Assembly: GCA_019187495.1 (NCBI GenBank)
Contig: JABAQN010000056.1
Location: 1-64,000 of the forward strand
DNA from: Steroidobacteraceae bacterium
GTDB taxonomy: Bacteria; Pseudomonadota; Gammaproteobacteria; Steroidobacterales; Steroidobacteraceae
Direction: 5' to 3'
Length of the DNA: 64,000 nt
The stretch's first letter is position 1. The number at the start of each line of letters is the position of its first letter. A program made the position numbers and the translations under genes. Positions 1-64,000 of this stretch are shown one piece after another. A model generated the notes under the pieces. That model was not told the origin of the DNA. It ran no database searches and worked only from the letters and a program-made list of their open reading frames with translations.

Positions 1-133
1 TCCCACTCAGCAGCGCGCGCTTCAGCTCCTGCAGTCCATCACCGTGTAGCCACTCGCACGACACCGAGCAATGCGCCAACCTGCTGAGTCACAACGCAAT
101 ACCTGTCGCCGGCGCTTGGAACTTCCGACTAGA

Positions 134-1897
134 ATGGGCACCATGAACGCGTCGGCGCTCCGCGGCGATTTCGCGCTCAATGCGCGCCTGACCTGGATCA
201 CGATCCTCGCCGCGATCATCGGCGTACTCGCCACGCTCGCCGCGGTCGTACTGCTCGATCTGATCCGCCTCTTCACCAATCTGTTTTTCTTCCAGACGCT
301 GTCGCTCGCCAATCGCTCCCCGGCGCAGGCCACGCTCGGGGCGTGGGTAATCGTGGTGCCGGCGATCGGCGGCCTGATCGTCGGCCTGATGGCGCGCTTC
401 GGCTCGGAGAAGATTCGCGGCCACGGCATCCCCGAGGCGATCGAAGCCATCCTGTTCGGCAAGAGCCATATCTCCGCGAAAGTCGCCGTCCTGAAGCCGC
501 TGTCCTCGGGCATCGTCATCGGTAGCGGCGGCCCGTTCGGCGCCGAGGGTCCGATCATCATGACGGGCGGCGCGATCGGCTCGCTGTTTGCGCAGTTCTT
601 CCACCTCACCGCGGCGGAGCGCAAGACGCTGCTGGTCGCCGGCGCGACCGCCGGCATGACCGCGGTGTTCGGCACGCCGGTCGCGGCCGTGCTGCTCGCC
701 GTCGAGCTGTTGCTGTTCGAGCTGCGCCCGCGCAGCCTGCTGCCCGTGGCGATGGCATGCGCCATCGCGGGCTTCGCGCGGCCGCTGGTGATGCCGCCGG
801 GCCCGCTGTTTCCACTGCAGACAGCGGCACCCGGCCTTTGGGCACTGCCCATGTGCATCCTTGCCGGGCTCGCGTGCGGCATCCTGTCGGCAACGTTGTC
901 GGCCTCGCTCTACAAGGTCGAGGACCTGTTCGCGAGGCTGCCGCTGCACTGGAGCTGGTGGCCGGCGCTCGGCGGGCTCGCGGTCGGCATCGGCGGCTAC
1001 TTCGAGCCGCGCGCGCTCGGCGTCGGCTACGACGTCATCGGCGACCTGTTGCACAACCAGATCCTGCTGGACGCCGCGGTGGCACTCGTCGTCGTCAAGG
1101 CACTGATCTGGGTACTCGCCCTCGGCTCCGGCACGTCCGGCGGCATCCTGGCGCCACTCCTCATCATGGGCGCAGGGCTCGGCGTCGTGCTGGGCCATGT
1201 GCTGCCGGGAGCCGATCCGCGACTGTGGACGCTCGTGTGCATGGCGGCGACGCTCGCCGGCGTGATGCGCGCGCCGCTGACCGCGACGGTCTTCGCGTTC
1301 GGCCTGACGCGCGATGCCAACGCGCTGCTGCCGCTGATCGCGACATCCGCAGTGTCCTATGGCTTCACCGTGCTGACGATGCGACGCTCGATCCTCACCG
1401 AGAAGATCGCCCGCCGCGGCTATCACATCTACCGCGAGTACGGCGTCGACCCGCTCGAGCGGCAGCTCGTCGACGAGGTCATGACGCGCGACGTCGTGGC
1501 GATCGACGCGGCGACGCCGGTGGATGAGACCATCGCACGCCACTTCGGCGCGGGCCAGGCGCACCGCGCCTTCCCGATCGTGCGCGACGGCGCCGTCCTC
1601 GGCATGGTGGACCGCGACCTGCTGGCTGCGGCGGCGGCACGCGATCCGCGCACGCCGGTCGAGGCGATCGTGGCCGACAGCCCGGCCATCGTCGCGCTGC
1701 CCGACGAATCGTGCCGTCTCGTCGCCTCGCGCCTCGCGCTGAACCGCCTCGAACGCCTGCCGGTGGTTGCCGACCTCGCGTCGATGCGGCTCGTGGGGAT
1801 CGTCGCGCGCAGCGACCTCGTGAAGCCTCGCCTCGCACATATAGAGGAGGAAGAGAAGCGTGAGCGGCCGCGGCGCGTGCCGTGGGTGTCGCGATGA
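134..1897 (+). CDS. ClC-family chloride channel/antiporter with C-terminal CBS domains
   Basis: This 587-residue inner-membrane protein should move chloride, probably as a proton-coupled antiporter. The hallmark ClC motifs are present in order: GHGIPE near residues 96-101, SGGPFGAEGP ending near residue 140 (its Glu is the gating glutamate), and GSGTSGGILAP in the second half. The selectivity motif reads GAEGP instead of the usual GREGP. After the membrane domain, about residues 455-575 look like a pair of CBS modules, which usually bind nucleotides and regulate transport. The open frame extends upstream to 71, but the ATGs at 134 and 143 sit better before the first helix. The next gene starts on its stop codon (ATGA), which suggests co-translation. 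The first 133 bases of the window hold nothing I can identify. Confidence 0.93.
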   Translation: MGTMNASALRGDFALNARLTWITILAAIIGVLATLAAVVLLDLIRLFTNLFFFQTLSLANRSPAQATLGAWVIVVPAIGGLIVGLMARFGSEKIRGHGIPEAIEAILFGKSHISAKVAVLKPLSSGIVIGSGGPFGAEGPIIMTGGAIGSLFAQFFHLTAAERKTLLVAGATAGMTAVFGTPVAAVLLAVELLLFELRPRSLLPVAMACAIAGFARPLVMPPGPLFPLQTAAPGLWALPMCILAGLACGILSATLSASLYKVEDLFARLPLHWSWWPALGGLAVGIGGYFEPRALGVGYDVIGDLLHNQILLDAAVALVVVKALIWVLALGSGTSGGILAPLLIMGAGLGVVLGHVLPGADPRLWTLVCMAATLAGVMRAPLTATVFAFGLTRDANALLPLIATSAVSYGFTVLTMRRSILTEKIARRGYHIYREYGVDPLERQLVDEVMTRDVVAIDAATPVDETIARHFGAGQAHRAFPIVRDGAVLGMVDRDLLAAAAARDPRTPVEAIVADSPAIVALPDESCRLVASRLALNRLERLPVVADLASMRLVGIVARSDLVKPRLAHIEEEEKRERPRRVPWVSR

Positions 1898-3066
1898 GTC
1901 GAACGCGCCGCGAGGCGATCCGCCGTCTCGCCACGGCCGGACTGTCGGCCGGCATGCTGTCCGTCCTTGCAGTCAGCCACGCCGCCGGATCCGGGCGATC
2001 CGGCACGCCGGCTTCGTGCGCGCCGGAGCAAGCCACGCGCTGGCGAGGCGGCACCCTGCGCCTCGAGAATGACCTGCTCGCGGGCACGGATCGCAACTAC
2101 ACGAATGGTCTCGCGCTCGCACTGGTTTCACGCGATTTCGAAAGCGCGCCGTCGCCGGCCTGCCTGCCGCGACCGATCGGCCTGTACGGCCGCTTCCTCG
2201 ACCTGATCGAACCGGGATTCCGCCGCGAGGAAGCGGATACATCGATGTCGCAGAATGTGGTCGTGCGCCTCGGCCAGGCGATCTATACGCCCGAGGACGG
2301 AACCCGCAGCGACCTGATCGTGGACGACCGTCCCTATGCCGGACTTCTCTATTTCGGAATCGCCTGGAACCGGCGCATTCACCCGCTGGATACGGGTTAC
2401 GAAGTGCTCGATGTCCGCGACCTGACGCTCGGGGTGATCGGCCCCTGGTCCCTCGCCGAGCAGTCGCAGGACCTCGCACACCGCGCGGAAGGCGCGGCCC
2501 GGTTTCGCGGCTGGGATCATCAGTTGCGCAACGAGACGGCCTTGCAGCTCACCCGGGAGCGCAGGTTCCGGCCTTTCGCCGGCGATACCGGCGTCGCGGG
2601 ATGGCGTCACGACGCCATCGGTGGCTACGCGCTGCGCGTCGGCAATGTCGAGACTTCCGCGTCGGCCGGGCTCGAACTGCGCGCCGGGTGGAATCTGCCC
2701 GACGATTTCGGCAGTTACCCCATTCGCGCAGGCGCGGAGAATCGTCCGCCATCAGCCGTCCGCAAGACGCACGAGTCGAAGGGCATGGCGCCCGGCGCCC
2801 GGCGGCCAGGCGTACACGCCTTCGTGAACCTCGAGCTCTCGGCGATCGCGCACGACTTCTCGCTCGATGGCAATCTGTTCCACGACAGCCACCGCGTCTC
2901 GCGCCGCCCCCTGGTCGCGCAGGTTGCGGCCGGCATCAGCAGCCAGTGGTTCGTCGCCGGGCGCCGCCTTCGCTTTGCCGTGATGCGCGTCTGGCGCACG
3001 CGCGAATTCGACGAGCAATCGGGCGATCCCGCCTTCGGCTCGATTGCGTTCAGCTGGGAGCGCTGA
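1894..3066 (+). CDS. Lipid A deacylase LpxR family (DUF2219) protein
   Basis: A 390-residue outer-membrane beta-barrel candidate. After an N-terminal signal-like segment (about residues 10-31) comes the DUF2219/LpxR signature ENDLLAGTDRNYTNG near residues 58-72. In LpxR the corresponding Asn, Asp and Thr are active-site or calcium-site residues. A later W-D-H-Q-L segment matches the conserved histidine region, and the chain ends in an aromatic strand, as barrels do. LpxR removes the 3'-linked acyloxyacyl chains of lipid A, but many DUF2219 proteins are uncharacterised, so the substrate is inferred. The ATG at 1894 overlaps the channel gene's stop as ATGA; an in-frame GTG at 1882 is the alternative start. 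Confidence 0.82.
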   Translation: MSRTRREAIRRLATAGLSAGMLSVLAVSHAAGSGRSGTPASCAPEQATRWRGGTLRLENDLLAGTDRNYTNGLALALVSRDFESAPSPACLPRPIGLYGRFLDLIEPGFRREEADTSMSQNVVVRLGQAIYTPEDGTRSDLIVDDRPYAGLLYFGIAWNRRIHPLDTGYEVLDVRDLTLGVIGPWSLAEQSQDLAHRAEGAARFRGWDHQLRNETALQLTRERRFRPFAGDTGVAGWRHDAIGGYALRVGNVETSASAGLELRAGWNLPDDFGSYPIRAGAENRPPSAVRKTHESKGMAPGARRPGVHAFVNLELSAIAHDFSLDGNLFHDSHRVSRRPLVAQVAAGISSQWFVAGRRLRFAVMRVWRTREFDEQSGDPAFGSIAFSWER

Positions 3067-3090
3067 GCGACGCGCCGCCGCCTTGCCAGG

Positions 3091-3681
3091 TCAGACGAGC
3101 CTGGCGGCAATCTCAACGAGCCGGCGTGCCTGATGGCGGATCGCCGACTTCATCGCGTCGGTGAACTCCCTGCCCTGCGTGTGGCTGTAACCGTAAGGGT
3201 TGCCGCCTGCTTCGAAGATCGACGGGTCCGTGAAACCCGGCGCCACCACGATGCCGCCCCAGTGCATGATCGTCGCGTAGAAGGAAAGCAGCGTGGTCTC
3301 CTGCCCGCCGTGCGGATTCTGCGCGGACGACATCGCCGATACGGCCTTGTTGGCGAGGCCGCCCCTGGCCCAGACGCCGCCGAGCGTGTCGATGAACGCA
3401 CGCATCTGGCTCGCCATGATCCCGAAGCGGGTCGGCGCCGAGAACAGGTAGGCGTTGGCCCATTCCATGTCGGCCGCCGTGACTTTCGGAATGTGGGCGG
3501 TCTTCTCCGCGTGCGCCTTCCAGGGATCGACGCCCGCGACGACTTCGGCCGGCGCCGTCTCCGGAGCCTTCAGCAACCGCACGTCGGCACCCGCGGCCCG
3601 GGCTGCCTCGGCGGCAATTTCCGCCATCTGATGGTTCGTGCCGTAGGTCGAATAGTAGATGACGGCGAGCCTGACGCTCAT
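3091..3681 (-). CDS. wrbA: NAD(P)H:quinone oxidoreductase, WrbA type
   Basis: A 196-residue flavodoxin-fold protein that should reduce quinones by two electrons using FMN and NAD(P)H in the cytoplasm. The N-terminus carries the phosphate-binding loop [13 protein letters not shown]. The WrbA landmarks [17 protein letters not shown] and [10 protein letters not shown] follow, and length matches the family. The start at 3681 is preferred over a start at 3702 because AGGGAGA lies just upstream. It is transcribed away from a LysR gene across about 130 bp, the classic arrangement of a LysR regulator and its target. Confidence 0.92.
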
Positions 3682-3808
3682 TGGCTGTCTCCCTGGTTGC
3701 ATGCGCCCTGTCTTCGCACCGATGCGTCGATGACGGTACGTGACTCTATTGAGGCCCGGCCGGCGGGTAAATGCCCGAAGTGACCCTCACAATTTCATTT
3801 CTGCAACA

Positions 3809-4738
3809 ATGGCGGCCATGGCCACGCTCGCGCTGCACGCCGACGACCTGATCCTGTTCGCACACATTGCCGACGCCGGCAGTCTCACGCGCGCATCGGA
3901 CCGGACCGGCCTGCCCAAGGCGACCCTTTCGCGGCGGCTCACCGCGCTGGAAAACCGCTGCGGCGAGCGGCTTCTGCAGCGCAGTACCCGGCGCATGGTG
4001 CTGACCGCATTCGGCGAGCAGATGCTCGAACACGCCCGCCGTCTGTCCGAGGAAGCAGGCGCGGCGGCCGCGTTTGCGCAACATCGACAGCGCACACCGC
4101 GCGGATCACTGCGTGTGGCGTTGCCACCCGAGTTCGCCGAGCTGTCCCTCGCCCTGGCAGTCACCCGCTTCCATGCCAGGTATCCGGACGTCCGCCTGGA
4201 GCTCGATCTTTCCGCCCGGCGCGTCGACCTCGTGGCCGAGCGCTTCGACCTCGCGGTTCGCGTAGCGACGCGGCTGCCCGACGACGGCACTTTGGTCGCG
4301 CGACGCATCACCACCTCGTCGGGAGGGCTCTACGCCAACCGCAACTACCTGCGCCGATACGGCACACCGCGCACGCCCGACGACCTCATTCGGCATGTCG
4401 GCCTCGCACTCGTGATCGGCGCCGGCGAGCGACAGAAGTGGCTGCTGTCACGCCGCGGCGAGCGCTGGGAGGGCTTGCCGGACCGCGTCCTCGTGGCGAA
4501 CTCCCTCGGCCTGCTGCACGCATTGGGTGTGCGCGGGCTCGGAATTGTCGCCCTGACCGAGCGCTTCACCCGGGGGCTGGCCAACCGCGGCGAACTCGAA
4601 CGCGTGCTGCCGGACTGGAACCTGCCGCCCATTACCCTTTGGTGCGTGACCGCGGGACGTCGTTTGCTGTCGCCGCAAACGCATGCATTCATCGAGATCC
4701 TGCGCGCGACGCTTGCCGATGACACGTCGCGGCGGTAA
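3809..4738 (+). CDS. LysR-family transcriptional regulator
   Basis: A 309-residue regulator. An N-terminal helix-turn-helix reads LTRASDRTGLPKATLSRRL, and the linker helix continues through RSTRRMVLTAFGE. The rest is a substrate-binding-like effector domain containing the usual hinge segment RGSLRVALPPEF. The subtype resembles the CrgA/DsdC-like cluster whose members often control divergent oxidoreductases. The frame opens at 3740, but the ATG at 3809 (or 3818) begins right before the DNA-binding domain. It faces wrbA, so autorepression and control of wrbA are likely; the inducer is unknown. Confidence 0.9.
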   Translation: MAAMATLALHADDLILFAHIADAGSLTRASDRTGLPKATLSRRLTALENRCGERLLQRSTRRMVLTAFGEQMLEHARRLSEEAGAAAAFAQHRQRTPRGSLRVALPPEFAELSLALAVTRFHARYPDVRLELDLSARRVDLVAERFDLAVRVATRLPDDGTLVARRITTSSGGLYANRNYLRRYGTPRTPDDLIRHVGLALVIGAGERQKWLLSRRGERWEGLPDRVLVANSLGLLHALGVRGLGIVALTERFTRGLANRGELERVLPDWNLPPITLWCVTAGRRLLSPQTHAFIEILRATLADDTSRR

Positions 4739-4755
4739 CGGTGTGATCGCCGCCG

Positions 4756-6756
4756 TCAGCGAAAGCGCATGATGATCTGGTCGACCGCGAGGCTGTCGCC
4801 TTTCTTTGCGAGTACCTCGCCGACCACACCGTCGCGGGATGCGACGAGGACGTTCTCCATCTTCATGGCTTCGATCACGGCCAGCTTCTCGCCGGCGACG
4901 ACGCTCCGGCCCGGCTGCACGGCCACTTCGACCAGCAGGCCCGGCATCGGCGAGAGCAGGACTTTCGAAAGATCCGGCGGGGCCTTGACCGGCATCAGCG
5001 CGAGCAATTGCGCGGCGCGCGGGGTGAGCACGCGCGCCGTGATCGCCGTGCCGTTTCGCGAGAGGCGGTAATCGAGGCCGAGCCGCTCGACCTGCGCGCT
5101 GTAAGGCAGCCCGTCGTATTCGCCACGCATCACGATGTCGCGAACCGCGCCGGGGAGCGTGATGCGGTGACTGCGCCCGCCGATCGCCACGTGGATGGCC
5201 GATCCGTCGGCGATCACGGCGACGGGCGCCTGCTCACGCCAGCCTGCGCCCTCGGCGAGGGCGACTACGAATTCCCCGGGAATCTGCTGCTCCCGCCCCG
5301 GCAGCTGGCCGCTGATCGTCGCGGCACGCTCGCGATAGCGACGATGCACGGCCGCCGCCAGGGTCACGAGGAAATCCAGCGCCTCGCCCGTGGCGGCGGC
5401 GCCGTGGAAGCCATGCGGATACTCCTCGGCAATGAAGCCCGTGTTGAAGGCCCCCGACACGAAACGCGGGTGCGCGAGCAGCGCCGCCTGGAATGGAATA
5501 TTGCTCGAGATGCCGCGCACGACGAACCCGTTCAGCGCCTCGCGCAGCTTCGCGATCGCCTCACCGCGATCGCGCCCGTGCGCGATCAGCTTGGCGATCA
5601 TCGAATCATAGTGCACCGGGATTTCGCCGCCCTCCTCGACCCCGGTGTCGATGCGCACACCATTGCCCTCGGGCGGCGGGCGGAACTTCACCAGCCGACC
5701 CGTGGAGGGCAGGAAACCGCGGAACGGATCCTCGGCATTGATGCGACACTCGATCGCCCAGCCGTCGAGTCTCACGTCGGCCTGCGTGAACGAGAGTGGC
5801 TCGCCCGCCGCCACGCGTATCATCTGTTCGACGAGATCGAGTCCGGTGATGAACTCGGTGACCGGGTGCTCGACCTGCAGCCGCGTGTTCATCTCGAGGA
5901 AGTAGAAACTGCGGTCCTTGCCGACCACGAACTCCACGGTGCCGGCAGACTGATAGTCGACCGCGCGCGCGAGCGCCACCGCCTGCTCGCCCATCGCGCG
6001 GCGGGTGGCGGCGTCGAGGAAGGGGCTCGGGGCCTCTTCGATCACCTTCTGGTGGCGGCGCTGGATCGAGCACTCGCGCTCCCAGAGGTAGACGCAGTGG
6101 CCATGGGCGTCGCCGAGTACCTGGATCTCGATGTGGCGCGGCTCTTCGATGAATTTTTCGATGAAGACGCGATCGTCGCCGAAGCTCGCGCGCGCCTCGT
6201 TGCGGCAGGAAACGTAGCCCTCGGCGACTTCCGCATCCCGGTGCGCGACCCGCAGGCCCTTGCCGCCGCCGCCCGCGCTCGCCTTGATCATCACCGGATA
6301 GCCGATGCGGCGCGCGATCGATACCGCCTCCTCGGGTGATTCGATCGGCGCGTTGTGTCCGGGAATGGTGTGCACTCCCGCGCGCCCGGCGAGCGCCTTC
6401 GAGGCGATCTTGTCGCCCATCGCCGCTATCGAGGCATGCTTCGGCCCGATGAAGACGATGCCAGCCTCCTCGACGCGTCGCGCGAACTGCTCGTTCTCGG
6501 AGAGGAACCCGTAGCCCGGATGCAGCGCCTCGGCGCCGCTCGACTGGCAGGCGGCGATGATGCGCTCGGCCACGAGATAGCTCTCGCGGCTCGGCGCGCG
6601 CCCGATGGCGATCGCCTCGTCGGCGAGCGTCACGTGGCGGGCATCGCGGTCGGCGTCGGAATACACCGCGACGGTGGCGATGCCCATGCGGCGCGCGGTA
6701 CGAATGACGCGGCAGGCGATCTCGCCGCGGTTGGCAACCAGGATCTTCTTGAACAA
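4756..6756 (-). CDS. Acyl-CoA carboxylase alpha subunit (biotin carboxylase plus biotin carrier), propionyl-CoA type
   Basis: A 666-residue subunit that carboxylates its own biotin with ATP and bicarbonate. The N-terminus FKKILVANRGEIACRVIRTA opens the biotin carboxylase domain. The ATP-grasp glycine loop (KASAGGGGKGL) and the catalytic-region segment EMNTRLQVEHPVTE follow, and the biotinylation motif EAMKMENVL lies near the C-terminus. I favour a TTG start at 6756: it gives exactly the family N-terminus and sits 11 nt after the beta-subunit stop. A GTG at 6798, inside the beta gene, is the alternative. With no methylcrotonyl or geranyl pathway genes beside it, propionyl-CoA is the best substrate guess. 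Confidence 0.92.
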   Translation of the reverse strand: MFKKILVANRGEIACRVIRTARRMGIATVAVYSDADRDARHVTLADEAIAIGRAPSRESYLVAERIIAACQSSGAEALHPGYGFLSENEQFARRVEEAGIVFIGPKHASIAAMGDKIASKALAGRAGVHTIPGHNAPIESPEEAVSIARRIGYPVMIKASAGGGGKGLRVAHRDAEVAEGYVSCRNEARASFGDDRVFIEKFIEEPRHIEIQVLGDAHGHCVYLWERECSIQRRHQKVIEEAPSPFLDAATRRAMGEQAVALARAVDYQSAGTVEFVVGKDRSFYFLEMNTRLQVEHPVTEFITGLDLVEQMIRVAAGEPLSFTQADVRLDGWAIECRINAEDPFRGFLPSTGRLVKFRPPPEGNGVRIDTGVEEGGEIPVHYDSMIAKLIAHGRDRGEAIAKLREALNGFVVRGISSNIPFQAALLAHPRFVSGAFNTGFIAEEYPHGFHGAAATGEALDFLVTLAAAVHRRYRERAATISGQLPGREQQIPGEFVVALAEGAGWREQAPVAVIADGSAIHVAIGGRSHRITLPGAVRDIVMRGEYDGLPYSAQVERLGLDYRLSRNGTAITARVLTPRAAQLLALMPVKAPPDLSKVLLSPMPGLLVEVAVQPGRSVVAGEKLAVIEAMKMENVLVASRDGVVGEVLAKKGDSLAVDQIIMRFR

Positions 6757-6767
6757 GATGGGCGGTC

Positions 6768-8300
6768 TCAGAGCGGAATGTTGCCGTGCTTGCGCCACGG
6801 CTCGTCGAGTTTCTTGTCACGGAGCATCACGAGCGAGCGGCAGATGCGCTTGCGCGTTTCGTGCGGCTGGATCACGTCGTCGATGTAACCGCGCGCGCCG
6901 GCGATGAACGGGTTGGCGAACTTCGCGCGATATTCGGCCTCGCGCGCCGCGATGCGCGCCGGGTCGTTCTTCTCCTCGCGGAAAATGATCTCGACCGCGC
7001 CCTTCGGCCCCATCACCGCGATCTCGGCGTTCGGCCAGGCGAAATTGACGTCGCCGCGCAGGTGCTTGGAGGACATGACGTCGTAGGCGCCGCCGTACGC
7101 CTTGCGGGTGATGACGGTGACCTTCGGCACCGTGCATTCCGCGTAGGCGTAGAGCAGCTTCGCGCCGTGCTTGATGATCCCGCCGTATTCCTGTGCGGTG
7201 CCGGGCATGAAGCCGGGCACATCGACGAAGGTGACGATCGGGATGCTGAATGCGTCGCAGAAGCGCACGAAGCGCGCCGCCTTGGTGCTGCTCTTGATGT
7301 CGAGGCACCCCGCCAGCACCAGCGGCTGGTTGGCGACGAAGCCTACGGACTGGCCATCCATGCGACCGAAGCCGATGACGATGTTCTTCGCGAACTCGGT
7401 CTGCAGCTCGAAGAACTCGCCATCGTCCACCACCTTGGCGATGAGCTCCTTGATGTCATACGGCTGGTTCGGATTGTCCGGCACCAGCGTATCGAGCGAC
7501 ATCTCGATGCGCTCGGCCGGGTCCTGCGAGCGGCGCACCGGCGGCTTTTCGCGGTTGTTGAGCGGCAGGTAGTTGAAGAGCCGGCGCGTCATCAGCAGCG
7601 CCTCGACATCGTTCTCGAACGCGAGGTCCGCCACGCCGCTGCGGGTCGTGTGCGACAGCGCGCCGCCGAGGTCCTCGGCGGTCACTTCCTCGTGCGTGAC
7701 CGTCTTCACCACCTCGGGGCCGGTCACGAACATGTAGGCACTGTCCTTCACCATGAAGATGAAGTCGGTCATCGCGGGGCTGTACACGGCACCGCCAGCG
7801 CAGGGACCCATGATCACGCTGATTTGCGGAATCACGCCGGAGGCGCTGACATTGCGCTGGAAGACCTCGGCATATCCGCCGAGGGAGGCCACGCCTTCCT
7901 GGATGCGCGCGCCGCCCGAATCGTTCAGGCCGATGACCGGCGCGCCGACCTTCAGCGCCTGGTCCATCACCTTGCAGATCTTTTCGGCGTGCGCTTCGCT
8001 CAGCGCGCCGCCGAACACCGTGAAGTCCTGGCTGAAGACGAATACCAGCCTTCCGTCGATGCATCCGTAGCCCGTGACCACGCCATCACCCGGGACCCGG
8101 TTATCCGCCATGCCGAAATCCGCGCAGCGGTGCTCGACGAACATGTCCCATTCCTCGAAGGTTCCCTCATCGAGCAGCAATTCGATGCGCTCGCGGGCGG
8201 TGAGCTTGCCCTTCGCGTGCTGCGCGGCGATGCGCTTCTCGCCACCGCCCAGGCGCGCGCGGGCGCGCTTCTCTTCAAGCTGCTGGATGATGTCGTGCAC
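6768..8300 (-). CDS. Acyl-CoA carboxylase beta subunit (carboxyltransferase), propionyl-CoA type
   Basis: A 510-residue carboxyltransferase that moves the carboxyl group from biotin to the acyl-CoA. Family landmarks include [19 protein letters not shown] near the N-terminus, the oxyanion-hole region [36 protein letters not shown], and in the C-terminal crotonase half [13 protein letters not shown] and [11 protein letters not shown]. Length and sequence resemble PccB. GTG is the start codon, preceded by GGGGA at a suitable distance. It is the first gene of a two-gene operon with the alpha subunit; together they would make methylmalonyl-CoA from propionyl-CoA, the route for odd-chain fatty acids, branched amino acids or sterol side chains. 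Confidence 0.92.
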
Positions 8301-8414
8301 TCAGGTCGTTTCCCCGGGGTATGTTGGACGGCATTTCAGGTTGGCCGAACAGCATAAGGCCAGCGCCGCCAGACGCAAGCAGCCAGCGCCGCGGAATTGA
8401 CCAGCGTCGAACCG

Positions 8415-8433
8415 GCCGGCACGGGGAGCCGGC
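8415..8433. terminator. GC hairpin in the 161-bp gap between two genes, weak terminator candidate
   Basis: GCCGGC and GCCGGC form a perfect six-pair stem around a seven-base loop, just past the stop of the CsgG-like gene and upstream of the carboxylase operon. There is no T tract on either strand, so intrinsic termination is doubtful. The rest of 8301-8461 must hold the carboxylase promoter, but I see no convincing -35/-10 pair. Confidence 0.25.
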
Positions 8434-8461
8434 GGTCCATCGACGGCGGATTCGCCCCGGC

Positions 8462-9391
8462 CTACTTCGCCAGCTGGAACAGGGTCGACGGCGTCCAGCC
8501 TTCGTTGCCGAGCTCGTCGGACACCTTCCACCAGATGCCCTGCTTCTCGCCGGTGGGATACAGGGTCATGCCCGGATCGAGGTCGCGCACCACGGCGCTC
8601 TTGGTGTCTGGTTTGGCGTACAACTTGCCGGGCTTCGACATGGTCACCGACTGGCTGACATTGTCCGCCTTGGCGTTCGGCTGGATCTGCTTGACGTCAT
8701 TGACCAGCTTGGTGAAGGCCTGGAGGTAGGCCATCGTGACCACCTGGCCGATCTCGGTGTTGGCGTACCCGCTGGCGCCCGCGGCCGCAAAGCCGCCGAA
8801 GAATGCCCCGCCGCCACCGCCCCAGCCGAGATCGGTCTTCTTGGCGTGGCCCTGCTGCAGCGATACCTGCTCGGTCGAGCGCACATCCGTAAGAGTCAGG
8901 ACGACGTCCGCCGTCTTGCTCTTGAGGCTGATGCCGCCGACCACGGCGCCGGCCACGCCACCGATCATGCCGCCGAGCAGGCCGCCGATGCCCCTGCCGC
9001 CCGAATTGGAATTCTTGTTGACGATGTCCGGCACGAGCACGTAATCGGCCGCCTTCATCTGGCCCTTGCCGATGTTGGAACCACCGCGCATTTCACCGCT
9101 GCCGGCCAGGGCGCGCTCCTGCTGGGCCGCCGCGAGGCCCTTGCCGCGATCGAGCAGCGTGAAGCAGTTCGATTGCGAGACGAATACCTTGATCAGCGCC
9201 TCGGGCGACTCGAGCTGCAGGTCGTACCACCACTTGTTTTCGGGCTCGGTGACTGCAAGCGTGCCGATTTTCTTGTCGCAGGTCGGAATGACCGGCTCCT
9301 TGGTATCGCTCTCGGCGGCCTGGACGGCCCCCGCGAGCGTTGCACACACCAGGCCGATCGCCAGTTTGATCGTCGATCCATCGCGTGTCAT
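8462..9391 (-). CDS. CsgG-like lipoprotein-family/secreted protein with glycine zipper and SH3-like domain
   Basis: A 309-residue exported protein. Residues 1-25 are a signal peptide (KLAIGLVCATLAGAVQAAE). The central part resembles the CsgG/curli-assembly fold: a segment ending SNCFTLLDRGKG, the MKAADYVLVPDIV strand, and a long glycine-zipper stretch (GGLLGGMIGGVAGAVVGG). The last 70 residues look like a bacterial SH3 domain, which often binds peptidoglycan (KLYAKPDTKSAVVRDL, WWKVSDELGNEGW). The start at 9391 has AGGGGG upstream; a longer frame reaching 10300 is only the antisense of murB. No curlin genes are nearby, so a general envelope role is more likely than curli secretion. It is divergent from murB across 102 bp. 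Confidence 0.78.
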   Translation of the reverse strand: MTRDGSTIKLAIGLVCATLAGAVQAAESDTKEPVIPTCDKKIGTLAVTEPENKWWYDLQLESPEALIKVFVSQSNCFTLLDRGKGLAAAQQERALAGSGEMRGGSNIGKGQMKAADYVLVPDIVNKNSNSGGRGIGGLLGGMIGGVAGAVVGGISLKSKTADVVLTLTDVRSTEQVSLQQGHAKKTDLGWGGGGGAFFGGFAAAGASGYANTEIGQVVTMAYLQAFTKLVNDVKQIQPNAKADNVSQSVTMSKPGKLYAKPDTKSAVVRDLDPGMTLYPTGEKQGIWWKVSDELGNEGWTPSTLFQLAK

Positions 9392-9493
9392 GGTGCCCCC
9401 TGCATGCTGTCCGCCGGGCTCTTGTCGGCCGGAAGCGCAGAATATTACGGCAGGCCTTCGACTGACAGCAACAGCCGCCCGAAGTCGTGGACA

Positions 9494-10561
9494 ATGGCTC
9501 CCCGAATGAGCACCGCCACTTCCGTCGGCTATCGCGTCCTCGAAAACGCGCGACTGGACGCGCGCAACACCTTTGGCGTGCGCGCCACGACGCCGTTGCT
9601 CGTGGAAGTGCGCGACGCCACCGTGCTGCCCGATCTGTTCGGCGGCGTGATACCGCGGGATCCATCCACGCTCGTGCTGGGCAGCGGCAGCAATGTGCTG
9701 TTTGCGGGCGAGCCGCCGGGGGCCGTGCTGGCATTGAACACGCGCGCATTCGGCACGACCGGCGATGAAGGCGGACGGGCGCTCGTGCGCGCCGATGCGG
9801 GTGTCGTGTGGCACGACTTCGTGCTGTGGACGCTGGGCCAGGGCCTCTCCGGACTCGAGAATCTGGCGCTGATCCCCGGCACGGTGGGAGCCGCACCGAT
9901 CCAGAACATCGGCGCCTACGGAGCAGAGGTGTGCGAATTCATCCACGCGGTGGAAGCGTTCGACCGCACGACGGGGCAGTTCGTCCGACTCGGCCCCGGG
10001 CAATGCAATTTCGCCTACCGTGATTCGCTCTTCAAGCACGAACCACATCACTATCTGGTGACGGCCGTGGAGTTCGCGCTCGCACGCAATTTCATTCCGC
10101 GCCTGGGCTACGCCGGAATCGCCGAGGAGCTGGCGGCGATGGGAATCGTCGGTGTGCCCCGCGCCATGCAGGTGGCGGAAGCCGTGATCCGCATCCGGCG
10201 CCGCAAACTTCCCGATCCCGCCCGGCTGCCGAACGCGGGCAGCTTCTTCAAGAACCCGATCGTACCGGCGGCGCATACCGGTGCGCTGCTGGCCATTCAT
10301 CCCTCATTGCCGCTGTTCCGTACCGGCGACGAAGCCACGCGCAAACTCTCCGCCGCCTGGCTGATCGACGCGTGCGGCTGGAAGGGCCATCGCGAAGGCG
10401 ACGCCGGCGTGGCTCCCACGCATGCACTGGTGCTCGTGAATCACGGGAACGCCAGCGGAATGCAGCTGCTCGGCCTCGCGCGCCGGATCGCGGACTCGGT
10501 GCAAGCGCGCTTCGGCGTGAAGCTCGAACCGGAGCCGCGCATCATCGGTGTGGAGTGGTGA
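9494..10561 (+). CDS. murB: UDP-N-acetylenolpyruvoylglucosamine reductase
   Basis: A 355-residue cytoplasmic flavoenzyme for the second committed step of peptidoglycan synthesis, reducing the enolpyruvyl group of UDP-GlcNAc with NADPH. The FAD-binding segment begins with NTFGVRA and includes VLGSGSNVLF. GLENLALIPGTVGAAPIQNI marks the family, and GSFFKNPIV carries the catalytic serine. LEPEPRIIGVEW at the end supplies the conserved C-terminal glutamate. The layout with a long YRDSLFK region matches type I MurB of Escherichia coli. ATGs at 9494 and 9506 are both possible starts. It is not in a murein gene cluster here; its neighbours are the divergent CsgG-like gene and the convergent oxygenase operon 19 bp downstream. 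Confidence 0.96.
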   Translation: MAPRMSTATSVGYRVLENARLDARNTFGVRATTPLLVEVRDATVLPDLFGGVIPRDPSTLVLGSGSNVLFAGEPPGAVLALNTRAFGTTGDEGGRALVRADAGVVWHDFVLWTLGQGLSGLENLALIPGTVGAAPIQNIGAYGAEVCEFIHAVEAFDRTTGQFVRLGPGQCNFAYRDSLFKHEPHHYLVTAVEFALARNFIPRLGYAGIAEELAAMGIVGVPRAMQVAEAVIRIRRRKLPDPARLPNAGSFFKNPIVPAAHTGALLAIHPSLPLFRTGDEATRKLSAAWLIDACGWKGHREGDAGVAPTHALVLVNHGNASGMQLLGLARRIADSVQARFGVKLEPEPRIIGVEW

Positions 10562-10580
10562 GCCGTCAGCCGGCCTCGAC

Positions 10581-11147
10581 CTAGAAGAAGAGTGCCAGCG
10601 TCGGCGCGGTGATGACATTCCAGTCGAGGATGATCGTGCGCTCGACGATCAGGAATCCCCGCTCCTGCGGGCGCAGGACATCCCGGCGTTGGCCGGTATA
10701 GAGGTGATTGTCGGCGCTGTGGTGGCTGAAGCTCAGCAGAAAATTGCTGTAGACCCGAAGATCGCCCTTTGACCCGGCGCCCGGATCCGCATCGGGATCC
10801 GGTTCGATGTTGGAGATCATGCGTCGGGTGCGCGGCGGCGGATTGTCCGACCACGCCTGGGGCGCCAGCGCGCGCTGGGCCCGCACCGTGAGCAGCGCCA
10901 GATTGTCCCTGCGAATGGGCGCTTCTTCCGGCGGGCTCAGTTCGTGGGCGAGACTGTGGTACTGCTCGGTGTTGCGGGCGGAATTCTCCCCGACGTAGTT
11001 GTGCCTCGCCGGTATGCGGTACACGATTTCCGGGGCGAGCAGGTCGAGCCAGGTGAGAAAGCGCCGCTCGTCGAGCAGGCGTGCTTCGCGATAGTAGAAC
11101 CGGGCGATGTCCTGCTGCAGGTCGGACCGGTCGGCGCTGCGCATCAT
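10581..11147 (-). CDS. Aromatic-ring-hydroxylating dioxygenase, small (beta) subunit
   Basis: A 188-residue subunit with the NTF2-like cone fold that packs against the Rieske subunit and is mainly structural. Recognisable stretches are ARFYYREARLLDERRFLTWL near residues 15-34 and the C-terminal WNVITAPTLALFF. The ATG overlaps the large-subunit stop by four bases, so the two are translationally coupled. A Gly/Asp/Pro insertion (DPDADPGAGSKGD) interrupts the middle. The aromatic substrate cannot be read from this subunit. Confidence 0.9.
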   Translation of the reverse strand: MMRSADRSDLQQDIARFYYREARLLDERRFLTWLDLLAPEIVYRIPARHNYVGENSARNTEQYHSLAHELSPPEEAPIRRDNLALLTVRAQRALAPQAWSDNPPPRTRRMISNIEPDPDADPGAGSKGDLRVYSNFLLSFSHHSADNHLYTGQRRDVLRPQERGFLIVERTIILDWNVITAPTLALFF

Positions 11148-12451
11148 CGTGCCTCCCCGTCCGGCCGCGCATCGTCTCCGGCACTTTCGATATCCCGCTT
11201 CCAGCGCAGATAAAAGGCGCGGGCGTAGTGCTCATTGAACGAAGTGCCGACCTTGCCGGGCAGCAGCGGATGCGGCTGCTCCTCGCCGAGCCCGAGTCCG
11301 TAGAAGTAAGGTTGGTCGTCGAGCTGCTCGATGGCGCTACCCAGGTATTGCTGGGACCAGGCCTCGCTGTCGTCCTGCTCGAACAGGCCCGCCGGCCCGA
11401 ACGAGGCGTTGTAGAGCGACTGGAGTTCGCACTTTACCGCAGGGGGCGCATCGGCGGGCACGACCCACCACGACCAGTAGTCGACCTGCCCCGGCGCGCG
11501 CGGGTGGCTGACCCGGATCACCGAATTCGCCCAGAGGAACGAGAAGTTCGGATACACGCCGAAGGTCAGGCCCTTGATCCGGGCGTGGACCGGGCCGAGG
11601 CGACCGGCCAGCTGGTCCTGGACCTCCCGCAGGTATGCCTGTGTTTCGGCCGAAAACATCCGGGCCGAACCATTCTCGCTGCCCCACATGACTGTCTCGG
11701 AGTCGGTACCTTCCGGAAACAACCGGATCGCGGCCCCGTGGCCCGGTTCGGGCACGACATTCAGGCCGAATTCGTTGATTTCGGTCGTTGCCGAATTGTT
11801 GCGCATGATGAAGCCGTGCAGGAAAGGGCCGTGCCCGACATCGCCCAGCTGGTTCTCCACCGGCAACTTCCAGTTGGCGGCGATCCGCCACTTGTGCGGT
11901 GGACCGATGACCTGCACGCCGCCCGGGAAGCGATCGAAATAGTTGTCCAGGTAAAAGCGCATGTTGCCGAGGTACTGGTCGAGCGGCTGGATCCCGTCGT
12001 CGAGGCTCGCGAAAACCAGGCCACGATAACTTTCGACCCTTGTCACCCGACGCAGGCCCAGTGCTCCCTTGTCGATCTGCGTGTGGGTGAGCGCCTGCTG
12101 GGGTACGGCCAGCAAGCGGCCATCCAGCGCGTAAGTCCAGTTATGGTAGGGGCAGATGAAACGCGCGGCATGCCCGCGTTCCGCCCGGCAAACAGGCAGT
12201 CCGCGGTGGGTGCAGCTGTTGACACTGACGTGGATTGCCCCGTCCTGGCCGCGCGCGGCGATGACCGGCGTTTCACCCAGGAAGCCGGTGACGAAGTCGC
12301 CCTTTTCCTTCAATTCGCTCTCGTGCGCGAGATAGAGCCAGCTGCGCGCGAATATGCGCTGCTGTTCGCGTCGATAAACATCGCCGTCGGTGAAGACGCG
12401 CCGGCTGACGAAGCTGGCATCCTGGTTGACCAAAGGGGGCAGCGGCTTCAT
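11144..12451 (-). CDS. Aromatic-ring-hydroxylating dioxygenase, large (alpha) subunit, Rieske type
   Basis: A 435-residue catalytic subunit that should add O2 to an aromatic substrate. The Rieske 2Fe-2S ligands are C80-T-H82 and C100-P-Y-H103. The mononuclear iron site follows as GDVGHGPFLH, keeping the D-x2-H-x4-H spacing, and its Asp also bridges electrons between subunits. In many relatives the residue before the first His is Tyr; here it is Gly. No ferredoxin or reductase gene is in this window, so electron partners must be elsewhere. GGAGG precedes the ATG. The gene is divergent from a TetR regulator with an operator between them. Confidence 0.93.
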   Translation of the reverse strand: MKPLPPLVNQDASFVSRRVFTDGDVYRREQQRIFARSWLYLAHESELKEKGDFVTGFLGETPVIAARGQDGAIHVSVNSCTHRGLPVCRAERGHAARFICPYHNWTYALDGRLLAVPQQALTHTQIDKGALGLRRVTRVESYRGLVFASLDDGIQPLDQYLGNMRFYLDNYFDRFPGGVQVIGPPHKWRIAANWKLPVENQLGDVGHGPFLHGFIMRNNSATTEINEFGLNVVPEPGHGAAIRLFPEGTDSETVMWGSENGSARMFSAETQAYLREVQDQLAGRLGPVHARIKGLTFGVYPNFSFLWANSVIRVSHPRAPGQVDYWSWWVVPADAPPAVKCELQSLYNASFGPAGLFEQDDSEAWSQQYLGSAIEQLDDQPYFYGLGLGEEQPHPLLPGKVGTSFNEHYARAFYLRWKRDIESAGDDARPDGEAR

Positions 12452-12481
12452 CAGGACTCGACCTCCGGCGTCCGGGAGCTG

Positions 12482-12505
12482 ATAAACTATCGGTCGATAA
12501 TTTAT
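12482..12505. promoter_or_regulatory. Palindromic TetR-type operator between the oxygenase operon and its regulator
   Basis: The 83-bp divergent gap contains an inverted repeat with 11-bp arms and a two-base centre: ATAAACTATCG then GT then CGATAATTTAT. Ten of eleven positions are complementary. Size, symmetry and location are typical for a TetR-family operator. It lies 30 bp before the TetR ATG and 31 bp before the oxygenase ATG, so one bound dimer pair could repress both promoters. Confidence 0.7.
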
Positions 12506-12534
12506 TTTGCAAGCCCCGCGGCCGGGAGCAGTCG

Positions 12535-13287
12535 ATGACGGAGCCGAGCAAGGGCGAACGCACGGCGCAGCGCATCATGGATGCTGCCGAGGTGGTGTTC
12601 GCGGCCAAAGGTTATGAAGCCGCGTCGCTGCGCGCCGTGGCGGCCCGCGTCGGCATTCGCCAGCCCGGGCTCTACAACCACTTTGCCAGCAAGGAAGCGC
12701 TCTATCGCGCGGTGCTACACCGCGGGTTGCAGCCCATGGCCGATCTGATGGAGGTGATACTTCGTGAGCCGGTGGGGCGCGGTGAAATGCGGAGCCTGGC
12801 AGGCCGGATCACCGATCTTCTCACCCGCCATCCCAACATACCGGGACTGCTCGTGCAGGGCATGCAGGCGAGCGGGCATCAGGGCGCGGAGATTGCACTC
12901 GACTGGCTTGCGCACCTGATGCTGCTCGGCCGGCGCGTGAACAAGGCGGCCGGGGCCGCGCGCACGTCGCACGAACTGCTGCTGCTCCAGTTGGCGCTCT
13001 TCAATCTCTGCTGCGGCTATTTCTGGGGGGCACCGCTCGTGGCGCGGCTGACGGGCCGAAGCGTGCTCGACCGGAAACTGCTGGCGACCCAGAAGCGCCT
13101 GATCGAGCGGATCAGCGACGATCTCGTCAGTCGCCATGGTGCCCGGGCGGGCGCACGTCGGGCAGCAGCACGGCCAGCAATCCGAGCAACGGCAGGAACG
13201 CGCACACCTGATAGACGAACTCGATACCGAACCGGTCGGCAACCAGGCCCAGTACCGCCGCGCCGATACCGCCGAGCCCGAAGCTGA
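12535..13287 (+). CDS. TetR-family transcriptional regulator
   Basis: A 250-residue regulator. The N-terminal helix-turn-helix covers residues 8-55, with FAAKGYEAASLRAVAARVGI followed by the recognition segment QPGLYNHFASKEALY. The effector domain runs to about residue 197. The last ~53 residues are rich in Arg, Ala and Pro, and are read from DNA that is antisense to the end of the MFS gene; normal family members stop near residue 200. GGGAG lies upstream of the ATG. It faces the Rieske oxygenase genes and is their likely repressor, with the aromatic substrate or a product as probable inducer. Confidence 0.9.
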   Translation: MTEPSKGERTAQRIMDAAEVVFAAKGYEAASLRAVAARVGIRQPGLYNHFASKEALYRAVLHRGLQPMADLMEVILREPVGRGEMRSLAGRITDLLTRHPNIPGLLVQGMQASGHQGAEIALDWLAHLMLLGRRVNKAAGAARTSHELLLLQLALFNLCCGYFWGAPLVARLTGRSVLDRKLLATQKRLIERISDDLVSRHGARAGARRAAARPAIRATAGTRTPDRRTRYRTGRQPGPVPPRRYRRARS

Positions 13288-14326
13288 ATCCGTAGAACAG
13301 CCCGGACACCATGCCGATGCGGTGGGTGAGCATGTCCTGTGCATACACGATGATCGCGGGGAACGCCGACGCCAGTACCATGCCGATCACGACGCTCAGG
13401 CCGACCGTCCAGCCGAGCCCCACGTGCGGCAGCAGCAATGTGAATGGCGCGCAACCGAGGATGGAAAACCAGATCACGCTGCGGCGCCCGATCCGGTCGC
13501 CGAGCGGTCCGCCGATCAATGTTCCCGCGGCGATCGCGAACAGGAACACGCCGAGGAGATTTGCCGCCGTGTGCGCCGACACACCGAACTGGTGCATCAG
13601 GTAGAACTCGTAGTAGCTGCTGATGCTGGCGAGATAGAAGAACTTCGAGAACATCAACACCAGCAGCACGCCGATCGTCCGCCGCACCAGCGGCTTCGGA
13701 AACCGCACCCCGTCATCCGCGTGTCGCTGATGCACCCGCTCGTCGATATGGCGGCGGTACCAGCGGCTCACCTGCAACAGCACCACGATCGCGAGCAGCG
13801 CGAGCAGGCCGAACCATTCGACGTGCGAGCGACCGAGCTTCAGCACGATGGCTGCCGCGAGCACCGGCCCGAGCGCCTGCCCGATGTTGCCGCCGATCTG
13901 GAACAGCGATTGCGCGAGGCCGTATCGTCCGCCCGAGGCCATGCGCGCCACGCGCGAGGATTCTGGATGGAACACCGACGAGCCGCAGCCGATCAGGGCC
14001 ACCGCCAGCAGCAGCATCGGATAGGTCGGCGCCACCGAGAGCAGCAGCATGCCCCCGAGCGTGAAGCCCATCCCGAGCGGCAACGAGTACGGCAACGGAT
14101 GCCGGTCCGTGACCATCCCCACGACGGGCTGCAGCAGCGAGGCGGTGAGCTGGAAAGTCAGCGAGATCACGCCGATCTGGAAAAAGGTGAGGTCGAACTC
14201 GCCCTTCAGCAGCGGATAGATCGCGACGATCACCGACTGCATCATGTCGTTCAGCGTGTGCACGAAGCTGACCGCGCCGATCACGCCGTAGCGCGTCGGG
14301 CCGGCGCCTGCCGTCCTGTTATTCAA
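13127..14326 (-). CDS. MFS transporter, fosmidomycin-resistance (Fsr)-like
   Basis: A 399-residue inner-membrane exporter with about twelve hydrophobic helices. SVFHPESSRVARMASGGRYG and the following SLFQIGGNIGQALGP resemble the Fsr branch of the major facilitator superfamily, whose members expel small drugs or metabolites. Although the frame runs up to 14467, a TTG at 14326 is the likely start: AGGGGAG lies seven bases upstream, and the first helix follows soon after. It ends inside the convergent TetR gene, overlapping it by 161 bp. The TPR gene upstream on the same strand is 28 bp away. Confidence 0.88.
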   Translation of the reverse strand: MNNRTAGAGPTRYGVIGAVSFVHTLNDMMQSVIVAIYPLLKGEFDLTFFQIGVISLTFQLTASLLQPVVGMVTDRHPLPYSLPLGMGFTLGGMLLLSVAPTYPMLLLAVALIGCGSSVFHPESSRVARMASGGRYGLAQSLFQIGGNIGQALGPVLAAAIVLKLGRSHVEWFGLLALLAIVVLLQVSRWYRRHIDERVHQRHADDGVRFPKPLVRRTIGVLLVLMFSKFFYLASISSYYEFYLMHQFGVSAHTAANLLGVFLFAIAAGTLIGGPLGDRIGRRSVIWFSILGCAPFTLLLPHVGLGWTVGLSVVIGMVLASAFPAIIVYAQDMLTHRIGMVSGLFYGFSFGLGGIGAAVLGLVADRFGIEFVYQVCAFLPLLGLLAVLLPDVRPPGHHGD

Positions 14327-14354
14327 GCGCGAACTCCCCTGCGAAATGTGGCGG

Positions 14355-15893
14355 TCAAGGGCGCGATGCAGCGAGACGGCTTCGTGCCTCGTCCAGCGGC
14401 TCCCGCCGCGTGCCGTGCTCCGCCAGGTCGAGAAGCTGCCGGTAATACGCCTGCGCGGCCGCACCATCGCCCATGGCTCCGGCAGCCCGTGCGGCGCCGA
14501 GCTGCTCGTCGGCAGGCAGTGTCGGCGCAGGCGTCACGGCGTGCTTCGGTGTCGACGCTTCGAGCTTCGAGGCCTCGCGCATCAGCGCGACACCTGCTTC
14601 GCCCTGCGATCTTGCGTGCGCCAGCCATGCATCGAGTTCGAGGCGAAGCACCCGGATGTTCCGCGCGAACAATTCCTCGCCCGCCTTGCCCGCGGTCGCC
14701 TCGAGCGCCGCGATGCGACGGGCCGCGGCAGCGGCTTCATCCGGCCTGCCGAGATGCGCCGCCGCCGCGCCGCGCGCGAACCATGCGATCGCTTCGGGCC
14801 ACGAGAAGCGATCCCAATCGAGCGTCGCCGGCTCGCGCGGAACGATGGCAGCCGCCTCCTCCCATGCGTGTCGCTCCAGTACATAGCGCGCCTGCGTGGA
14901 CGTGAGGTGAAAGGCCGTCTTGAACGTCGGCTCCAGATGCGCGGTCGAGCGCAGGCGTTCGAGCTGCTTCGCGGCCTCGACATCCGCGGCCTGTTGCAGG
15001 TACGCGTAGATGAGGTACTCGATCGCGTGCGGGAACTCGTCCCACACGTACTGGCCCCGGTCGCCCGCCGGCGTTCCCAGTGCCGCGTCCGCCGCGCGCA
15101 GATTGCCCCGCACCACCGAATCCCAGTCGCCGAGACGCGTGAAAATGTGCGTCGGCATGTGCAGTGCGTGCGGATTGTCGGGCGCGGCGGCCTGGTACTT
15201 GCGCGTGACGTCGAGGAGTTCGTGTTCGCGACCCGGGATGTCGTTGGCATGGATGAGATAGTGCATGGCGCCGGGATGGTCCGGGTTGCGCCGGTACACG
15301 CGCAGCAGCAGCGCCGCGGCGCGGTCGGACGGCTCCCGCGCGATCCGATCGGATGGCGCAGTGGCGAGGATCGCGAGCGCATGGAACGCCGCCGCATCGT
15401 CGTCCGCCGGGAAGGCATCGTGGACCTTCTGCTGGGCCTCCCCCCAGCGGCGGATCCGCAGCCAGTAGTCGGCCGATGCGGGCTCCAGGAAAAACGCCTC
15501 GGCCGCGGCGACAAACAGCCGCTCGCGCGCCGTCGGCGGATGCAGTTCCTTTGCCGTCTGCACGGCGTCCCATCCCTGCCGCAGCGCCTGCGGTCCGGGG
15601 CGTGTCGGCCACAGTGGCTGGAACAGGGTCATTGCAATGCCCCAGTGCGCCATGGCGCACTCCGGATCCGTCGCGGCGACCTGCCGGAAGGCATCGCGCG
15701 CCTGCGGATAGGTCATGTGATGCAGGAGTGCAACGGCGTGATTGAACTCCGCGCGGGCTGCATTGGAACAGCTGATCGGAAAGTCGACCACGCCGAGCGG
15801 ATGGTCGGTGTGATCTTCGCCGAGGGCGCCAGCGGATCCTGCAACGCCGGCGAGCGAGGCGGCGATGAGGGAAACACTGAGCAACTCACGCAC
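14355..15893 (-). CDS. Exported tetratricopeptide-repeat protein
   Basis: A 512-residue protein with a signal peptide (residues 1-23, ending in GSAGALG). The rest is predominantly helical with TPR-like units, for example near residues 45-80 (FNHAVALLHHMTYPQARDAF) and 205-240. Conserved HIFTRLGDWD and YVWDEFPHAIEYLIYAYLQ segments occur in a recurrent but uncharacterised proteobacterial family. TPR domains generally mediate protein contacts, so a periplasmic scaffold role is plausible. It is probably co-transcribed with the MFS gene downstream. I cannot assign a specific function. Confidence 0.82.
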   Translation of the reverse strand: MRELLSVSLIAASLAGVAGSAGALGEDHTDHPLGVVDFPISCSNAARAEFNHAVALLHHMTYPQARDAFRQVAATDPECAMAHWGIAMTLFQPLWPTRPGPQALRQGWDAVQTAKELHPPTARERLFVAAAEAFFLEPASADYWLRIRRWGEAQQKVHDAFPADDDAAAFHALAILATAPSDRIAREPSDRAAALLLRVYRRNPDHPGAMHYLIHANDIPGREHELLDVTRKYQAAAPDNPHALHMPTHIFTRLGDWDSVVRGNLRAADAALGTPAGDRGQYVWDEFPHAIEYLIYAYLQQAADVEAAKQLERLRSTAHLEPTFKTAFHLTSTQARYVLERHAWEEAAAIVPREPATLDWDRFSWPEAIAWFARGAAAAHLGRPDEAAAAARRIAALEATAGKAGEELFARNIRVLRLELDAWLAHARSQGEAGVALMREASKLEASTPKHAVTPAPTLPADEQLGAARAAGAMGDGAAAQAYYRQLLDLAEHGTRREPLDEARSRLAASRP

Positions 15894-16115
15894 CCGACGA
15901 CGATAGCACCGGGCAAGACAGGTGTCGAAAGCACCGCCCCGCCGGGGCGAAGTCGCGGCGGTATGCCTGGCGCCTCAGCACGAGTACCGCGGTGTCGGTG
16001 CTGTACCTCGCGGCGCTGGCGCACATGTTCTGCCGTTCCAAAAGCGAACACCTCGGCTGCCAGGCGCGACTGGTGATCCCGTCCATAAAGGCCCTTGCAG
16101 TCCTTCTCCAAACCT

Positions 16116-16139
16116 GCTACCTTTTCTTCGCAAGGTAGC
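16116..16139. promoter_or_regulatory. Inverted repeat upstream of padR, candidate PadR operator
   Basis: GCTACCTT and AAGGTAGC are perfect eight-base arms around an eight-base spacer, 15 bp before the PadR start. PadR-family dimers typically bind inverted repeats with a spacer of this size, so this is a good autoregulation site. The rest of the 261-bp gap (15894-16154) shows no gene. Confidence 0.6.
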
Positions 16140-16154
16140 TTGTCATGAGTCAGA

Positions 16155-16484
16155 ATGAAAACAGAGGAAAAATTCCTGCCCATCCGCAAAGGACTGCTGG
16201 AGTTCGTCCTGCTGAGGGTGATCGCGGGCGAGAAGCTCTACGTCGCCGAGATGCTGAAGCGGCTCGCGGAAACCGACTTCGCGACGCAGGAGGGCACGCT
16301 CTACCCGTTGCTGAGCCGCATGCGCCGCGAGAATCTCGTCGACTATGAATGGCAGGAATCGGACTCGGGGCCACCGCGCAAGTACTACAAGCTGACGCCG
16401 GCCGGGAAGAGCACGCTGAAGGAATTGCAGCTCTACTGGCAACGTCTCAACGACACCATGGTGCAACTGGGATCACGGACATGA
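16155..16484 (+). CDS. PadR-family transcriptional regulator
   Basis: A compact 109-residue PadR regulator. Residues 10-85 form the winged helix, with GLLEFVLLRVI, then AEMLKRL, the recognition element EGTLYPLLSRMRRENLV, and the wing containing GPPRKYYKLTPAGK. It is the short PadR form without a long C-terminal dimerisation domain. Its stop overlaps the ATG of the PspC-domain gene. PadR genes paired with membrane-stress or HAAS/PspC genes are frequent, so regulation of the downstream membrane protein is the obvious role. A 24-bp inverted repeat lies just upstream. Confidence 0.92.
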   Translation: MKTEEKFLPIRKGLLEFVLLRVIAGEKLYVAEMLKRLAETDFATQEGTLYPLLSRMRRENLVDYEWQESDSGPPRKYYKLTPAGKSTLKELQLYWQRLNDTMVQLGSRT

Positions 16485-17674
16485 ACAAGGTCGTCACGGT
16501 CAATCTGAACGGCATCGCCTATCAGGTCGAGGAAGCGGGCTACGAAGCGCTGCAGGCCTACCTCGACCTCGCGCGCTCGAAGCTCGCGGGCAATGTCGAT
16601 TGCGCCGAGATCGTGACCGATCTCGAGCAGGCGATCGCCGACAAGTGCGACACTTTCCTCGGCGCGAACCACAACGTCGTGTCCGCCACGGAGATGTCGC
16701 AGATCCTGCAGGAAATGGGTCCGGTCGAGCCGTCGCCGGAACCGGGGCCGGCCGACCCCTCCTCCGCCGGGACCTCGCAGGGGGGACCCTCGCAGGCCGC
16801 GCCCACGCGGCGCCTGTACCGCCTGCCCGAGCAGGGCGTGTTCGGCGGCGTCTGCGCCGGGCTCGCCGCCTATTTCAATGTCGACGTCGTCTGGGTGCGC
16901 CTGATCTTTGTCGCGCTGGTCTTCTTCACCGGCGTCTGGTTCGCGGTCTGGCTCGTCATGCTGTTCGTGATGCCGCGCGCGACGACGCCCGAGGAAATCG
17001 CGCTGGCGCACGGTGCCCCGTTCAATGCGCAGGACGTCATCAACCGCGCAAAAAAAAAGTATGAGGAATACGGCAGCGCCGCTGCCGCCTTCGGGCGCCG
17101 GCAATGGGCGAAGCATGAGCCTTCCGTGAAGTCCGCCGCGTCGAAGGTCAATCATGTGATCGACGATCTCGGCGCCAAACTTCGCGCCGGGCGGGCGGGC
17201 GGCATGCACCGCACGGCCCATCGACGCCGCCGCGCAGCGGCCCGGGCGCGCGTATCGCAGCAACCAGGCCCACCGGGCTACGGTGCACAGGTACTCGCGG
17301 GCATTGCGTTGCCGGTGCTGTCGACCATCTCGGCCGCACTTTTCGTCGCGCTGCTCGCGGCGCTGCTGCTCCTCACCGACGATCGCTCGATGGTCGGGTG
17401 GATGCCGGAAATGTTCGGACCGCGCTGGATTCTTCCGGTGCTGCTGCTCATCGCATACCTGATCGTCGCCATGCCGCTCGGCGCCGCGCGCAGCGCGTCG
17501 CGTCGCTACGCCAACGGCGGCGGCCACTTCGGCTGGGCCAGTGTCGTCGATGGCCTGTTGTGGCTCGCAGTGGCGGCCGCACTCGCCTGGGGTGTCTACC
17601 AGTTCGTGCCGGGCGTGCAGTCCGCGATGGCGCAACTCTGTGGTGCATCGGGAGGACTGTTGGCGATGATCTAG
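16481..17674 (+). CDS. PspC-domain membrane protein
   Basis: A 397-residue inner-membrane protein. Residues 1-85 are a soluble domain (VNLNGIAYQVEEAGYEALQA) of the type found before PspC in PadR-linked proteins. A low-complexity Pro/Ser/Gly linker follows, and the PspC domain spans about residues 107-165 (RLPEQGVFGGVCAGLAAYFN). The middle is charged and Arg-rich (HRRRRAAARARV), and the C-terminal third has several transmembrane helices. PspC relates to phage-shock envelope-stress sensing. The ATG overlaps the PadR stop (ATGA), so both are made from one transcript. A bigger frame starting at 16349 is not the true start. Confidence 0.85.
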   Translation: MNKVVTVNLNGIAYQVEEAGYEALQAYLDLARSKLAGNVDCAEIVTDLEQAIADKCDTFLGANHNVVSATEMSQILQEMGPVEPSPEPGPADPSSAGTSQGGPSQAAPTRRLYRLPEQGVFGGVCAGLAAYFNVDVVWVRLIFVALVFFTGVWFAVWLVMLFVMPRATTPEEIALAHGAPFNAQDVINRAKKKYEEYGSAAAAFGRRQWAKHEPSVKSAASKVNHVIDDLGAKLRAGRAGGMHRTAHRRRRAAARARVSQQPGPPGYGAQVLAGIALPVLSTISAALFVALLAALLLLTDDRSMVGWMPEMFGPRWILPVLLLIAYLIVAMPLGAARSASRRYANGGGHFGWASVVDGLLWLAVAAALAWGVYQFVPGVQSAMAQLCGASGGLLAMI

Positions 17675-17879
17675 CGCGCTCGCGTACCTCGTGGATCCCG
17701 AATCCGGGCGCAAGCAGTCTGGAATCGACGCAAGCGCGGATACGAGGACCCGTCTGCGTGTCGTGCCGCCCATCGATTCCACCCTGATCCTCGCGAAACG
17801 GCACTGCGAAACACGCAACGGCGAGCCCCATCAGGGAAAGTGTTGACAACCAGCCGGTGTGGGCAGACCGTCGCGCAAC

Positions 17880-18977
17880 ATGAACGACGAGCTGTCCCGC
17901 TATCGTCGCCAGATGCTTCTGCCCGGCTTCGGAGAGGCGGGGCAGCGCCGGCTGCAGGCTTCCACGGCGCTCGTGCTCGGCTGCGGGGCGCTCGGCTGCA
18001 TGATCGCGGAATTGCTCGCGCGAGCGGGTGTCGGTCACCTGCGGATCATCGACCGTGATGTCATCGACCTCACGAATCTGCAGCGCCAGGTGCTGTTTGA
18101 CGAACAGGATGTCACGGACGCGATCCCGAAGGCCGAAGCGGCGCGACGCCGGATTTCGCGGATCAACTCGGACGTGACGGTGACCGCGATCGTCGATGAC
18201 CTGGGCCACCGGAACATCGAGCGCTACGCGGCGGGTGTCGACATCCTCGTGGATGGCCTCGACAACTTCGAAGGGCGCTACCTCGCGAACGATTTCGCGG
18301 TCAGGTACGGGACGCCTTTCATTTGTGGTGGTGCGGTTGGAACAGTGGGCACCGCCTTCGCGATCCTGCCGCACACCGCGGACGGCGGCGCACGCTGGGA
18401 GACGATTCCCGGCGGCAGCCGCGCGACGCCGTGCCTGCGCTGCCTGTTCGAGGAAGCACCGCCGCCCGGCACGACACCGACTTGCGAAACGGCGGGCGTC
18501 ATGGCGCCCGCCGTGACGACCATCGCAAGTTTCGAGGTCGCCGAAGCCCTCAAGGTACTCACCGGCAACTTCGATCGTGTTTGCCCGACTCTGCTGAATA
18601 TCGATCTGTGGACGAACCAGATCGCGCAGCTCGAGGTCAGGGACGCCTACGATCGTGGCGACTGCCCGTGCTGCAAGCACGGCCGCTTCGACTATCTTGC
18701 GGGCACGTACGGCTCCGGCGCCGCCACGCTATGCGGCCGCGACGCCGTGCAGCTCACGCACAGGCAGAATGCCGCCACGCTCGATCTCGCCGGGATCGCC
18801 GTGCGGCTGCGCGGGCATGGCGAGGTGGTCACGAGTCCCTACATGCTGCGTGCCCAAATCAATGACAACGGCAAACCATATGTGTTGAGCATTTTTCCGG
18901 ACGGCCGCGCGATCGTTCACGGCACGTCCGAGGCAAACGTGGCGCGCGGTGTATTCGCAAAGTACATCGGCATCTGA
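17880..18977 (+). CDS. E1-like adenylyltransferase, ThiF/MoeB/HesA family
   Basis: A 365-residue enzyme that should adenylate the C-terminal glycine of a ubiquitin-like sulfur carrier. The nucleotide loop VLGCGALGCMIAE is near residues 36-48, and the acidic IIDRDVIDLTNLQRQ follows. Two CxxC pairs (CLRC and CPCC) should bind structural zinc, and TCETAGVMAPAV contains the conserved cysteine region. A C-terminal tail with LSIFPDGRAIVHGT resembles the extension of many MoeB-like proteins; there is no rhodanese domain. An in-frame GTG at 17859 could add seven residues. Two genes downstream lies a Gly-Gly-ending MoaD/ThiS-like protein, its likely partner. The 205-bp gap before it shows no gene. Confidence 0.9.
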   Translation: MNDELSRYRRQMLLPGFGEAGQRRLQASTALVLGCGALGCMIAELLARAGVGHLRIIDRDVIDLTNLQRQVLFDEQDVTDAIPKAEAARRRISRINSDVTVTAIVDDLGHRNIERYAAGVDILVDGLDNFEGRYLANDFAVRYGTPFICGGAVGTVGTAFAILPHTADGGARWETIPGGSRATPCLRCLFEEAPPPGTTPTCETAGVMAPAVTTIASFEVAEALKVLTGNFDRVCPTLLNIDLWTNQIAQLEVRDAYDRGDCPCCKHGRFDYLAGTYGSGAATLCGRDAVQLTHRQNAATLDLAGIAVRLRGHGEVVTSPYMLRAQINDNGKPYVLSIFPDGRAIVHGTSEANVARGVFAKYIGI

Positions 18978-19001
18978 CGTGAAACTCGCGGGAGAGCACA
19001 C

Positions 19002-20204
19002 ATGACAGCAGTCAGGGTCCTCGTCGGCACGAAGAAGGGAGCCTTCATCCTGTCGAGTGATGGCAAGCGCAGGAAATGGTCGATCGCGGGGCCGCACTTC
19101 GCCGGCTGGGAGGTCTATCACATGAAAGGCTCGCCGGTGGACCCCGACCGTATCTTTGCCTCGCAGACGAGCGCCTGGTTCGGGCAGATCATCCAGCGCT
19201 CGAGTGACGGTGGCAGGACGTGGGAGCAGCCAGGATCCCTGGATGCCGCCCCCGAGGAAGCGGTGAGCCCGGCGGAAGGTCCGCCGATGCCGAAAGGCGA
19301 GAGCAACAAGTTCGTCTACGACACGTCCGCCGGAAGCGGCAAACCGTTGACCACCCACCAGTGGTACGACGGCACACAGCATCCCTGGGAGTTCGCGCGT
19401 GTCTGGCATGTCGAGCCTTCGCCGACCGATGTCGATGTCGCCTATGCGGGCGTCGAAGACGCCGCGCTTTTCAAGACCACCGACGGTGGCAGGACCTGGC
19501 AGGAGCTTGCGGGGCTGCGCGGCCACGAGTCGGGGCCGGGCTGGCAGCCCGGTGCGGGGGGTATGTGCCTGCACACGATTGTGCTCGATCGGAAGAATCC
19601 GCAGCGGATGTTCGTCGCGATTTCGGCGGCCGGATCGTTTCGAACCGATGATGGTGGCCGGACCTGGCAACCCATCAATCGGGGCCTCAAATCGCTGTAC
19701 ATCCCGGATCCCGCCGCCGAGGTGGGCCACTGCGTTCACCGCATTGCGATGCATCCATCGAGACCGGAAACGCTCTTCATGCAGAAGCACTGGGACGTGA
19801 TGCGCAGCGACGACGCAGGCGCGACGTGGCATGAGATCAGCGGCGACCTGCCGACCGATTTCGGCTTTCCGATCGAAGTGCACGCGCACGAACCGGAGAC
19901 GATCTATGTCGTGCCGATCAAGAGCGACTCGGAACACTATCCGCCCGAGGGAAGGCTGCGCGTTTATCGCAGCCGTACGGGCGGCCATGAATGGGAGCCG
20001 CTGACCGAAGGGTTGCCGCAGCAGGACTGCTACGTGAATGTGCTGCGCGATGCGATGACGGTCGATTCGCTCGACCCCTGCGGCATTTACTTCGGCACGA
20101 CGGGCGGCCAGGTGTACGTCTCGCCGGACGGCGGCGATCACTGGTCCGCGATCACACGCGATCTGCCCGGCGTGCTGTCGGTCGAAGTACAGACGCTCGC
20201 ATGA
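19002..20204 (+). CDS. Asp-box (BNR/sialidase-like) beta-propeller protein
   Basis: A 400-residue protein without a signal peptide, so probably cytoplasmic. It contains at least five Asp-box motifs that mark blades of a sialidase/VPS10-type propeller: [37 protein letters not shown] and SPDGGDHWS. The catalytic residues of true sialidases are not obvious, so hydrolase activity should not be assumed. GGGAGAG precedes the ATG, 24 bp after the E1-like gene. Its stop overlaps the start of the ubiquitin-like gene, which places it physically inside an E1/ubiquitin-like operon. It could be a substrate, an adaptor or an enzyme acting with that carrier. Confidence 0.85.
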
Positions 20205-20500
20205 TCCGCGTCGTGCTGCCGTTCCAGTTGCGGATGCTGGCCGGCGCGATCGACGGCGAGGTGACGCTCGCCGTCGACGGCCCGGTGACGCAGTCATCGA
20301 TCCTCGATGCGCTCGAGAGCCGCTATCCGATGCTCTGCGGCACGATCCGCGATCACGCGACGCGCAAGCGGCGTCCGCTCGTGCGGTTCTACGTCGGCAA
20401 CCAGGACGTGACGCATGACGCGCCGGATGCACCACTGCCAGCCGCCGTCGCGTCGGGCGCGGTGCCCTTCAACATTGTCGGGGCCATTGCGGGAGGATGA
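20201..20500 (+). CDS. MoaD/ThiS-type ubiquitin-like protein with C-terminal Gly-Gly
   Basis: A 99-residue beta-grasp protein. The sequence follows the MoaD pattern: an N-terminal strand ([12 protein letters not shown]), [20 protein letters not shown] as the next strand plus helix, a basic [15 protein letters not shown] loop, and [12 protein letters not shown] at the very C-terminus. The free diglycine is what E1-like enzymes adenylate and thiolate. The ATG overlaps the propeller stop (ATGA). As no molybdopterin synthase large subunit or thiazole gene is nearby, it more likely serves a dedicated pathway with the ThiF-like protein upstream than bulk cofactor synthesis. That role is inference. 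Confidence 0.85.
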
Positions 20501-20510
20501 GTGCGCGCGC

Positions 20511-20657
20511 TCAGCCCGCGCAGTTCGCGGCGATCCAGGCGTCGCCCCGTTCTATCTCCTGCACCAGTGCGTCGAGGTCGGCTTCGAGGTTTGCGGACTG
20601 CGCTTCGATTTCCCTGCGCGCCTGGACGATGCGTTCATGGGTCTCATGGCATTGCGC
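20511..20657 (-). other. In-frame continuation of the lipoprotein gene beyond an amber codon
   Basis: Directly after the TAG that ends the lipoprotein (20658-20660), the same frame stays open for 48 codons to TGA at 20511-20513. It encodes a plausible helical, coiled-coil-like tail (RIVQARREIEAQSANLEADL) ending in IAANCAG, with GC-rich third positions typical of this genome. The tail ends ten bases from the convergent ubiquitin-like gene and so fills what would otherwise be a gap. It is either the lost 3' part of a gene with a nonsense mutation or a read-through extension. Confidence 0.6.
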
Positions 20658-21026
20658 CTAGCGTTCGTCCAGGATCACGTCGACGTCCCGCACCAGGGAC
20701 GACCGGATCCGCGCGCAATCCTCCCCTGGAATGTTGGCCCCGCACTCGAGACGGGCCGCTTCCGCGGCAACTTCCTCCCGGCTGGGGCGCGGCGCGATCG
20801 GGGTCGAATGCGTCGAGGGCAAGGCATCCGGATAGGGCGCCGTCGCGGCCGCTTCGCGCTCCGCAGCCCTGGCCGCGATGCTGCCCGGAACGTGGGTGGC
20901 GATCGCCGTGCCGGCGTTGATCGCCGCTTCCTCGCGCGCCTTGCGCTCGGCGGTGCCTTCACAAGCCACGAGCGAAGCAAGAAGTATCGGCAATGCGCAT
21001 CGCATCTGGAATGTCGTCATCGTCAT
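20658..21026 (-). CDS. Small hypothetical lipoprotein, probably truncated by an amber codon
   Basis: The reading frame gives 122 residues. Residues 1-22 form a lipoprotein signal peptide ending in the lipobox LVAC, so the mature protein should be lipid-anchored. After a helical Ala/Glu-rich region and a Pro-rich stretch comes LECGANIPGEDCARIRSSL, with two cysteines, and the frame stops at ILDER. The same frame continues past the TAG with convincing coding for another 48 residues. I do not recognise the family. It is divergent from the amino-acid permease across 81 bp. Confidence 0.65.
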   Translation of the reverse strand: MTMTTFQMRCALPILLASLVACEGTAERKAREEAAINAGTAIATHVPGSIAARAAEREAAATAPYPDALPSTHSTPIAPRPSREEVAAEAARLECGANIPGEDCARIRSSLVRDVDVILDER

Positions 21027-21107
21027 ATCGCTCCAGCGGTGCGGCAATGCAGCCCCTACCGGCCCATTCTCGCAGGTGGTTGACCCTTTCAAAACAACCA
21101 AGCCGGC

Positions 21108-22664
21108 GTGAACGCCGTAAGCTCGGACACGAGCACCACCACGGGGCAGGATCAAGGGGCCATGCAACTCCTGGCGCGCAAGTCCGTCACGACCCTGCAG
21201 GTCGAAGCCGGGCAACAGGGCCTGCGGCGCACGCTCGGTCCGCTGAATCTCGTGCTGCTCGGCATCGGCTGTATCCTCGGCGCCGGCATCTACGTGCTGC
21301 CCGGCACCGCCGCCGCCCACTTCGCCGGCCCTGCCGTGATGCTCTCGTTCGTCATCGCGGGTGCGGCATGCGCGCTCACCGCGCTCTGTTATGCCGAGCT
21401 CGCATCGACGATACCAGTCGCCGGTTCGGCGTACACCTATTGTTATGCGGCAATGGGTGAAGTGTTCGCGTGGAGCATCGGCTGGCTGCTGATCCTCGAG
21501 TACGGCATGGCGGCCGCGATGCTGGCCGTAGGCTTCTCGGGCTATTTCGCGAGCCTGCTGCACGATTTCGGCGTAACCGTGCCTGCGACGCTGGCCACGC
21601 CATGGATCCAGGCCATCCCGACGGGCGACGGCACGATCTTCAACTTCACCGGTTCCGTCAATCTCATCGCCGCGCTCGCCATCGCGGTCATCACCGTCGT
21701 GCTGACGCTGGGCATCGCCGCGTCGGCCGCGGTGAACAATGTGCTCGTGGCGATCAAGATCGCTGTGCTGATGGGATTCATCGCGATCGGCATCGATGCC
21801 GTCGATCCGGCGAACTGGCAGCCGTTCATCCCGCCGAACGAAGGTGGCTTTGTCTATGGCTGGCAGGGGGTGATGCGCGCCGCATCGATCCTGTTCTTCG
21901 CATACCTTGGCTTCGAGACCGTCTCGACCGCCGCGGCCGAGGCGCGCAATCCGTCGCGCGACCTGCCGATCGGCATCCTCGGTTCACTCATCGCCTGCAC
22001 CGCCATTTACATCGTCGTCGCGGCCGTGCTGACGGGCGTCGTGCCTTATCGCGAACTCGGCGCGCCGGACCCGATCGCGATCGCGGTCGACCGCATGCGC
22101 CACCCCGGCTTCGCGATCCTCGTGAAGATCGGCGCGCTGATGGGACTGTCGTCGGTGCTGCTGGTGAACGCCTACGGCCAGTCGCGCGTGACGTTCGCGA
22201 TGTCGAGGGACGGCCTGCTGCCGCCGCTCTTCAGCCTGCTGCACGAGCGCTTCAAGACGCCGCACCTCGGCACGATCCTGCTCGGCGTGATTGCGGCGCT
22301 GGCCGCAGCGCTGCTACCGCTGTCGCTGCTCGGCGATCTCGTGAGCGTCGGCATCGGGCTCGCCTTCATGGTGGTCTGCCTGTCGGTGATGTGGCTGCGC
22401 ACGACGCAGCCCGATCTCGTGCGCCCGTTCCGCGTGCCGCTCGGCGGCTTTTACATCGGGCGGTTCTGGGTAGGTTTCGTGCCTGTCGGGGCGATGCTGA
22501 TGTGCCTCGTCATGATCGTGCCGGTGATCATTGACCTGATCCGACAGGCGATCCTCGGGCATCCGGCGCCACTCATCTTCCTGGCCGGCTATGCATTGAG
22601 CGGCGCCGTGGTGTACTTCGGCTACGCCATGCCGCGTTCGAAGTTGGCAATGGCGCCGGCATGA
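21108..22664 (+). CDS. APC-superfamily amino acid permease
   Basis: A 518-residue inner-membrane transporter with about twelve helices. The first helix holds the conserved substrate-binding turn LLGIGCILGAGIYVLPG, and the segment SFVIAGAACALTALCYAELAS is typical of the cationic amino acid (YfnA/CAT-like) branch. FFAYLGFETVSTAAAEARNP is another family landmark. The start is GTG at 21108, with an ATG at 21162 as alternative. The PaiB-like gene begins on its stop codon, and amidohydrolases follow on the same strand, suggesting a peptide or amino-acid utilisation unit. Confidence 0.93.
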   Translation: MNAVSSDTSTTTGQDQGAMQLLARKSVTTLQVEAGQQGLRRTLGPLNLVLLGIGCILGAGIYVLPGTAAAHFAGPAVMLSFVIAGAACALTALCYAELASTIPVAGSAYTYCYAAMGEVFAWSIGWLLILEYGMAAAMLAVGFSGYFASLLHDFGVTVPATLATPWIQAIPTGDGTIFNFTGSVNLIAALAIAVITVVLTLGIAASAAVNNVLVAIKIAVLMGFIAIGIDAVDPANWQPFIPPNEGGFVYGWQGVMRAASILFFAYLGFETVSTAAAEARNPSRDLPIGILGSLIACTAIYIVVAAVLTGVVPYRELGAPDPIAIAVDRMRHPGFAILVKIGALMGLSSVLLVNAYGQSRVTFAMSRDGLLPPLFSLLHERFKTPHLGTILLGVIAALAAALLPLSLLGDLVSVGIGLAFMVVCLSVMWLRTTQPDLVRPFRVPLGGFYIGRFWVGFVPVGAMLMCLVMIVPVIIDLIRQAILGHPAPLIFLAGYALSGAVVYFGYAMPRSKLAMAPA

Positions 22665-23293
22665 ACGGGGCCGACGGCAAGTTCGCGCCTCCGGGCCCCA
22701 GCGATGTCGCCCGGCTGCTGAAGGAGTTTCCGCTCGCCTGGCTGGTCGCGACGGCGGCTGAAGGGTTTCATGCCTCGCCCCTGCCCTTGCGCCCGCGCTT
22801 CGACGCCGATGGCCGATTGCTCGAACTGGACGGACACATGTCACGCGCGAATCCGCTGGTCGGCGCGTTCCGGGCCCACCCACGCGGGTTGGCGATGTTC
22901 ATGGGTCCACAGGGTTATATCTCGCCGTCCTGGATGACGGATCGCACGCAGGCGCCGACGTGGAATTATGTCGCCGCGCACTTTACGGTCGACATCACGT
23001 TCATCGGCACCGACGCCGGGCTCGACCCGCTGCTGGACGACATTGTCGACGCGATGGAATCGCACCGTGCGCATGCCTGGAGCACAGCCGAGATGGGTCC
23101 ACGCTATCGCAAACTCGCCGACCGGGTCATCGGCTTTCATGCAGCCGTGCGTTCGGGGCGCATCAAGTTCAAGATGGGCCAGGACGAGCGCGAAGACGTC
23201 TATGGCGACATTGTCCATGGACTCGGCGACGAAGGCAGCACCGAGTTGCTCGAGTGGATGCGTCGTTGCAACCCGGGCCGCCACAGCGAGTGA
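22661..23293 (+). CDS. FMN-binding negative transcriptional regulator (PaiB-like) family protein
   Basis: A 210-residue split-barrel flavin-binding protein. FPLAWLVATAAEGFHASPLP, GHMSRANPLVG and GPQGYISPSWM with PTWNYVAAH match the PaiB/FMN-binding family. Members were first described as regulators of sporulation and protease genes in Bacillus, but in proteobacteria the biochemical role is unclear. The ATG overlaps the permease stop. I infer a link to amino-acid or peptide metabolism from this coupling and from the amidohydrolase genes that follow. Confidence 0.88.
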   Translation: MNGADGKFAPPGPSDVARLLKEFPLAWLVATAAEGFHASPLPLRPRFDADGRLLELDGHMSRANPLVGAFRAHPRGLAMFMGPQGYISPSWMTDRTQAPTWNYVAAHFTVDITFIGTDAGLDPLLDDIVDAMESHRAHAWSTAEMGPRYRKLADRVIGFHAAVRSGRIKFKMGQDEREDVYGDIVHGLGDEGSTELLEWMRRCNPGRHSE

Positions 23294-23333
23294 ACAGCGG
23301 GCAGCCCGAATACGAACTGGTATCGTGCACCGC

Positions 23334-24773
23334 ATGACATCCCGCCCATCCCCCCGCACCCGCCTCGCTCGGCGGGCCACTTGCCTTGCGCTTGGCGTCG
23401 CGCTTGCCTGTGGTGTCGCCGCGGCCGCGCCCACCGGCAAGCCTGCGGAGCCGCGCGAACCGCTGCCGTTCATGCTCGATCCGTACCCGAGCACCTATCG
23501 ACCGTTGCCGCGCGTCGACACGCTGATCACCGGCGCGACGGTGCTCGACGGCGCGGGGCACCTGCTCGCAGGCGCGAACGTGCTGTTGCGCGACGGCAAG
23601 GTCGCCGCCATCGGTGCGGACGTGACCGCTCCCGCAGGCGTGACGGTCATCGATGCGCAAGGTCGCTGGGTGACACCGGGCATCGTCGACATCCACACGC
23701 ATCTCGGCGATTTCCCGTATCCCTTTGCCTCGACCGACTTCAACCACTCGGACGTGAGCGAGACGACCGACCCGAACGGTGCACACACCTGGGCCGAGCA
23801 CTCGATCACGGTGCAGGACCCGGCTTTCGAGGCGGCGCTCGCGGCGGGAGTCACGACAGTGCAGGTGTTGCCGGGCTCGGCGAACCTGTTCGGCGGCCGC
23901 GGCGTGGTGCTGCACAATGTGCCGGCGACGACCGTACAGGCGAAGAAGTTCCGGGGTGCACCGTACTCGCTGAAGATGGCCTGCGGCGAGAACCCGAAAT
24001 ACAACTACGGCGACAACGGCCGCTTCCCGTCGAGCCGCATGGGCAACATGGCCGGCTATCGCGATGCCTTCCTGGAGGCGCAGCGCTACCTGCAGGAGTG
24101 GGAGGCGTACGAGGGAGGCAAGGGCGACGAGCCGCCGAAGCGCGATCTGAAGATGGACACACTTGCCGGAGTGCTGCGCGGCGACATCAAGGTACACATC
24201 CACTGCTATCGCGCGGACGAGATTGCCGAGTTGCTCGACCTCGCTCGCGAGTTCGGCTTCAGGATCACGGCGTTCCATCACGCCGTCGAGGCGTACAAGA
24301 TTCCGGAACTGCTCAGGCAGTCCGGCACCTGCGCCGCCGTTTGGTCGGACTGGTGGGGCTACAAGCAGGAAGCGTTCGACGCGATCCGCGAGAACGCGGC
24401 CTTTCTCGACGCTGCCGGAGCGTGCGTGATGATGCACTCCGACTCCGGCATCGTCGGGCAACGCCTGGTGCTCGAGACATCGAAGGCGATGGCCGCGGGC
24501 CAACGCGCCGGCCTCGACATCCGGAAAGAGCATGCCATCACCTGGGTGACGAGCGTGCCGGCGCGCGCGATGGGCCTGGGCGACCGCATCGGCACGCTCG
24601 AGACGGGCAGGAATGCCGACCTCGTGATCTGGTCGGGCGATCCATTCAGCGTGTACACGCTTGCCGACCAGGTGTTCATCGACGGCGCGCTGGCCTACGA
24701 CCGCAAGGATCCGCGGCGCCAGCCGACCTCGGATCTGGATGCCGGCCTGCCGGCGACTCGGAGCCAGCCGTGA
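23334..24773 (+). CDS. Exported metal-dependent amidohydrolase, imidazolonepropionase-like
   Basis: A 479-residue enzyme with a signal peptide (residues 1-33). The metal-binding H121-T-H123 lies in GIVDIHTHLGDF. Further histidines in KVHIHCYRADEI and FHHAVEAYKI, and the aspartate in MMHSDSG, complete the binuclear metal site of the amidohydrolase superfamily. Relatives cleave Xaa-Pro or other dipeptides in the periplasm. The ATG at 23334 begins at the signal peptide, while the frame itself opens earlier. It overlaps the next gene by four bases (GTGA). The tandem partner looks catalytically dead, so the two may form a mixed complex. Confidence 0.9.
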   Translation: MTSRPSPRTRLARRATCLALGVALACGVAAAAPTGKPAEPREPLPFMLDPYPSTYRPLPRVDTLITGATVLDGAGHLLAGANVLLRDGKVAAIGADVTAPAGVTVIDAQGRWVTPGIVDIHTHLGDFPYPFASTDFNHSDVSETTDPNGAHTWAEHSITVQDPAFEAALAAGVTTVQVLPGSANLFGGRGVVLHNVPATTVQAKKFRGAPYSLKMACGENPKYNYGDNGRFPSSRMGNMAGYRDAFLEAQRYLQEWEAYEGGKGDEPPKRDLKMDTLAGVLRGDIKVHIHCYRADEIAELLDLAREFGFRITAFHHAVEAYKIPELLRQSGTCAAVWSDWWGYKQEAFDAIRENAAFLDAAGACVMMHSDSGIVGQRLVLETSKAMAAGQRAGLDIRKEHAITWVTSVPARAMGLGDRIGTLETGRNADLVIWSGDPFSVYTLADQVFIDGALAYDRKDPRRQPTSDLDAGLPATRSQP

Positions 24774-26068
24774 GCGCCTCGCGCCTCTCGTGCAGCGTGG
24801 CGATCATCGGGTCTTGGCTCGCGCTCGCACCGCCGACGTCCTTCGCCGAGTCGTTTGCGATCGTCAATGCGCGCGCCTATACCGGCGAGGCAACCGAACC
24901 GATCGAACGCGCGACCATCGCGGTCGAGGAGGGACGCATTTCCTCGGTAAGCGCGAATGGTGCCTCTCCGCCCGGTGCGCGCGTCATCGATGCCAGGGGC
25001 GGCATCGTGACTGCCGGCCTGATGGGAGCCGGCACGCAGCTCGGGCTGGTCGAGCTGTACTCGTTGAAAGAAACAGCAGACCAGGCCGTCGCGAAAGGCC
25101 CACTGGGCGCGGCATTCGACGTCCAGTACGCGCTGAATGCCAACTCGACACTCATCCCGCAGGCGCGTGCCGACGGCGTGACGCGTGCGATGTCGTATCC
25201 CACGGGTTCGGCCGACCTGCCGTTCTCGGGTCTCGGCGCGCTGCTGCGACTCGACGCCTCGCCCGATCTGCTCGAGCGCCCGAAGGCAGGCCTGTTCATC
25301 GTCACCGGCGGCATCGCGGCCATGCAGGGCGCGGGTTCGAGGAGCGCGCAGTGGCAGCTCATCCGCAATGCATTCGACGAAGCGAAGCGCTACCGGTTGT
25401 CGGACAAGGTGCGCGGACCGCGTGACCAGCTGCTCAATCACCTGGATGCCGAGGCGCTGCAACCGGTGGTGGCGGGCCATATGCCGCTCGCGATCTTCGC
25501 CAATCGCGAGTCCGACATTCGCCAGGCCGTGCAACTCGGCAAGGACTACGGCACCCGCGTGATCGTCTACGGCGGCGCGGAGGCGTGGCGCGTCGCCGGC
25601 CTGCTCGCGGCCAATCGCGTGGGCGTAGTGCTCGATCCGGTCACCAACCTGCCGTCGAGCTTCGACGATCTCGGCGTGCGCGCGGACAACGCTGCACTCC
25701 TGCAGAAGGCGGGCGTGACGATCGCGTTCTTCGTACCGGGCATCCAGCAGAGCCACAATGTCGGCACCGCGATTCGCGAAGGCGCGGGCGTCGCCGTGGC
25801 GCACGGACTGCCGTGGAGCGAGGCGCTGAAGGCCATCACCGTAAACCCCGCGCGGATCTGGGGCATCGACGATCACTACGGCCGCATCGCACGCGGCCAG
25901 GACGCGGATCTCGTGCTCTGGGATGGCGACCCGCTCGAACCGACCAGCGCGGCACTCGCCGTCTACGTGCGCGGCGTCGCGATGCCGCTCGACACACGGC
26001 AGAAGGCGCTGCGCGACAGGTACGCTCCGCAACATCGACAGGATCCATGGCCGCCCGCATATCACTGA
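24770..26068 (+). CDS. Exported amidohydrolase-like protein lacking the metal ligands
   Basis: A 432-residue protein with a signal peptide (residues 1-26) and the overall amidohydrolase layout, including the C-terminal NPARIWGIDDHYGRIARGQD and DLVLWDGDPLEPTS. Where active enzymes have the strand-1 H-x-H, it reads GLMGAGTQLG (G88, Q90). Where its neighbour has the later HH and HSDSG elements, it has VYGGAEAW and FFVPGIQ. Canonical hydrolysis is therefore unlikely. The frame is intact and tightly coupled (GTG start on the previous stop, 22-bp overlap with the next gene), which argues for a retained structural or regulatory role. Confidence 0.82.
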   Translation: MSASRLSCSVAIIGSWLALAPPTSFAESFAIVNARAYTGEATEPIERATIAVEEGRISSVSANGASPPGARVIDARGGIVTAGLMGAGTQLGLVELYSLKETADQAVAKGPLGAAFDVQYALNANSTLIPQARADGVTRAMSYPTGSADLPFSGLGALLRLDASPDLLERPKAGLFIVTGGIAAMQGAGSRSAQWQLIRNAFDEAKRYRLSDKVRGPRDQLLNHLDAEALQPVVAGHMPLAIFANRESDIRQAVQLGKDYGTRVIVYGGAEAWRVAGLLAANRVGVVLDPVTNLPSSFDDLGVRADNAALLQKAGVTIAFFVPGIQQSHNVGTAIREGAGVAVAHGLPWSEALKAITVNPARIWGIDDHYGRIARGQDADLVLWDGDPLEPTSAALAVYVRGVAMPLDTRQKALRDRYAPQHRQDPWPPAYH

Positions 26069-29000
26069 TTGCCCTGGCCTTGGCCATGACCGTCGCGGGC
26101 TTCGCGGGCGGCGCGGAGACTACAAACAACCTGCCGCTGAAGCCGACGCGCCACATCGAGTTCGACACCACGCAAGGCACGTGGATGTCGCTCGATCTCT
26201 CGCCTGACGGCCGCACGCTCGTATTCGACCTGCTCGGCGACCTGTACACGTTACCGGTCGAGGGTGGGGACGCACACCGCCTGACGAGTGGACTGCCGTT
26301 CGATTCACAGCCGGTCTATTCGCCCGATGGTGCATCCATCGCATTCGTGAGCGATCGGTCGGGCGCGGAAAATCTCTGGGTGGCGCGCGCCGACGGGTCT
26401 CAGGCGCGACAGCTGTCGTTCCAGGACGATCACAACACCTTCATCTCTCCGGAGTGGTCGAGCGACGGCAGGACCCTTTACGTGCAACATCACCAGACCG
26501 AGGGAAATGCGATCGAGCTGTGGAGCTACCCGGCCGATGCGCCGGGCGCGAGGCAGGTGGTGCTGCCATTCCGGTCGAAGCCCGACCAGGCGAGTGAGTC
26601 CTGGCGACACGTGCTCGGCGCGCATCCTTCCGCCGACGGCCGGTACCTCTATTACGCGGCGCACGTCGGGGATTTTGACTACGACAAGGTACCGGAGTGG
26701 ACGATCCGCCGGTTGGACCTCGCGACACGGATCGAGACCACACTTATCGCTGCGCCGCGCGGGCCCCGGCCGGACCTGAGCCTCGGCACGGCATTCCGGC
26801 CGCGCATCTCGCCGGACGGTCGCACGCTCGTCTACGCGACACGCCTGGACGGCCGCACGGGCCTGCGCGTACTCGATCTCGTCTCGCAGGAAGATCGCCG
26901 GCTCGCCTATCCCGTGCAGCAGGGCCAGTTGATGTCGCTGCCCGGGCAGGACCTGCTGCCTCGATATGTGTTCACTCCTGACGGCAAGTCGCTGCTGCTG
27001 GCGAACGGCGGCGGGTTCGAGCAGCTCGATCTCGCGACCGGCAAGGCGACGCCGATCCCGTTCCGGGCGCACGTGGCGCTCGATGTGGGACCGAACCTGC
27101 GCGTACCGATCAAGCGGGAGACGGGACCCGTCCGCGCACGGCTGATCCAGGATCCCCTGCCTTCGCCGGATGGGCGGCGGATCGCGTTTTCGGCACTCGG
27201 CCACGCCTACGTGATGGACCTGAGGCGCGGCGCGTCACCACGACGATTGACGTCGAGCGAGAGTCCGGAATTCCATCCCTCGTGGTCGCCGGACGGCAAG
27301 CGCGTGCTGTACGTGACGTGGACAGCCGCAGGTGGGGGACAGGTATGGGTCGCGTCGCTTGATGGCCATGTTGCGCCGACTCGGCTCACGACAACCGCGG
27401 CGTTCTACACCCACCCGGTGTTCACGCCCGACGGGCGCGACGTGCTGGTCGTGCGCTCGAGCAACAGCGTGCGCATGCACACCTATCTCGAGTACGGGAA
27501 CCTGCGCGAGGCCGAACTCGTGCGTCTGCCGGCCACGGGAGGGGATGGCACGGTGATCGTGCGCGACACGCTGGGCGGCCTGCCGCAGTTCACGGCGAGG
27601 CCGGGGAGCGTGTTCCTGAACTTCGGCGACGGACTCAATGCCGTGGCGCTCGACGGCTCGGGCCGCGAGCGGGTGGTCGGCGCGCAGGGACCGGGGTGGT
27701 ACTTCGTGGAAGGCCCCGGTTCCGCGGACGACATCAGGATCAGTCCGGATGGACGCTGGGCGCTCGTGCAGATCACGCAGCAACTGCACCTCATCGAAGT
27801 GCCGACGGGAAAGGATCGCGTCATCGACCTCCTGCATCCGGTGGTGAAGCATCGGCGGCTGACCGATGTCGGCGCGGACTTCTTCGCGTGGGCGGACGGC
27901 GGCAAAACAATCACCTGGGCCGTGGGCTCGACTTTCTATCGACGGCCACTCGCAAGCGTGGTGTTGAACGATGCCGGTGCACCGGGCAGCGCGGCGGATG
28001 TTCCGGTCCCGGGCCATGGCGGCGTCGAAGCATTCCAGGCGGTCGTCCGCTTGCCGCGCGACACCCCGAAAGGCGTGCTGGTGCTGCGCGGAGCGACGGT
28101 GGTGACGATGCGGGGCGATGAAGTCCTGCGCGACGCCGACGTGGTGATCCGCGACGATCACATCGCCGCAGTCGGGCGACGCGGCCAGGTGAATGTGCCG
28201 CGGAACGCGACCATCCGCGACGTGAGCGGCAAGTACATCGTGCCGGGCTTCATCGACGCGCACGATCACATCGCCGATATCCGACGCAACGTCCTCGACT
28301 TCGAACCGTGGGGTCCGCTCACGAACCTCGCCTACGGCGTGACGACCGGCTTCGATCCTTCGCCGCTCAGCATCGATATGCTGGCGTACGAGGATCTCGT
28401 CGACGCGGGCCTCGTGATCGGCTCGCGCATCCACAGCACCGGGCCCGCGCTCTTCTCGTTCAACCGGTTCGAATCGCTGCCGGAAGTCGAGGCCGTGCTT
28501 TCGCGCAACAAGCTGCATTACCACACCCTCAACCTGAAGGAGTACCGCACGGGCAATCGGCGCGTGCGCCAGTGGGTGGCGATAGCGGCGCACGACCAGG
28601 GCATCCTGCCGACGTGCGAGGGCGCGCTGTCGGTGAAGCTCGACCTGACCCAGATCCAGGACGGCTTCGCCGGCAACGAGCATTCGCTGCCGACGGTACC
28701 GCTCTACGACGACGTCGTGCAGCTGATGGCACGAACCGGCGTGAGCTATGTGCTCACACTGATGATCGCGCATGGCGGGCCGCTCGCCCAGGACTATTAC
28801 ATCACGCGCACCGCACCGCACGACGACCCGAAGTACAACCGCTTCGCGCCCCACTACGTCGTCGACATCAAGTTCCTGCAGCGTACCTGGCGCGATCCTC
28901 GCGAGTACCTGTTCCCGCGCGTCGCCGAAAGCGCCGCGAAGGTGCTGCGGGCCGGCGGACTGCTGGGCGTCGGCAGCCACGGCGAAGTGCCGGGGCTCGG

Positions 29001-29304
29001 CTTTCACTGGGAGATGCAGGCCTACGCCGCGGGCGGCATGACGCCACACGAGGTGCTGCGGGCCGCGACGCTCGGCTCGGCGACCACCATCGGGCGGGCA
29101 GCGGAATTCGGCAGCATCGAGCCCGGCAAGTTCGCGGACCTCGTGGTGCTCGATCGCAACCCGCTCGAGGACATCGCCAACACGCTCGCCATCCACGCGG
29201 TCATGAAGAACGGGCGCCTCTATGACGGCGCCACGCTCGATGAGGTGTATCCACGGCGCCGGGCGCTACCGGCGCCGTGGTTCCGACGTTCAGAAGTCGA
29301 ATGA
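26047..29304 (+). CDS. Exported TolB-like propeller fused to a metal-dependent amidohydrolase
   Basis: A 1085-residue two-part protein. Residues 1-23 are a signal peptide. About 30-680 form WD40/TolB-like repeats with many SPDGR motifs (for example LSPDGRTLVFDLLGD and YSPDGASIAFVSD). The C-terminal ~400 residues are an amidohydrolase with GFIDAHDHIADI as the metal-binding H-x-H and SHGEVPGLG and IEPGKFADLVVLD near the end. Proteins of this layout occur in many Gram-negative bacteria and are thought to process peptides. The ATG at 26047 lies inside the previous gene. Its 3' end overlaps the TonB receptor gene by 15 bp, and its last codons contain a strong hairpin. Confidence 0.9.
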   Translation: MAARISLIALALAMTVAGFAGGAETTNNLPLKPTRHIEFDTTQGTWMSLDLSPDGRTLVFDLLGDLYTLPVEGGDAHRLTSGLPFDSQPVYSPDGASIAFVSDRSGAENLWVARADGSQARQLSFQDDHNTFISPEWSSDGRTLYVQHHQTEGNAIELWSYPADAPGARQVVLPFRSKPDQASESWRHVLGAHPSADGRYLYYAAHVGDFDYDKVPEWTIRRLDLATRIETTLIAAPRGPRPDLSLGTAFRPRISPDGRTLVYATRLDGRTGLRVLDLVSQEDRRLAYPVQQGQLMSLPGQDLLPRYVFTPDGKSLLLANGGGFEQLDLATGKATPIPFRAHVALDVGPNLRVPIKRETGPVRARLIQDPLPSPDGRRIAFSALGHAYVMDLRRGASPRRLTSSESPEFHPSWSPDGKRVLYVTWTAAGGGQVWVASLDGHVAPTRLTTTAAFYTHPVFTPDGRDVLVVRSSNSVRMHTYLEYGNLREAELVRLPATGGDGTVIVRDTLGGLPQFTARPGSVFLNFGDGLNAVALDGSGRERVVGAQGPGWYFVEGPGSADDIRISPDGRWALVQITQQLHLIEVPTGKDRVIDLLHPVVKHRRLTDVGADFFAWADGGKTITWAVGSTFYRRPLASVVLNDAGAPGSAADVPVPGHGGVEAFQAVVRLPRDTPKGVLVLRGATVVTMRGDEVLRDADVVIRDDHIAAVGRRGQVNVPRNATIRDVSGKYIVPGFIDAHDHIADIRRNVLDFEPWGPLTNLAYGVTTGFDPSPLSIDMLAYEDLVDAGLVIGSRIHSTGPALFSFNRFESLPEVEAVLSRNKLHYHTLNLKEYRTGNRRVRQWVAIAAHDQGILPTCEGALSVKLDLTQIQDGFAGNEHSLPTVPLYDDVVQLMARTGVSYVLTLMIAHGGPLAQDYYITRTAPHDDPKYNRFAPHYVVDIKFLQRTWRDPREYLFPRVAESAAKVLRAGGLLGVGSHGEVPGLGFHWEMQAYAAGGMTPHEVLRAATLGSATTIGRAAEFGSIEPGKFADLVVLDRNPLEDIANTLAIHAVMKNGRLYDGATLDEVYPRRRALPAPWFRRSEVE
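29251..29280. terminator. Perfect 12-bp GC hairpin inside the 3' coding end, possible bidirectional terminator
   Basis: CCACGGCGCCGG and CCGGCGCCGTGG pair perfectly around a six-base loop (GCGCTA). The element sits 24 bp before the amidohydrolase stop, within its reading frame, and just past the convergent TonB-receptor stop. Because the genes overlap, there is no intergenic space for a terminator, so placing it in coding sequence makes sense. No T tract follows on the + strand. Confidence 0.5.
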
Positions 29305-31494
29305 CGCCGAGAGCACGAACGTGCGCGGGTCACCGAGCACGTAGTAGCCGAATCCCGGGTAGCCGCCCGCGGAGATCCACGAACTCTCGTTAGTCACATT
29401 GTTGATGCGGGCACGCACCGAGAACGGCTTGCCCGCCAGCTCCGTCGCGTACCGGGCACCCACATCGAAGCGCGTCCATGAATCCACCTCGAGGGTGTTG
29501 GCCGCGTCCGCGTACTGCTTCGAGGTGTACATCGCACGCGCGTCGAGCGTCAGGCCTGTCACCGGCAGATCCCACTCGACGTTGAAGTTCGCCTGCATTT
29601 TCGGCGCGCCGATGACGTCCTTGCCCTGGTTGAAGCCGCCCTGCGTCTTGGTCATCTCGGCCTCGAGCCAAGTCACGCCACCGATCAGGCGCAGGTTGTC
29701 GCGAGGCTGGCCGTACACGTTGGCTTCGACGCCGCGGTGACGCTGCTGACCATCCGCACGGAAACTGAGGTCGTTCCCCGGCGTGGCCGGATCGTCCACC
29801 GGCTCGAGGATCCCGATGGCCTTCTCGATGTTGAAGACGCTGAGGCCCGCACCGAAGCTGCCGGCGTCGAACTTCACGCCTGCTTCGATCTGCTCGGCGG
29901 CATAGGGATCCTGCGCCTGGCCCGCATTGGTGATGGTCTCGCCGTTCGGACCGAGGACCGGTGCAACGTCTCCCGCGACCAGTCCTTCGATGTAGTTCGC
30001 GAAAAACGACAGCGACTTCGTCGGCCGGAAGACAACGCCACCGACGGGCGTGACCTTGCTCTTGTCGTAACTCGAGGTCTTGTTGCCCGTATTGTAGTCG
30101 AACGTGTCGGCCTTGAGCGTCTGGTTACGGGCGCCGACGGTCAGGATGAACTTGCCGTCAGCGAACTTGAGCATGTCAGCCAGTGCGAAGCTCGACGTGT
30201 CGTTCGCGAACGTCTTGTGCGGGCTGCTCAACGAACCACCCGTGAAAAAATTGGCCGGCGGCATGACCGCATCGACCGGATGGTAGAGGTCGGTGATGAA
30301 CGGGGCGAAGAAGTTCGAGAACGCATAGGCGTTCTTCGAATCGATCGAGAACACCGAGCCAGAGGCGATGATGCGATGTTCGACCGGGCCGGTGGCGACA
30401 TCCCAGCGCAGGCCCACTTCGCCCGAATACACCGAGTCCTCGCGTGCATTGTCGAAGCGGTAGCCCGACATCGTGCCGTCCGCGGCCGCGCTCGGATTGG
30501 CGAGCACGTTCTTCTCGTCACCATCGCGCATGCCGAACGCGCCCCACAGCGAGACGGCGTGCGTCACGTCGTATTCCGCGCGCACCACACCGAACAGCTG
30601 CCTTTCGTCGGTGTAGGTCCAGGGTTGTGCGAAATTGACATCGGCGTCCGGTTCCCGCGGCACACCGGTGGCGCCGAAGGCAGGCAACACGCTCGGCCGC
30701 GGCGCGTCGATGTGATGGTCCTGGAAGCCGACATCGGCCGACAGGCGGAGCTTCTCGCCGCGGCGATCGATGCCGAACGACAGCACTGACAGCTCGCGGT
30801 CCTGGTCCTGCACCGATGTCTCGCCGTTACGATACACCGCATTGGCGCGGATACCCGTGGCCAGGTCGGCGCCGAATCGGCGGCCGATATCGAGTGCCAG
30901 GAGACCGCTCGCGTCGCTCTCGTAGCCGGCGGTGAGACGCGTGAGCGGCTCGTTGGGTGCGCGCTTCGGCACGAGGTTGATGGTGCCGCCGAGGTTCGAG
31001 CCTCCCGGGGCCGCTCCGTTCAGGAACGCGTTCGCGCCGCGGAAGACCTCGGCGCGTTCCAGCAACTCCGCCGCGACGAACTGGCGCGGCAGGATGCCGT
31101 AGATGCCGTTGTAGGTCATGTCGTCGGAGTACGCCGGGAATCCACGCATCACGTAGAGTTCCTGGAAGTTGCCGAAGCCGCGCGCCACACGCACGTTCGG
31201 ATCGTTCAGCAGCACGTCGGCGATGCTCTTCGCCTGCTGGTTCAACATCAACTCCGCGGTGTAATTGGTACTCGAGAACGGCGTTTCGAGCGTATCCATG
31301 TTGCCGAGGATGCCGGCGCGGCCACCCGTGGCGACCTGGCCGCCGGCATACTCCGGCGGCAAAGTGACTTGCGATCCATAGACGATGACCTCTTCGAGCT
31401 TGGTCGATTCGGACGCCTGCTGGGCCGTGGCAAGCGCCGAGCCGAGCGCGAGCGCACAGGCAGCGGTCAGGACGACATTGCGCCTCATGGACAT
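29290..31494 (-). CDS. TonB-dependent outer-membrane receptor, siderophore type
   Basis: A 734-residue outer-membrane receptor. Residues 1-25 are a signal peptide. A TonB box-like EEVIVYG follows, then the plug domain with QQAKSIADVLLNDPNVRVAR and YVMRGFPAYSDDMTYNGI. The PGGSNLGGTINLVPKRA segment is typical of siderophore receptors, and the barrel ends in VLSASFDF. AAGGGGAG precedes the ATG at 31494, so a longer frame to 31545 is unlikely. The ligand cannot be read from sequence. No Fur box is evident to me in the 130-bp upstream gap. Confidence 0.92.
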   Translation of the reverse strand: MSMRRNVVLTAACALALGSALATAQQASESTKLEEVIVYGSQVTLPPEYAGGQVATGGRAGILGNMDTLETPFSSTNYTAELMLNQQAKSIADVLLNDPNVRVARGFGNFQELYVMRGFPAYSDDMTYNGIYGILPRQFVAAELLERAEVFRGANAFLNGAAPGGSNLGGTINLVPKRAPNEPLTRLTAGYESDASGLLALDIGRRFGADLATGIRANAVYRNGETSVQDQDRELSVLSFGIDRRGEKLRLSADVGFQDHHIDAPRPSVLPAFGATGVPREPDADVNFAQPWTYTDERQLFGVVRAEYDVTHAVSLWGAFGMRDGDEKNVLANPSAAADGTMSGYRFDNAREDSVYSGEVGLRWDVATGPVEHRIIASGSVFSIDSKNAYAFSNFFAPFITDLYHPVDAVMPPANFFTGGSLSSPHKTFANDTSSFALADMLKFADGKFILTVGARNQTLKADTFDYNTGNKTSSYDKSKVTPVGGVVFRPTKSLSFFANYIEGLVAGDVAPVLGPNGETITNAGQAQDPYAAEQIEAGVKFDAGSFGAGLSVFNIEKAIGILEPVDDPATPGNDLSFRADGQQRHRGVEANVYGQPRDNLRLIGGVTWLEAEMTKTQGGFNQGKDVIGAPKMQANFNVEWDLPVTGLTLDARAMYTSKQYADAANTLEVDSWTRFDVGARYATELAGKPFSVRARINNVTNESSWISAGGYPGFGYYVLGDPRTFVLSASFDF

Positions 31495-31624
31495 GACGAC
31501 TCCCCTTTTGTTGATGCGCGATGGCAACATTCGCGGACCTCGCACATACTTTGATCGCGCATGGCGTTGGCCCGCATTCGATTCAGGGACGAAAAGCAGC
31601 GAGATAGGGCCAGCCCTTCCGCGC

Positions 31625-33253
31625 TCATTCCGCCGACATATACGGGTAGTGCGGAGCCTTCGGCGGCAGGAAATTCTCCTTGATCGTGCGAGGTGATACC
31701 CATCGCATCAGGTTCAGGATGGATCCGGCCTTGTCGTTGGTGCCGCTCGCTCGCGCACCACCAAAGGGTTGCTGCCCCACCACTGCCCCCGTCGGCTTGT
31801 CGTTGACATAAAAGTTGCCCGCCGTGTGACGCAGCTCGATCGCCACCTGGGCCACGGCGGCGCGATCCTGCGCAAATATCGCACCTGTCAAGCCGTAGCC
31901 CGCCGCCTGATCGACGAGCTCAAGCACTTCCGGCCAGCGGCGATCGTCATAGACATACGCGGCCAGCACGGGACCGAACAACTCTTCCTTCATCAACCGG
32001 TGTGCCGGATCATCGACCTGCACCAGCGTGGGATCGATGAACCAGCCTTCGCTCGCGTCGCTGCCGCCACCCGCCAGCACCTTTGCACCGCTGTCACCGC
32101 GCAATCTCCCGAGCCACCCTGACAGCCGGTCGAATGCGCGACGATCGATCACGGCCGCCAGAAAATTGCGGAAATCGGCCGGGTCGCCCATGCGGAAGGT
32201 CGCCATTTGCGCGAGACATCGCTCGCGCACCGCTCGCCACAGCGACTTCGGGACGTAGGTACGGGAGGCGGCACTGCACTTCTGTCCCTGGTACTCGAAC
32301 GCGCCGCGCACGAGCGCCGTCGCCAGCGCATCGACGTCCGCGCTCGCATGCGCAAGCACGAAATTCTTGCCGCCAGTTTCACCGACGAGACGCGGATAGG
32401 TTCGATAGCGATCGATGCGTTGCGCCACGTCCTGCCACAGCGACTGGAACACCGCCGTCGAGCCGGTGAAGTGGATGCCGGCGAGTCGCGGATCCTCGAG
32501 CACGGCACGGGTGATGGCCGCAGAATCGCCCGGCACGAACTCGATCACGCCGGGCGGCAGGCCCGCCTCGAGCAGCACCTGCATCACACGCCAGCTGGAC
32601 AGCGAGGCAGTGGCCGCCGGCTTCCAGATGACCGTATTGCCGAGGATCGCCGGCGCGGTGCACAGGTTGCCGCCGATCGCCGTGAAGTTGAACGGCGAGA
32701 TCGCGTACACGAAACCCTCGAGCGGGCGATAATCGACACGGTTCCAGGTACCGGCCGCCGAATCCGGCTGCTCGGTGTACAGGCGCTCGGCGAAGTGCAC
32801 GTTGAAGCGCAGGAAATCCGCGAGCTCGCAGGCCACGTCGATCTCGGCCTGGATCACGGTCTTGCTCTGCCCGACCATGGTCGCGGCGTTGAGTCGGTCT
32901 CGCCAGGGTCCTGCCACGAGATCCGCGGCTTTCAGGAACACGCCGGCGCGCTGTTCGAACGACCACGACGCCCAGTCGCGCTGCGCCTCGACGCTGCCGT
33001 CGAGCGCACGCTGCAGATCGTCTGCGGCACACTGGTGCAGGTGCGCGATCACGTGGCGATGCCGGTGCGGCGCGGTGACATCCACGGTCATCCCCGTGGT
33101 GATGGCCTTTCCGCCGATGAGCACGGGAATCTCCTCGACCGTGCGCTCGACCTCGGCGATGGCCGCCTTGAGGCGCGCGCGTTGCGGCGTGCCGGGCAGG
33201 TACTCCTGGATCGGTTCGTTGCGGGGCGTCGGCAGGTTGCTGGCGTGTTTCAT
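31625..33253 (-). CDS. pruA: L-glutamate gamma-semialdehyde (1-pyrroline-5-carboxylate) dehydrogenase
   Basis: A 542-residue NAD-dependent aldehyde dehydrogenase that should oxidise the proline breakdown product glutamate semialdehyde to glutamate. Landmarks include AISPFNFTAIGGNL, GNTVIWKPAATASLSSW, GIHFTGSTAVFQSLW, the general-base region LVGETGGKNF and the catalytic cysteine in EYQGQKCSAASR. The C-terminal GGARASGTNDKAGS is typical of the group 1 P5C dehydrogenases that exist as single-domain proteins, as opposed to the PutA fusion. No proline dehydrogenase gene is in the window. A TonB receptor gene follows 130 bp away. Confidence 0.92.
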   Translation of the reverse strand: MKHASNLPTPRNEPIQEYLPGTPQRARLKAAIAEVERTVEEIPVLIGGKAITTGMTVDVTAPHRHRHVIAHLHQCAADDLQRALDGSVEAQRDWASWSFEQRAGVFLKAADLVAGPWRDRLNAATMVGQSKTVIQAEIDVACELADFLRFNVHFAERLYTEQPDSAAGTWNRVDYRPLEGFVYAISPFNFTAIGGNLCTAPAILGNTVIWKPAATASLSSWRVMQVLLEAGLPPGVIEFVPGDSAAITRAVLEDPRLAGIHFTGSTAVFQSLWQDVAQRIDRYRTYPRLVGETGGKNFVLAHASADVDALATALVRGAFEYQGQKCSAASRTYVPKSLWRAVRERCLAQMATFRMGDPADFRNFLAAVIDRRAFDRLSGWLGRLRGDSGAKVLAGGGSDASEGWFIDPTLVQVDDPAHRLMKEELFGPVLAAYVYDDRRWPEVLELVDQAAGYGLTGAIFAQDRAAVAQVAIELRHTAGNFYVNDKPTGAVVGQQPFGGARASGTNDKAGSILNLMRWVSPRTIKENFLPPKAPHYPYMSAE

Positions 33254-33290
33254 GGTGTTCCCGGTGCGGTGAGTCGGGTGGCGAGGCGCG

Positions 33291-34901
33291 CTACGGCACC
33301 GCTCGCCGGATCAGGTCGGCGGCTTTCTCGGCGATCATCACGATCGGCGCATTGGTGTTGCCCGACACGATGACCGGCATGATCGAGGCATCGACGACAC
33401 GCAGGCCGGCGAGCCCTCGAACGCGCAGTTCGTGGTCGACAACCGCGAGCGGGTCGCTGCCCATCCGGCACGTACCGGAGGGGTGGTAGACCGTCACGCC
33501 CTTCTGGCGCAGGAACTCGAGGAATTGGCCGTCGCTCTGGCAGTCGCGACCCGGTTCGCGCTCGGCGCGAATCCAGTCGGCGAGCGCCGGCGCCTCCGCC
33601 ATCGCACGCAGCAGGCGCATACCCCGCAGCATCGTGACTTCGTCCGCCGGATTGTCCAGCAGGTTCATGCGGATGGCGGGCGTGTCCTCGATCCCGGGGG
33701 AGCGGATCTCGACGCTGCCCCGTGCCTCGGGTCGAAGCTTGCAGACCGACACGGTGAAGCCGGACCACGGATGCAGGCGCGGATCCACGCGATCGGTGCT
33801 GAACGGGAAAAAGTGAAACTGCACGTCCGGTCGATCGAGCTTCGGCGAGGTACGCGCGAAACCACCGGCCGTGCCCGCCGGCCACGACATCGGCCCCCGA
33901 CGGGCGAGAAGGTATTGCAAGCCGATGCGCGCCTTGCGCCACACGCTGCGCAGGTCGTCGTTGACCGTGGCCGGGCGCGAGCACTCGAACAGGAAGCGCG
34001 CCTGCAGGTGATCCTGCAGGTTGCGACCAACGCCTTCGAGCGCGTGCACGACCGGTACGCCGCGACGCTGCAACAGTTCGGGCGGGCCGATGCCGGAGAG
34101 CTGCAGGAGTTGCGGCGAGTGCACGCCCCCGGCCGCCACGACGACCTCGCGTTGTGCAACGGCCGTATGCGATATCCGGCCACGGGCGAACGACACACCG
34201 CTCGCGCGGCCGTTCGAGACGTGTATGCGCGAGACCGGCGCGCCCGTCAGAATATGGAGATTTCTCCTCCCGCGGGCGGGTACGAGATACGCAACCGCCG
34301 TGCTGCAACGCCGGCCGCGGCGCACCGTGGCCTGGAAATGCCCCAGCCCTTCCTGCGTCGCGGCGTTGAAATCGTCGTTGCGTGGCAGGCCCACTGCCGC
34401 GCCCGCGGCAATGAACGCCTCGACCAGCGGCTGATCGTCGGCGACGTCGCAGACCGCGAGGGGGCCGCCAGCGCCGTGCCATTCGTTCGCGCCGCGCTGC
34501 TGGTCTTCACTCTTGCAAAAGTACGGCAGGCAGTCGGCATAGCCCCAGCCGGGATTGCCGAGGTCGCGCCAGCCGTCGTAATCCTGGCGCTGGCCGCGGA
34601 TGTAGATGAGGCCGTTGATGGAACTGCAACCGCCGAGCACGCGGCCACGCGGCACTTTGATTTGGCGGCCGTGCATGTGCGGCTCGGGTTCGGTCTCGAG
34701 CATCCAGTTGATGTCGCGATTGAACATCGACTTGCCGTAACCGATCGGCACGTGGATCCAGGGATTGCGATCCGCCGGCCCCGCTTCGAGCAGCAGGACG
34801 CGATGCCGACCGGATTCGCTCAGCCGCGCCGCCAGTACGCAGCCGGCGGAACCCGCGCCGACGACGATGTAATCGTACGTGCCGGCATCGACAGCACTCA
34901 C
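33291..34901 (-). CDS. GMC-family FAD oxidoreductase (choline dehydrogenase-like)
   Basis: A 536-residue flavoenzyme for oxidation of an alcohol. The FAD-binding motif VVGAGSAGCVLAARLSE is at the N-terminus, and VLGGCSSINGLIYIRG is the GMC signature 1. GGVHSPQLLQLSGIGP is signature 2, and HPSGTCRMGSD near the end carries the catalytic histidine. GNTNAPIVMIAEKAADLI closes the chain. The true start is a GTG at 34901, which overlaps the stop of the PepSY gene by four bases. The alcohol is unknown. There is no betaine aldehyde dehydrogenase of the BetB type beside it, though the next gene is an aldehyde dehydrogenase of the P5C class. Confidence 0.9.
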   Translation of the reverse strand: MSAVDAGTYDYIVVGAGSAGCVLAARLSESGRHRVLLLEAGPADRNPWIHVPIGYGKSMFNRDINWMLETEPEPHMHGRQIKVPRGRVLGGCSSINGLIYIRGQRQDYDGWRDLGNPGWGYADCLPYFCKSEDQQRGANEWHGAGGPLAVCDVADDQPLVEAFIAAGAAVGLPRNDDFNAATQEGLGHFQATVRRGRRCSTAVAYLVPARGRRNLHILTGAPVSRIHVSNGRASGVSFARGRISHTAVAQREVVVAAGGVHSPQLLQLSGIGPPELLQRRGVPVVHALEGVGRNLQDHLQARFLFECSRPATVNDDLRSVWRKARIGLQYLLARRGPMSWPAGTAGGFARTSPKLDRPDVQFHFFPFSTDRVDPRLHPWSGFTVSVCKLRPEARGSVEIRSPGIEDTPAIRMNLLDNPADEVTMLRGMRLLRAMAEAPALADWIRAEREPGRDCQSDGQFLEFLRQKGVTVYHPSGTCRMGSDPLAVVDHELRVRGLAGLRVVDASIMPVIVSGNTNAPIVMIAEKAADLIRRAVP

Positions 34902-35971
34902 GTGCGCCGCGCCCTCCGGATCCACCACAACCCGAGACCGAGCACCAGCATCGCAAGCAGCCAGGCGGCGACCGAGAACGTGAGCAAACGCCCGATGAAA
35001 CCGCCGGCCTCGCCCGTATGGACCGGGTAGAGGTTGTCGAGGAACCGGCGGCCGGCGGACGCGTTGAGCGGATCGTCGACGCGCAGGGCGCGACCATCCG
35101 CGGCAGCCACGAAAATCGTGGTCGTACCGAACACGCGACGCCACTCGCCGGGCTGGCGGACCCTGATGCGATACCACGGCTGCCCGTCGTTCGGGAACGC
35201 AACACCGCTCAGGCTGGAACCGGGGAAGCGCCGCAGGGCTGTCTCGATTGCGACAGCGGGCGCGACCGGTGTGCCGGTGAACGCAGCCACCGACTGCAAC
35301 TCCAATGGCACACCATTCTCTCCAAGCCAGCGCTCGATCGGGTCGTAGAACACCTGCATGACGCCGACGACGATCAGCACGACGGCGGGCAGCCCCAACC
35401 AGAGGCCGAGCCCACGGTGCCAGGCATAGCGCCGCGCTGCTCCCGGCCGCGCGCCCCGCGGCCACAGCACAGCGCGGGCCTGGCCCTTGCGTGGCCACGC
35501 CAGCACCGCACCCATCACGATGCTCGACAGCAGCATGAGACCGCTCACTCCGACGACGACGCTACCGACGTCGCCCGCAAACAGCGTCTGGTGCACGCTG
35601 GCTGCGAACGGAATCAGGCCGATGTGCGCGTAGTCGTGGCCGTCCGGGCGCGTGCGCAGCACGTGACCTGCGCCATCCACGCGAATGATGTCGGTCTGCC
35701 CTGCCGCATCGTCCGCGTACAGGTCGACGCGCCCTTCGACGCCGCCGGTCGCCCAGAGTTGCGTGACGGTGCGTGAAGGTGTCGCTTGCGCAATCGCGGC
35801 GATGCGCGCGTCGAGCGCCGCAAGGTCGAGTGGCACGACGGGCGCGTCGAGAAGCGCGTCATCGAGTTCCCAGCGATAGACCATCAGCAGGCCGGTGACA
35901 GCCTGCGAAAGCCACAGCAGCGCGCAGGCGAGCGCGAGGTAACGATGGAGCCGGCGCAACGTGGCCCGCAT
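34898..35971 (-). CDS. PepSY-associated transmembrane protein
   Basis: A 357-residue inner-membrane protein. The first helix (LRRLHRYLALACALLWLSQA) is followed by a periplasmic PepSY-like domain, two central helices around VVGVSGLMLLSSIVMGAVLA and WHRGLGLWLGLPAVVLIVVG, a second soluble domain and a final helix. Histidines at the helix edges (RLHRYL, SVHQTL, AWHRGL, PVHTGE) could bind haem or iron; relatives such as PiuB act as siderophore-linked reductases. The start at 35971 lies 13 bp past the esterase stop, so a longer frame upstream is unlikely. The association with a siderophore-type receptor nearby supports a role in iron handling, by inference. Confidence 0.85.
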   Translation of the reverse strand: MRATLRRLHRYLALACALLWLSQAVTGLLMVYRWELDDALLDAPVVPLDLAALDARIAAIAQATPSRTVTQLWATGGVEGRVDLYADDAAGQTDIIRVDGAGHVLRTRPDGHDYAHIGLIPFAASVHQTLFAGDVGSVVVGVSGLMLLSSIVMGAVLAWPRKGQARAVLWPRGARPGAARRYAWHRGLGLWLGLPAVVLIVVGVMQVFYDPIERWLGENGVPLELQSVAAFTGTPVAPAVAIETALRRFPGSSLSGVAFPNDGQPWYRIRVRQPGEWRRVFGTTTIFVAAADGRALRVDDPLNASAGRRFLDNLYPVHTGEAGGFIGRLLTFSVAAWLLAMLVLGLGLWWIRRARRT

Positions 35972-35984
35972 ACCAGTCCCGCGA

Positions 35985-36944
35985 TCAGCCCTGTGCCGGA
36001 ACGCCGATCGTGGCGCGCAACCAGCGCGCGCCGTCCTCGATCGCGCGCTCCGCCAGTGGGGAAATCGACACCGCTTCGATGAACGAATGGGTGGCACCGG
36101 GATAGACCGTGAGACTGACCGGCACCGAGGCTGCGCGCAGGCGATCGGCCATCCGCAGACTCGTCTCGGTGAGCACGTCACACTGCGGAATGGTCAGGCA
36201 CACCGGCGGCAGGCCCTCGAGCCTCGCGAGGATGGTGCAGGCGAGCGGATTGCGCCGCAGTTCGCCGTCGCCCGCATAGTTGTTCCAGAAGTACACGACC
36301 TCGTCGGCGGTGAGCACCGCGCCTTCGCCACCGTAGCGACGCAGTGCTTCCGGGGAACAGTCGCGGTCGAATGCCGGATAGATGAGCAGCAGGCCGCGCA
36401 CGCGATGCGGCTCACCGGCATCGCGCAGCGCCAGCGCCGCGCCGATGGAGAGACTGCCGCCCGCCGAATCACCGCCGAGGGCGATGCGCCCGGCGTCGAT
36501 GCCGAGCGCCGCGCCGTGATCGCCCAGCCAGCGGACGACCCCGACGACCTGCTCTAGCGCGACGGGAAAGCGCGCCTCCGGCGACAGCGCGTAGTCCACG
36601 CCGACCACGACGACGCCGGCGCGTGCGGCGTACTCGCGCATCACACGATCGTGGGTGTCGAGGCTGAAGAGCGTCCAGCCGCCGCCGTGCAGGTAGATGA
36701 GTGTCGACGCCGGTTCCGGCACCCCGGGGTGATGGATACGCAGACGCACCGGGCCACGCTCCGTGTCGGCGATGAGATCCTGTGTCGTGCGCATCTGCGG
36801 CCCGCCGACCCGCCAAGGGGCGCGCACGCGTTCCGCCACCTCGCGTTGCTCCTGTACCGAGAGCTGGCGGCCGTCGGTGAAGCGTGCGTAGTCGGCGTTT
36901 ACTGCGGCCACGAACCGACGGATGTCCGGGTCAACCCCCTCCAT
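35985..36944 (-). CDS. Alpha/beta hydrolase, hormone-sensitive-lipase (acetyl-hydrolase) type
   Basis: A 319-residue esterase. The oxyanion-hole motif LIYLHGGGWTLF and the nucleophile elbow LGGDSAGGSL identify the HSL family, and the later ECD/HSF-like elements read PQCDVLTE and GATHSFIE, supplying the acid and histidine. I place the start at an ATG at 36944, preceded by GGGGCGGGAG, where VDPDIRRFVAAVN begins the conserved N-terminus; a GTG at 37022 is possible. It heads the minus-strand run esterase, PepSY, GMC, P5C dehydrogenase, TonB receptor. The divergent AraC gene 165 bp away is a good candidate regulator. Confidence 0.88.
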   Translation of the reverse strand: MEGVDPDIRRFVAAVNADYARFTDGRQLSVQEQREVAERVRAPWRVGGPQMRTTQDLIADTERGPVRLRIHHPGVPEPASTLIYLHGGGWTLFSLDTHDRVMREYAARAGVVVVGVDYALSPEARFPVALEQVVGVVRWLGDHGAALGIDAGRIALGGDSAGGSLSIGAALALRDAGEPHRVRGLLLIYPAFDRDCSPEALRRYGGEGAVLTADEVVYFWNNYAGDGELRRNPLACTILARLEGLPPVCLTIPQCDVLTETSLRMADRLRAASVPVSLTVYPGATHSFIEAVSISPLAERAIEDGARWLRATIGVPAQG

Positions 36945-37109
36945 GGCCTGCGCTCCCGCCCCTTCAGTCACTGGGTCTTTCAAAGCTGTCTCGTTCCGGT
37001 CTGGCCGTGTCACTGACTGCACGCAAGTGTTAACCTCGGCAACAGTTCACTGCCGTCGGGGCCGGAACATTTTCCGTCTCGCACGGGCCATCCGGAGTCG
37101 GATCGATAC

Positions 37110-37892
37110 ATGGCGCGCAGCACCCGGGGAGCCGATTATCAGGACGTGCCGCGACCCGTCGCGGCACTTGCGGATGAGTACCCGCCCAATTCCTACGATC
37201 CGCCCCACAGCCACAAGCGCGGACAGCTCGCTTACGCCATCTCCGGAGTGCTGGTGTTATCCACGCCCGATGCCACTTATGTCGTACCGCCGCAGCGCGC
37301 CGTCTGGGTGCCGAGTGGCGTCGTGCATGAAGCCCGCACGCGCGGCCTCGTGTCGCTGCGCACGTTGTATCTCGACGACTCTGTGTGCCGCGAACTGCCG
37401 CGCAGCTGCATGACGATCGAAGTGTCGTCATTGCTGCGCGAACTGATCGTCGAAGCGACACGCATTCCGATCGAGTATGAGTACGATTCACGCGACGGCC
37501 GCGTGATGTCGCTGATCGTCGACGAGATCCTTCACGCGAACGCGGCGCCGCTGCAGGTGCCGATGCCGCGACACCCGCAGTTGCTCAAAGTGTGCCAGGC
37601 GATCCTCAGGGATCCCGCGCAGAGTGACGTGCTGGACCACTGGGCGGACTCCGCCGGCATGTGCCGTCGCACGTTCACCCGGCTATTTCGCCGCGAGACC
37701 GGCGTGACCTTCGCGACCTGGCGGCAGAACGTGCGATTGATGGAAGCGATGTCGCGCCTCGCCAACGGCCAGTCGATCACGGCGGTCGCCTGCGACGTCG
37801 GTTACAGCAGTCCGAGCGCATTCACCGCCATGTTCCGGCGCGCGTTCGGTGTGCCACCGACGCAGTACTGCGCCGAATCCTCCCATCACTGA
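37110..37892 (+). CDS. AraC-family transcriptional regulator with N-terminal cupin domain
   Basis: A 260-residue activator. The first half is a cupin-like sensor with the HSHKRGQL metal-type motif and VPPQRAVWVPSGVVHE. The C-terminal 100 residues contain both AraC helix-turn-helices, ending in ITAVACDVGYSSPSAFTAMF and RRAFGVPPTQY. This architecture resembles the regulators typed as AraC_binding/NimR. It is divergent from the esterase-PepSY-GMC genes and followed 17 bp later by a small secreted protein that may be its co-transcribed partner. Confidence 0.92.
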   Translation: MARSTRGADYQDVPRPVAALADEYPPNSYDPPHSHKRGQLAYAISGVLVLSTPDATYVVPPQRAVWVPSGVVHEARTRGLVSLRTLYLDDSVCRELPRSCMTIEVSSLLRELIVEATRIPIEYEYDSRDGRVMSLIVDEILHANAAPLQVPMPRHPQLLKVCQAILRDPAQSDVLDHWADSAGMCRRTFTRLFRRETGVTFATWRQNVRLMEAMSRLANGQSITAVACDVGYSSPSAFTAMFRRAFGVPPTQYCAESSHH

Positions 37893-37909
37893 ACGATCAG
37901 GAATCCGCC

Positions 37910-38329
37910 ATGAAGACCCCGCGCACCCTGATTTGCGCTTCGCTGCTTGGCCTGTCACTGATCCTGGATGTTGCGCGCGCGGACGACCCGCCGCGTCAGC
38001 AGGTGGAGATCTATCGCATTGCGCCGGGCAAGCACGTGGAGTTCCTCAGGCTCATCAGCCTGTACGACGCGGCGAACGTCGAAGCCGGCCTTCCGCCGCG
38101 TCAACTGTACGTACACCAGGACGGCGCGGAATGGGACTTCATGATCATCCAGTCGGCGGAGGACTGGACGACCGAACAGCGCGCGAAGTTCCGGGAAGCG
38201 CTGAAGCGGATGGACGCGCCGACCGGCGCGCAGTTCTTCATCGAAGTGCGCAAGCTCATGGCGGAACACACCGACACCGTCGTCACCGGGCCGACGACGG
38301 CCGCAGCCTGGCTCAAGGAACTCGAATAG
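37910..38329 (+). CDS. Small secreted protein, unknown function
   Basis: A 139-residue protein with a signal peptide (residues 1-25, ending ARADD). The mature part reads like a ferredoxin-like alpha/beta sandwich: QQVEIYRIAPGKHVEFLRLI, then AEWDFMIIQSAEDW, then AQFFIEVRKLM. That pattern is reminiscent of dimeric alpha-beta-barrel (ABM/EthD/NIPSNAP) proteins, but I cannot place it in a named family. CAGGAAT precedes the ATG, and the AraC gene ends 17 bp upstream. The 201-bp gap downstream shows no gene. Confidence 0.75.
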   Translation: MKTPRTLICASLLGLSLILDVARADDPPRQQVEIYRIAPGKHVEFLRLISLYDAANVEAGLPPRQLYVHQDGAEWDFMIIQSAEDWTTEQRAKFREALKRMDAPTGAQFFIEVRKLMAEHTDTVVTGPTTAAAWLKELE

Positions 38330-38530
38330 TCGGCGCCGACAAGGGGAGCGCGGAAGACACTCTTCACTTCGAGACCGTGCAATCCGGCATATCGAAGCGC
38401 TACGCGGCCCGCGACCAGTCCTTCGTCGGATACACCCTCATCCGAACGCCAGAGGTTGCGGAAGCATCCGTCGCGGTTGTTCGCCACCTTGTATGCGAAG
38501 GCACGTTGGCAACGTGTTTTGCGCGGTGCC

Positions 38531-39082
38531 TCATTTGCGGCGACCCTCCAGGAACGACACATCCTGGGCATCGCTGGCGAGCGCACGATTTTCCCGCGCG
38601 ATCAGTTTGAGCCGCAGCAGATCCGGCTCGGACGCCATTCGCAGCGTGCCGGACGGTGTTCTTGCCTTCACCGATCGGCCGGCCAACTCCCGAGCCGTGA
38701 TCGGAAAGTCGAACAGCACGTCGATTCGCAGGCCTGTCTTTCTGTTGACGAAGAAGGCGCTGTCCGGCTGGTCGAGGCGCAGGCGAGCCGCAGCGACGCG
38801 GCGATTGCCGATGGTGGCAATCACCTCGCCCGCCTCGTTGACCTTCGCCGCGAGCTCGAGGCCGCAATCGTAGAATGCATCGAGCAGTCCAACCAGCCGT
38901 TCGCCCGGCCGCTCGATCACGAAGTCGAAGTCGCGCGTTACTCGCCGCGACCCGAGCAGCACCAAGGCCATTCCACCGACGAGGACGGGTTGCAGGCCGA
39001 GCGTAACCAATTGGTCGGTGACACCAATCACCAGATCGAGATGACTACTCGCAGGATCATTCTTTTTGCGGTTTTGAGGCAT
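38531..39082 (-). CDS. Nucleotidyltransferase, AbiEii/DUF6036-like toxin candidate
   Basis: A 183-residue protein with the polymerase-beta-like nucleotidyltransferase signature: GLQPVLVGGMALVLLGSRR followed by TRDFDFVIE, where the two Asp residues would bind metal. A later IDVLFDF offers the third acidic position. Such proteins act as toxins in AbiE-type and MenT-type systems by adding nucleotides to tRNA or other targets. It follows and overlaps by 26 bp a small basic protein, as in toxin-antitoxin operons. Toxicity is inference. Confidence 0.75.
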   Translation of the reverse strand: MPQNRKKNDPASSHLDLVIGVTDQLVTLGLQPVLVGGMALVLLGSRRVTRDFDFVIERPGERLVGLLDAFYDCGLELAAKVNEAGEVIATIGNRRVAAARLRLDQPDSAFFVNRKTGLRIDVLFDFPITARELAGRSVKARTPSGTLRMASEPDLLRLKLIARENRALASDAQDVSFLEGRRK

Positions 39083-39323
39083 AGATGCCAGGCAGCGGGC
39101 CAGCCGATTTGCGCAAGCGAGTTACCTTGGGACGGGGCCGCAACGCAGCCATGGCCTCGACGTAGCGAAAATTTTCGGCAATGCGCCGCGCCGCGTGGAG
39201 CGATATCGCGCGCGAATGCCCACCCATCGCCGCAATGCGCACGCGCTCCGCTGGCGACAGACGGGCCGCGCGCACCTTGCCGCCTCTTCTGCCCAGGACC
39301 CGGGCCAAACCGGATGTACCCAT
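39057..39323 (-). CDS. Small basic protein, candidate antitoxin
   Basis: An 88-residue protein beginning MGTSGLARVLGRRGGKVRAA. The GRRGGKxRAxxLSPxER pattern recurs in short DNA-binding or antitoxin-like proteins. The C-terminal half is helical and basic (VTRLRKSAGPLPGIYASK). I place the start at 39323, just downstream of a perfect palindrome; the frame itself opens at 39395. It overlaps the nucleotidyltransferase gene by 26 bp and precedes it, the usual antitoxin-first order. Confidence 0.68.
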   Translation of the reverse strand: MGTSGLARVLGRRGGKVRAARLSPAERVRIAAMGGHSRAISLHAARRIAENFRYVEAMAALRPRPKVTRLRKSAGPLPGIYASKPQKE

Positions 39324-39333
39324 GGGCAGATTA

Positions 39334-39349
39334 TGCTTAGCGCTAAGCA
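39334..39349. promoter_or_regulatory. Perfect 16-bp palindrome in the toxin-antitoxin promoter
   Basis: TGCTTAGCGCTAAGCA is fully self-complementary and ends 10 bp before the antitoxin ATG. Immediately inside it, on the minus strand, CATAAT matches a -10 box in five of six positions. A bound antitoxin would therefore cover the promoter, as in conditional autoregulation of type II systems. Confidence 0.65.
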
Positions 39350-39396
39350 CAAATACAAACGTCACTTGAGAAGCGCGGGATACTTCGATTCTCAAG

Positions 39397-39505
39397 ATGG
39401 TGACCGGGCAACGGTGCGGCGTTCATCGAACCCGGGACGCGCGCGGTGTGCCCCGATCCGGCCGATATCGATTCGCTCAACCTTAGTTTGAAGCGCTGAA
39501 GCTCA
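39397..39505 (+). pseudogene. Remnant duplicating the junction of the 43357 and 43706 genes
   Basis: About 109 bp align without gaps, then with one inserted base, to 43620-43727. Long identical blocks include GCGGCGTTCATCGAA, GGACGCGCGCGGTGT, CCGGCCGATATCG and CTGAAGCTCATC. In the matching frame it reads AAFIEPGTRAVCPDPADI, against AAFIESRTRAVFADPADI in the intact gene. The rest of the gene is missing, and the start codon of the second gene is destroyed (TTAG in place of ATG). It is a fragment of a paralogous or duplicated gene pair. Confidence 0.72.
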
Positions 39506-39530
39506 TCCGAGGGCGTCAACGCCAAGCGAG

Positions 39531-39550
39531 CGCCGGCCACGGGGCCGGCG
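39531..39550. terminator. GC hairpin, possible terminator of the toxin-antitoxin side or PEP-CTERM gene
   Basis: CGCCGGCC and GGCCGGCG form an eight-pair stem with a four-base loop in the gene-free stretch 39506-39614. There is no T tract. Confidence 0.3.
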
Positions 39551-39582
39551 ACTCACGTTGCAGCACGAGCGTTCGAGCGTCT

Positions 39583-39599
39583 CGCGCCGGAGCGGCGCG
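39583..39599. terminator. Hairpin just past the PEP-CTERM gene stop
   Basis: CGCGCCG and CGGCGCG pair perfectly around GAG, 16 bp downstream of the PEP-CTERM stop on the minus strand. Between them lies a short run of CTCAAA direct repeats (39600-39620). A weak intrinsic terminator without a clear U tract. Confidence 0.35.
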
Positions 39600-39614
39600 C
39601 CTCAAACCTCAAAC

Positions 39615-40403
39615 TCAAACCATGCGGCGTCGACCGAGCGCCAATCCCAGTAGCCCGAGGCCCAGCAACGCCAGGGAAGAAGGCTCCGAAACCGATACCG
39701 GCGGGTTGGGATTGCACTCGGGCGCGTTCGGATTCGCCTCGCAATACTCCACGGCCGTTCCCTGCACGCCCAGCGTAAAGCCATTCCAGTATTCGTTGCT
39801 CAGGCTGCGCCAGCTGACCGTGGCGAATGTTCCCGTGAATTGCAGCACACCGTGAGGCTCGCCTGTTCCGAGCAGCCGGTACTCGGTTACGCCGTTTACG
39901 GTGACCACTTCCTTGTACGAAGTGCCGCAGCCCCAATAGCCGCACGCATTGCCATCGGCTCCCCCGACACTCAGGATGTTGAAGTCCTGGTCAAACGCGT
40001 AACCGTTGCCATTCAGGCTGACGTAAGCGAATACAGGGTTCGCGATGGCCTCGCTGAAGGAGAGCGACTGCGTGCCGGCGTACGCCAGTGCGATGATATC
40101 GGACGTGGGTGGCCGGTTATCGACAACCGAGCTCGTGTAGGGTGAGGTGCCGTCGGGGCCGTCCGTGCCGCCACTGTAGTAGTAGTTGCCACCCGTCGGT
40201 TGATAGAACCCGACGCCCTGGGGATTCGTGTAGGTCACGCCCACAGTCGACGTCGGCGTCGTGATGGTGCCCGTCCCCTGAAAGCCGACGCCCGGATCAA
40301 GATCGGATCCCGTCCAGTCGGTCCAGTAGATGGGTGCCGCCGAGGCACTGTTTGCCAACAGCGCTGCGATCAGCGCGCCCAGAATCCTGGTCCCGTTTTT
40401 CAT
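39615..40403 (-). CDS. PEP-CTERM sorting-domain exported protein
   Basis: A 262-residue protein with a signal peptide (residues 1-23, ending NSASAAP) and the C-terminal tripartite PEP-CTERM signal: SEPSSLALLGLGLLGLAL followed by GRRRMV. Exosortase/archaeosortase systems recognise this tail. The mature domain is rich in Gly, Thr, Tyr and Asn, has four cysteines (ACGYWGCGTS and EYCEANPNAPEC), and is probably a beta-sandwich surface protein. AAGGGA precedes the ATG at 40403. No exosortase gene is in the window. The 234-bp region upstream is AT-rich for this genome and probably holds the promoter. Confidence 0.88.
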   Translation of the reverse strand: MKNGTRILGALIAALLANSASAAPIYWTDWTGSDLDPGVGFQGTGTITTPTSTVGVTYTNPQGVGFYQPTGGNYYYSGGTDGPDGTSPYTSSVVDNRPPTSDIIALAYAGTQSLSFSEAIANPVFAYVSLNGNGYAFDQDFNILSVGGADGNACGYWGCGTSYKEVVTVNGVTEYRLLGTGEPHGVLQFTGTFATVSWRSLSNEYWNGFTLGVQGTAVEYCEANPNAPECNPNPPVSVSEPSSLALLGLGLLGLALGRRRMV

Positions 40404-40637
40404 CGCCGTTCCCTTTGCGAAGAGTCCCCTTGTCACAGGAAGGGAGCAAATTTCATACCATTGCCTCGATCTTCAAAAAACCAGATTGGAAACAGAAAGT
40501 TCGAACCGTTCAACGCAAGCGCACAATCCGCCAAGGGGAAAAATGTAAAAAATCCCGACAGTGCCAGCTGCCCACGAACCCGATAACGTCTTGCCCGCAT
40601 CGGCGCGTGCGCGGTTCGCACCAAGGCACCAGGGACC

Positions 40638-41039
40638 TCAGCCGGCGATCGCTTGCTCGTTGACCCAGTATTCGTCGAGCACGCCCTGTTTCGTGAAGAA
40701 AGTGCGGCAGCTGTCGATCTTGCACTCATCGTTGAAGCACCAGAACTCGATGCTGTCGTTGGATGCCCCGTCGCGCGTGTTGATGTTCCGCATGTGCAGC
40801 CCTGCTTCCTTGCCGCAAATGCGGACCAGGACGGCCTCGAGCTTCCAGTCGGCCCCGGTCTTGATCGTGCGATCCCAGGTTTCCTCGATGCTCCTGATGC
40901 CGCCTTTGCGGGGACCGCCGACCGGATCCTCGAGAATCGTGTTCTCCGCCCAGCAGGAGATCCAGCCCTGCCGATCGCCCCTGTTCCAGGTATCGATGTA
41001 CCGCTCGATGGCCTTTTTCACTTGTTCCGAGGTAGTCAT
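40638..41039 (-). CDS. SnoaL-like / nuclear transport factor 2 family protein
   Basis: A 133-residue NTF2-fold protein. VKKAIERYIDTWNRGDRQGW near the N-terminus, ENTILEDPVGGPRKG, and the C-terminal EFWCFNDECKIDSCRTFF fit the SnoaL-like/ketosteroid-isomerase-like group. These small alpha+beta cones act as isomerases, dehydratases or ligand-binding proteins, so the reaction is unknown. The start at 41039 has GAGGAA upstream. It lies 96 bp downstream of the AraC gene on the same strand and may be its target. Confidence 0.82.
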   Translation of the reverse strand: MTTSEQVKKAIERYIDTWNRGDRQGWISCWAENTILEDPVGGPRKGGIRSIEETWDRTIKTGADWKLEAVLVRICGKEAGLHMRNINTRDGASNDSIEFWCFNDECKIDSCRTFFTKQGVLDEYWVNEQAIAG

Positions 41040-41135
41040 CCGCGTTTCCTCATGTTTTCCGCCACGGAGGGATGATCGTCGGGTTCGCACGCGGGCCGTG
41101 AGTCTCCCGGCGTGCAGCGCAGGGGACAGTTTCGC

Positions 41136-42182
41136 TCAGCGGCCAGCGGCTCGTCGACGAAACTCCGAGGGCAGCGCCCTCGTCCACTGCCGGAAGGACC
41201 GGCGAAATGCGCGGCCGCCACCGAGTCCGACGCGCCGGGCGACCTCCGCGATCGGCATGTCGGTATGGCGGAGCAGGTGCTCGGCAGCCTCGCGTTGACA
41301 GGCACCGCGCAATCCGGAATACGACGAGCCCTCGGCACGCAGATGCCGGCGCATCGAGGCGGTGCTCATGTAGAAAAGCTGCGCCACCGCTTCGGCATCC
41401 GGCACCCGACCCTGATGCTGCAGGGCGTCCGCGATCAGCAGGCGGATCGACAGCACCAGATTTCCGCTGCGCGCATTGCCGACGTCGAGCCGGAAGGGAA
41501 GAAAGCCGATCACTCGCTCGAGCTCGGCGTGGGACCGCACGAGCTTCAACCGCAGGCAGTTCGCAGGGAAGCTCAGGTAGTTGACCTGCTGATCGAAGCG
41601 CAGCGGTATGCCGTAGGCTTCGTAAAGCGGATTCGGGCGTGACGGCGGCGGATAGGCCAAGCCGGCCTCGACCTCCGGCAGCCGGCGACCGACGAGCCAG
41701 GAGAACAGCTGGTAGTGGAGGTTGATGCCGGTGAGATCCACCAGCATTGCTGCGCCATCCCGCACACGACGTCGCGTATCGATCGTGAACCACACGCGCT
41801 CGCCGCGCCGCTGCAGCTGTGCATCCGCACCGCGCTCCTCCATCGCCCGGTTGAACAGCGCCGCGCGCTCGACAGCCTTCTCGAGCGTGGCGCAGTGGAT
41901 CAGGGTGTAGCACATCATGTCGACGGCCAGCTTGCCCAACGGGCGTCCACCCTCGCGCGCGCAGCAGCGCCCCTCCAGCGCACCGATGGCAAGCCGGTAG
42001 AAGCGCGCAAACTCGCCCGTCGGCAAAGTGGGCACTCGACGCCTCTGCACTTCTTTGACGGGAACGCTCATGTGCGCATCGCGCCAGAGCGATTCAACGT
42101 CGCAGCCGAGCCGGTTCAGCTGTTCGATGAACGGCAGCGCAAAAGCTGCGGGCACGGCGTGCCTGAAATCGCGCTCACGCAT
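41136..42182 (-). CDS. AraC-family transcriptional regulator (OruR/ArgR-like)
   Basis: A 348-residue regulator. The N-terminal two thirds form the Arabinose_bd-type ligand domain (FALPFIEQLNRLGCDVESLW, LAVDMMCYTLIHCATLEKAV). The C-terminal HTH domain carries PDAEAVAQLFYMSTASMRRH and ends in MPIAEVARRVGLGGGRAFRR. Start at 42182 chosen because the conserved domain begins there; the frame opens at 42293. It is divergent from an oxidoreductase operon (166-bp gap) that it likely controls. Confidence 0.9.
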   Translation of the reverse strand: MRERDFRHAVPAAFALPFIEQLNRLGCDVESLWRDAHMSVPVKEVQRRRVPTLPTGEFARFYRLAIGALEGRCCAREGGRPLGKLAVDMMCYTLIHCATLEKAVERAALFNRAMEERGADAQLQRRGERVWFTIDTRRRVRDGAAMLVDLTGINLHYQLFSWLVGRRLPEVEAGLAYPPPSRPNPLYEAYGIPLRFDQQVNYLSFPANCLRLKLVRSHAELERVIGFLPFRLDVGNARSGNLVLSIRLLIADALQHQGRVPDAEAVAQLFYMSTASMRRHLRAEGSSYSGLRGACQREAAEHLLRHTDMPIAEVARRVGLGGGRAFRRSFRQWTRALPSEFRRRAAGR

Positions 42183-42348
42183 GCCGCCGACTTTGCCGAG
42201 CTCGCCGTGGTGTGGCACGCAGTATCCCCTCCGGCACTGAAGTCGTGGCACGCGATAGTAGCCCGCCGCAGTGCCTGGCGAGGCGGCGGCCATCGGCTAC
42301 CTGGTTTCGACGATGGGCACCGCGGGCCGATGCGATATGCTCGGCATC

Positions 42349-43338
42349 ATGCGCGCCATGATCATCGACCGCTTCGGCGGGCCGGAGGAGCTGCGACTCG
42401 CGGACGTGCAGAGGCCCGAACCCGGGGCGGGTGAAGTCCTCGTGCGCATTGCGTTCGCCGGCGTGAATCCCGCCGACTGGAAGATCCGCGAGGGCTGGCT
42501 GAAGGATTTCGTGCCGTTTCGCCTCCCGCACATACTCGGTTTCGACGGCGCAGGCGTGGTGGCGGCACTCGGAAAGGGCGTGGACGGCCTGCGCATCGGC
42601 GATCGCGTGGTTACCGCGTCGAACCAGGGAAAAGGTGCATGGGGCACCTATGCCGAGTACGCGGTATCGGACCTCGATCGTGTCGTGCCATTGGCGGATT
42701 CCATCGACTTCCGGGCGGCCGCCGCGCTACCGACAGCGGGCATCACCTCCTGGGAGGCGCTGTTCAACGTGGGCGGCCTTCGCGCCGGACAACAGGTGCT
42801 CGTGAACGGCGGCGCAGGCGGCATGGGTAGCTGGTGCGTCCAGCTCGCGAAGATGGCGGGTGCGGCGGTCGCCGCGACTTGCGGGCCGGCGAATGTCGAG
42901 TACGTGCGCTCGCTGGGCGCCGATCTTCCGATCGACTATCGCGCGCAGGATGTAGCGGCGGTCGTGCGTCGCTGGGCCCCGGAGGGGGTTGACCTCATCG
43001 TCGATACCGTCGGGCAAGGCACGCTGCTTCAATCCGTCGAGCTGGTGAAGCCGGGCGGCATCCTGGCGTGCATCGGCACATTGATCGCCGGCGAGCCGCA
43101 ACCGGATGCCGCTCGCGCGGGCGCGCGCGGCGTGTGCATGATGCCGACCATGTCGAGTTTCGAGCGACAGGGCGCGCAACTGCGTGCCCTGGTCGAAGCG
43201 CTGCAGGCGGGTCGTATCCGCGCGCCAGCGATCGAGGTGCTGCCGCTCGCCGCGGCCGCGGACGCGCAGCGACGCATACAGGCAGGCCACGTGCGCGGCA
43301 AGATCGTGCTCGATGTGGCCGGCGCTGCATCGGCGTAG
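42349..43338 (+). CDS. NADP-dependent zinc-independent alcohol dehydrogenase / quinone oxidoreductase family
   Basis: A 329-residue medium-chain reductase. MRAMIIDRFGGPEELRLADV begins the catalytic domain, followed by GVNPADWKIREGWL and ILGFDGAGVVAALGKGVDGL. The Rossmann part has VLVNGGAGGMGSWCVQLAK. The catalytic zinc ligands of true alcohol dehydrogenases are missing, and the sequence falls with quinone oxidoreductase/enoyl reductase-like enzymes. ATG at 42349 (or 42337) is the start. It leads an apparent + strand operon with the two genes that follow. Confidence 0.88.
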   Translation: MRAMIIDRFGGPEELRLADVQRPEPGAGEVLVRIAFAGVNPADWKIREGWLKDFVPFRLPHILGFDGAGVVAALGKGVDGLRIGDRVVTASNQGKGAWGTYAEYAVSDLDRVVPLADSIDFRAAAALPTAGITSWEALFNVGGLRAGQQVLVNGGAGGMGSWCVQLAKMAGAAVAATCGPANVEYVRSLGADLPIDYRAQDVAAVVRRWAPEGVDLIVDTVGQGTLLQSVELVKPGGILACIGTLIAGEPQPDAARAGARGVCMMPTMSSFERQGAQLRALVEALQAGRIRAPAIEVLPLAAAADAQRRIQAGHVRGKIVLDVAGAASA

Positions 43339-43356
43339 CCCAAGAGGTCCGCCTGC

Positions 43357-43713
43357 ATGCCAGCATCCAGCATCACCGTGTTTGTCGTGGATGACATCAC
43401 CACGAAGCCCGGCTCGGGCGCGGCGTTTATGGAAGCCTGCGAGCGACGTTACGTGCCGGATGCCAAGGCACGAGGGCTCACGCTGCTGCATCGGCTGGTC
43501 TCGCCACCGGTCTGGCTCCCGGACCAGTCGAACCGGCTGTTGTTCGTCTGGACGGCGCCGGGTGCCGCGGGTGTCTGGGCCGCCAAGCTCGCCGGCCGTG
43601 CGGATCCGCTGCTCGCGGAATGGTGGCAAGGCGAGGCGGCGGCGTTCATCGAATCGAGGACGCGCGCGGTGTTCGCCGATCCGGCCGATATCGCGGCGCT
43701 CAACCATGTTTGA
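43357..43713 (+). CDS. Conserved hypothetical protein, dimeric alpha/beta-barrel-like
   Basis: A 118-residue protein with no signal peptide. SITVFVVDDITTKPGSGAAF, LLHRLVSPPVWLPDQSNRLL and the helix AAKLAGRADPLLAEWWQGEA suggest a ferredoxin-like barrel of the kind used in small monooxygenases and isomerases. I cannot assign a family. It starts 18 bp after the oxidoreductase stop and overlaps the next gene by eight bases. A decayed copy of its 3' end lies at 39397-39505. Confidence 0.78.
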   Translation: MPASSITVFVVDDITTKPGSGAAFMEACERRYVPDAKARGLTLLHRLVSPPVWLPDQSNRLLFVWTAPGAAGVWAAKLAGRADPLLAEWWQGEAAAFIESRTRAVFADPADIAALNHV

Positions 43714-44401
43714 AGCACTGAAGCTCATCACGCTCGCGCCGCAGCTCGGGCCTGCGGAGCGGGAACAATTCCGGCTCGCACTGCAGGCCGCAACGGCGGC
43801 GCTGCCATCGGCGCCGCGCGCGCTGCTCGAGCCCGTGCTCCCGGGCAGCTACAACGCGGGCGATTTCATCTGGCGCGTGTCCTTCGTCGACGAGCGCGCC
43901 GGCCGGCGCGCATTGGCGGGAGGTTCGTGGCGGGACGCAGAAGCACAACTGTTCGCTGATCGCAGCCGCGTCGCGCAAGTCGAGCACGTGGCATGGGAAC
44001 GTGCGGTCGGCGGCGGCCGTTCACCGGGTCGCGGGATCCATCGTGTCGCCCTCTTCTGCGCCAATCAGTCTCCGTCGGCGGAGCGGCTCGCGAAATTCGC
44101 GGCTGAAACCGTGGCCATGCCACAGCACATCCGCTCGATCCGCAGCTGGCAGCTCGCGACGACCAGCGATGCCGACGGCAGCCGACCCTGGACGCACGTC
44201 TGGGAGCAGGAGTACACCGATCTCGAGGGCCTCACGGGCGCGTACATGATGCACCCCTATCACTGGGCGCACGTCGATCGCTGGTTCGACCCCGAATGGC
44301 CGGAGTGGCTCGTGGACTGCATGCTCTGTCACGCGTTCTGCGCGACCTCGGCACCGGTTATCGGGTCGGCCCTTTCGCAGGCATGCCCGCCTACGGCCTG
44401 A
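43706..44401 (+). CDS. Dabb-type (stress-responsive A/B barrel) domain protein
   Basis: A 231-residue protein. The C-terminal half, from GIHRVALFCANQSPSAERLA to the YTDLEGLTGAYMMHPYHWAH segment, matches the Dabb alpha/beta-barrel pattern: a first strand, a long helix and the conserved H-P-x-H near the end. The N-terminal part (MFEALKLITLAPQLGPAERE) looks like a second, degenerate barrel, so it may be a fused dimer. The ATG sits inside the stop of the previous gene, so the two are translationally coupled. It overlaps the convergent lipoprotein by 11 bp. Confidence 0.78.
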   Translation: MFEALKLITLAPQLGPAEREQFRLALQAATAALPSAPRALLEPVLPGSYNAGDFIWRVSFVDERAGRRALAGGSWRDAEAQLFADRSRVAQVEHVAWERAVGGGRSPGRGIHRVALFCANQSPSAERLAKFAAETVAMPQHIRSIRSWQLATTSDADGSRPWTHVWEQEYTDLEGLTGAYMMHPYHWAHVDRWFDPEWPEWLVDCMLCHAFCATSAPVIGSALSQACPPTA

Positions 44402-44705
44402 CCCAGGCCCCCGCGACAAAGACCCAGCGCCCCTGCCGCTCTTCCCACCGCGCCGGCGCCCAGACCCAGCCGCGACGCGCGCGCATCCAGTGCCCGTCCA
44501 CCCAGACGTGCCGGTGGCCATTCCAGCGCCAGTAACCAGCGGCCCAGACATAGCCGCGACGCGGCGCGGGCACGACAACCACCCGTGGAGCCGGCGGACG
44601 CACGCCGACGCTCACGACAGCGACGGATCGTGGCGGACCGGCCGCAACACAACCGGCCGTGCCGAGGAACATGAATGCGGCGATGAGCGCGAGGGGCAGT
44701 TTCAT
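44391..44705 (-). CDS. YXWGXW-repeat lipoprotein
   Basis: A 104-residue lipoprotein. A signal peptide ends in the lipobox LGTAGC. After a Val/Pro-rich linker come repeated aromatic units of the YXWGXW type: GYVWAAGYWRWNGHRHVWV, then GHWMRARRGWVWAPARWEE and GRWVFVAGAWVRP. Function in this family is unknown, though such repeats are common in envelope proteins of proteobacteria. The start at 44705 begins at the signal peptide. Confidence 0.85.
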   Translation of the reverse strand: MKLPLALIAAFMFLGTAGCVAAGPPRSVAVVSVGVRPPAPRVVVVPAPRRGYVWAAGYWRWNGHRHVWVDGHWMRARRGWVWAPARWEERQGRWVFVAGAWVRP

Positions 44706-44795
44706 TTCGCAACCTCCGCCCCTCATAACGCGCGCCCGGGCCCCCGGATGACACGCTCGCGAGGACATGGCGCGTGTGCATCGCGCCATGCCCGA

Positions 44796-45385
44796 TCATG
44801 TCGCCCGATGCTCACCCCACAGGTAGCGATACAGCAGGCCGCCGATCACGCCGCCGATGATCGGCGCGACCCAGAACAGCCACAACTGATCGAGTGCCCA
44901 GCCCCCCTGGAAAATCGCGGGCCCGGTCGAACGCGCCGGATTTACCGAGGTGTTGGTGACCGGAATGCTGACGAGATGAATCAGTGTGAGCGCGAAGCCG
45001 ATGGTGAGTCCGAAGAACCCTGCGGATGCGCGCCTGTCGGTCGAACCCATGATGATCAGCACGAAGAAGCCGCTCATCACCACTTCGCAGAGGAACGCCG
45101 CACCCATCGCATAGCCGCCCGGTGAGTGCGCACCGTAGCCGTTCGAGGCGAACCCGCTCGCGGCCGCGTCGAAACCCTGCTTGCCGCTCGCGATGGCGTA
45201 CAGTACCCAGCCGGCGATGATGGCGCCGACCACTTGCGACACGATGTAGGGAACGGCCTCCTTCGCGGGAAAGCGCCCGCCGGCCGTGAGCCCGAGCGTC
45301 ACGCACGGATTGATGTGGCTACCCGAGATGTGGCCGATCAGTAGCACATGGTCAGCTGCGTCAGCCCGAACGCCAGCGAAACGCC
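44796..45385 (-). pseudogene. Aquaporin Z-like gene, N-terminally truncated and frameshifted
   Basis: The frame from 45337 down encodes most of an aquaporin: [17 protein letters not shown] (first NPA loop, here NPC), and [16 protein letters not shown] (second NPA) with the rest of the six-helix fold. Immediately upstream, in another frame, [15 protein letters not shown] is the preceding family segment and then hits TGA at 45338-45340; one missing base separates the halves. Upstream of 45385, the first helix and N-terminus are absent, and the PD40 gene ends at 45463. The gene has thus lost about 40 residues and its frame, and should be inactive as a water channel. Confidence 0.75.
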
Positions 45386-45462
45386 CTGCGCAGGACAAAG
45401 AGCCGTCCGGGCGGATGCGCGCAGGGCCGGGGCCGCTGCGCGCATCGCCTTCGCGATTTCAC

Positions 45463-46404
45463 CTACCTGCGCGGGCGCGGCCGGGAGCTCGAGTAGATGT
45501 CGCCGTTGCGGCCGAAGTACAGCCGCTCGAGATCCCACGAGAGCGAGGCCCGGGTCTCGCTGCCGGACGTGTTCACGTTGGGGCCGACGTTCACGGGCGC
45601 GGAAAACGGCTGCCGCGTGTTCCTGCGCGTGGCCACGTAGACATCGAACCCGCCGAAGGCCGCGGTGCCGTTGGCGTCCGTCGGGCGGGTCGAGCTGAAC
45701 ACGACCTCGAGGCCATCGCGGCTCACGTTCGGCATGCGATCGTCGTACTCCGTGTTCAGCTCCGTGACCGGCTCCGGCGGCCCGAAGCTGCCGTCGCGCC
45801 GGCGCTTGCTGCGGTAGATGTCGTGGTTGCCGCTCACCGTGCTCGAAAAGTACAGGAACGTGCCCTCGTGCGTGCTCACCAGTGACGGGCTGAATTCGGC
45901 GCCGCTGGAGTTCGGCCCGGTTCCCGCTTCCATGCAGCCGAGGTGGCTCGGTTCGCCCCAGCCGAATGCGGCGTTGCGCCGGATCATGTAGATGTCGCCG
46001 AGCCCTGGCCCCGCATTGCATGTCCCCGCACCCGTCCGCTCGGAGACGAACAGCAACCAACTGCCGTGGATCGGCGTCGGACAGTAGTCGTTGGCGGCGG
46101 TGTTGACGGGCGCGCCGAGGTTCTGGGGCTCGCCGAACGGTTCGTCCTTGCTGGCGCGATCGGCCGCCCAGATGTCATTACCCCCGAGCGTTCCCGGCCT
46201 CGCCGATGCGATGTAGAGGCTGAGGCCGTCGCGCGACTCGATCGGGCAGCCGTCACCGGCCGTACTGTTGACCTCGGCGACAGGCGTGGCGACGCTCCAC
46301 GACTTTTGGGCGGGTGGCCAGTGGGCCGGATACCACGCAAGGACGACGGATGGCAGCGAGATGGTTGCGACGATTGAACAAAATACAGATTTCAGGTGAC
46401 GCAT
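45463..46404 (-). CDS. Exported PD40/TolB-like beta-propeller protein
   Basis: A 313-residue protein with a signal peptide (residues 1-23). Repeated WD40-like PD40 blades are visible, such as IESRDGLSLYIASARP, NVSRDGLEVVFSSTRP and SLSWDLERLYFGRNG, each with the D-G-x-x-(I/L/V) strand start. Such propellers bind proteins or glycans in the periplasm. GGAGACTGTC precedes the ATG. It is divergent from the winged-helix TPR regulator, and the shared 132-bp gap contains repeat elements. Its 3' end lies close to the truncated aquaporin. Confidence 0.82.
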   Translation of the reverse strand: MRHLKSVFCSIVATISLPSVVLAWYPAHWPPAQKSWSVATPVAEVNSTAGDGCPIESRDGLSLYIASARPGTLGGNDIWAADRASKDEPFGEPQNLGAPVNTAANDYCPTPIHGSWLLFVSERTGAGTCNAGPGLGDIYMIRRNAAFGWGEPSHLGCMEAGTGPNSSGAEFSPSLVSTHEGTFLYFSSTVSGNHDIYRSKRRRDGSFGPPEPVTELNTEYDDRMPNVSRDGLEVVFSSTRPTDANGTAAFGGFDVYVATRRNTRQPFSAPVNVGPNVNTSGSETRASLSWDLERLYFGRNGDIYSSSRPRPRR

Positions 46405-46418
46405 GACAGTCTCCGCGA

Positions 46419-46492
46419 ATCAGGGATGAGCAATGGAGGACAGAGCGGAATGTCGCCCGCGTGACGGCTGCGACGCCTGATCAATCCCTGAT
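46419..46492. promoter_or_regulatory. Inverted ATCAGGGAT/ATCCCTGAT pair in the divergent promoter region
   Basis: ATCAGGGAT (46419-46427) and its exact complement ATCCCTGAT (46484-46492) flank the gap between the PD40 gene and the winged-helix regulator. A third copy in the same orientation as the first lies inside the regulator's coding start (46573-46581). Confidence 0.4.
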
Positions 46493-46506
46493 ATCTTGCC
46501 GATATC
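46490..46506. promoter_or_regulatory. Tandem GATATC direct repeats, 11 bp apart
   Basis: GATATC at 46490-46495 and 46501-46506 repeats with an 11-bp period, one helical turn. OmpR-type winged-helix dimers usually bind tandem sites of this spacing, and such a protein is encoded 31 bp downstream. Confidence 0.4.
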
Positions 46507-46536
46507 GGACTCACCGGGCCGCGAGCAACGAAAGAA

Positions 46537-48411
46537 GTGCAGAACCGGGCAGCATTGGCAGGCGTGTTCCGCATCAGGGATCTCGTCATCGATACGCGCG
46601 CGGGTGTCGTGACGGGTCCAGGTGGCACAGTGAACCTCGACCCGAAGGTCATGGGGGTACTGGTCGAGCTGGCGGCCTCGGCCGGCCAGGTCCTGTCGCG
46701 CGATGAGCTCCTCGCGAAGCTGTGGCCCGACGCTGTCGTCACCGAGGACGCACTGACCCGCTGCGTGTATGAGCTTCGCCGCCAGCTCGCCCAGGCGGGC
46801 GGCGACGAGCGCTACCGGACCATGTTCCAGACCCTGCCGAAGCGCGGCTACCGCCTCGACGCCAAGGTGACGGTCGCGCCGACCGCCGGCGAGTCGCCCC
46901 GCGAATCACCCGGCAGGTCGACCGGTGAAGGCCGCAAGCGCACGCTCTGGTTCGTCGCCATGGCGGCGATGGTGGCCATCGTAGCGGCGGCACTGCTCTG
47001 GCCCGCGCAGCAGCGTCGCGACGCAGGCCATGTGCGATCCGTGGCGGTTCTGCCGTTCACCGACATGAGTGCGGACAAGGACCAGGGCTACCTGTCGGAC
47101 GGCATCGCCGAGGAAATCCTGGACCGGCTCACGCAAAGCCCGGGCCTGCGCGTGATCGCCCGAACATCATCGTTCGCGCTTCGCGGCGTATCCCTCGACG
47201 TGCCACAGATCGCGGCGCGGCTCGATGTCGAGTACCTGCTCGAAGGCAGCGTCCGCCGGTCCGGCGACCGCATCCGCGTCACGGCGCAACTCATCGATGC
47301 GGCCACCAACTCGCACCTCTGGTCCAGGACCTTCGATCGCAGCCTCGGCGACCTGTTCGAAATCCAGGACGAAGTCGCGGGGTCGGTGGCGGCGGCGCTG
47401 GACGCGACGCTGCGCGGCCGCAGCGCGCAGGCCGGTGCGCCGGCCAGCATCGACGCATACCAGAGCTATCTCCAGGGAAAGGTCTTCTTTCACCGCCGGC
47501 TCGCCGGAGACGCCGAGCGTTCCGTCGCATATTTCGAAGAAGCCGTCCGTCAGGATCCGAAGTTCGCCCGCGCCTGGGCCGCACTGGCCGGTGCGTGCAG
47601 CCTTCTTGCCCATGGCGCCGGCGGGTTCGACGCGGCATGGTCGGCACGGCAAGGGGAAGCGGCGCAGCGCGCCGTCGTACTCGATCCCGACCTCGCGGGG
47701 GCCCAGGTTCGCCTCGCCCAGTTCTATTGGCAGAGTGGGCGCCGAACCGAGGCCGTCGGGCACTTCAAACGGGCCCTCGCACTCGATCCGGACGATCCGC
47801 TGGTCCTCGCGATGGAGGCGACCAGCGCCCAGTACTCCGGTGACCATGCGCGCGCACTCCGGATCTGGCGCCAGATCGTCGAGCAGGATCCCCTCTCGCC
47901 AGTCTATCGCCAGAACTACGCCACCTTCCTGCTCGCAGCGGATCGCCTCGACGAGGCCCGTACGCAACTCGACAAACTCTTCGAGCAGAATCCGGCTGCC
48001 GGACCCGACACGATCGTCGAGCTGGTGCGCGTGTTGACACTGATGGAACGCCATGACGATGCCGACGCGTGGATTGCACGACTGCCACCGGGCGAATACC
48101 GGGACTTCGGGCTGGCTCTCATGTACTACGCACCCGGCCGGCGCGCCGAGGCGGATGCGGCGCTCGATCGATTGCGCGGCGAGCCCGTGGATTTCTCCGG
48201 TTTCATCAGGCTGGCGGAAGCGTGCGCATTCCGCGGCACGAACGATGAGGCTTTCCGGATACTGCAGCGGCAGCGGGCAGCATTGGAAAACAGGCAGCCG
48301 AGCGAGCGCTACATTCTCACGAACTTCCTGAATGAAGTGGACGCATCCCGACTGCTGAAGCCCCTGCACGACGACCCGCGCTGGCGCTCGTTGACCGTAC
48401 GACCCGACTGA
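46537..48411 (+). CDS. Membrane-anchored winged-helix (CadC/ToxR-like) regulator with TPR sensor
   Basis: A 624-residue one-component regulator. Residues 10-110 form an OmpR/PhoB-type winged helix (VLSRDELLAKLWPDAVVTED and TLPKRGYRLDAK). One transmembrane helix lies at about 136-156 (LWFVAMAAMVAIVAAALLW). The periplasmic half begins with the FlgO/TolB-like adenylate-cyclase-associated motif SVAVLPFTDMSADKDQGYLS and EYLLEGSVRRSGDRI, and ends in TPR repeats from about residue 315. The start is GTG at 46537. It likely senses an envelope signal and controls the divergent PD40 gene. Confidence 0.88.
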   Translation: MQNRAALAGVFRIRDLVIDTRAGVVTGPGGTVNLDPKVMGVLVELAASAGQVLSRDELLAKLWPDAVVTEDALTRCVYELRRQLAQAGGDERYRTMFQTLPKRGYRLDAKVTVAPTAGESPRESPGRSTGEGRKRTLWFVAMAAMVAIVAAALLWPAQQRRDAGHVRSVAVLPFTDMSADKDQGYLSDGIAEEILDRLTQSPGLRVIARTSSFALRGVSLDVPQIAARLDVEYLLEGSVRRSGDRIRVTAQLIDAATNSHLWSRTFDRSLGDLFEIQDEVAGSVAAALDATLRGRSAQAGAPASIDAYQSYLQGKVFFHRRLAGDAERSVAYFEEAVRQDPKFARAWAALAGACSLLAHGAGGFDAAWSARQGEAAQRAVVLDPDLAGAQVRLAQFYWQSGRRTEAVGHFKRALALDPDDPLVLAMEATSAQYSGDHARALRIWRQIVEQDPLSPVYRQNYATFLLAADRLDEARTQLDKLFEQNPAAGPDTIVELVRVLTLMERHDDADAWIARLPPGEYRDFGLALMYYAPGRRAEADAALDRLRGEPVDFSGFIRLAEACAFRGTNDEAFRILQRQRAALENRQPSERYILTNFLNEVDASRLLKPLHDDPRWRSLTVRPD

Positions 48412-48469
48412 GGGCCGGAGCGCATGGCCAGGCGACGCCAACAGTGGGCTGCGGTGAAACCGGACGATC

Positions 48470-49486
48470 TCATACCAGCTTGACGAGCTGCTTGCCGAAG
48501 TTCCTGCCTTTGAGCAGGCCGAGGAACGCCGCGGGCGCCGATTCGATGCCCTGTGCGATCGACTCGCGCGGGCGCAGCTTGCCGGCCGCCACCAGCGCAC
48601 CGAGTTCCTTCAACGCCTCGGGCCAGACCTCCATGTGCTCGCTCACGATGAAGCCCTCGACCTTCATGCGATTGGTGAGGATCAGCGATGGCTGGGCCAT
48701 GGGCAGCGGCTGCCCGTCGTAGCCCGCGATCATGCCGCAGAGCGCGACGCGGGCGAATGCATTCGCGCGCAGCAGGACCGCGTCGAGGAGGTAGCCACCG
48801 ACATTCTCGAAGTGGCCATCGATGCCCTTGGGACAGGCTTCCTTCAGCGCCTGGCCAAGGCTCGAGGCGTCGGGGTGCTGGCGGTAGTCGATGCAGGCAT
48901 CGAAACCGAGTTCCTCCACCGCGTACCGGCACTTCTCGGGCCCGCCTGCGATGCCGACCACGCGGCAGCCGCGCGCCCTGGCGAGCGCGCCGAACGCGCT
49001 GCCCACCGCACCGGTGGCCGCGGAAATGGTCAGCGTCTCGCCCTCCTTCGGCGCAATGATTTTCACCAGGCCGTACCACGCGGTGACGCCCGGCATGCCG
49101 ACGGCACCCAGGTAGTACGACAGCGGCACGTGCGTGGTATCCACCTTGCGCAGCATGCCGGGCTGCGAGGCATCGACCACGCTGTACTCCTGCCAGCCGC
49201 CGAGGCCCACCACCTTGTCGCCAACGGCGAATTTCGGATTCCTGCTTTCGACGATCTCCCCCGCGGTGCCACCCTGCATCACCTGGCCGAGCGGTTGTGG
49301 CGGGGCATAGCTCTTCGCATCGTTCATGCGTCCGCGCATGTACGGATCGAGACTCAGGTAGTGGTGGCGCACCAGCACCTGGCCGGCGGCGAGTTCGGGC
49401 GTCCGCGTAGTGACCAGCTTGAAGTTGCCGGCCACGGCTTCGCGCTCGGGACGGCTGACCAGCAGCAGTTGCTTGTTGGTGGGCAT
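48470..49486 (-). CDS. NADP-dependent oxidoreductase, zinc-independent MDR (CurA/LTB4 12-hydroxydehydrogenase-like)
   Basis: A 338-residue reductase of alpha,beta-unsaturated ketones or aldehydes. The family N-terminal pattern NKQLLLVSRPEREAVAGNF is followed by LSLDPYMRGRMNDAKSY. GAVGMPGVTAWYGLVKI and the NADP loop ISAATGAVGSAFGALARARG follow, as does FENVGGYLLDAVLLRAN near the substrate site. The family detoxifies reactive enones; CurA in Escherichia coli reduces curcumin. It stands alone, convergent with the winged-helix regulator gene and divergent from the amidotransferase. Confidence 0.92.
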   Translation of the reverse strand: MPTNKQLLLVSRPEREAVAGNFKLVTTRTPELAAGQVLVRHHYLSLDPYMRGRMNDAKSYAPPQPLGQVMQGGTAGEIVESRNPKFAVGDKVVGLGGWQEYSVVDASQPGMLRKVDTTHVPLSYYLGAVGMPGVTAWYGLVKIIAPKEGETLTISAATGAVGSAFGALARARGCRVVGIAGGPEKCRYAVEELGFDACIDYRQHPDASSLGQALKEACPKGIDGHFENVGGYLLDAVLLRANAFARVALCGMIAGYDGQPLPMAQPSLILTNRMKVEGFIVSEHMEVWPEALKELGALVAAGKLRPRESIAQGIESAPAAFLGLLKGRNFGKQLVKLV

Positions 49487-49570
49487 TCGCTAATCTCCGT
49501 TATTCCAGATTGTACTCCTCGGGCGGGCGCCGGTTGCCGCCTGTCCTGTTGTCTTGTTCAGGGTGTGTGT

Positions 49571-50338
49571 ATGTCCCGCCTGATGGTCTTTCAGCACGTC
49601 GCCGCCGAGCCGCTCGGCACACTGCACGAACGCATCCGTTCGCGCGGTCATCGCGTCCGCTTCCACAACTTCGAGCGCCATCCCGAAGCGCGGCCGCAGA
49701 TGGATCGTTACCAGGCGCTCATCGTGCTCGGTGGCCCGATGAACGTGGATGAGCAGGAGCGCTATCCACACCTGCGCACGGAACTCGAGGCGATCGAGGC
49801 AGCGCTGCGCCAGGACAAGCCCGTGCTCGGCATCTGCCTCGGCGCGCAGCTGCTGGCGCACGTGCTCGGCGCACCCGTCATGCGGCATGCGCAGCACGAG
49901 ATCGGCTGGTACGACCTCGTCACGACGGAACACGGCCGGCAGGACCCGGTGCTGGCGCATCTCGGGGGAAGTGCGCCAGTATTCCAGTGGCACGGCTGCA
50001 CGTTCGGGTTGCCCGCCGGCGCCGTGCAACTGGCGCGTACGGCAACGTGCGAGCAGCAGGCCTTCCGCTTCGGCAACCTCTCCTATGGCTTCCAGTTCCA
50101 CATGGAGGCCGACGGCCGGCTGATCGATCGCTGGTTGCGACTGCCGGCTCTTCGCAAGGAGCTGCACGCCGCCGGCATCGGTCGGGATGAGGCTTCCATT
50201 CGTGCGGCCACCGCGGGATGCCTCGAGCGCATGCAACCGCTGGCCGAATGCACGTTCAATCGCTTCCTCGACCTCGTCGGAAGGCCCGCGCGGCGCACGG
50301 CGCTGCGCTCGAATCACGCGCTGGAGGACGACTCCTGA
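49571..50338 (+). CDS. Class I glutamine amidotransferase domain protein
   Basis: A 255-residue protein of the GATase1 fold. ALIVLGGPMNVDEQERYPHL is typical of the GMP-synthase-like stand-alone class, and the nucleophile cysteine sits in GICLGAQLLAHVLG. FQFHMEADG supplies the histidine and glutamate of the triad. Such free-standing amidotransferases often act on gamma-glutamyl compounds, though the partner is not visible. The ATG at 49571 or a GTG at 49565 starts it. It converges on the M48 protease gene 24 bp away. Confidence 0.88.
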   Translation: MSRLMVFQHVAAEPLGTLHERIRSRGHRVRFHNFERHPEARPQMDRYQALIVLGGPMNVDEQERYPHLRTELEAIEAALRQDKPVLGICLGAQLLAHVLGAPVMRHAQHEIGWYDLVTTEHGRQDPVLAHLGGSAPVFQWHGCTFGLPAGAVQLARTATCEQQAFRFGNLSYGFQFHMEADGRLIDRWLRLPALRKELHAAGIGRDEASIRAATAGCLERMQPLAECTFNRFLDLVGRPARRTALRSNHALEDDS

Positions 50339-50362
50339 CCGGCTTCGACCATGTACGCCCGT

Positions 50363-51601
50363 TCACCTGTTGTTTCCCGGAGGGTGCTCCGCCAGCCAGC
50401 GCATCGCGCGCTCGACACGCGTCCTGCCACTGGGGTGATCGTAGAAGATGACTTCCTCGATCGGCCCCGGCTCGATCTTGCGGTAGCTCGCGAGGCGCAT
50501 CGCCACGCTCGCGAATCCCTGCGGCTCGTTGGCGGCCTCGAGGCCGAAAGCGTCCGCCTGGTTTTCCGCGACGCGCACGATCGAGTTCGAGAGCGGCGTG
50601 AGCAGCAGCATGACGACCGCGAAAATCGCCATCGCGAGCGGCAGGCCCGCGGGATCGGCGAGCTCGCGCACGCCCCAGCGCTCGCCGCGCCGCGCGCGCA
50701 ACGCGCCGAACAGCCGATTGACCACGAAAAAGCCGACGCCGAACACCAGCGCCGTCGCGAGCGGAATCCACAGCGAGTGGTGCAGCACGTAGTGGCCCAT
50801 CTCGTGCGCCATCACGGCACGGATCTCCGGTGCCGAGGTCTCGTTCAGCAGGTTGTCATTGAGCGCGATGCGGGTCGTGCCGGCGATGCCCGAGACGTTC
50901 GCGCTGATGCGCTTCGTCTGCTTCGAGGCGTCGTACCAGTAGACGTCGTCGGCCGGGATCCCGTTCTCGTGTGCCAGCGTGAGGATCGAGTCGCGCAGCG
51001 CGCCCTTGGGAAGCGGCCGGTAGTCATTGAACAGCGGCGCGATGAAGACCGGGTAGACCAGGATCATGAACAACATCAGCAGCGCACTCGCGCCGGTCGC
51101 CCAGTACACCCAGCGCTCGCGCACGCGGCGAATGATGGCGTACAACACCGCGATCGAAATCGCGCCGAGTGCGACGCCGAGCGCGAGCGAGATCGCCTGC
51201 TCGCCGAGGAAAGCGCCGAGCGTCTGGTTCGACATGCCGTACTGATGCTCGCGGAAGAATCCGACGTACAGCGTCCACGGCAGGCCGAGGATGCCGATCG
51301 CGAGCATGAAGAGGGCCCCGTAGATGAACGCCTGGCGAAAGGGACTGCGAGCGCGCCGCTCGGCGAAATTCCGCATCCGCGCGGAGAGGCGGGTCGCGAG
51401 CAGGATCCAGGCGATCGCGACCGTGACCAGCGTTCCCCAGCCGTCGATCCAGTAGCCGCCCTCGAAATAGGCGTCCGACTGCGCGCGCTTCGCGGCCGGG
51501 ATGGTCGCGATCCAGGCATCGGTCGCCTGCGCGACGTTGAATTCCGGTTTCCACTCGGCGCCTGCAGGCACTTGCAATGGCGAAGCAGCGATGTCTGTCA
51601 T
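50363..51601 (-). CDS. M48-family (Ste24/CAAX-type) integral membrane metalloprotease
   Basis: A 412-residue membrane protease. The zinc motif is in VMAHEMGHYVLHH, the downstream glutamate zinc ligand is in VRVAENQADAFGLEAAN, and several hydrophobic helices span residues 50-190 and 275-335. RISANVSGIAGTTRIALNDN matches the Ste24/CAAX prenyl protease branch, not the small HtpX branch. Bacteria lack the CAAX pathway, so the substrate is presumably an envelope protein. GGGGGTCACG precedes the ATG at 51601. It is divergent from the CocE-type hydrolase gene. Confidence 0.92.
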   Translation of the reverse strand: MTDIAASPLQVPAGAEWKPEFNVAQATDAWIATIPAAKRAQSDAYFEGGYWIDGWGTLVTVAIAWILLATRLSARMRNFAERRARSPFRQAFIYGALFMLAIGILGLPWTLYVGFFREHQYGMSNQTLGAFLGEQAISLALGVALGAISIAVLYAIIRRVRERWVYWATGASALLMLFMILVYPVFIAPLFNDYRPLPKGALRDSILTLAHENGIPADDVYWYDASKQTKRISANVSGIAGTTRIALNDNLLNETSAPEIRAVMAHEMGHYVLHHSLWIPLATALVFGVGFFVVNRLFGALRARRGERWGVRELADPAGLPLAMAIFAVVMLLLTPLSNSIVRVAENQADAFGLEAANEPQGFASVAMRLASYRKIEPGPIEEVIFYDHPSGRTRVERAMRWLAEHPPGNNR

Positions 51602-51713
51602 CGTGACCCCCATCCGGCTCCGCATATTGCATCGCGCGCACCATGAAAAGCGAGCGCATCACGCCCGGCACCCCGCTTGCGCCCCACCGGGTCGGCTCGT
51701 AGGCTCGGCGACC

Positions 51714-53636
51714 ATGAAAAACCCCAAGCGTGCCCTCCCCCATCTCTGCGCCTTCGCCCTGCTCACGGTCACCGCGGCCACTGCCCAGAACACTGCGCGC
51801 GTCACGCCGATGACGCCGGACGTCGTGGACAAGTACGAGCAGATGCTGCCCTCGGCCGACTTCATACGCCGCGAGGCGATGATCCCGATGCGCGACGGCG
51901 TCAAGCTCTACACCACTTTCGTGATGAAGAAGGGGACGCACGACGCGCCCATTCTCCTCTCGCGCACGCCCTATGACGCGTACGAATCGACGCACCGCAT
52001 CCCGAGCCAGCGGATCGCGAACATCGTCGATGCGATGGACATCGAGTTCGTCGAGGACCACTACATCCGCGTCTACCAGGACATCCGCGGCCTGCACCGC
52101 TCCGAGGGCGAATACGTCATGAACCGCCCCATCGTCGGACCGCTGAACGACACGGGCATCGACGAATCGACCGACGCCTACGACACCATCGAATGGCTGG
52201 TGAAGAACATTCCCGAATCAAACGGCAACGTCGGCATCATCGGGTCCTCGTACCTCGGCTTCACGACGCTCGCGGCCGAGATCCGGCCGCACCCGGCGCT
52301 CAAGGCCGCCGTGCCCGAGAGCCCGATGGTCGATGGCTGGATGGGCGACGACTGGTTCCACAATGGCGCATTCAGGGTCAGTTCGCTCGACTACGCCGTC
52401 GGCCAGTCGACCAACAAGGCCAACGGCGGCGGCGAGTTCGCGCTCGATGCGGGTGACGATTACACGCGCTATCTGGAAGCCGGCTCGGTCGGCGACCTGG
52501 TCAGGATACTGCGCATCGGGCACTACCCGGGTGTGCGCAAGTTCCTCGAGAACCCGGCGTACACCGAGTTCTGGTCGCTGCAGGCCGTCGACAAGTGGCT
52601 CGCGGCCGAGCCGCTCGAGGTGCCCACCCTGATCGAGCTGGGCCAGTGGGACCAGGAAGACAGCTACGGCGGCCCGGCCGTGTACCGCGCGATGGAGCCC
52701 AAGGACAAGAACAACAATATGGTGTCGCTCGCCATCGGCCCGTGGCGGCACTCGGGCGCCAACCACTACGGCTATGACCTCGGCGCGCTCACGTTCACCG
52801 GCGACACGGCGCGCGAGTGGCGCGTGAAGTACGTCAAGCCGTTCTTCGACCATTGGCTGAAGGGCGGCCCGGATCCGCACACGCCGCCGGTGCTCACCTA
52901 CGCGACCGGCATCAACGAGTGGGAGATCTCACAGCACTGGCCGGTGGGCAAGCCGACGCCGGTCTACCTCGCGGCACAGGGCATGGTGACATTCGAGAAG
53001 CCGGCAGCGAGCGGTCGCTACGAGTACGTGAGCGATCCGGCGCATCCCGTGCCGTTCATTCCGCGCCCCATCGACATGAGCGATCCGCTGCAGTGGAAGC
53101 CGTGGCTGGTACACGATCAGCGCTTCGTCACGGATCGCCCGGACGTCGCCAGCTGGAAGTCCGCGCCGCTCACGAAAGCGGTGCATATCATGGGCGCGCC
53201 CGAGGTCGAACTGTTCGCCGCGACCAGCGGCACTGACAGCGACTGGGTGGTGAAACTCATCGACGTCTATCCCGACGATGTCCCCGAACCCGCCGCACAG
53301 GGCAGCAAGCCCTCGATGGCCGGCTACGAATTGCCGATCGGCATCGAGATCTTCCGCGGCCGCTACCTGAAGAGCTTCGCCGTGCCGGCACCGCTCGTGC
53401 CCGGCAAGGTGGAGCACTATCACTGGACGCTGCCCAACGTGAATCACGTGTTCCTGCCGGGCCACCGCATCATGGTGCAGGTGCAGTCGACGTTGTTCCC
53501 GCTGTACGACCGCAACCCGCAGACCTGGGTCGACAACATCATGTATGCGAAGCCGGACGACTACCGGAAAGCGACGCAGTCCATTGCCTTCGGTGGCGCG
53601 ACCGCGAGCGCCGTAGTGTTGCCGGTAGTGCAGTGA
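51714..53636 (+). CDS. Exported CocE/NonD-type acyl hydrolase (X-Pro dipeptidyl peptidase S15 fold)
   Basis: A 640-residue enzyme with a signal peptide (residues 1-24). PMRDGVKLYTTFVMKK, ILLSRTPYDAY and IEWLVKNIPESNGNVGIIGS identify the S15/CocE family; the nucleophile serine lies in IIGSSYLGFTTL. A jelly-roll C-terminal domain follows (VEHYHWTLPNVNHVFLPGHR). Members include glutaryl-7-ACA acylases, alpha-amino-acid ester hydrolases and cocaine esterase, so an amide or ester substrate in the periplasm is expected. The convergent CHRD-like gene ends nine bases away. Confidence 0.9.
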   Translation: MKNPKRALPHLCAFALLTVTAATAQNTARVTPMTPDVVDKYEQMLPSADFIRREAMIPMRDGVKLYTTFVMKKGTHDAPILLSRTPYDAYESTHRIPSQRIANIVDAMDIEFVEDHYIRVYQDIRGLHRSEGEYVMNRPIVGPLNDTGIDESTDAYDTIEWLVKNIPESNGNVGIIGSSYLGFTTLAAEIRPHPALKAAVPESPMVDGWMGDDWFHNGAFRVSSLDYAVGQSTNKANGGGEFALDAGDDYTRYLEAGSVGDLVRILRIGHYPGVRKFLENPAYTEFWSLQAVDKWLAAEPLEVPTLIELGQWDQEDSYGGPAVYRAMEPKDKNNNMVSLAIGPWRHSGANHYGYDLGALTFTGDTAREWRVKYVKPFFDHWLKGGPDPHTPPVLTYATGINEWEISQHWPVGKPTPVYLAAQGMVTFEKPAASGRYEYVSDPAHPVPFIPRPIDMSDPLQWKPWLVHDQRFVTDRPDVASWKSAPLTKAVHIMGAPEVELFAATSGTDSDWVVKLIDVYPDDVPEPAAQGSKPSMAGYELPIGIEIFRGRYLKSFAVPAPLVPGKVEHYHWTLPNVNHVFLPGHRIMVQVQSTLFPLYDRNPQTWVDNIMYAKPDDYRKATQSIAFGGATASAVVLPVVQ

Positions 53637-53645
53637 TGCGTCTGA

Positions 53646-54302
53646 TCAATCCGCAGGCCTGGCTGCAGCGCGTTCGATCTTTCCGCACGCGATCGGCAGA
53701 GTGACCTGGGCGGGAATCGACCCGAGCGAAGCCACCGAGGCCGGCAGCGCTTGCCCGGCCGGCACGCCGTGGATAAAGACGACGCGCTTGTCGAGATCGA
53801 GCTGCTGACCCGGGAAAGCTTTCGCGAACGCGGCATCCAGCGCCTTCAGCGAGACGGTTTGACGATAGTGGTAGGCGCCGTGCGCGTCTGCTTTCGGATA
53901 GGTTCCATGCGCGACGTCCATCGCGGCCGGTTCACTGTCGAACGGCACCATCGTTGTACCCGACGCCTTTCCGGTTTCGATCAGGTCGGCGATTCCGTCG
54001 TGATTGATGTCTTCAGCAGCGGTCGGGCAACTCGCCGCCTGCCCGGTCGCGAAGCCGTGAAAATGCTGCCAGTGCACCGTGTCGGGCGGCGCCCCATGCA
54101 CGCGGATGTCGATCGTGACTTCGTCGCCGTTGATCGTGAATCGCACCTCGCCGGTGGTCGCGCTTCCGGCCGCATCGTGATTCATGCTTTGCAGATGGGC
54201 CACGTATTCCTCATGGGCAGGTGCTGCGGCCGATGCACCGAACGGGGCAGTGAAAAGGACGCTGGCGAGCAGCGCCGACAAGGAAAGGCTGGTTGCCTTC
54301 AT
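53646..54302 (-). CDS. Exported CHRD-like protein of unknown function
   Basis: A 218-residue protein with a signal peptide (residues 1-25). After it, YVAHLQSMNHDAAGSATTGE and VRFTINGDEVTIDIRVHGAP resemble a CHRD-type beta-sandwich, and HWQHFHGF contains histidines spaced as in metal-binding sites. DINHDGIADLIE looks like a calcium-loop (EF-hand or dockerin-like) segment. I cannot assign a function. GGAGAGCCGCG precedes the ATG at 54302; a longer frame upstream is not needed. Confidence 0.75.
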   Translation of the reverse strand: MKATSLSLSALLASVLFTAPFGASAAAPAHEEYVAHLQSMNHDAAGSATTGEVRFTINGDEVTIDIRVHGAPPDTVHWQHFHGFATGQAASCPTAAEDINHDGIADLIETGKASGTTMVPFDSEPAAMDVAHGTYPKADAHGAYHYRQTVSLKALDAAFAKAFPGQQLDLDKRVVFIHGVPAGQALPASVASLGSIPAQVTLPIACGKIERAAARPAD

Positions 54303-54444
54303 CGCGGCTCTCCGTGGATGTGAATCGCCCGGACGACCCGAGGCGAACGTGCCGGTTAGACCGCGTCGACGAGTGAAAGTTGCATCGGATTGCAAACACG
54401 CTGCAGGAGTGGGCGGTACCTGGCTCCCGCAAGCCTGAATGGCT

Positions 54445-54726
54445 TCACCGGTTGCCCCCCGGCGAGGCGCGGATGTGGCGGCAATACGTGTGGAACGCTA
54501 TGTCGCGTACCCAGCCTTGCGATTCGTACAGGGCCTGCGCCGGCAGGTTCGTAAGAGCGCGAAGATGGGAGCCTCATCGACCGAGCAGAGCGTGGGATAG
54601 AGCTGGCAGAATCCGACAACGCGTACTTTCCCGTCCGACGCAACGAGAATGACGGACTCCCGCCGTTCCAGCCGCGACCGCCTCGACGTCGCCCACTGTC
54701 GCCTGTCGCACCGTGATGGTATCCAC
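54445..54726 (-). pseudogene. GNAT acetyltransferase, decayed into three fragments
   Basis: Three collinear pieces of a GNAT enzyme are readable on the minus strand. 54673-54726 gives VDTITVRQATVGDVEAVA, the N-terminus. 54555-54674, in another frame, gives ERRESVILVASDGKVRVVGF then QLYPTLCSVDEAPIFAL, the central strands. 54445-54552, back in the first frame, gives TNLPAQALYESQGWVRDIAF, the C-terminal region. Family members have about 150 residues, whereas only 93 remain. The acetyl-CoA loop (R/Q-x-x-G-x-G/A) is missing, so two internal deletions inactivated it. No other gene occupies 54303-54748. Confidence 0.75.
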
Positions 54727-54748
54727 GAGGGTCTCGCCTCCCGCACCG

Positions 54749-56065
54749 TCAGTGCGCCCTGTCGACGTAGACCACGCCCTGCTTCATGACGAACATCGGA
54801 TGCTCGGTTGCGCGAATGTCCTCGAGCGGATTGCCGGGCAGCGCGACGATGTCGGCGTCCTTGCCGGCTTCGATCGTGCCCGTGGTCTTGTCGATGCCGA
54901 GCAGTTTCGCTGCGTTGGCCGTGGCCGCCATCAGCGCGTCGGCCGGGCGCATCCCGTTCTTCGTCATCAGCGCGAACTCGCGCGCGTCGAGACCATGCGG
55001 TTCGACGGCCGAGTCGGTGCCGAAGGCCACCGGTACACCGATCTTCACCGCGCGCTGGAACATCTGCTGCATGGCCGCCGCGGCCGCGATCGCCTTGCCG
55101 CGGATCGCCGGCGGGAACGTGTCGGCTTTCTCGCCCACCCACTCGCCCGCGAACAGTGTCGGCACGAGATAGATGCCCTTCTGCTTCATCAGTTGCAGCG
55201 TGTCGTCCGCGAGGAACGTACCGTGTTCGATCGAATCGACTCCGGCCTTGATGGCCATCCTCGCCGCGAGATCGCCGTGGCAATGGGCCGCAACCTTCCG
55301 GTGCCATGTGTGCGCCTCGGAGACGATGGCGTCGATCTCCTCCTGGGTCAGTTCCGGCACGTCGACCGGATCGGTGAGCGACAGCACACCACCCGACGGC
55401 ATGACCTTGATGACGTCGGCACCGAATTTCATCTGGTAGCGCACGGCCGCCCGGCACTCGTCGGCGCCGTTGCATACGCCCTGCACGGGACCGGCGGGCG
55501 GAATCAGATGGGGTGGATACGGATCCTGGTCGGCGTGGCCGCCGGTGGATCCGATCGCGTAGTTGGCTACGAGCATGCGCGGGCCGGGAACGGCTCCCGC
55601 GTTGATGGCATTGCGCAAGCCGACCGAGATGTAGTCGGTGGAGCCAAGGTCGCGCACGCTCGTGAATCCGGCTTCGAGCGTCTCCTTCGCATATTTCGTC
55701 GCGTAGATGGCGCGCTCCGCGGGGAATCGCATGATTTCCTGGTAGAAGCCCAGGTACCAGTTGTCGACGCTCTCGCCACCCATGTGCACGTGCGAGTCGA
55801 TCATCCCGGGCATGAGCGTTGCATCGCCGAGATCGATGACCTGCGCGCCGGGTGGCGTCGCGGCCGACGCGCCGACCGCCTGTATCTTCCCGCCCGACAC
55901 GACGATGACCGCGCCGTCGGTCAGTCGTCCGGTCACGCCGTCGAACAGGTGAGCCGCCTTGAGCACGACGGGCCGCGCCTCCGCGGCCGCCTGGGCAGAC
56001 TGCGGCGCCGTGAACAGCGCTGCCGCGCACGTGACGAGAACCGTGATGATCGACCGGTATGACAT
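54749..56065 (-). CDS. Exported metal-dependent amidohydrolase, Xaa-Pro dipeptidase-like
   Basis: A 438-residue periplasmic enzyme with a signal peptide (residues 1-27). The metal ligands are visible as GMIDSHVHMGGES (H-x-H), the probable carboxylated lysine in GADVIKVMPSGG, histidines in AAHCHGDLAARM and SIEHGTFLADD, and the aspartate in AFGTDSAVEP. This matches the imidazolonepropionase-related group that hydrolyses Xaa-Pro or Xaa-Arg dipeptides. GAGGAGC precedes the ATG at 56065. The GNAT remnant lies directly downstream on the same strand. The next 512 bp upstream hold no intact gene. Confidence 0.9.
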   Translation of the reverse strand: MSYRSIITVLVTCAAALFTAPQSAQAAAEARPVVLKAAHLFDGVTGRLTDGAVIVVSGGKIQAVGASAATPPGAQVIDLGDATLMPGMIDSHVHMGGESVDNWYLGFYQEIMRFPAERAIYATKYAKETLEAGFTSVRDLGSTDYISVGLRNAINAGAVPGPRMLVANYAIGSTGGHADQDPYPPHLIPPAGPVQGVCNGADECRAAVRYQMKFGADVIKVMPSGGVLSLTDPVDVPELTQEEIDAIVSEAHTWHRKVAAHCHGDLAARMAIKAGVDSIEHGTFLADDTLQLMKQKGIYLVPTLFAGEWVGEKADTFPPAIRGKAIAAAAAMQQMFQRAVKIGVPVAFGTDSAVEPHGLDAREFALMTKNGMRPADALMAATANAAKLLGIDKTTGTIEAGKDADIVALPGNPLEDIRATEHPMFVMKQGVVYVDRAH

Positions 56066-56141
56066 GGGAAAGCTCCTCGAGCAGACGAAAAGAGGACTCC
56101 GATGCCCGCCATGGTAGCGCAACACGATCGAGGCCCCATGA

Positions 56142-56402
56142 TCAGTTCGTCGCCGTCGGCGGCATGTCGTCGACGATCGATCCGCGATTCCGCGCGATCA
56201 GTTCCGACAGGGATGCCCTTGCAGCGGCTGGCGATTCTCACATTTCCGCCAATGTTGATCGAGTGGCTTCGTCGATGCGCAGCCGCCCGGCATGTACTTC
56301 GAGCGGTTGACCGGCGCAATCACGCACCTCGCCGAACCGGCGGCGCCCCGCCCTGGATCGGCTTCCGGGCAGCTCGCCGATCTTGCCGCTCACCGCGCGC
56401 AT
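56142..56402 (-). other. Possible decayed coding remnant in a 512-bp gene-free region
   Basis: Between the amidohydrolase start and the repeat lipoprotein there is no intact gene. One minus-strand frame reads RFGEVRDCAGQPLEVHAGRL and RIDEATRSTLAEM, reaches TGA at 56238-56240, and continues in the same frame as SELIARNRGSIVDDMPPTAT to a second TGA at 56142-56144. The protein-like texture is suggestive, but I recognise no family and third-position GC is lower than in neighbouring genes. Confidence 0.25.
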
Positions 56403-56577
56403 GGCCACCCCGGGCGAGCGGGCTGTTCGTGAGCGCAGGCAAATGGTTGTCCCGGCACCCGCTTCTCCCGGAGCCTTGTCTTTGTTGCACGCGGTGCGCA
56501 CGCCTGTGGCAAGATGATGCTGCCTCTTGAAAAGTGACAAGTGTCGCGTGAAACAGAGGATATGGAGCGTGCCGAAT

Positions 56578-58629
56578 ATGGTTGATCGCTCGATCCTGCG
56601 TTGGCTGACGATTGCCTGCCTCATGCTCATGACGGCTTGTGGCGGAGGCGGGTCAGGGTCGAACCCGTCACCGCCTTCGGCTCCGGCTCCGGCCCCCGCT
56701 CCGCTTCCGCCTCCGCCACCGCCTCCTCCACCTGCAGGGCAGCCGAGTTTCATCCAGCTTGAAAGCGACGCCGGTGACTATATTGGCGGCGGGCTGGACT
56801 ACAACTACACGAAGGCCAATGCCGAGATCCTGGTCACGGCGGATCGCGCACTCTTGACCATTCAGATCGCCGGTGATGAATCGTGGTCAGGAGATTTCCA
56901 GCTACCTGACTCCTACAGCGAACTGCAACCAGGCTCCTTCAGCAACCTCGGGGGATACCCGGCCCACGATCCGGCAGTTGGAGGATTGCGCTGGAGTGGC
57001 GAGGGGCGCGGCTGCAGTGGGGTCGAGGGCTGGGTCATCATCGACAGCGTTTCATACGACGGCGCGACCCTGACCGCGATCGATCTGCAATTCGAGCAAC
57101 GTTGCCCGGGCAGGACAGCCGCGCTGCACGGCCGGATACACTGGGACGCGAGTGACACGACGAGCCCGCCGGGCCCGGTCGTGCCGCCACCGGCGGGACT
57201 TTGGAAACCCGCGGCAGGCGTCACGCCGGCGTCCGGCAACTTCATCTACCTCGAAAGCCAGCCGGGCGACTACATCGGTGCCGGCGGGAACTATCTCTAT
57301 ACGTTGACGGATTCCCTGATCACGGTGTTCGAAGCGCGAGGTCGACTGTCGGTTTCGGTCAGCGGCAATGAAGGCTGGAGCGGGGATTTCAGGGGCATGA
57401 TGTGGCTGAGCCGCCTCGAGCCCGGCTATTACGGCGATCTCCGGCGCTTCCCGTTTCACAATCCTGTCAAAGGCGGGCTGAGCTGGTCCGGCGAAGGACG
57501 CGGCTGCAACGCGATCTCCGGATGGTTCGTCGTCGACAACGTGACCTACGATGGCGAATCGCTCGCCACGATCGACCTGCGATTCGAGCAGCATTGCGAA
57601 GGCGGCGGGCCCGCACTGCACGGCGCGATCCACTGGGACGCCACTGACTCGGCCGTCCCGCCCGGTCCGGTCGAGCCACCACCCGCGGGCCTATGGCAGC
57701 CAGCTGCGGGCAATACTCCCGCCACCGGCAACTACGTGTATCTGGAAAGCGAGCCGGGTGACTTCATCGGTCTGGGTGAACACTATCTCTATACGCTCGC
57801 GGACAGCGTGATCTCGGCGAGTTCGACCGGGGCGAGTCTCCGGGTCTCCGTCACCGGGGATGAACGCTGGACAGGCGACTTCCGGGGAATGAACTCGTTG
57901 GGCCGCCTGGAGGTGGGGTACTACGGCGAGCTCCAACGCTATCCGTTCCACAACCCCGCCAAAGGCGGTATGAGCTGGATCGGTGAGGGGCGTGCCTGCA
58001 ATGAGCTGACCGGCTGGTTGGTCGTCGACAACGTCACCTACGATGGATCGACACTGCTCGCATTCGACCTGCGCTTCGAGCAACATTGCGAAGGCGGCGG
58101 GCCGGCACTGCACGGCGCGATCCATTGGGACGTCAATGATGCAACGGTGCCGCCAGGCCCGATCGCGCCTCCGCCGGCGGGATTGTGGCAGCCGGCAGAC
58201 GGCGTGACGCCGGCATCGGGCAATTTCGTTTACCTGGAAAGCCAGCCTGGCGAGTACATCGGCGCCGGCGGCAGCTACCTTTACACACCAATGGACAGCC
58301 AGATCACTGTCAACTCGACCGCGGCATGGCTCAATATCTCGATCAGGGGCGATGAAGACTGGAGCGGCGACTTCCAGGGCATGAATACGTTGAGCCGCCT
58401 GGAGGCAGGCTACTACGGCGACCTAAAGCGCCATCCGTTCCACAACCCCGTCAAAGGCGGGCTGACCTGGGTCGGCAAAGGTCGCGGCTGCAACAGGCTG
58501 GCCGGCTGGTTCGTCGTCGACAGCGTCACCTACGATGGGTCGACGCTGACCGCGATCGACCTGCGCTTCGAACAATACTGCGACGGCAGGGCGCCCGCGC
58601 TGTACGGCGCGATTCACTGGAGTCAATAG
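56578..58629 (+). CDS. Lipoprotein with four ~164-residue tandem repeats
   Basis: A 683-residue lipoprotein. The signal peptide ends in the lipobox LMTAC, followed by GGGGSG and a Pro/Ala hinge (residues 30-55) that would hold the repeats away from the membrane. Four copies of one domain follow. Each begins with a strand such as YLESQPGDYIGAGG, then has WSGDF, LSRLEPGYYGDL, FHNPVKGGLSW and GEGRGC, and ends with LRFEQHCEGG and HGAIHWD. Between repeats lies a Pro linker (PPGPVEPPPAGLW). Conserved cysteines in GRGC and EQHC may form a disulfide. I do not recognise the domain; a surface carbohydrate- or protein-binding role is inference. GGAG precedes the ATG. Confidence 0.85.
   Translation: MVDRSILRWLTIACLMLMTACGGGGSGSNPSPPSAPAPAPAPLPPPPPPPPPAGQPSFIQLESDAGDYIGGGLDYNYTKANAEILVTADRALLTIQIAGDESWSGDFQLPDSYSELQPGSFSNLGGYPAHDPAVGGLRWSGEGRGCSGVEGWVIIDSVSYDGATLTAIDLQFEQRCPGRTAALHGRIHWDASDTTSPPGPVVPPPAGLWKPAAGVTPASGNFIYLESQPGDYIGAGGNYLYTLTDSLITVFEARGRLSVSVSGNEGWSGDFRGMMWLSRLEPGYYGDLRRFPFHNPVKGGLSWSGEGRGCNAISGWFVVDNVTYDGESLATIDLRFEQHCEGGGPALHGAIHWDATDSAVPPGPVEPPPAGLWQPAAGNTPATGNYVYLESEPGDFIGLGEHYLYTLADSVISASSTGASLRVSVTGDERWTGDFRGMNSLGRLEVGYYGELQRYPFHNPAKGGMSWIGEGRACNELTGWLVVDNVTYDGSTLLAFDLRFEQHCEGGGPALHGAIHWDVNDATVPPGPIAPPPAGLWQPADGVTPASGNFVYLESQPGEYIGAGGSYLYTPMDSQITVNSTAAWLNISIRGDEDWSGDFQGMNTLSRLEAGYYGDLKRHPFHNPVKGGLTWVGKGRGCNRLAGWFVVDSVTYDGSTLTAIDLRFEQYCDGRAPALYGAIHWSQ
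56749..58629 (+). repeat. Four tandem coding repeats, exact 492-bp period
   Basis: Equivalent codons (F/Y-x-x-L-E-S) lie at 56749, 57241, 57733 and 58225, three intervals of exactly 492 bp. The fourth unit is cut short at the stop codon and lacks the Pro-rich linker. Repeats 2-4 are most alike; the first has diverged (QLESDAGDYIGGG, EQRCPGR). Confidence 0.9.
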
Positions 58630-58705
58630 CCGGCGTGATGATCCTCGAATGCCGCTAACCGATTGCGGAATCTTGGTGACCGGGATTTGAGTCTACTATT
58701 TGCAA

Positions 58706-58726
58706 GCGCCGCAGAGAGCGCGGCGC
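58706..58726. terminator. GC hairpin downstream of the repeat lipoprotein
   Basis: GCGCCGC and GCGGCGC pair perfectly around a seven-base loop, 77 bp past the lipoprotein stop and 123 bp before the zinc-finger gene. No T tract follows, so it could be a weak terminator or part of the leader of the next transcript. Confidence 0.3.
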
Positions 58727-58848
58727 CTCAACTCCGCCTACCTGCTCAACTCTCCCGGGTGCGCCTGACGCAGCCAAAAACCCGAAGCACCCGTAGAATT
58801 GGACGCAAACCATTGCAAATGAATGGAGAGACAGGACCTAATCCGATC

Positions 58849-59232
58849 ATGACCAGCCCAATTGCAGACCCCGAACGCGCGGCGCATGCCGCCCGCCTGG
58901 ACGCCCTGGCCACGCGCCTCAAAGAGGAGATCCGCACCACGCTGCTGCGCGTGGACGCCGATCGCTATGCCCTGCTCGCCGGCCAGATGGTGCGCGACAC
59001 CAAGGACCAGGCGATTGCCCAGACAGTGCTCGAAACGGGCGTGGCCGAAATCGAGCGTGACGCGCGTGAACTGGCGGACGTGGAGCAGGCCCGGCAGCGT
59101 CTGGCTGCCGGCCGCTACGGGCGCTGCGTGGAATGCGACACCGTCATCCCCGAAGCGCGGCTCGAGGCATGGCCCACTGCCAAGCGCTGCCGGCCGTGCC
59201 AGGCGCAGCACGAACAGCGGCGGCGCGGCTGA
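58849..59232 (+). CDS. TraR/DksA-type zinc-finger protein
   Basis: A 127-residue cytoplasmic protein. A helical N-terminal part (AHAARLDALATRLKEEIRTT) leads to the C4 zinc finger: GRYGRCVECDTVIPEARLEA followed by PTAKRCRPCQAQHE, with cysteines spaced C-x2-C and C-x2-C. DksA and TraR relatives enter the RNA polymerase secondary channel and alter promoter choice; this short form lacks the acidic DxxDxA tip in an obvious form, so direct polymerase control is uncertain. ATGs at 58819 and 58849 are both possible starts. Confidence 0.85.
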   Translation: MTSPIADPERAAHAARLDALATRLKEEIRTTLLRVDADRYALLAGQMVRDTKDQAIAQTVLETGVAEIERDARELADVEQARQRLAAGRYGRCVECDTVIPEARLEAWPTAKRCRPCQAQHEQRRRG

Positions 59233-59267
59233 TCCTGCGCCTTCTCCCCGGCCGCGTGCTCCGCCGC

Positions 59268-60419
59268 ATGCCGGTGCTGCTCGCCGGAGCCATGCTGCCT
59301 CTCGCCGACGCGGCAGCCGCTGCGCCAGCGACGGGGATATCGCCGCAGACGCTGAGTCACTTCCGGCTGCTGGAGCAGGCGTTGCCGCGCTACGAAGAGC
59401 TGGCGCGCCGTCCGGCGCTGACCGCGCTGCCGCCGCTTCCTGCGAAATCGCTGAAGCCCGGCGAGCCCTACTCTGGTGCGGCCCGGCTGCGGGAACTGCT
59501 CACCGCGCTCGGCGACCTGCCAGCCGACCCGGTCGCACCCGTGGCCGCAGATGACACGCTCGACGAGAGCCTGGTTGCCGCACTCGAGGTCTTCCAGGAG
59601 CGCCACGGACTGGACGTCGACGGTGTACTGGGACGCGACACCTGGCAGGCACTGACGACGCCACTGATGCAACGCGTACGACAGATCCAGAGCACACTCC
59701 GGCGCTGGCGCGAGCTGCCACCCAACCCCTACCGGCGCGCCATCTTCATCAACATTCCGCGTTTTCGGTTGTATGCGCTACCGGACATGGCCAGCGCCGA
59801 AGCCGCGCTGCTGCAGATCGACGTTGTGGTGGGTAGTGCGGTGCGGAACATGCACACGCCCACCTTCGCGGCAGACCTGACGCACGTGATCTTCCGACCG
59901 TACTGGGACGTGCCACAAGGCATCGCACGCCGCGAACTGCTGCCCAAGGCGCGTCGCGATGCCGGGTATCTCGATCGCAATCACTACGAGATCCTCGACG
60001 GGGCGGGCCGGCGGCTGCCTCACGACGCGGCATCACTGGCTGCCGTGGAGGCTGGCAGCGCCCGCATCCGGCAGCGCCCCGGTCCGGACAATGCGCTCGG
60101 CGGCGTGAAGTTCGTGATGCCGAACCCGCACAACGTGTATCTGCACGACACGCCCGCGCGCGACCTGTTCACACACACCCGGCGCGCCTACAGCCATGGC
60201 TGCATCCGCGTCAGCGATCCCGCGGCGCTCGCGCGCTTCGTGCTGCAGGACGATCCGCAGTGGACACCCGAACGCATCGCCGCGGCGATGCAGGGCAATG
60301 CGCCGCTGCGCGTGGACCTGCGTGAACCGGTTCGCGTGTATCTGGTGTACGGCACGGCCATCGCCCGCGAGGACGGCAGCGTGCTGTTCCTGCAGGATCT
60401 CTACGGCCTCGAGCCCTAG
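59268..60419 (+). CDS. L,D-transpeptidase, YcbB/LdtD family
   Basis: A 383-residue periplasmic enzyme that should crosslink meso-diaminopimelate residues in peptidoglycan. After a signal peptide (residues 1-18) comes a peptidoglycan-binding-like domain (LVAALEVFQERHGLDVDGVL). The YkuD catalytic domain follows, with IFINIPRFRLYAL, VGSAVRNMHTPTFAADLTHV, and the active site in RRAYSHGCIRVSDP, whose Cys is the nucleophile. This matches YcbB, which is shorter in this organism. The start is an ATG at 59268, 36 bp after the zinc-finger gene; an in-frame GTG at 59256 is also possible. Confidence 0.9.
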   Translation: MPVLLAGAMLPLADAAAAAPATGISPQTLSHFRLLEQALPRYEELARRPALTALPPLPAKSLKPGEPYSGAARLRELLTALGDLPADPVAPVAADDTLDESLVAALEVFQERHGLDVDGVLGRDTWQALTTPLMQRVRQIQSTLRRWRELPPNPYRRAIFINIPRFRLYALPDMASAEAALLQIDVVVGSAVRNMHTPTFAADLTHVIFRPYWDVPQGIARRELLPKARRDAGYLDRNHYEILDGAGRRLPHDAASLAAVEAGSARIRQRPGPDNALGGVKFVMPNPHNVYLHDTPARDLFTHTRRAYSHGCIRVSDPAALARFVLQDDPQWTPERIAAAMQGNAPLRVDLREPVRVYLVYGTAIAREDGSVLFLQDLYGLEP

Positions 60420-61006
60420 CCGCTCCACGTGCGCACCCGGCCGGTGTCCAGGTGCACGAAATCCGACTTCGCGTAATAGCCCACGCCACCGGCGCCCATG
60501 TCGAGGGCGAGGTCGCGCAGCCGCGCGCAATCGACACCGGGAAGACGCACGTCGATCGCGCGGCCTTCCATGTGCAGGCTGCGCCTCGCCACGCCGCTGC
60601 TGGCCGCCCTGAGGCGCGCGTTGGTCGCCGGCGAGCGGTAGCCGGAGATGATCTCGTAGCGGGGCGCACACCCGGCGCAACTTGCGAGCGCATGCAGCTG
60701 GTCGAAGAGGCGCGGATCGATGGGTGACACATCGCCGGTGCGGTGGTCGCGCAGCAGGCGATACAGGCGCTCGAGCGCGTCCGGAACGTACCGGCCGGCC
60801 GAGAAGTAGCGCACGCTCAGCCGTTCACCCGTGTGCGTGCTGACGAGACTGAGCGTACGCGGCGCGGCCAGGCCTTCCCGCAGCCCGTCGCCAGCGCGGG
60901 CCAGCGTATCCCTCAGTCCGAGCGACAGGGCGGCCGGCCCCACGGCGAGCCACCGCAGCAGGCGGCGGCGGCGGAGATCGACTTCAGGCGCAAGAGCCGG
61001 GGACAT
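60416..61006 (-). CDS. YcbK/MepK-like murein endopeptidase (DUF882, M15 fold)
   Basis: A 196-residue exported enzyme. A basic N-terminus and hydrophobic stretch (RRRLLRWLAVGPAALSLGL) give a signal with twin arginines. The M15-type zinc site is visible: H and D in SLHMEGRAIDVR and the third ligand in FVHLDTG; SGYRSPATNARLR is the conserved turn. Relatives (MepK/YcbK) cleave the 3-3 crosslinks that L,D-transpeptidases make. It converges on and overlaps by four bases the YcbB-like gene, an informative pairing since ycbB and ycbK are neighbours in Escherichia coli. Confidence 0.88.
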   Translation of the reverse strand: MSPALAPEVDLRRRRLLRWLAVGPAALSLGLRDTLARAGDGLREGLAAPRTLSLVSTHTGERLSVRYFSAGRYVPDALERLYRLLRDHRTGDVSPIDPRLFDQLHALASCAGCAPRYEIISGYRSPATNARLRAASSGVARRSLHMEGRAIDVRLPGVDCARLRDLALDMGAGGVGYYAKSDFVHLDTGRVRTWSG

Positions 61007-61147
61007 GAGGGAGAAGTCTGTGGCAGCCGGGTGGGCCTGGCAAGGATCGATTTCACAGCGTGCCGCGGCAAGTGGCAGCCGCGTTCCGGATGCGGGAGCG
61101 GACTGGCATCATGCTCCTTGGTGAGCCTTCGACGTGCGGGGTGTTGC

Positions 61148-61603
61148 ATGCGCAAGTACGAGACCGGCCGGTTGTTCTTCATCGTACTCGGCCTCGGGCT
61201 GTGGCTGCTGTGCCTCTGGCTGCTCGCCGGGGATGACGGCGGCCGGGAGCGCGAGATCTTCGGCTGGTCGGTCGGCTTCATGGCGCTGATGGCCACCACG
61301 CACGCGCTGCTGTTTGCGAAGTACGGGCAGCGAAAGGCGCTCGAAGCCGACTGGTTGCGCAGAAATGGCAGGCCGCTGCAGGCCGAGGTGGTCAAGATCA
61401 GCCGCAGCGGGCATCACAGCGAATGGCGGATCAAGGCGCGCTGCGTGGATGAGCGCGGCAATGTGACCAGGTACAAGAGCCACTTGCTGAACGGCAACCC
61501 GGGGAAGAAATTCCGGATCGGCGACCCGATCACGGTGTACGTCGATCCCGCCGACCCGAAGCGTTACTGGATGGACAGCGGGATCGAAGCGGAGAATCTT
61601 TGA
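61148..61603 (+). CDS. Membrane protein with DUF3592-like domain
   Basis: A 151-residue protein. Two transmembrane helices lie in the N-terminal half (FFIVLGLGLWLLCLWLLAG and FGWSVGFMALMATTHALLFA). The rest is a small beta domain typical of DUF3592: GRPLQAEVVKISRSGHHSEW, then GNPGKKFRIGDPITVYVDPA and DPKRYWMDSG. The function of the domain is unknown. GGGGTG precedes the ATG. It does not appear to share an operon with the divergent YcbK-like gene. Confidence 0.82.
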   Translation: MRKYETGRLFFIVLGLGLWLLCLWLLAGDDGGREREIFGWSVGFMALMATTHALLFAKYGQRKALEADWLRRNGRPLQAEVVKISRSGHHSEWRIKARCVDERGNVTRYKSHLLNGNPGKKFRIGDPITVYVDPADPKRYWMDSGIEAENL

Positions 61604-61754
61604 GCCGGGCACCTTGGCCGCGGCGCGTGAGCGAGCGCATGAGCTCGGTCCAGAGATGCACCGACGAAGCGCGCGAAGGTGAGGCGCAGGCCGAACGGTT
61701 CGTCGAGCCGCAACTGCGCAAGTCGCCCTGGCCCGAGAACCGTATCCTGCGGCG

Positions 61755-63299
61755 TCAGGCGCGCACGGGACCTGCGACGCCGTCCTCGACCACGAAAGTT
61801 GCGAGGGTCTTGCGTGCGGTGTCACGCGTATCGGTACGCTCCATCGCGACGAGGTCGGTCTCGAGGCGCTTCGGCGTGAGGGCAAGGCGCAGGTAACCGC
61901 GTGAAGCGCTGGTGCCGAAAAGGAGATTCGGGTTCTCGCGCCTGAAACCCTCGATGCGCTCTTCGGGCATGCCCTGCGAGGAGATCGAGGTGGTGACGAA
62001 TTCCGAGGCGAGCATCCGGGTCGAGAGGTCGTCGGAGGTCGCATTGATGCCGCCGACGAGGAAGCTGTGGATGTCGCCGCTCAGGATCACCGGATTCGTC
62101 GTCTCGCGACGCGTGAAGGTGTCGAGCAGCCGCTGGCGCGCGGCCGGATAACCATTCCACGCATCGGGCCAGTAGCGCCGCCCCGGCCCGGGCTGCTCGT
62201 CGATGTGGCTCATCACGACGCCCTGCGCGACGAAACTCCATCGGGTGCGGTTCGTCGCGAGCTGGGTGTCGAACCAGCGCTCCTGGCGTTCGCCGAGCAT
62301 CGTTTCCCCGTCCGAGCCCCGAGTCCGGCAATCCGCCAGCACCTTGTACCGCTCGGGCGGCGGGGGACAGCGCCACACCGAACGGTACTGGCGGGTATCG
62401 AGCAGGATCAGGTTCGCGAGGTCGCCGAAACGCACGCCCGTGTGCAGTCGCAGGCCCGCGCCGAAAGGCATGGCCCGGCGCGGCAGCGGCTGGTGTTCGT
62501 AATACGCCCGATAGGCTGCGGCACGCCGTTCGTGGAACCAGGCGGGGTCGTCCCCGTTGATCGAGTGATCACCCGCGTGGTCGTTCTCGACTTCGTGGTC
62601 GTCCCAGGTGACGAACCACGGGTAGGCCGCGTGGGCCGCACGCAGGTCGGGGTCCTGCTTGTAGAGCGCGTACTGCGCGCGGTAGTCGTCGAGCGTGTAC
62701 ACCTCGCGCTGCGGGTGCTGGCGCACGAAGGGCGCGACGCCCCAGCTTTCTTCGTAGATGTAGTCGCCGACGTGCACGATGAAATCGAGGTCGTCGTCGA
62801 GCATGTGGCGGTAGGCGCCGTAGTAGCCGTGCTCGTACTGCTGGCAGGACGCGACCGCGAAACGCAGGCGATCGAGGGCGGCGCCCGCGGCGGGCGCCGT
62901 GCGCGTGCGGCCGATGGGGCTCTGCACGCCGCCGGCGGTGAAGCGATACCAGTAGGTGCGGCCCGGATCGAGGCGGATGATCTCGACGTGGATGGAGTAG
63001 GCCCAGTCGGGTGTCGCGTAGGCCGTGCCCGAGCGCACGACCTTCTGCAGCCGCTCGTCCTCGGCGAGCACCCAGTCGACGGGGATGAACGGCGCGGTCA
63101 GCCCCCCGAGCGGGGCGAGCGGCTCGGGCGCGAGGCGCGTCCAGAGCACCACCCGGTCCGCCGTCGGTTCGCCCGAGGCGATGCCCAGCGTGAACGGGTC
63201 GTCGCGGAATTTCGTCGGCGCGGCGCCTGCCGCGCGCGTGCGTGTCGTGGCGAGAAGGCCCGTCGCAAGGGCGGTGCGGATGAGCTGGCGGCGGTTCAT
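61755..63299 (-). CDS. PhoD-family alkaline phosphatase/phosphodiesterase, exported
   Basis: A 514-residue secreted enzyme. The N-terminus RRQLIRTALATGLLATTRTR looks like a twin-arginine (Tat) signal, typical of PhoD. LGIASGEPTADRVVLWTRLA is the family entry, and the metal site is spread over VASCQQYEHGYY, IVHVGDYIYEE, TWDDHEVENDHAGDHS and ILSGDIHSFL. PhoD enzymes are calcium/iron-dependent and release phosphate from mono- and diesters, often under phosphate starvation. I prefer the ATG at 63299 over a GTG at 63305 because GGGGAG is then nine bases upstream. No Pho box is apparent in the 242-bp gap upstream. Confidence 0.92.
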   Translation of the reverse strand: MNRRQLIRTALATGLLATTRTRAAGAAPTKFRDDPFTLGIASGEPTADRVVLWTRLAPEPLAPLGGLTAPFIPVDWVLAEDERLQKVVRSGTAYATPDWAYSIHVEIIRLDPGRTYWYRFTAGGVQSPIGRTRTAPAAGAALDRLRFAVASCQQYEHGYYGAYRHMLDDDLDFIVHVGDYIYEESWGVAPFVRQHPQREVYTLDDYRAQYALYKQDPDLRAAHAAYPWFVTWDDHEVENDHAGDHSINGDDPAWFHERRAAAYRAYYEHQPLPRRAMPFGAGLRLHTGVRFGDLANLILLDTRQYRSVWRCPPPPERYKVLADCRTRGSDGETMLGERQERWFDTQLATNRTRWSFVAQGVVMSHIDEQPGPGRRYWPDAWNGYPAARQRLLDTFTRRETTNPVILSGDIHSFLVGGINATSDDLSTRMLASEFVTTSISSQGMPEERIEGFRRENPNLLFGTSASRGYLRLALTPKRLETDLVAMERTDTRDTARKTLATFVVEDGVAGPVRA

Positions 63300-63541
63300 C
63301 GTCACAGTCTCCCCTCTTTCCGTGAACCCGTTATTGCATCGTAGCGCGCGCGGGCGGCTGGTGAGCGACCTCCTCTGCAGATCCTTTCACTTACCGAAAA
63401 GACCGATCTGCCTGAACTGCCCGAGCCACCCCTGATTTCGGCAATGACGACTGGTCATACGGTGTCGAGGGAAAGTATCGCTCTTGCACCACTTCGCGGG
63501 ACGCCAGCATGTCGCACGACGCGCAGGCTTGAACGGCGTGC

Positions 63542-64000
63542 TCAAAAGCAGTGGCGCTCGCCCTCGGGGAACAACGCACCCCGCTCGAGCAGGTGCAGGT
63601 TGACGCGCGGGCGGAAATCATCCGGATCGAGCGCGGCAGCACGCTCGAACATCCGCCGCGCCTCCGTGTCGCGGCACGCGAGCGCGTAGGCGTGGCCGAG
63701 GTTGTTGAGGACGCGCGCCTTGCGGGGCGAGAGCGCCGCTGTCGCTTCCCAGAAGGCAATCTCCGTTCGATAGGCCGCATTGCGCGCCCACGTGGCCTGC
63801 GCGAGTGCGCCCGACATTATCAATGCCGTCACCGCAGCGAGCACCGTCACCGCACCATGCGGCAGATGCAGGCGTCGCAGCAGTTGCCAGCCGCAGATGA
63901 CAAGGAGCCATGCCGGGCCGACCAGTGCCAGGTAGAGTTGCCGATCGTTGGCCGGATCCTCGCGCGGCAGCAACGAGTGCGTCGGCAGCAGCCAGATGAA
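63542..64000 (-). CDS. Membrane TPR protein, C-terminal part (cut by the window edge)
   Basis: Only the last 152 residues are in the window; the frame is open to base 64000. LLPREDPANDRQLYLALVGP followed by two hydrophobic helices and TPR-like segments (ARVLNNLGHAYALACRDTEA and ARRMFERAAALDPDDFRPRV) resembles the TMTC-type membrane proteins, in which a GT-C glycosyltransferase-like membrane part precedes TPR repeats. The function is unknown. The stop is at 63542. Confidence 0.72.
   Translation of the reverse strand, partial: FIWLLPTHSLLPREDPANDRQLYLALVGPAWLLVICGWQLLRRLHLPHGAVTVLAAVTALIMSGALAQATWARNAAYRTEIAFWEATAALSPRKARVLNNLGHAYALACRDTEARRMFERAAALDPDDFRPRVNLHLLERGALFPEGERHCF

Follow-up and report, generated by a model that had tools for sequence, protein, structure and literature searches.

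A lipoprotein-like gene lies on the forward strand between positions 56578 and 58629 of the window, by which we mean the whole 64,000-nucleotide stretch of the Steroidobacteraceae contig that was analyzed. The gene begins with an ATG at 56578, has a GGAG sequence ending 10 nt before the ATG, and shows a GC content of 0.63/0.54/0.76 at the three codon positions. The promoter scan returned 0 promoter-like sites, and the terminator scan returned one terminator-like site versus 1.7 expected. The predicted protein, which starts with MVDRSILRWLTIACLMLMTAC followed by GGGG in the translation, is organized as follows.

56578..58629, + strand: lipoprotein-like gene, 683 aa, comprising a signal peptide with lipobox, a Pro-rich stretch, four units, and the stop
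56638..56640, + strand: predicted lipid-bearing Cys21 (MTA/C-GGGG), a motif read from the translation
56659..56742, + strand: Pro/Ala-rich tether from the anchor to unit 1, read from the translation; a simple repeat of period 6 and period 12
56743..57144, + strand: unit 1, "first" type, 134 aa, from the alignment and the tree
57013..57015, + strand: Cys91 of unit 1, from the alignment; units 2 to 4 have it in the same place at +492, +984, and +1476
57103..57105, + strand: Cys121 of unit 1, from the alignment; units 2 to 4 have it in the same place at +492, +984, and +1476
57145..57234, + strand: connector 1, 30 aa, D..D...PPGP..PPPAGLW.PA.G.TPA, from the alignment; part of the two-repeat model, with a pLDDT of 84 for its first ten residues and 97 for the others
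57235..57636, + strand: unit 2, "later" type, from the alignment and the tree
57637..57726, + strand: connector 2, 30 aa, from the alignment; ordered in the two-repeat model
57727..58128, + strand: unit 3, "later" type, from the alignment and the tree
58129..58218, + strand: connector 3, 30 aa, from the alignment
58219..58620, + strand: unit 4, "later" type, from the alignment; the single-domain model covers 58219 to 58626

Each unit contains 134 residues, and units 1 to 3 are each followed by a 30-residue connector of the pattern given for connector 1; unit 4 ends in GAIHW-SQ-stop, with just Ser-Gln after the unit. An earlier note on this sequence had called the product a lipoprotein, which is borne out at the level of motifs: a signal peptide, a lipobox (MTA/C), and the Cys by which bacterial lipoproteins are recognized are all present, followed by GGGG, and lipidation is predicted. 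The four copies start at 56743, 57235, 57727, and 58219, giving spacings of 492, 492, and 492 with no indel, just as the note had described from anchors that sit 6 bases beyond the unit starts; Tandem Repeats Finder reported a period of 492 with 3.1 copies (57119 to 58620, score 1505). The note had the last repeat cut at the stop, but unit 4 itself is complete, and what is absent is the connector after it. Its domain of about 135 residues with GRGC and EQHC cysteines has the right size and cysteines (134 aa, both Cys in 4/4 units), whereas the flanking letters vary, with GRAC in unit 3, EQRC in unit 1, and EQYC in unit 4. Repeats 2 to 4 are more alike than repeat 1, as had been noticed, sharing 66 to 70% protein identity among themselves and 47 to 52% with unit 1.

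Between-unit identity across the four window units is 59 to 75% of bases and 47 to 70% of residues. Codon position 3 is the most divergent between units and position 2 the least, and a 282-nt family lies in register at 62 to 79% identity among the four copies; the register and the codon-position pattern together indicate that the repeat is not a product of chance. NG86 dS values are 0.70 to 0.92 among units 2 to 4, with 46 to 53% of synonymous sites differing, and 1.26 to 1.43 against unit 1. The dN/dS of 0.23 to 0.34 between window units upholds the suggestion in the note that the array is under selection, and the substitutions mark the array as old and constrained by purifying selection. The accompanying proposal of a recent or continually homogenized duplication is not supported, given the base identity of 59 to 75%, the dS of 0.7 to 1.4, and the grouping of units by position rather than by protein. 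Unit 3 is 70% identical to a Woeseiaceae unit versus 66 to 69% to its own neighbor units. Recent duplication and gene conversion were rejected for the window array on the grounds of divergence, dS, and tree grouping, and the exact 492-bp period has no bearing on recency because it is found in other phyla as well. The best unit pair exceeds 80% DNA identity in only 2/61 arrays (the window not counted), and a single clear case of recent duplication was seen among the sampled arrays, between units 3 and 4 (3861 to 4736) of L033 from Pseudoduganella violaceinigra, at 93% DNA identity. As far as the sequences go, recent duplication happens within the family but not in the window array.

No convincing match to the unit was found in Pfam, NCBIfam, PHROGs, or PDB sequences, so the statement that the domain could not be named stands. 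The searches used 148 units (alignment A3), made up of the four window units and 144 of the 151 obtained from 183 units with a 72% identity filter, seven being dropped. At E values up to 1, these units matched 22 Pfam families (best E, 0.0036) and some NCBIfam families (best E, 0.005), never with more than two units per family; the scattered matches were taken as chance. In PHROGs, four families were hit, each by one or two of the 148 units (best E, 0.0033). Against PDB sequences, the best E in the full-length search was 0.12, located in the Pro-rich part, and the profile search gave nothing better than 1.3. The lipocalin/calycin, LpqH, and TbpB families were absent from the Pfam families matched by the 148 units at E values up to 1. 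The J517_1871 family of lipoproteins (NCBIfam NF045606) is a 133-position family with a weak match to unit 3, covering 26 residues around GRAC (E, 0.011; 15.8 bits versus a cutoff of 60); it was matched by one of 77 full open reading frames (ORFs) (E, 5e-4), was absent from the matches of the 148 single units at E values up to 1, and had no match in the window's own genome, making the likeness only a lead. No paper on the unit domain was found in the open PMC literature, a scope that does not take in subscription journals and preprints. By sequence comparison, the unit is a new domain family, uncatalogued in the libraries searched, in an architecture of a known kind.

When 84,980 species genomes were scanned with an eight-unit alignment (A2; four window units and four from a congener), 124 encoding stretches came up, of which 80 were resolved into 77 loci. 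The 76 loci L021 to L096, from 80 of the 124 stretches, belong to at least nine phyla at NCBI rank, with one locus unassigned: Pseudomonadota (49), Gemmatimonadota (6), Actinomycetota (5), Thermodesulfobacteriota (4), Acidobacteriota (4), Nitrospirota (3), Planctomycetota (2), Chloroflexota (1), and Cyanobacteriota (1). A plasmid of Simkania negevensis, on which the gene is annotated as encoding a "hypothetical protein," adds Chlamydiota as a tenth phylum; there were three plasmid records with a unit match, one being 2.1 Mb. The distribution is scattered: the domain was found in 9/196 genomes of the window's order, in 1/274 of its class (searched with the diverse profile A3 at a stricter limit), and in 3/299 of its phylum, its own genome being counted each time. 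Apparent pseudogenes with stop-interrupted units were seen at G152:C20:27488-27893 and G759:C1:252971-253456.

Among 77 ORFs (L018 and L021 to L096, fragments and contig-cut ORFs included and the window not counted), 16 contain one unit, 31 two, 17 three, 5 four, 7 five, and 1 six. Unit-to-unit spacing in 61 arrays (the window not counted) is exactly 164 residues in 49/113 cases and 163 to 165 residues in 72/113, a period common to members of Geobacter, Nitrospirota, and Gemmatimonadota, for example. The exact 492-bp period is thus a trait of the family and not specific to the window. The remaining 41/113 spacings, mostly from more distant or partly different arrays, fall outside 163 to 165 residues, and some relatives thus depart from a fixed pitch. 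Between species, with one genome per species, unit number was equal in 3/4 protein pairs sharing at least 75% identity in their first and last units and in 13/20 pairs at 65% identity.

Within the window's genus (seven genomes), a full array is present in one other genome (G005) and a fragment is present in G001; the search did not find the array in G002, G003, G004, or G006. A whole-protein search of 40 relatives matched 11, the window's own genome included, with the repeats matched in its own genome, G001, and G005 alone; the other matches were to an antisense frame in G004 and to seven N-terminal regions, mostly the signal peptide and Pro-rich stretch. The G004 match (L009; G004:C17, 1498 to 1752) lies opposite an ORF at 148 to 1893, which we read as an MltB-type transglycosylase, and is unusually strong (34% over 85 aa; E, 6e-9 in the small set and 5.5e-7 in the genome); it is probably a chance product of G+C-rich antisense sequence. 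In G001, five stretches of the window that include the gene's neighbors are 77 to 87% identical but rearranged. The G001 remnant (L019; G001:C4, 4947 to 5417, minus strand) retains roughly 77 residues from the end of a last unit, and a Mutator-family (PF00872) transposase (L008, 1821 to 3041) adjoins it; tblastn of 14 kb around the remnant recovered no further piece of the array. In G005, DUF11 domains are fused to the array, whose first unit falls with Sphaerotilaceae proteins on the tree, at a fork with an SH-aLRT of 94 that does not count as well supported. The pattern in these two genomes is compatible with loss, with transfer, or with the two combined.

A phage or mobile origin was considered and rejected. 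A scan of viral contigs gave 47 pattern matches with no relative by tblastn, and PHROGs matches were sparse. One unverified record from human feces labeled "Bacteriophage sp." (MT837699.1; L123, 591 to 2414) encodes two unit domains. Its other frames, which we take to encode UppS, a permease, a Fur-like regulator, and a zinc-type ABC permease, read as chromosomal, and the record is apparently a fragment of a bacterial chromosome rather than a phage.

The relationships among units were analyzed with a tree of 77 units from 27 proteins, namely, the window protein and 26 of the 50 closest loci, hand-picked and mostly higher scoring. With one single-unit protein left out of the label tests, the first/later label requires 3 changes on the tree versus 14 to 26 (mean, 21.5) in 300 within-protein shuffles, and this low count marks first and later units as old, separate types. 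The protein label requires 60 changes versus 59 to 69 (mean, 64.7) in free shuffles. On this tree, units show no overall clustering by protein and position groups extend across species, with within-protein clustering in some lineages (L029 units 2 to 4, L030 units 2 and 3, and L033 units 3 and 4). Most forks of the 77-unit tree are weakly supported; in the approximately unbiased (AU) test, a single clade of first units is not rejected (P = 0.17) and the best tree lacks it, so a single origin of the first type is allowed rather than shown. The two types also differ at position 55, where Met occupies 46/50 later units and Pro 23/26 first units of the tree set, and 80/100 and 35/49, respectively, of a larger set of 149 units. 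Distant units, too, most often have Pro at this position (81%; n = 37), and the first type therefore looks ancestral. From these sequences, the old core may have been a two-unit protein, with later-type units multiplying separately in different lineages.

The AlphaFold2 model of unit 4, made with A3 as a single domain, has a pLDDT of 97.8 and a pTM of 0.91, with ten strands and no helix. Foldseek comparison of the unit model with the PDB returned nothing at an E of 0.001 or better (best, 0.034), and viral structures gave no match at that limit. The best VIA-align rows were LpqH (Z, 8.7), designed barrels (7.5), the HtaA C-terminal domain (6.5), the OprF barrel (6.3), TbpB (6.2), a YceI-like protein (6.2), nitrobindin (5.4), and an odorant-binding lipocalin (5.4), where a best Z of 7 to 8 is, according to the tool, typical of models without a clear match and where absence from a list does not exclude likeness. 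Many of the top VIA-align structures are up-and-down barrels, and the modeled unit is probably an up-and-down beta barrel. LpqH, the mycobacterial 19-kDa protein (PDB 4xin, 4zjm, and 7fds), is likewise a lipoprotein and is the best structural match to the unit model, with 92 of 136 residues aligned at an rmsd of 3.2 Å and 5 to 10% identity; however, its Z of 8.7 is little above the 7 to 8 that is typical without clear kinship. Lipocalin and calycin barrels matched the unit model weakly in both Foldseek and VIA.

Of the 148 units, 143 have both Cys91 and Cys121 and 5 have neither; no unit has just one of the two or contains any other Cys. This joint presence and absence points to a Cys91-Cys121 disulfide, which probably forms; judged by the strand limits of the model (94 to 106 and 109 to 121), the two residues would sit together where a single hairpin opens. 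Both Cys are lost in the third of five units in L054, L055, L059, and L064, where the third unit also has the lowest A2 profile score in the protein. Since this one position accounts for four of the five losses, few of them were independent. The third unit of these proteins reads as a degenerating or repurposed unit fixed in place. Conservation in loops is 16/34 at the supposed barrel mouth versus 4/19 elsewhere (Fisher P = 0.08), which is suggestive only and falls short of significance.

The barrel fold brings up the idea that each barrel holds a hydrophobic or metal-containing ligand inside it, the array serving to raise capacity. The VIA matches to the HtaA C-terminal domain, the YceI-like protein, nitrobindin, and the odorant-binding lipocalin would agree with such a carrier, as would His120, which stands beside Cys121 in 86% of 37 distant units. 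Those rows are weak, though, and mixed with designed and transmembrane barrels; the Foldseek search had no match at an E of 0.001 or better; and His120 is replaced in the window by Arg in unit 1 and Tyr in unit 4. We regard a carrier of small ligands as unlikely.

A second model spans connector, unit 2, connector, and unit 3 (window positions 57145 to 58128) and was made from a 92-row alignment (A4; 89 of 90 extracted pairs and three from the window). It has a mean pLDDT of 97.0 and a pTM of 0.89, with block means of 84 for the first ten residues and 96 to 99 elsewhere, including the inner connector. The prediction is thus of an ordered connector and of two barrels that keep one relative position, an arrangement that would account for the conserved period; the 164-residue period would then probably be the pitch of a rigid array. 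Foldseek found no match to the two-repeat model at an E of 0.001 or better, and in the structure search, where Z reached 7.0, the lobes of TbpB and LbpB were prominent. Up to 129 to 131 residues of these lobes align with the model, connector residues partly included, at a low Z of 5.9 to 6.5. TbpB and LbpB are surface lipoproteins with beta-barrel lobes, each lobe being a barrel plus handle and not a row of tandem units.

Residues of the unit may record contact with the connector. Among the first units of the window and 48 loci (n = 49; the incomplete L025 and L065 were excluded), Tyr5 is present in 16/17 with a connector-like Trp upstream and in 0/32 without one, and Tyr65 is present in 15/17 and 0/32, respectively; the 17 include a false positive, L040, whose Trp is inside the signal peptide. 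Later units have Tyr5 in 92/100, Tyr65 in 81/100, and a narrower connector pattern in 77/100. These counts are suggestive of Tyr5 being a docking residue for the connector. The link between connector and Tyr5 requires 5 changes on the best tree, 1 of them forced by well-supported branches, with pairs too few for significance, and it may have had a single origin.

The units occupy the C-terminal end of the protein, with the last unit 10 residues or fewer from the stop in 42/49 proteins and 22 to 47 unidentified residues beyond it in the other 7. N-terminal parts are variable among relatives, as seen in the sequences and in Pfam matches. A Pfam scan of 77 full ORFs (the window, L018, and 75 others; E up to 1e-4, with overlapping families) found K319L-like PKD in 10, DUF4214 in 9, PKD_4 in 6, Big_9 and Cadherin_4 in 4 each, Calx-beta, DUF11, and DUF5018 in 3 each, and Big_5, SLH, and TSP_3 in 1 each. 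Two PEP-CTERM families also matched one ORF each. A lipobox was detected by regular expression in 45/50 of the closest ORFs and 3/27 of the distant ORFs. Units at the free end behind exchangeable N-terminal parts are more likely to be a working head than a stalk.

Periscope Proteins (SasG, Rib, and Sgo_0707) are known stalks that resemble the array. As described in two reports (PMC8201768 and PMC9704523), they have repeats that are highly identical in DNA, vary in number between close strains, and project a separate distal domain, and the linkers of straight rods are typically 5 aa or fewer. Compared with that account, the window protein is alike in being a single envelope-attached chain of tandem folded domains with proline-containing linkers and a likely rigid array; it differs in that its repeats share 59 to 75% of bases, its unit types go with position, its units are themselves distal, and its connectors are 30 aa long. 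An array that gains and loses near-identical copies by recombination and merely sets projection length would agree with the proline-containing connectors, the one to six copies across relatives, and the recent duplication in L033. The rarity of unit pairs above 80% identity (2/61 arrays), the divergence of the window units, their grouping by position across species, and the lack of any known domain beyond the units for a stalk to carry all argue against it, and we consider it highly improbable.

Gene neighborhoods bear on a third alternative, in which the units fasten a periplasmic or outer membrane structural protein to peptidoglycan or partner proteins, with no exposed ligand. Downstream of the gene, between 58663 and 61006, lie genes for a DksA/TraR-type zinc finger protein and an L,D-transpeptidase (YkuD with PG_binding_1), as well as an M15_2/DUF882 protein on the opposite strand. 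The L,D-transpeptidase and M15_2/DUF882 genes would suit a structural protein, as would the lipobox, the one localization signal that was looked for and the one seen. Against this, no neighbor family recurs in relatives: in 52 sequence sets (frames of at least 110 aa in the available flanks), no family besides the array was found in more than three, by which a conserved operon was rejected, and no conserved neighbor hints at a ligand. In our reading of the sequences and family matches, moreover, distant units are joined to parts of the PKD, Calx-beta, cadherin-like, SLH, TSP3, or PEP-CTERM kind. Such parts are typical of exported or exposed proteins. A purely structural role seems to us rather doubtful.

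The reading that we prefer, in which an envelope lipoprotein presents a rigid row of disulfide-stapled barrels as a multivalent, ligand-contacting head, has in our judgment about an even chance of being right. The N-terminal lipid and the Pro-rich tether would anchor the protein in the envelope, and the tether would carry four uncatalogued all-beta domains, probably up-and-down barrels, each stapled by a disulfide. The 30-residue Pro-rich connector would be an ordered part of the repeat and would fix the position of the next barrel; the array would thus be rigid, and its pitch would be what the conserved 164-residue period records. The units at the C terminus, distal to the membrane, would then be the head that contacts ligand. 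For the family as a whole, across ten phyla, we propose more tentatively, as a possibility somewhat against the balance, that the proteins are rigid multivalent receptors of an ancient design in which a first and a later unit, linked through an ordered Pro-rich connector, form the core, the later type has multiplied independently in several lineages, and a conserved ligand site lies at the disulfide-stapled end of each barrel.

The anatomy of the lipoprotein array is well supported; the gene is real, old, and selected, and its exposure, ligand contact, and function are what we infer. A domain of confidently predicted fold that occurs in at least ten phyla and has no convincing match in the libraries searched marks a gap in the domain catalogues, one that could be closed at once since the alignment, models, and motifs exist. 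The array also serves as a caution that an exact, indel-free tandem period is not proof of recent duplication. Finally, position-specialized units that are conserved across phyla would offer a clean system for the study of how arrays grow without homogenization.
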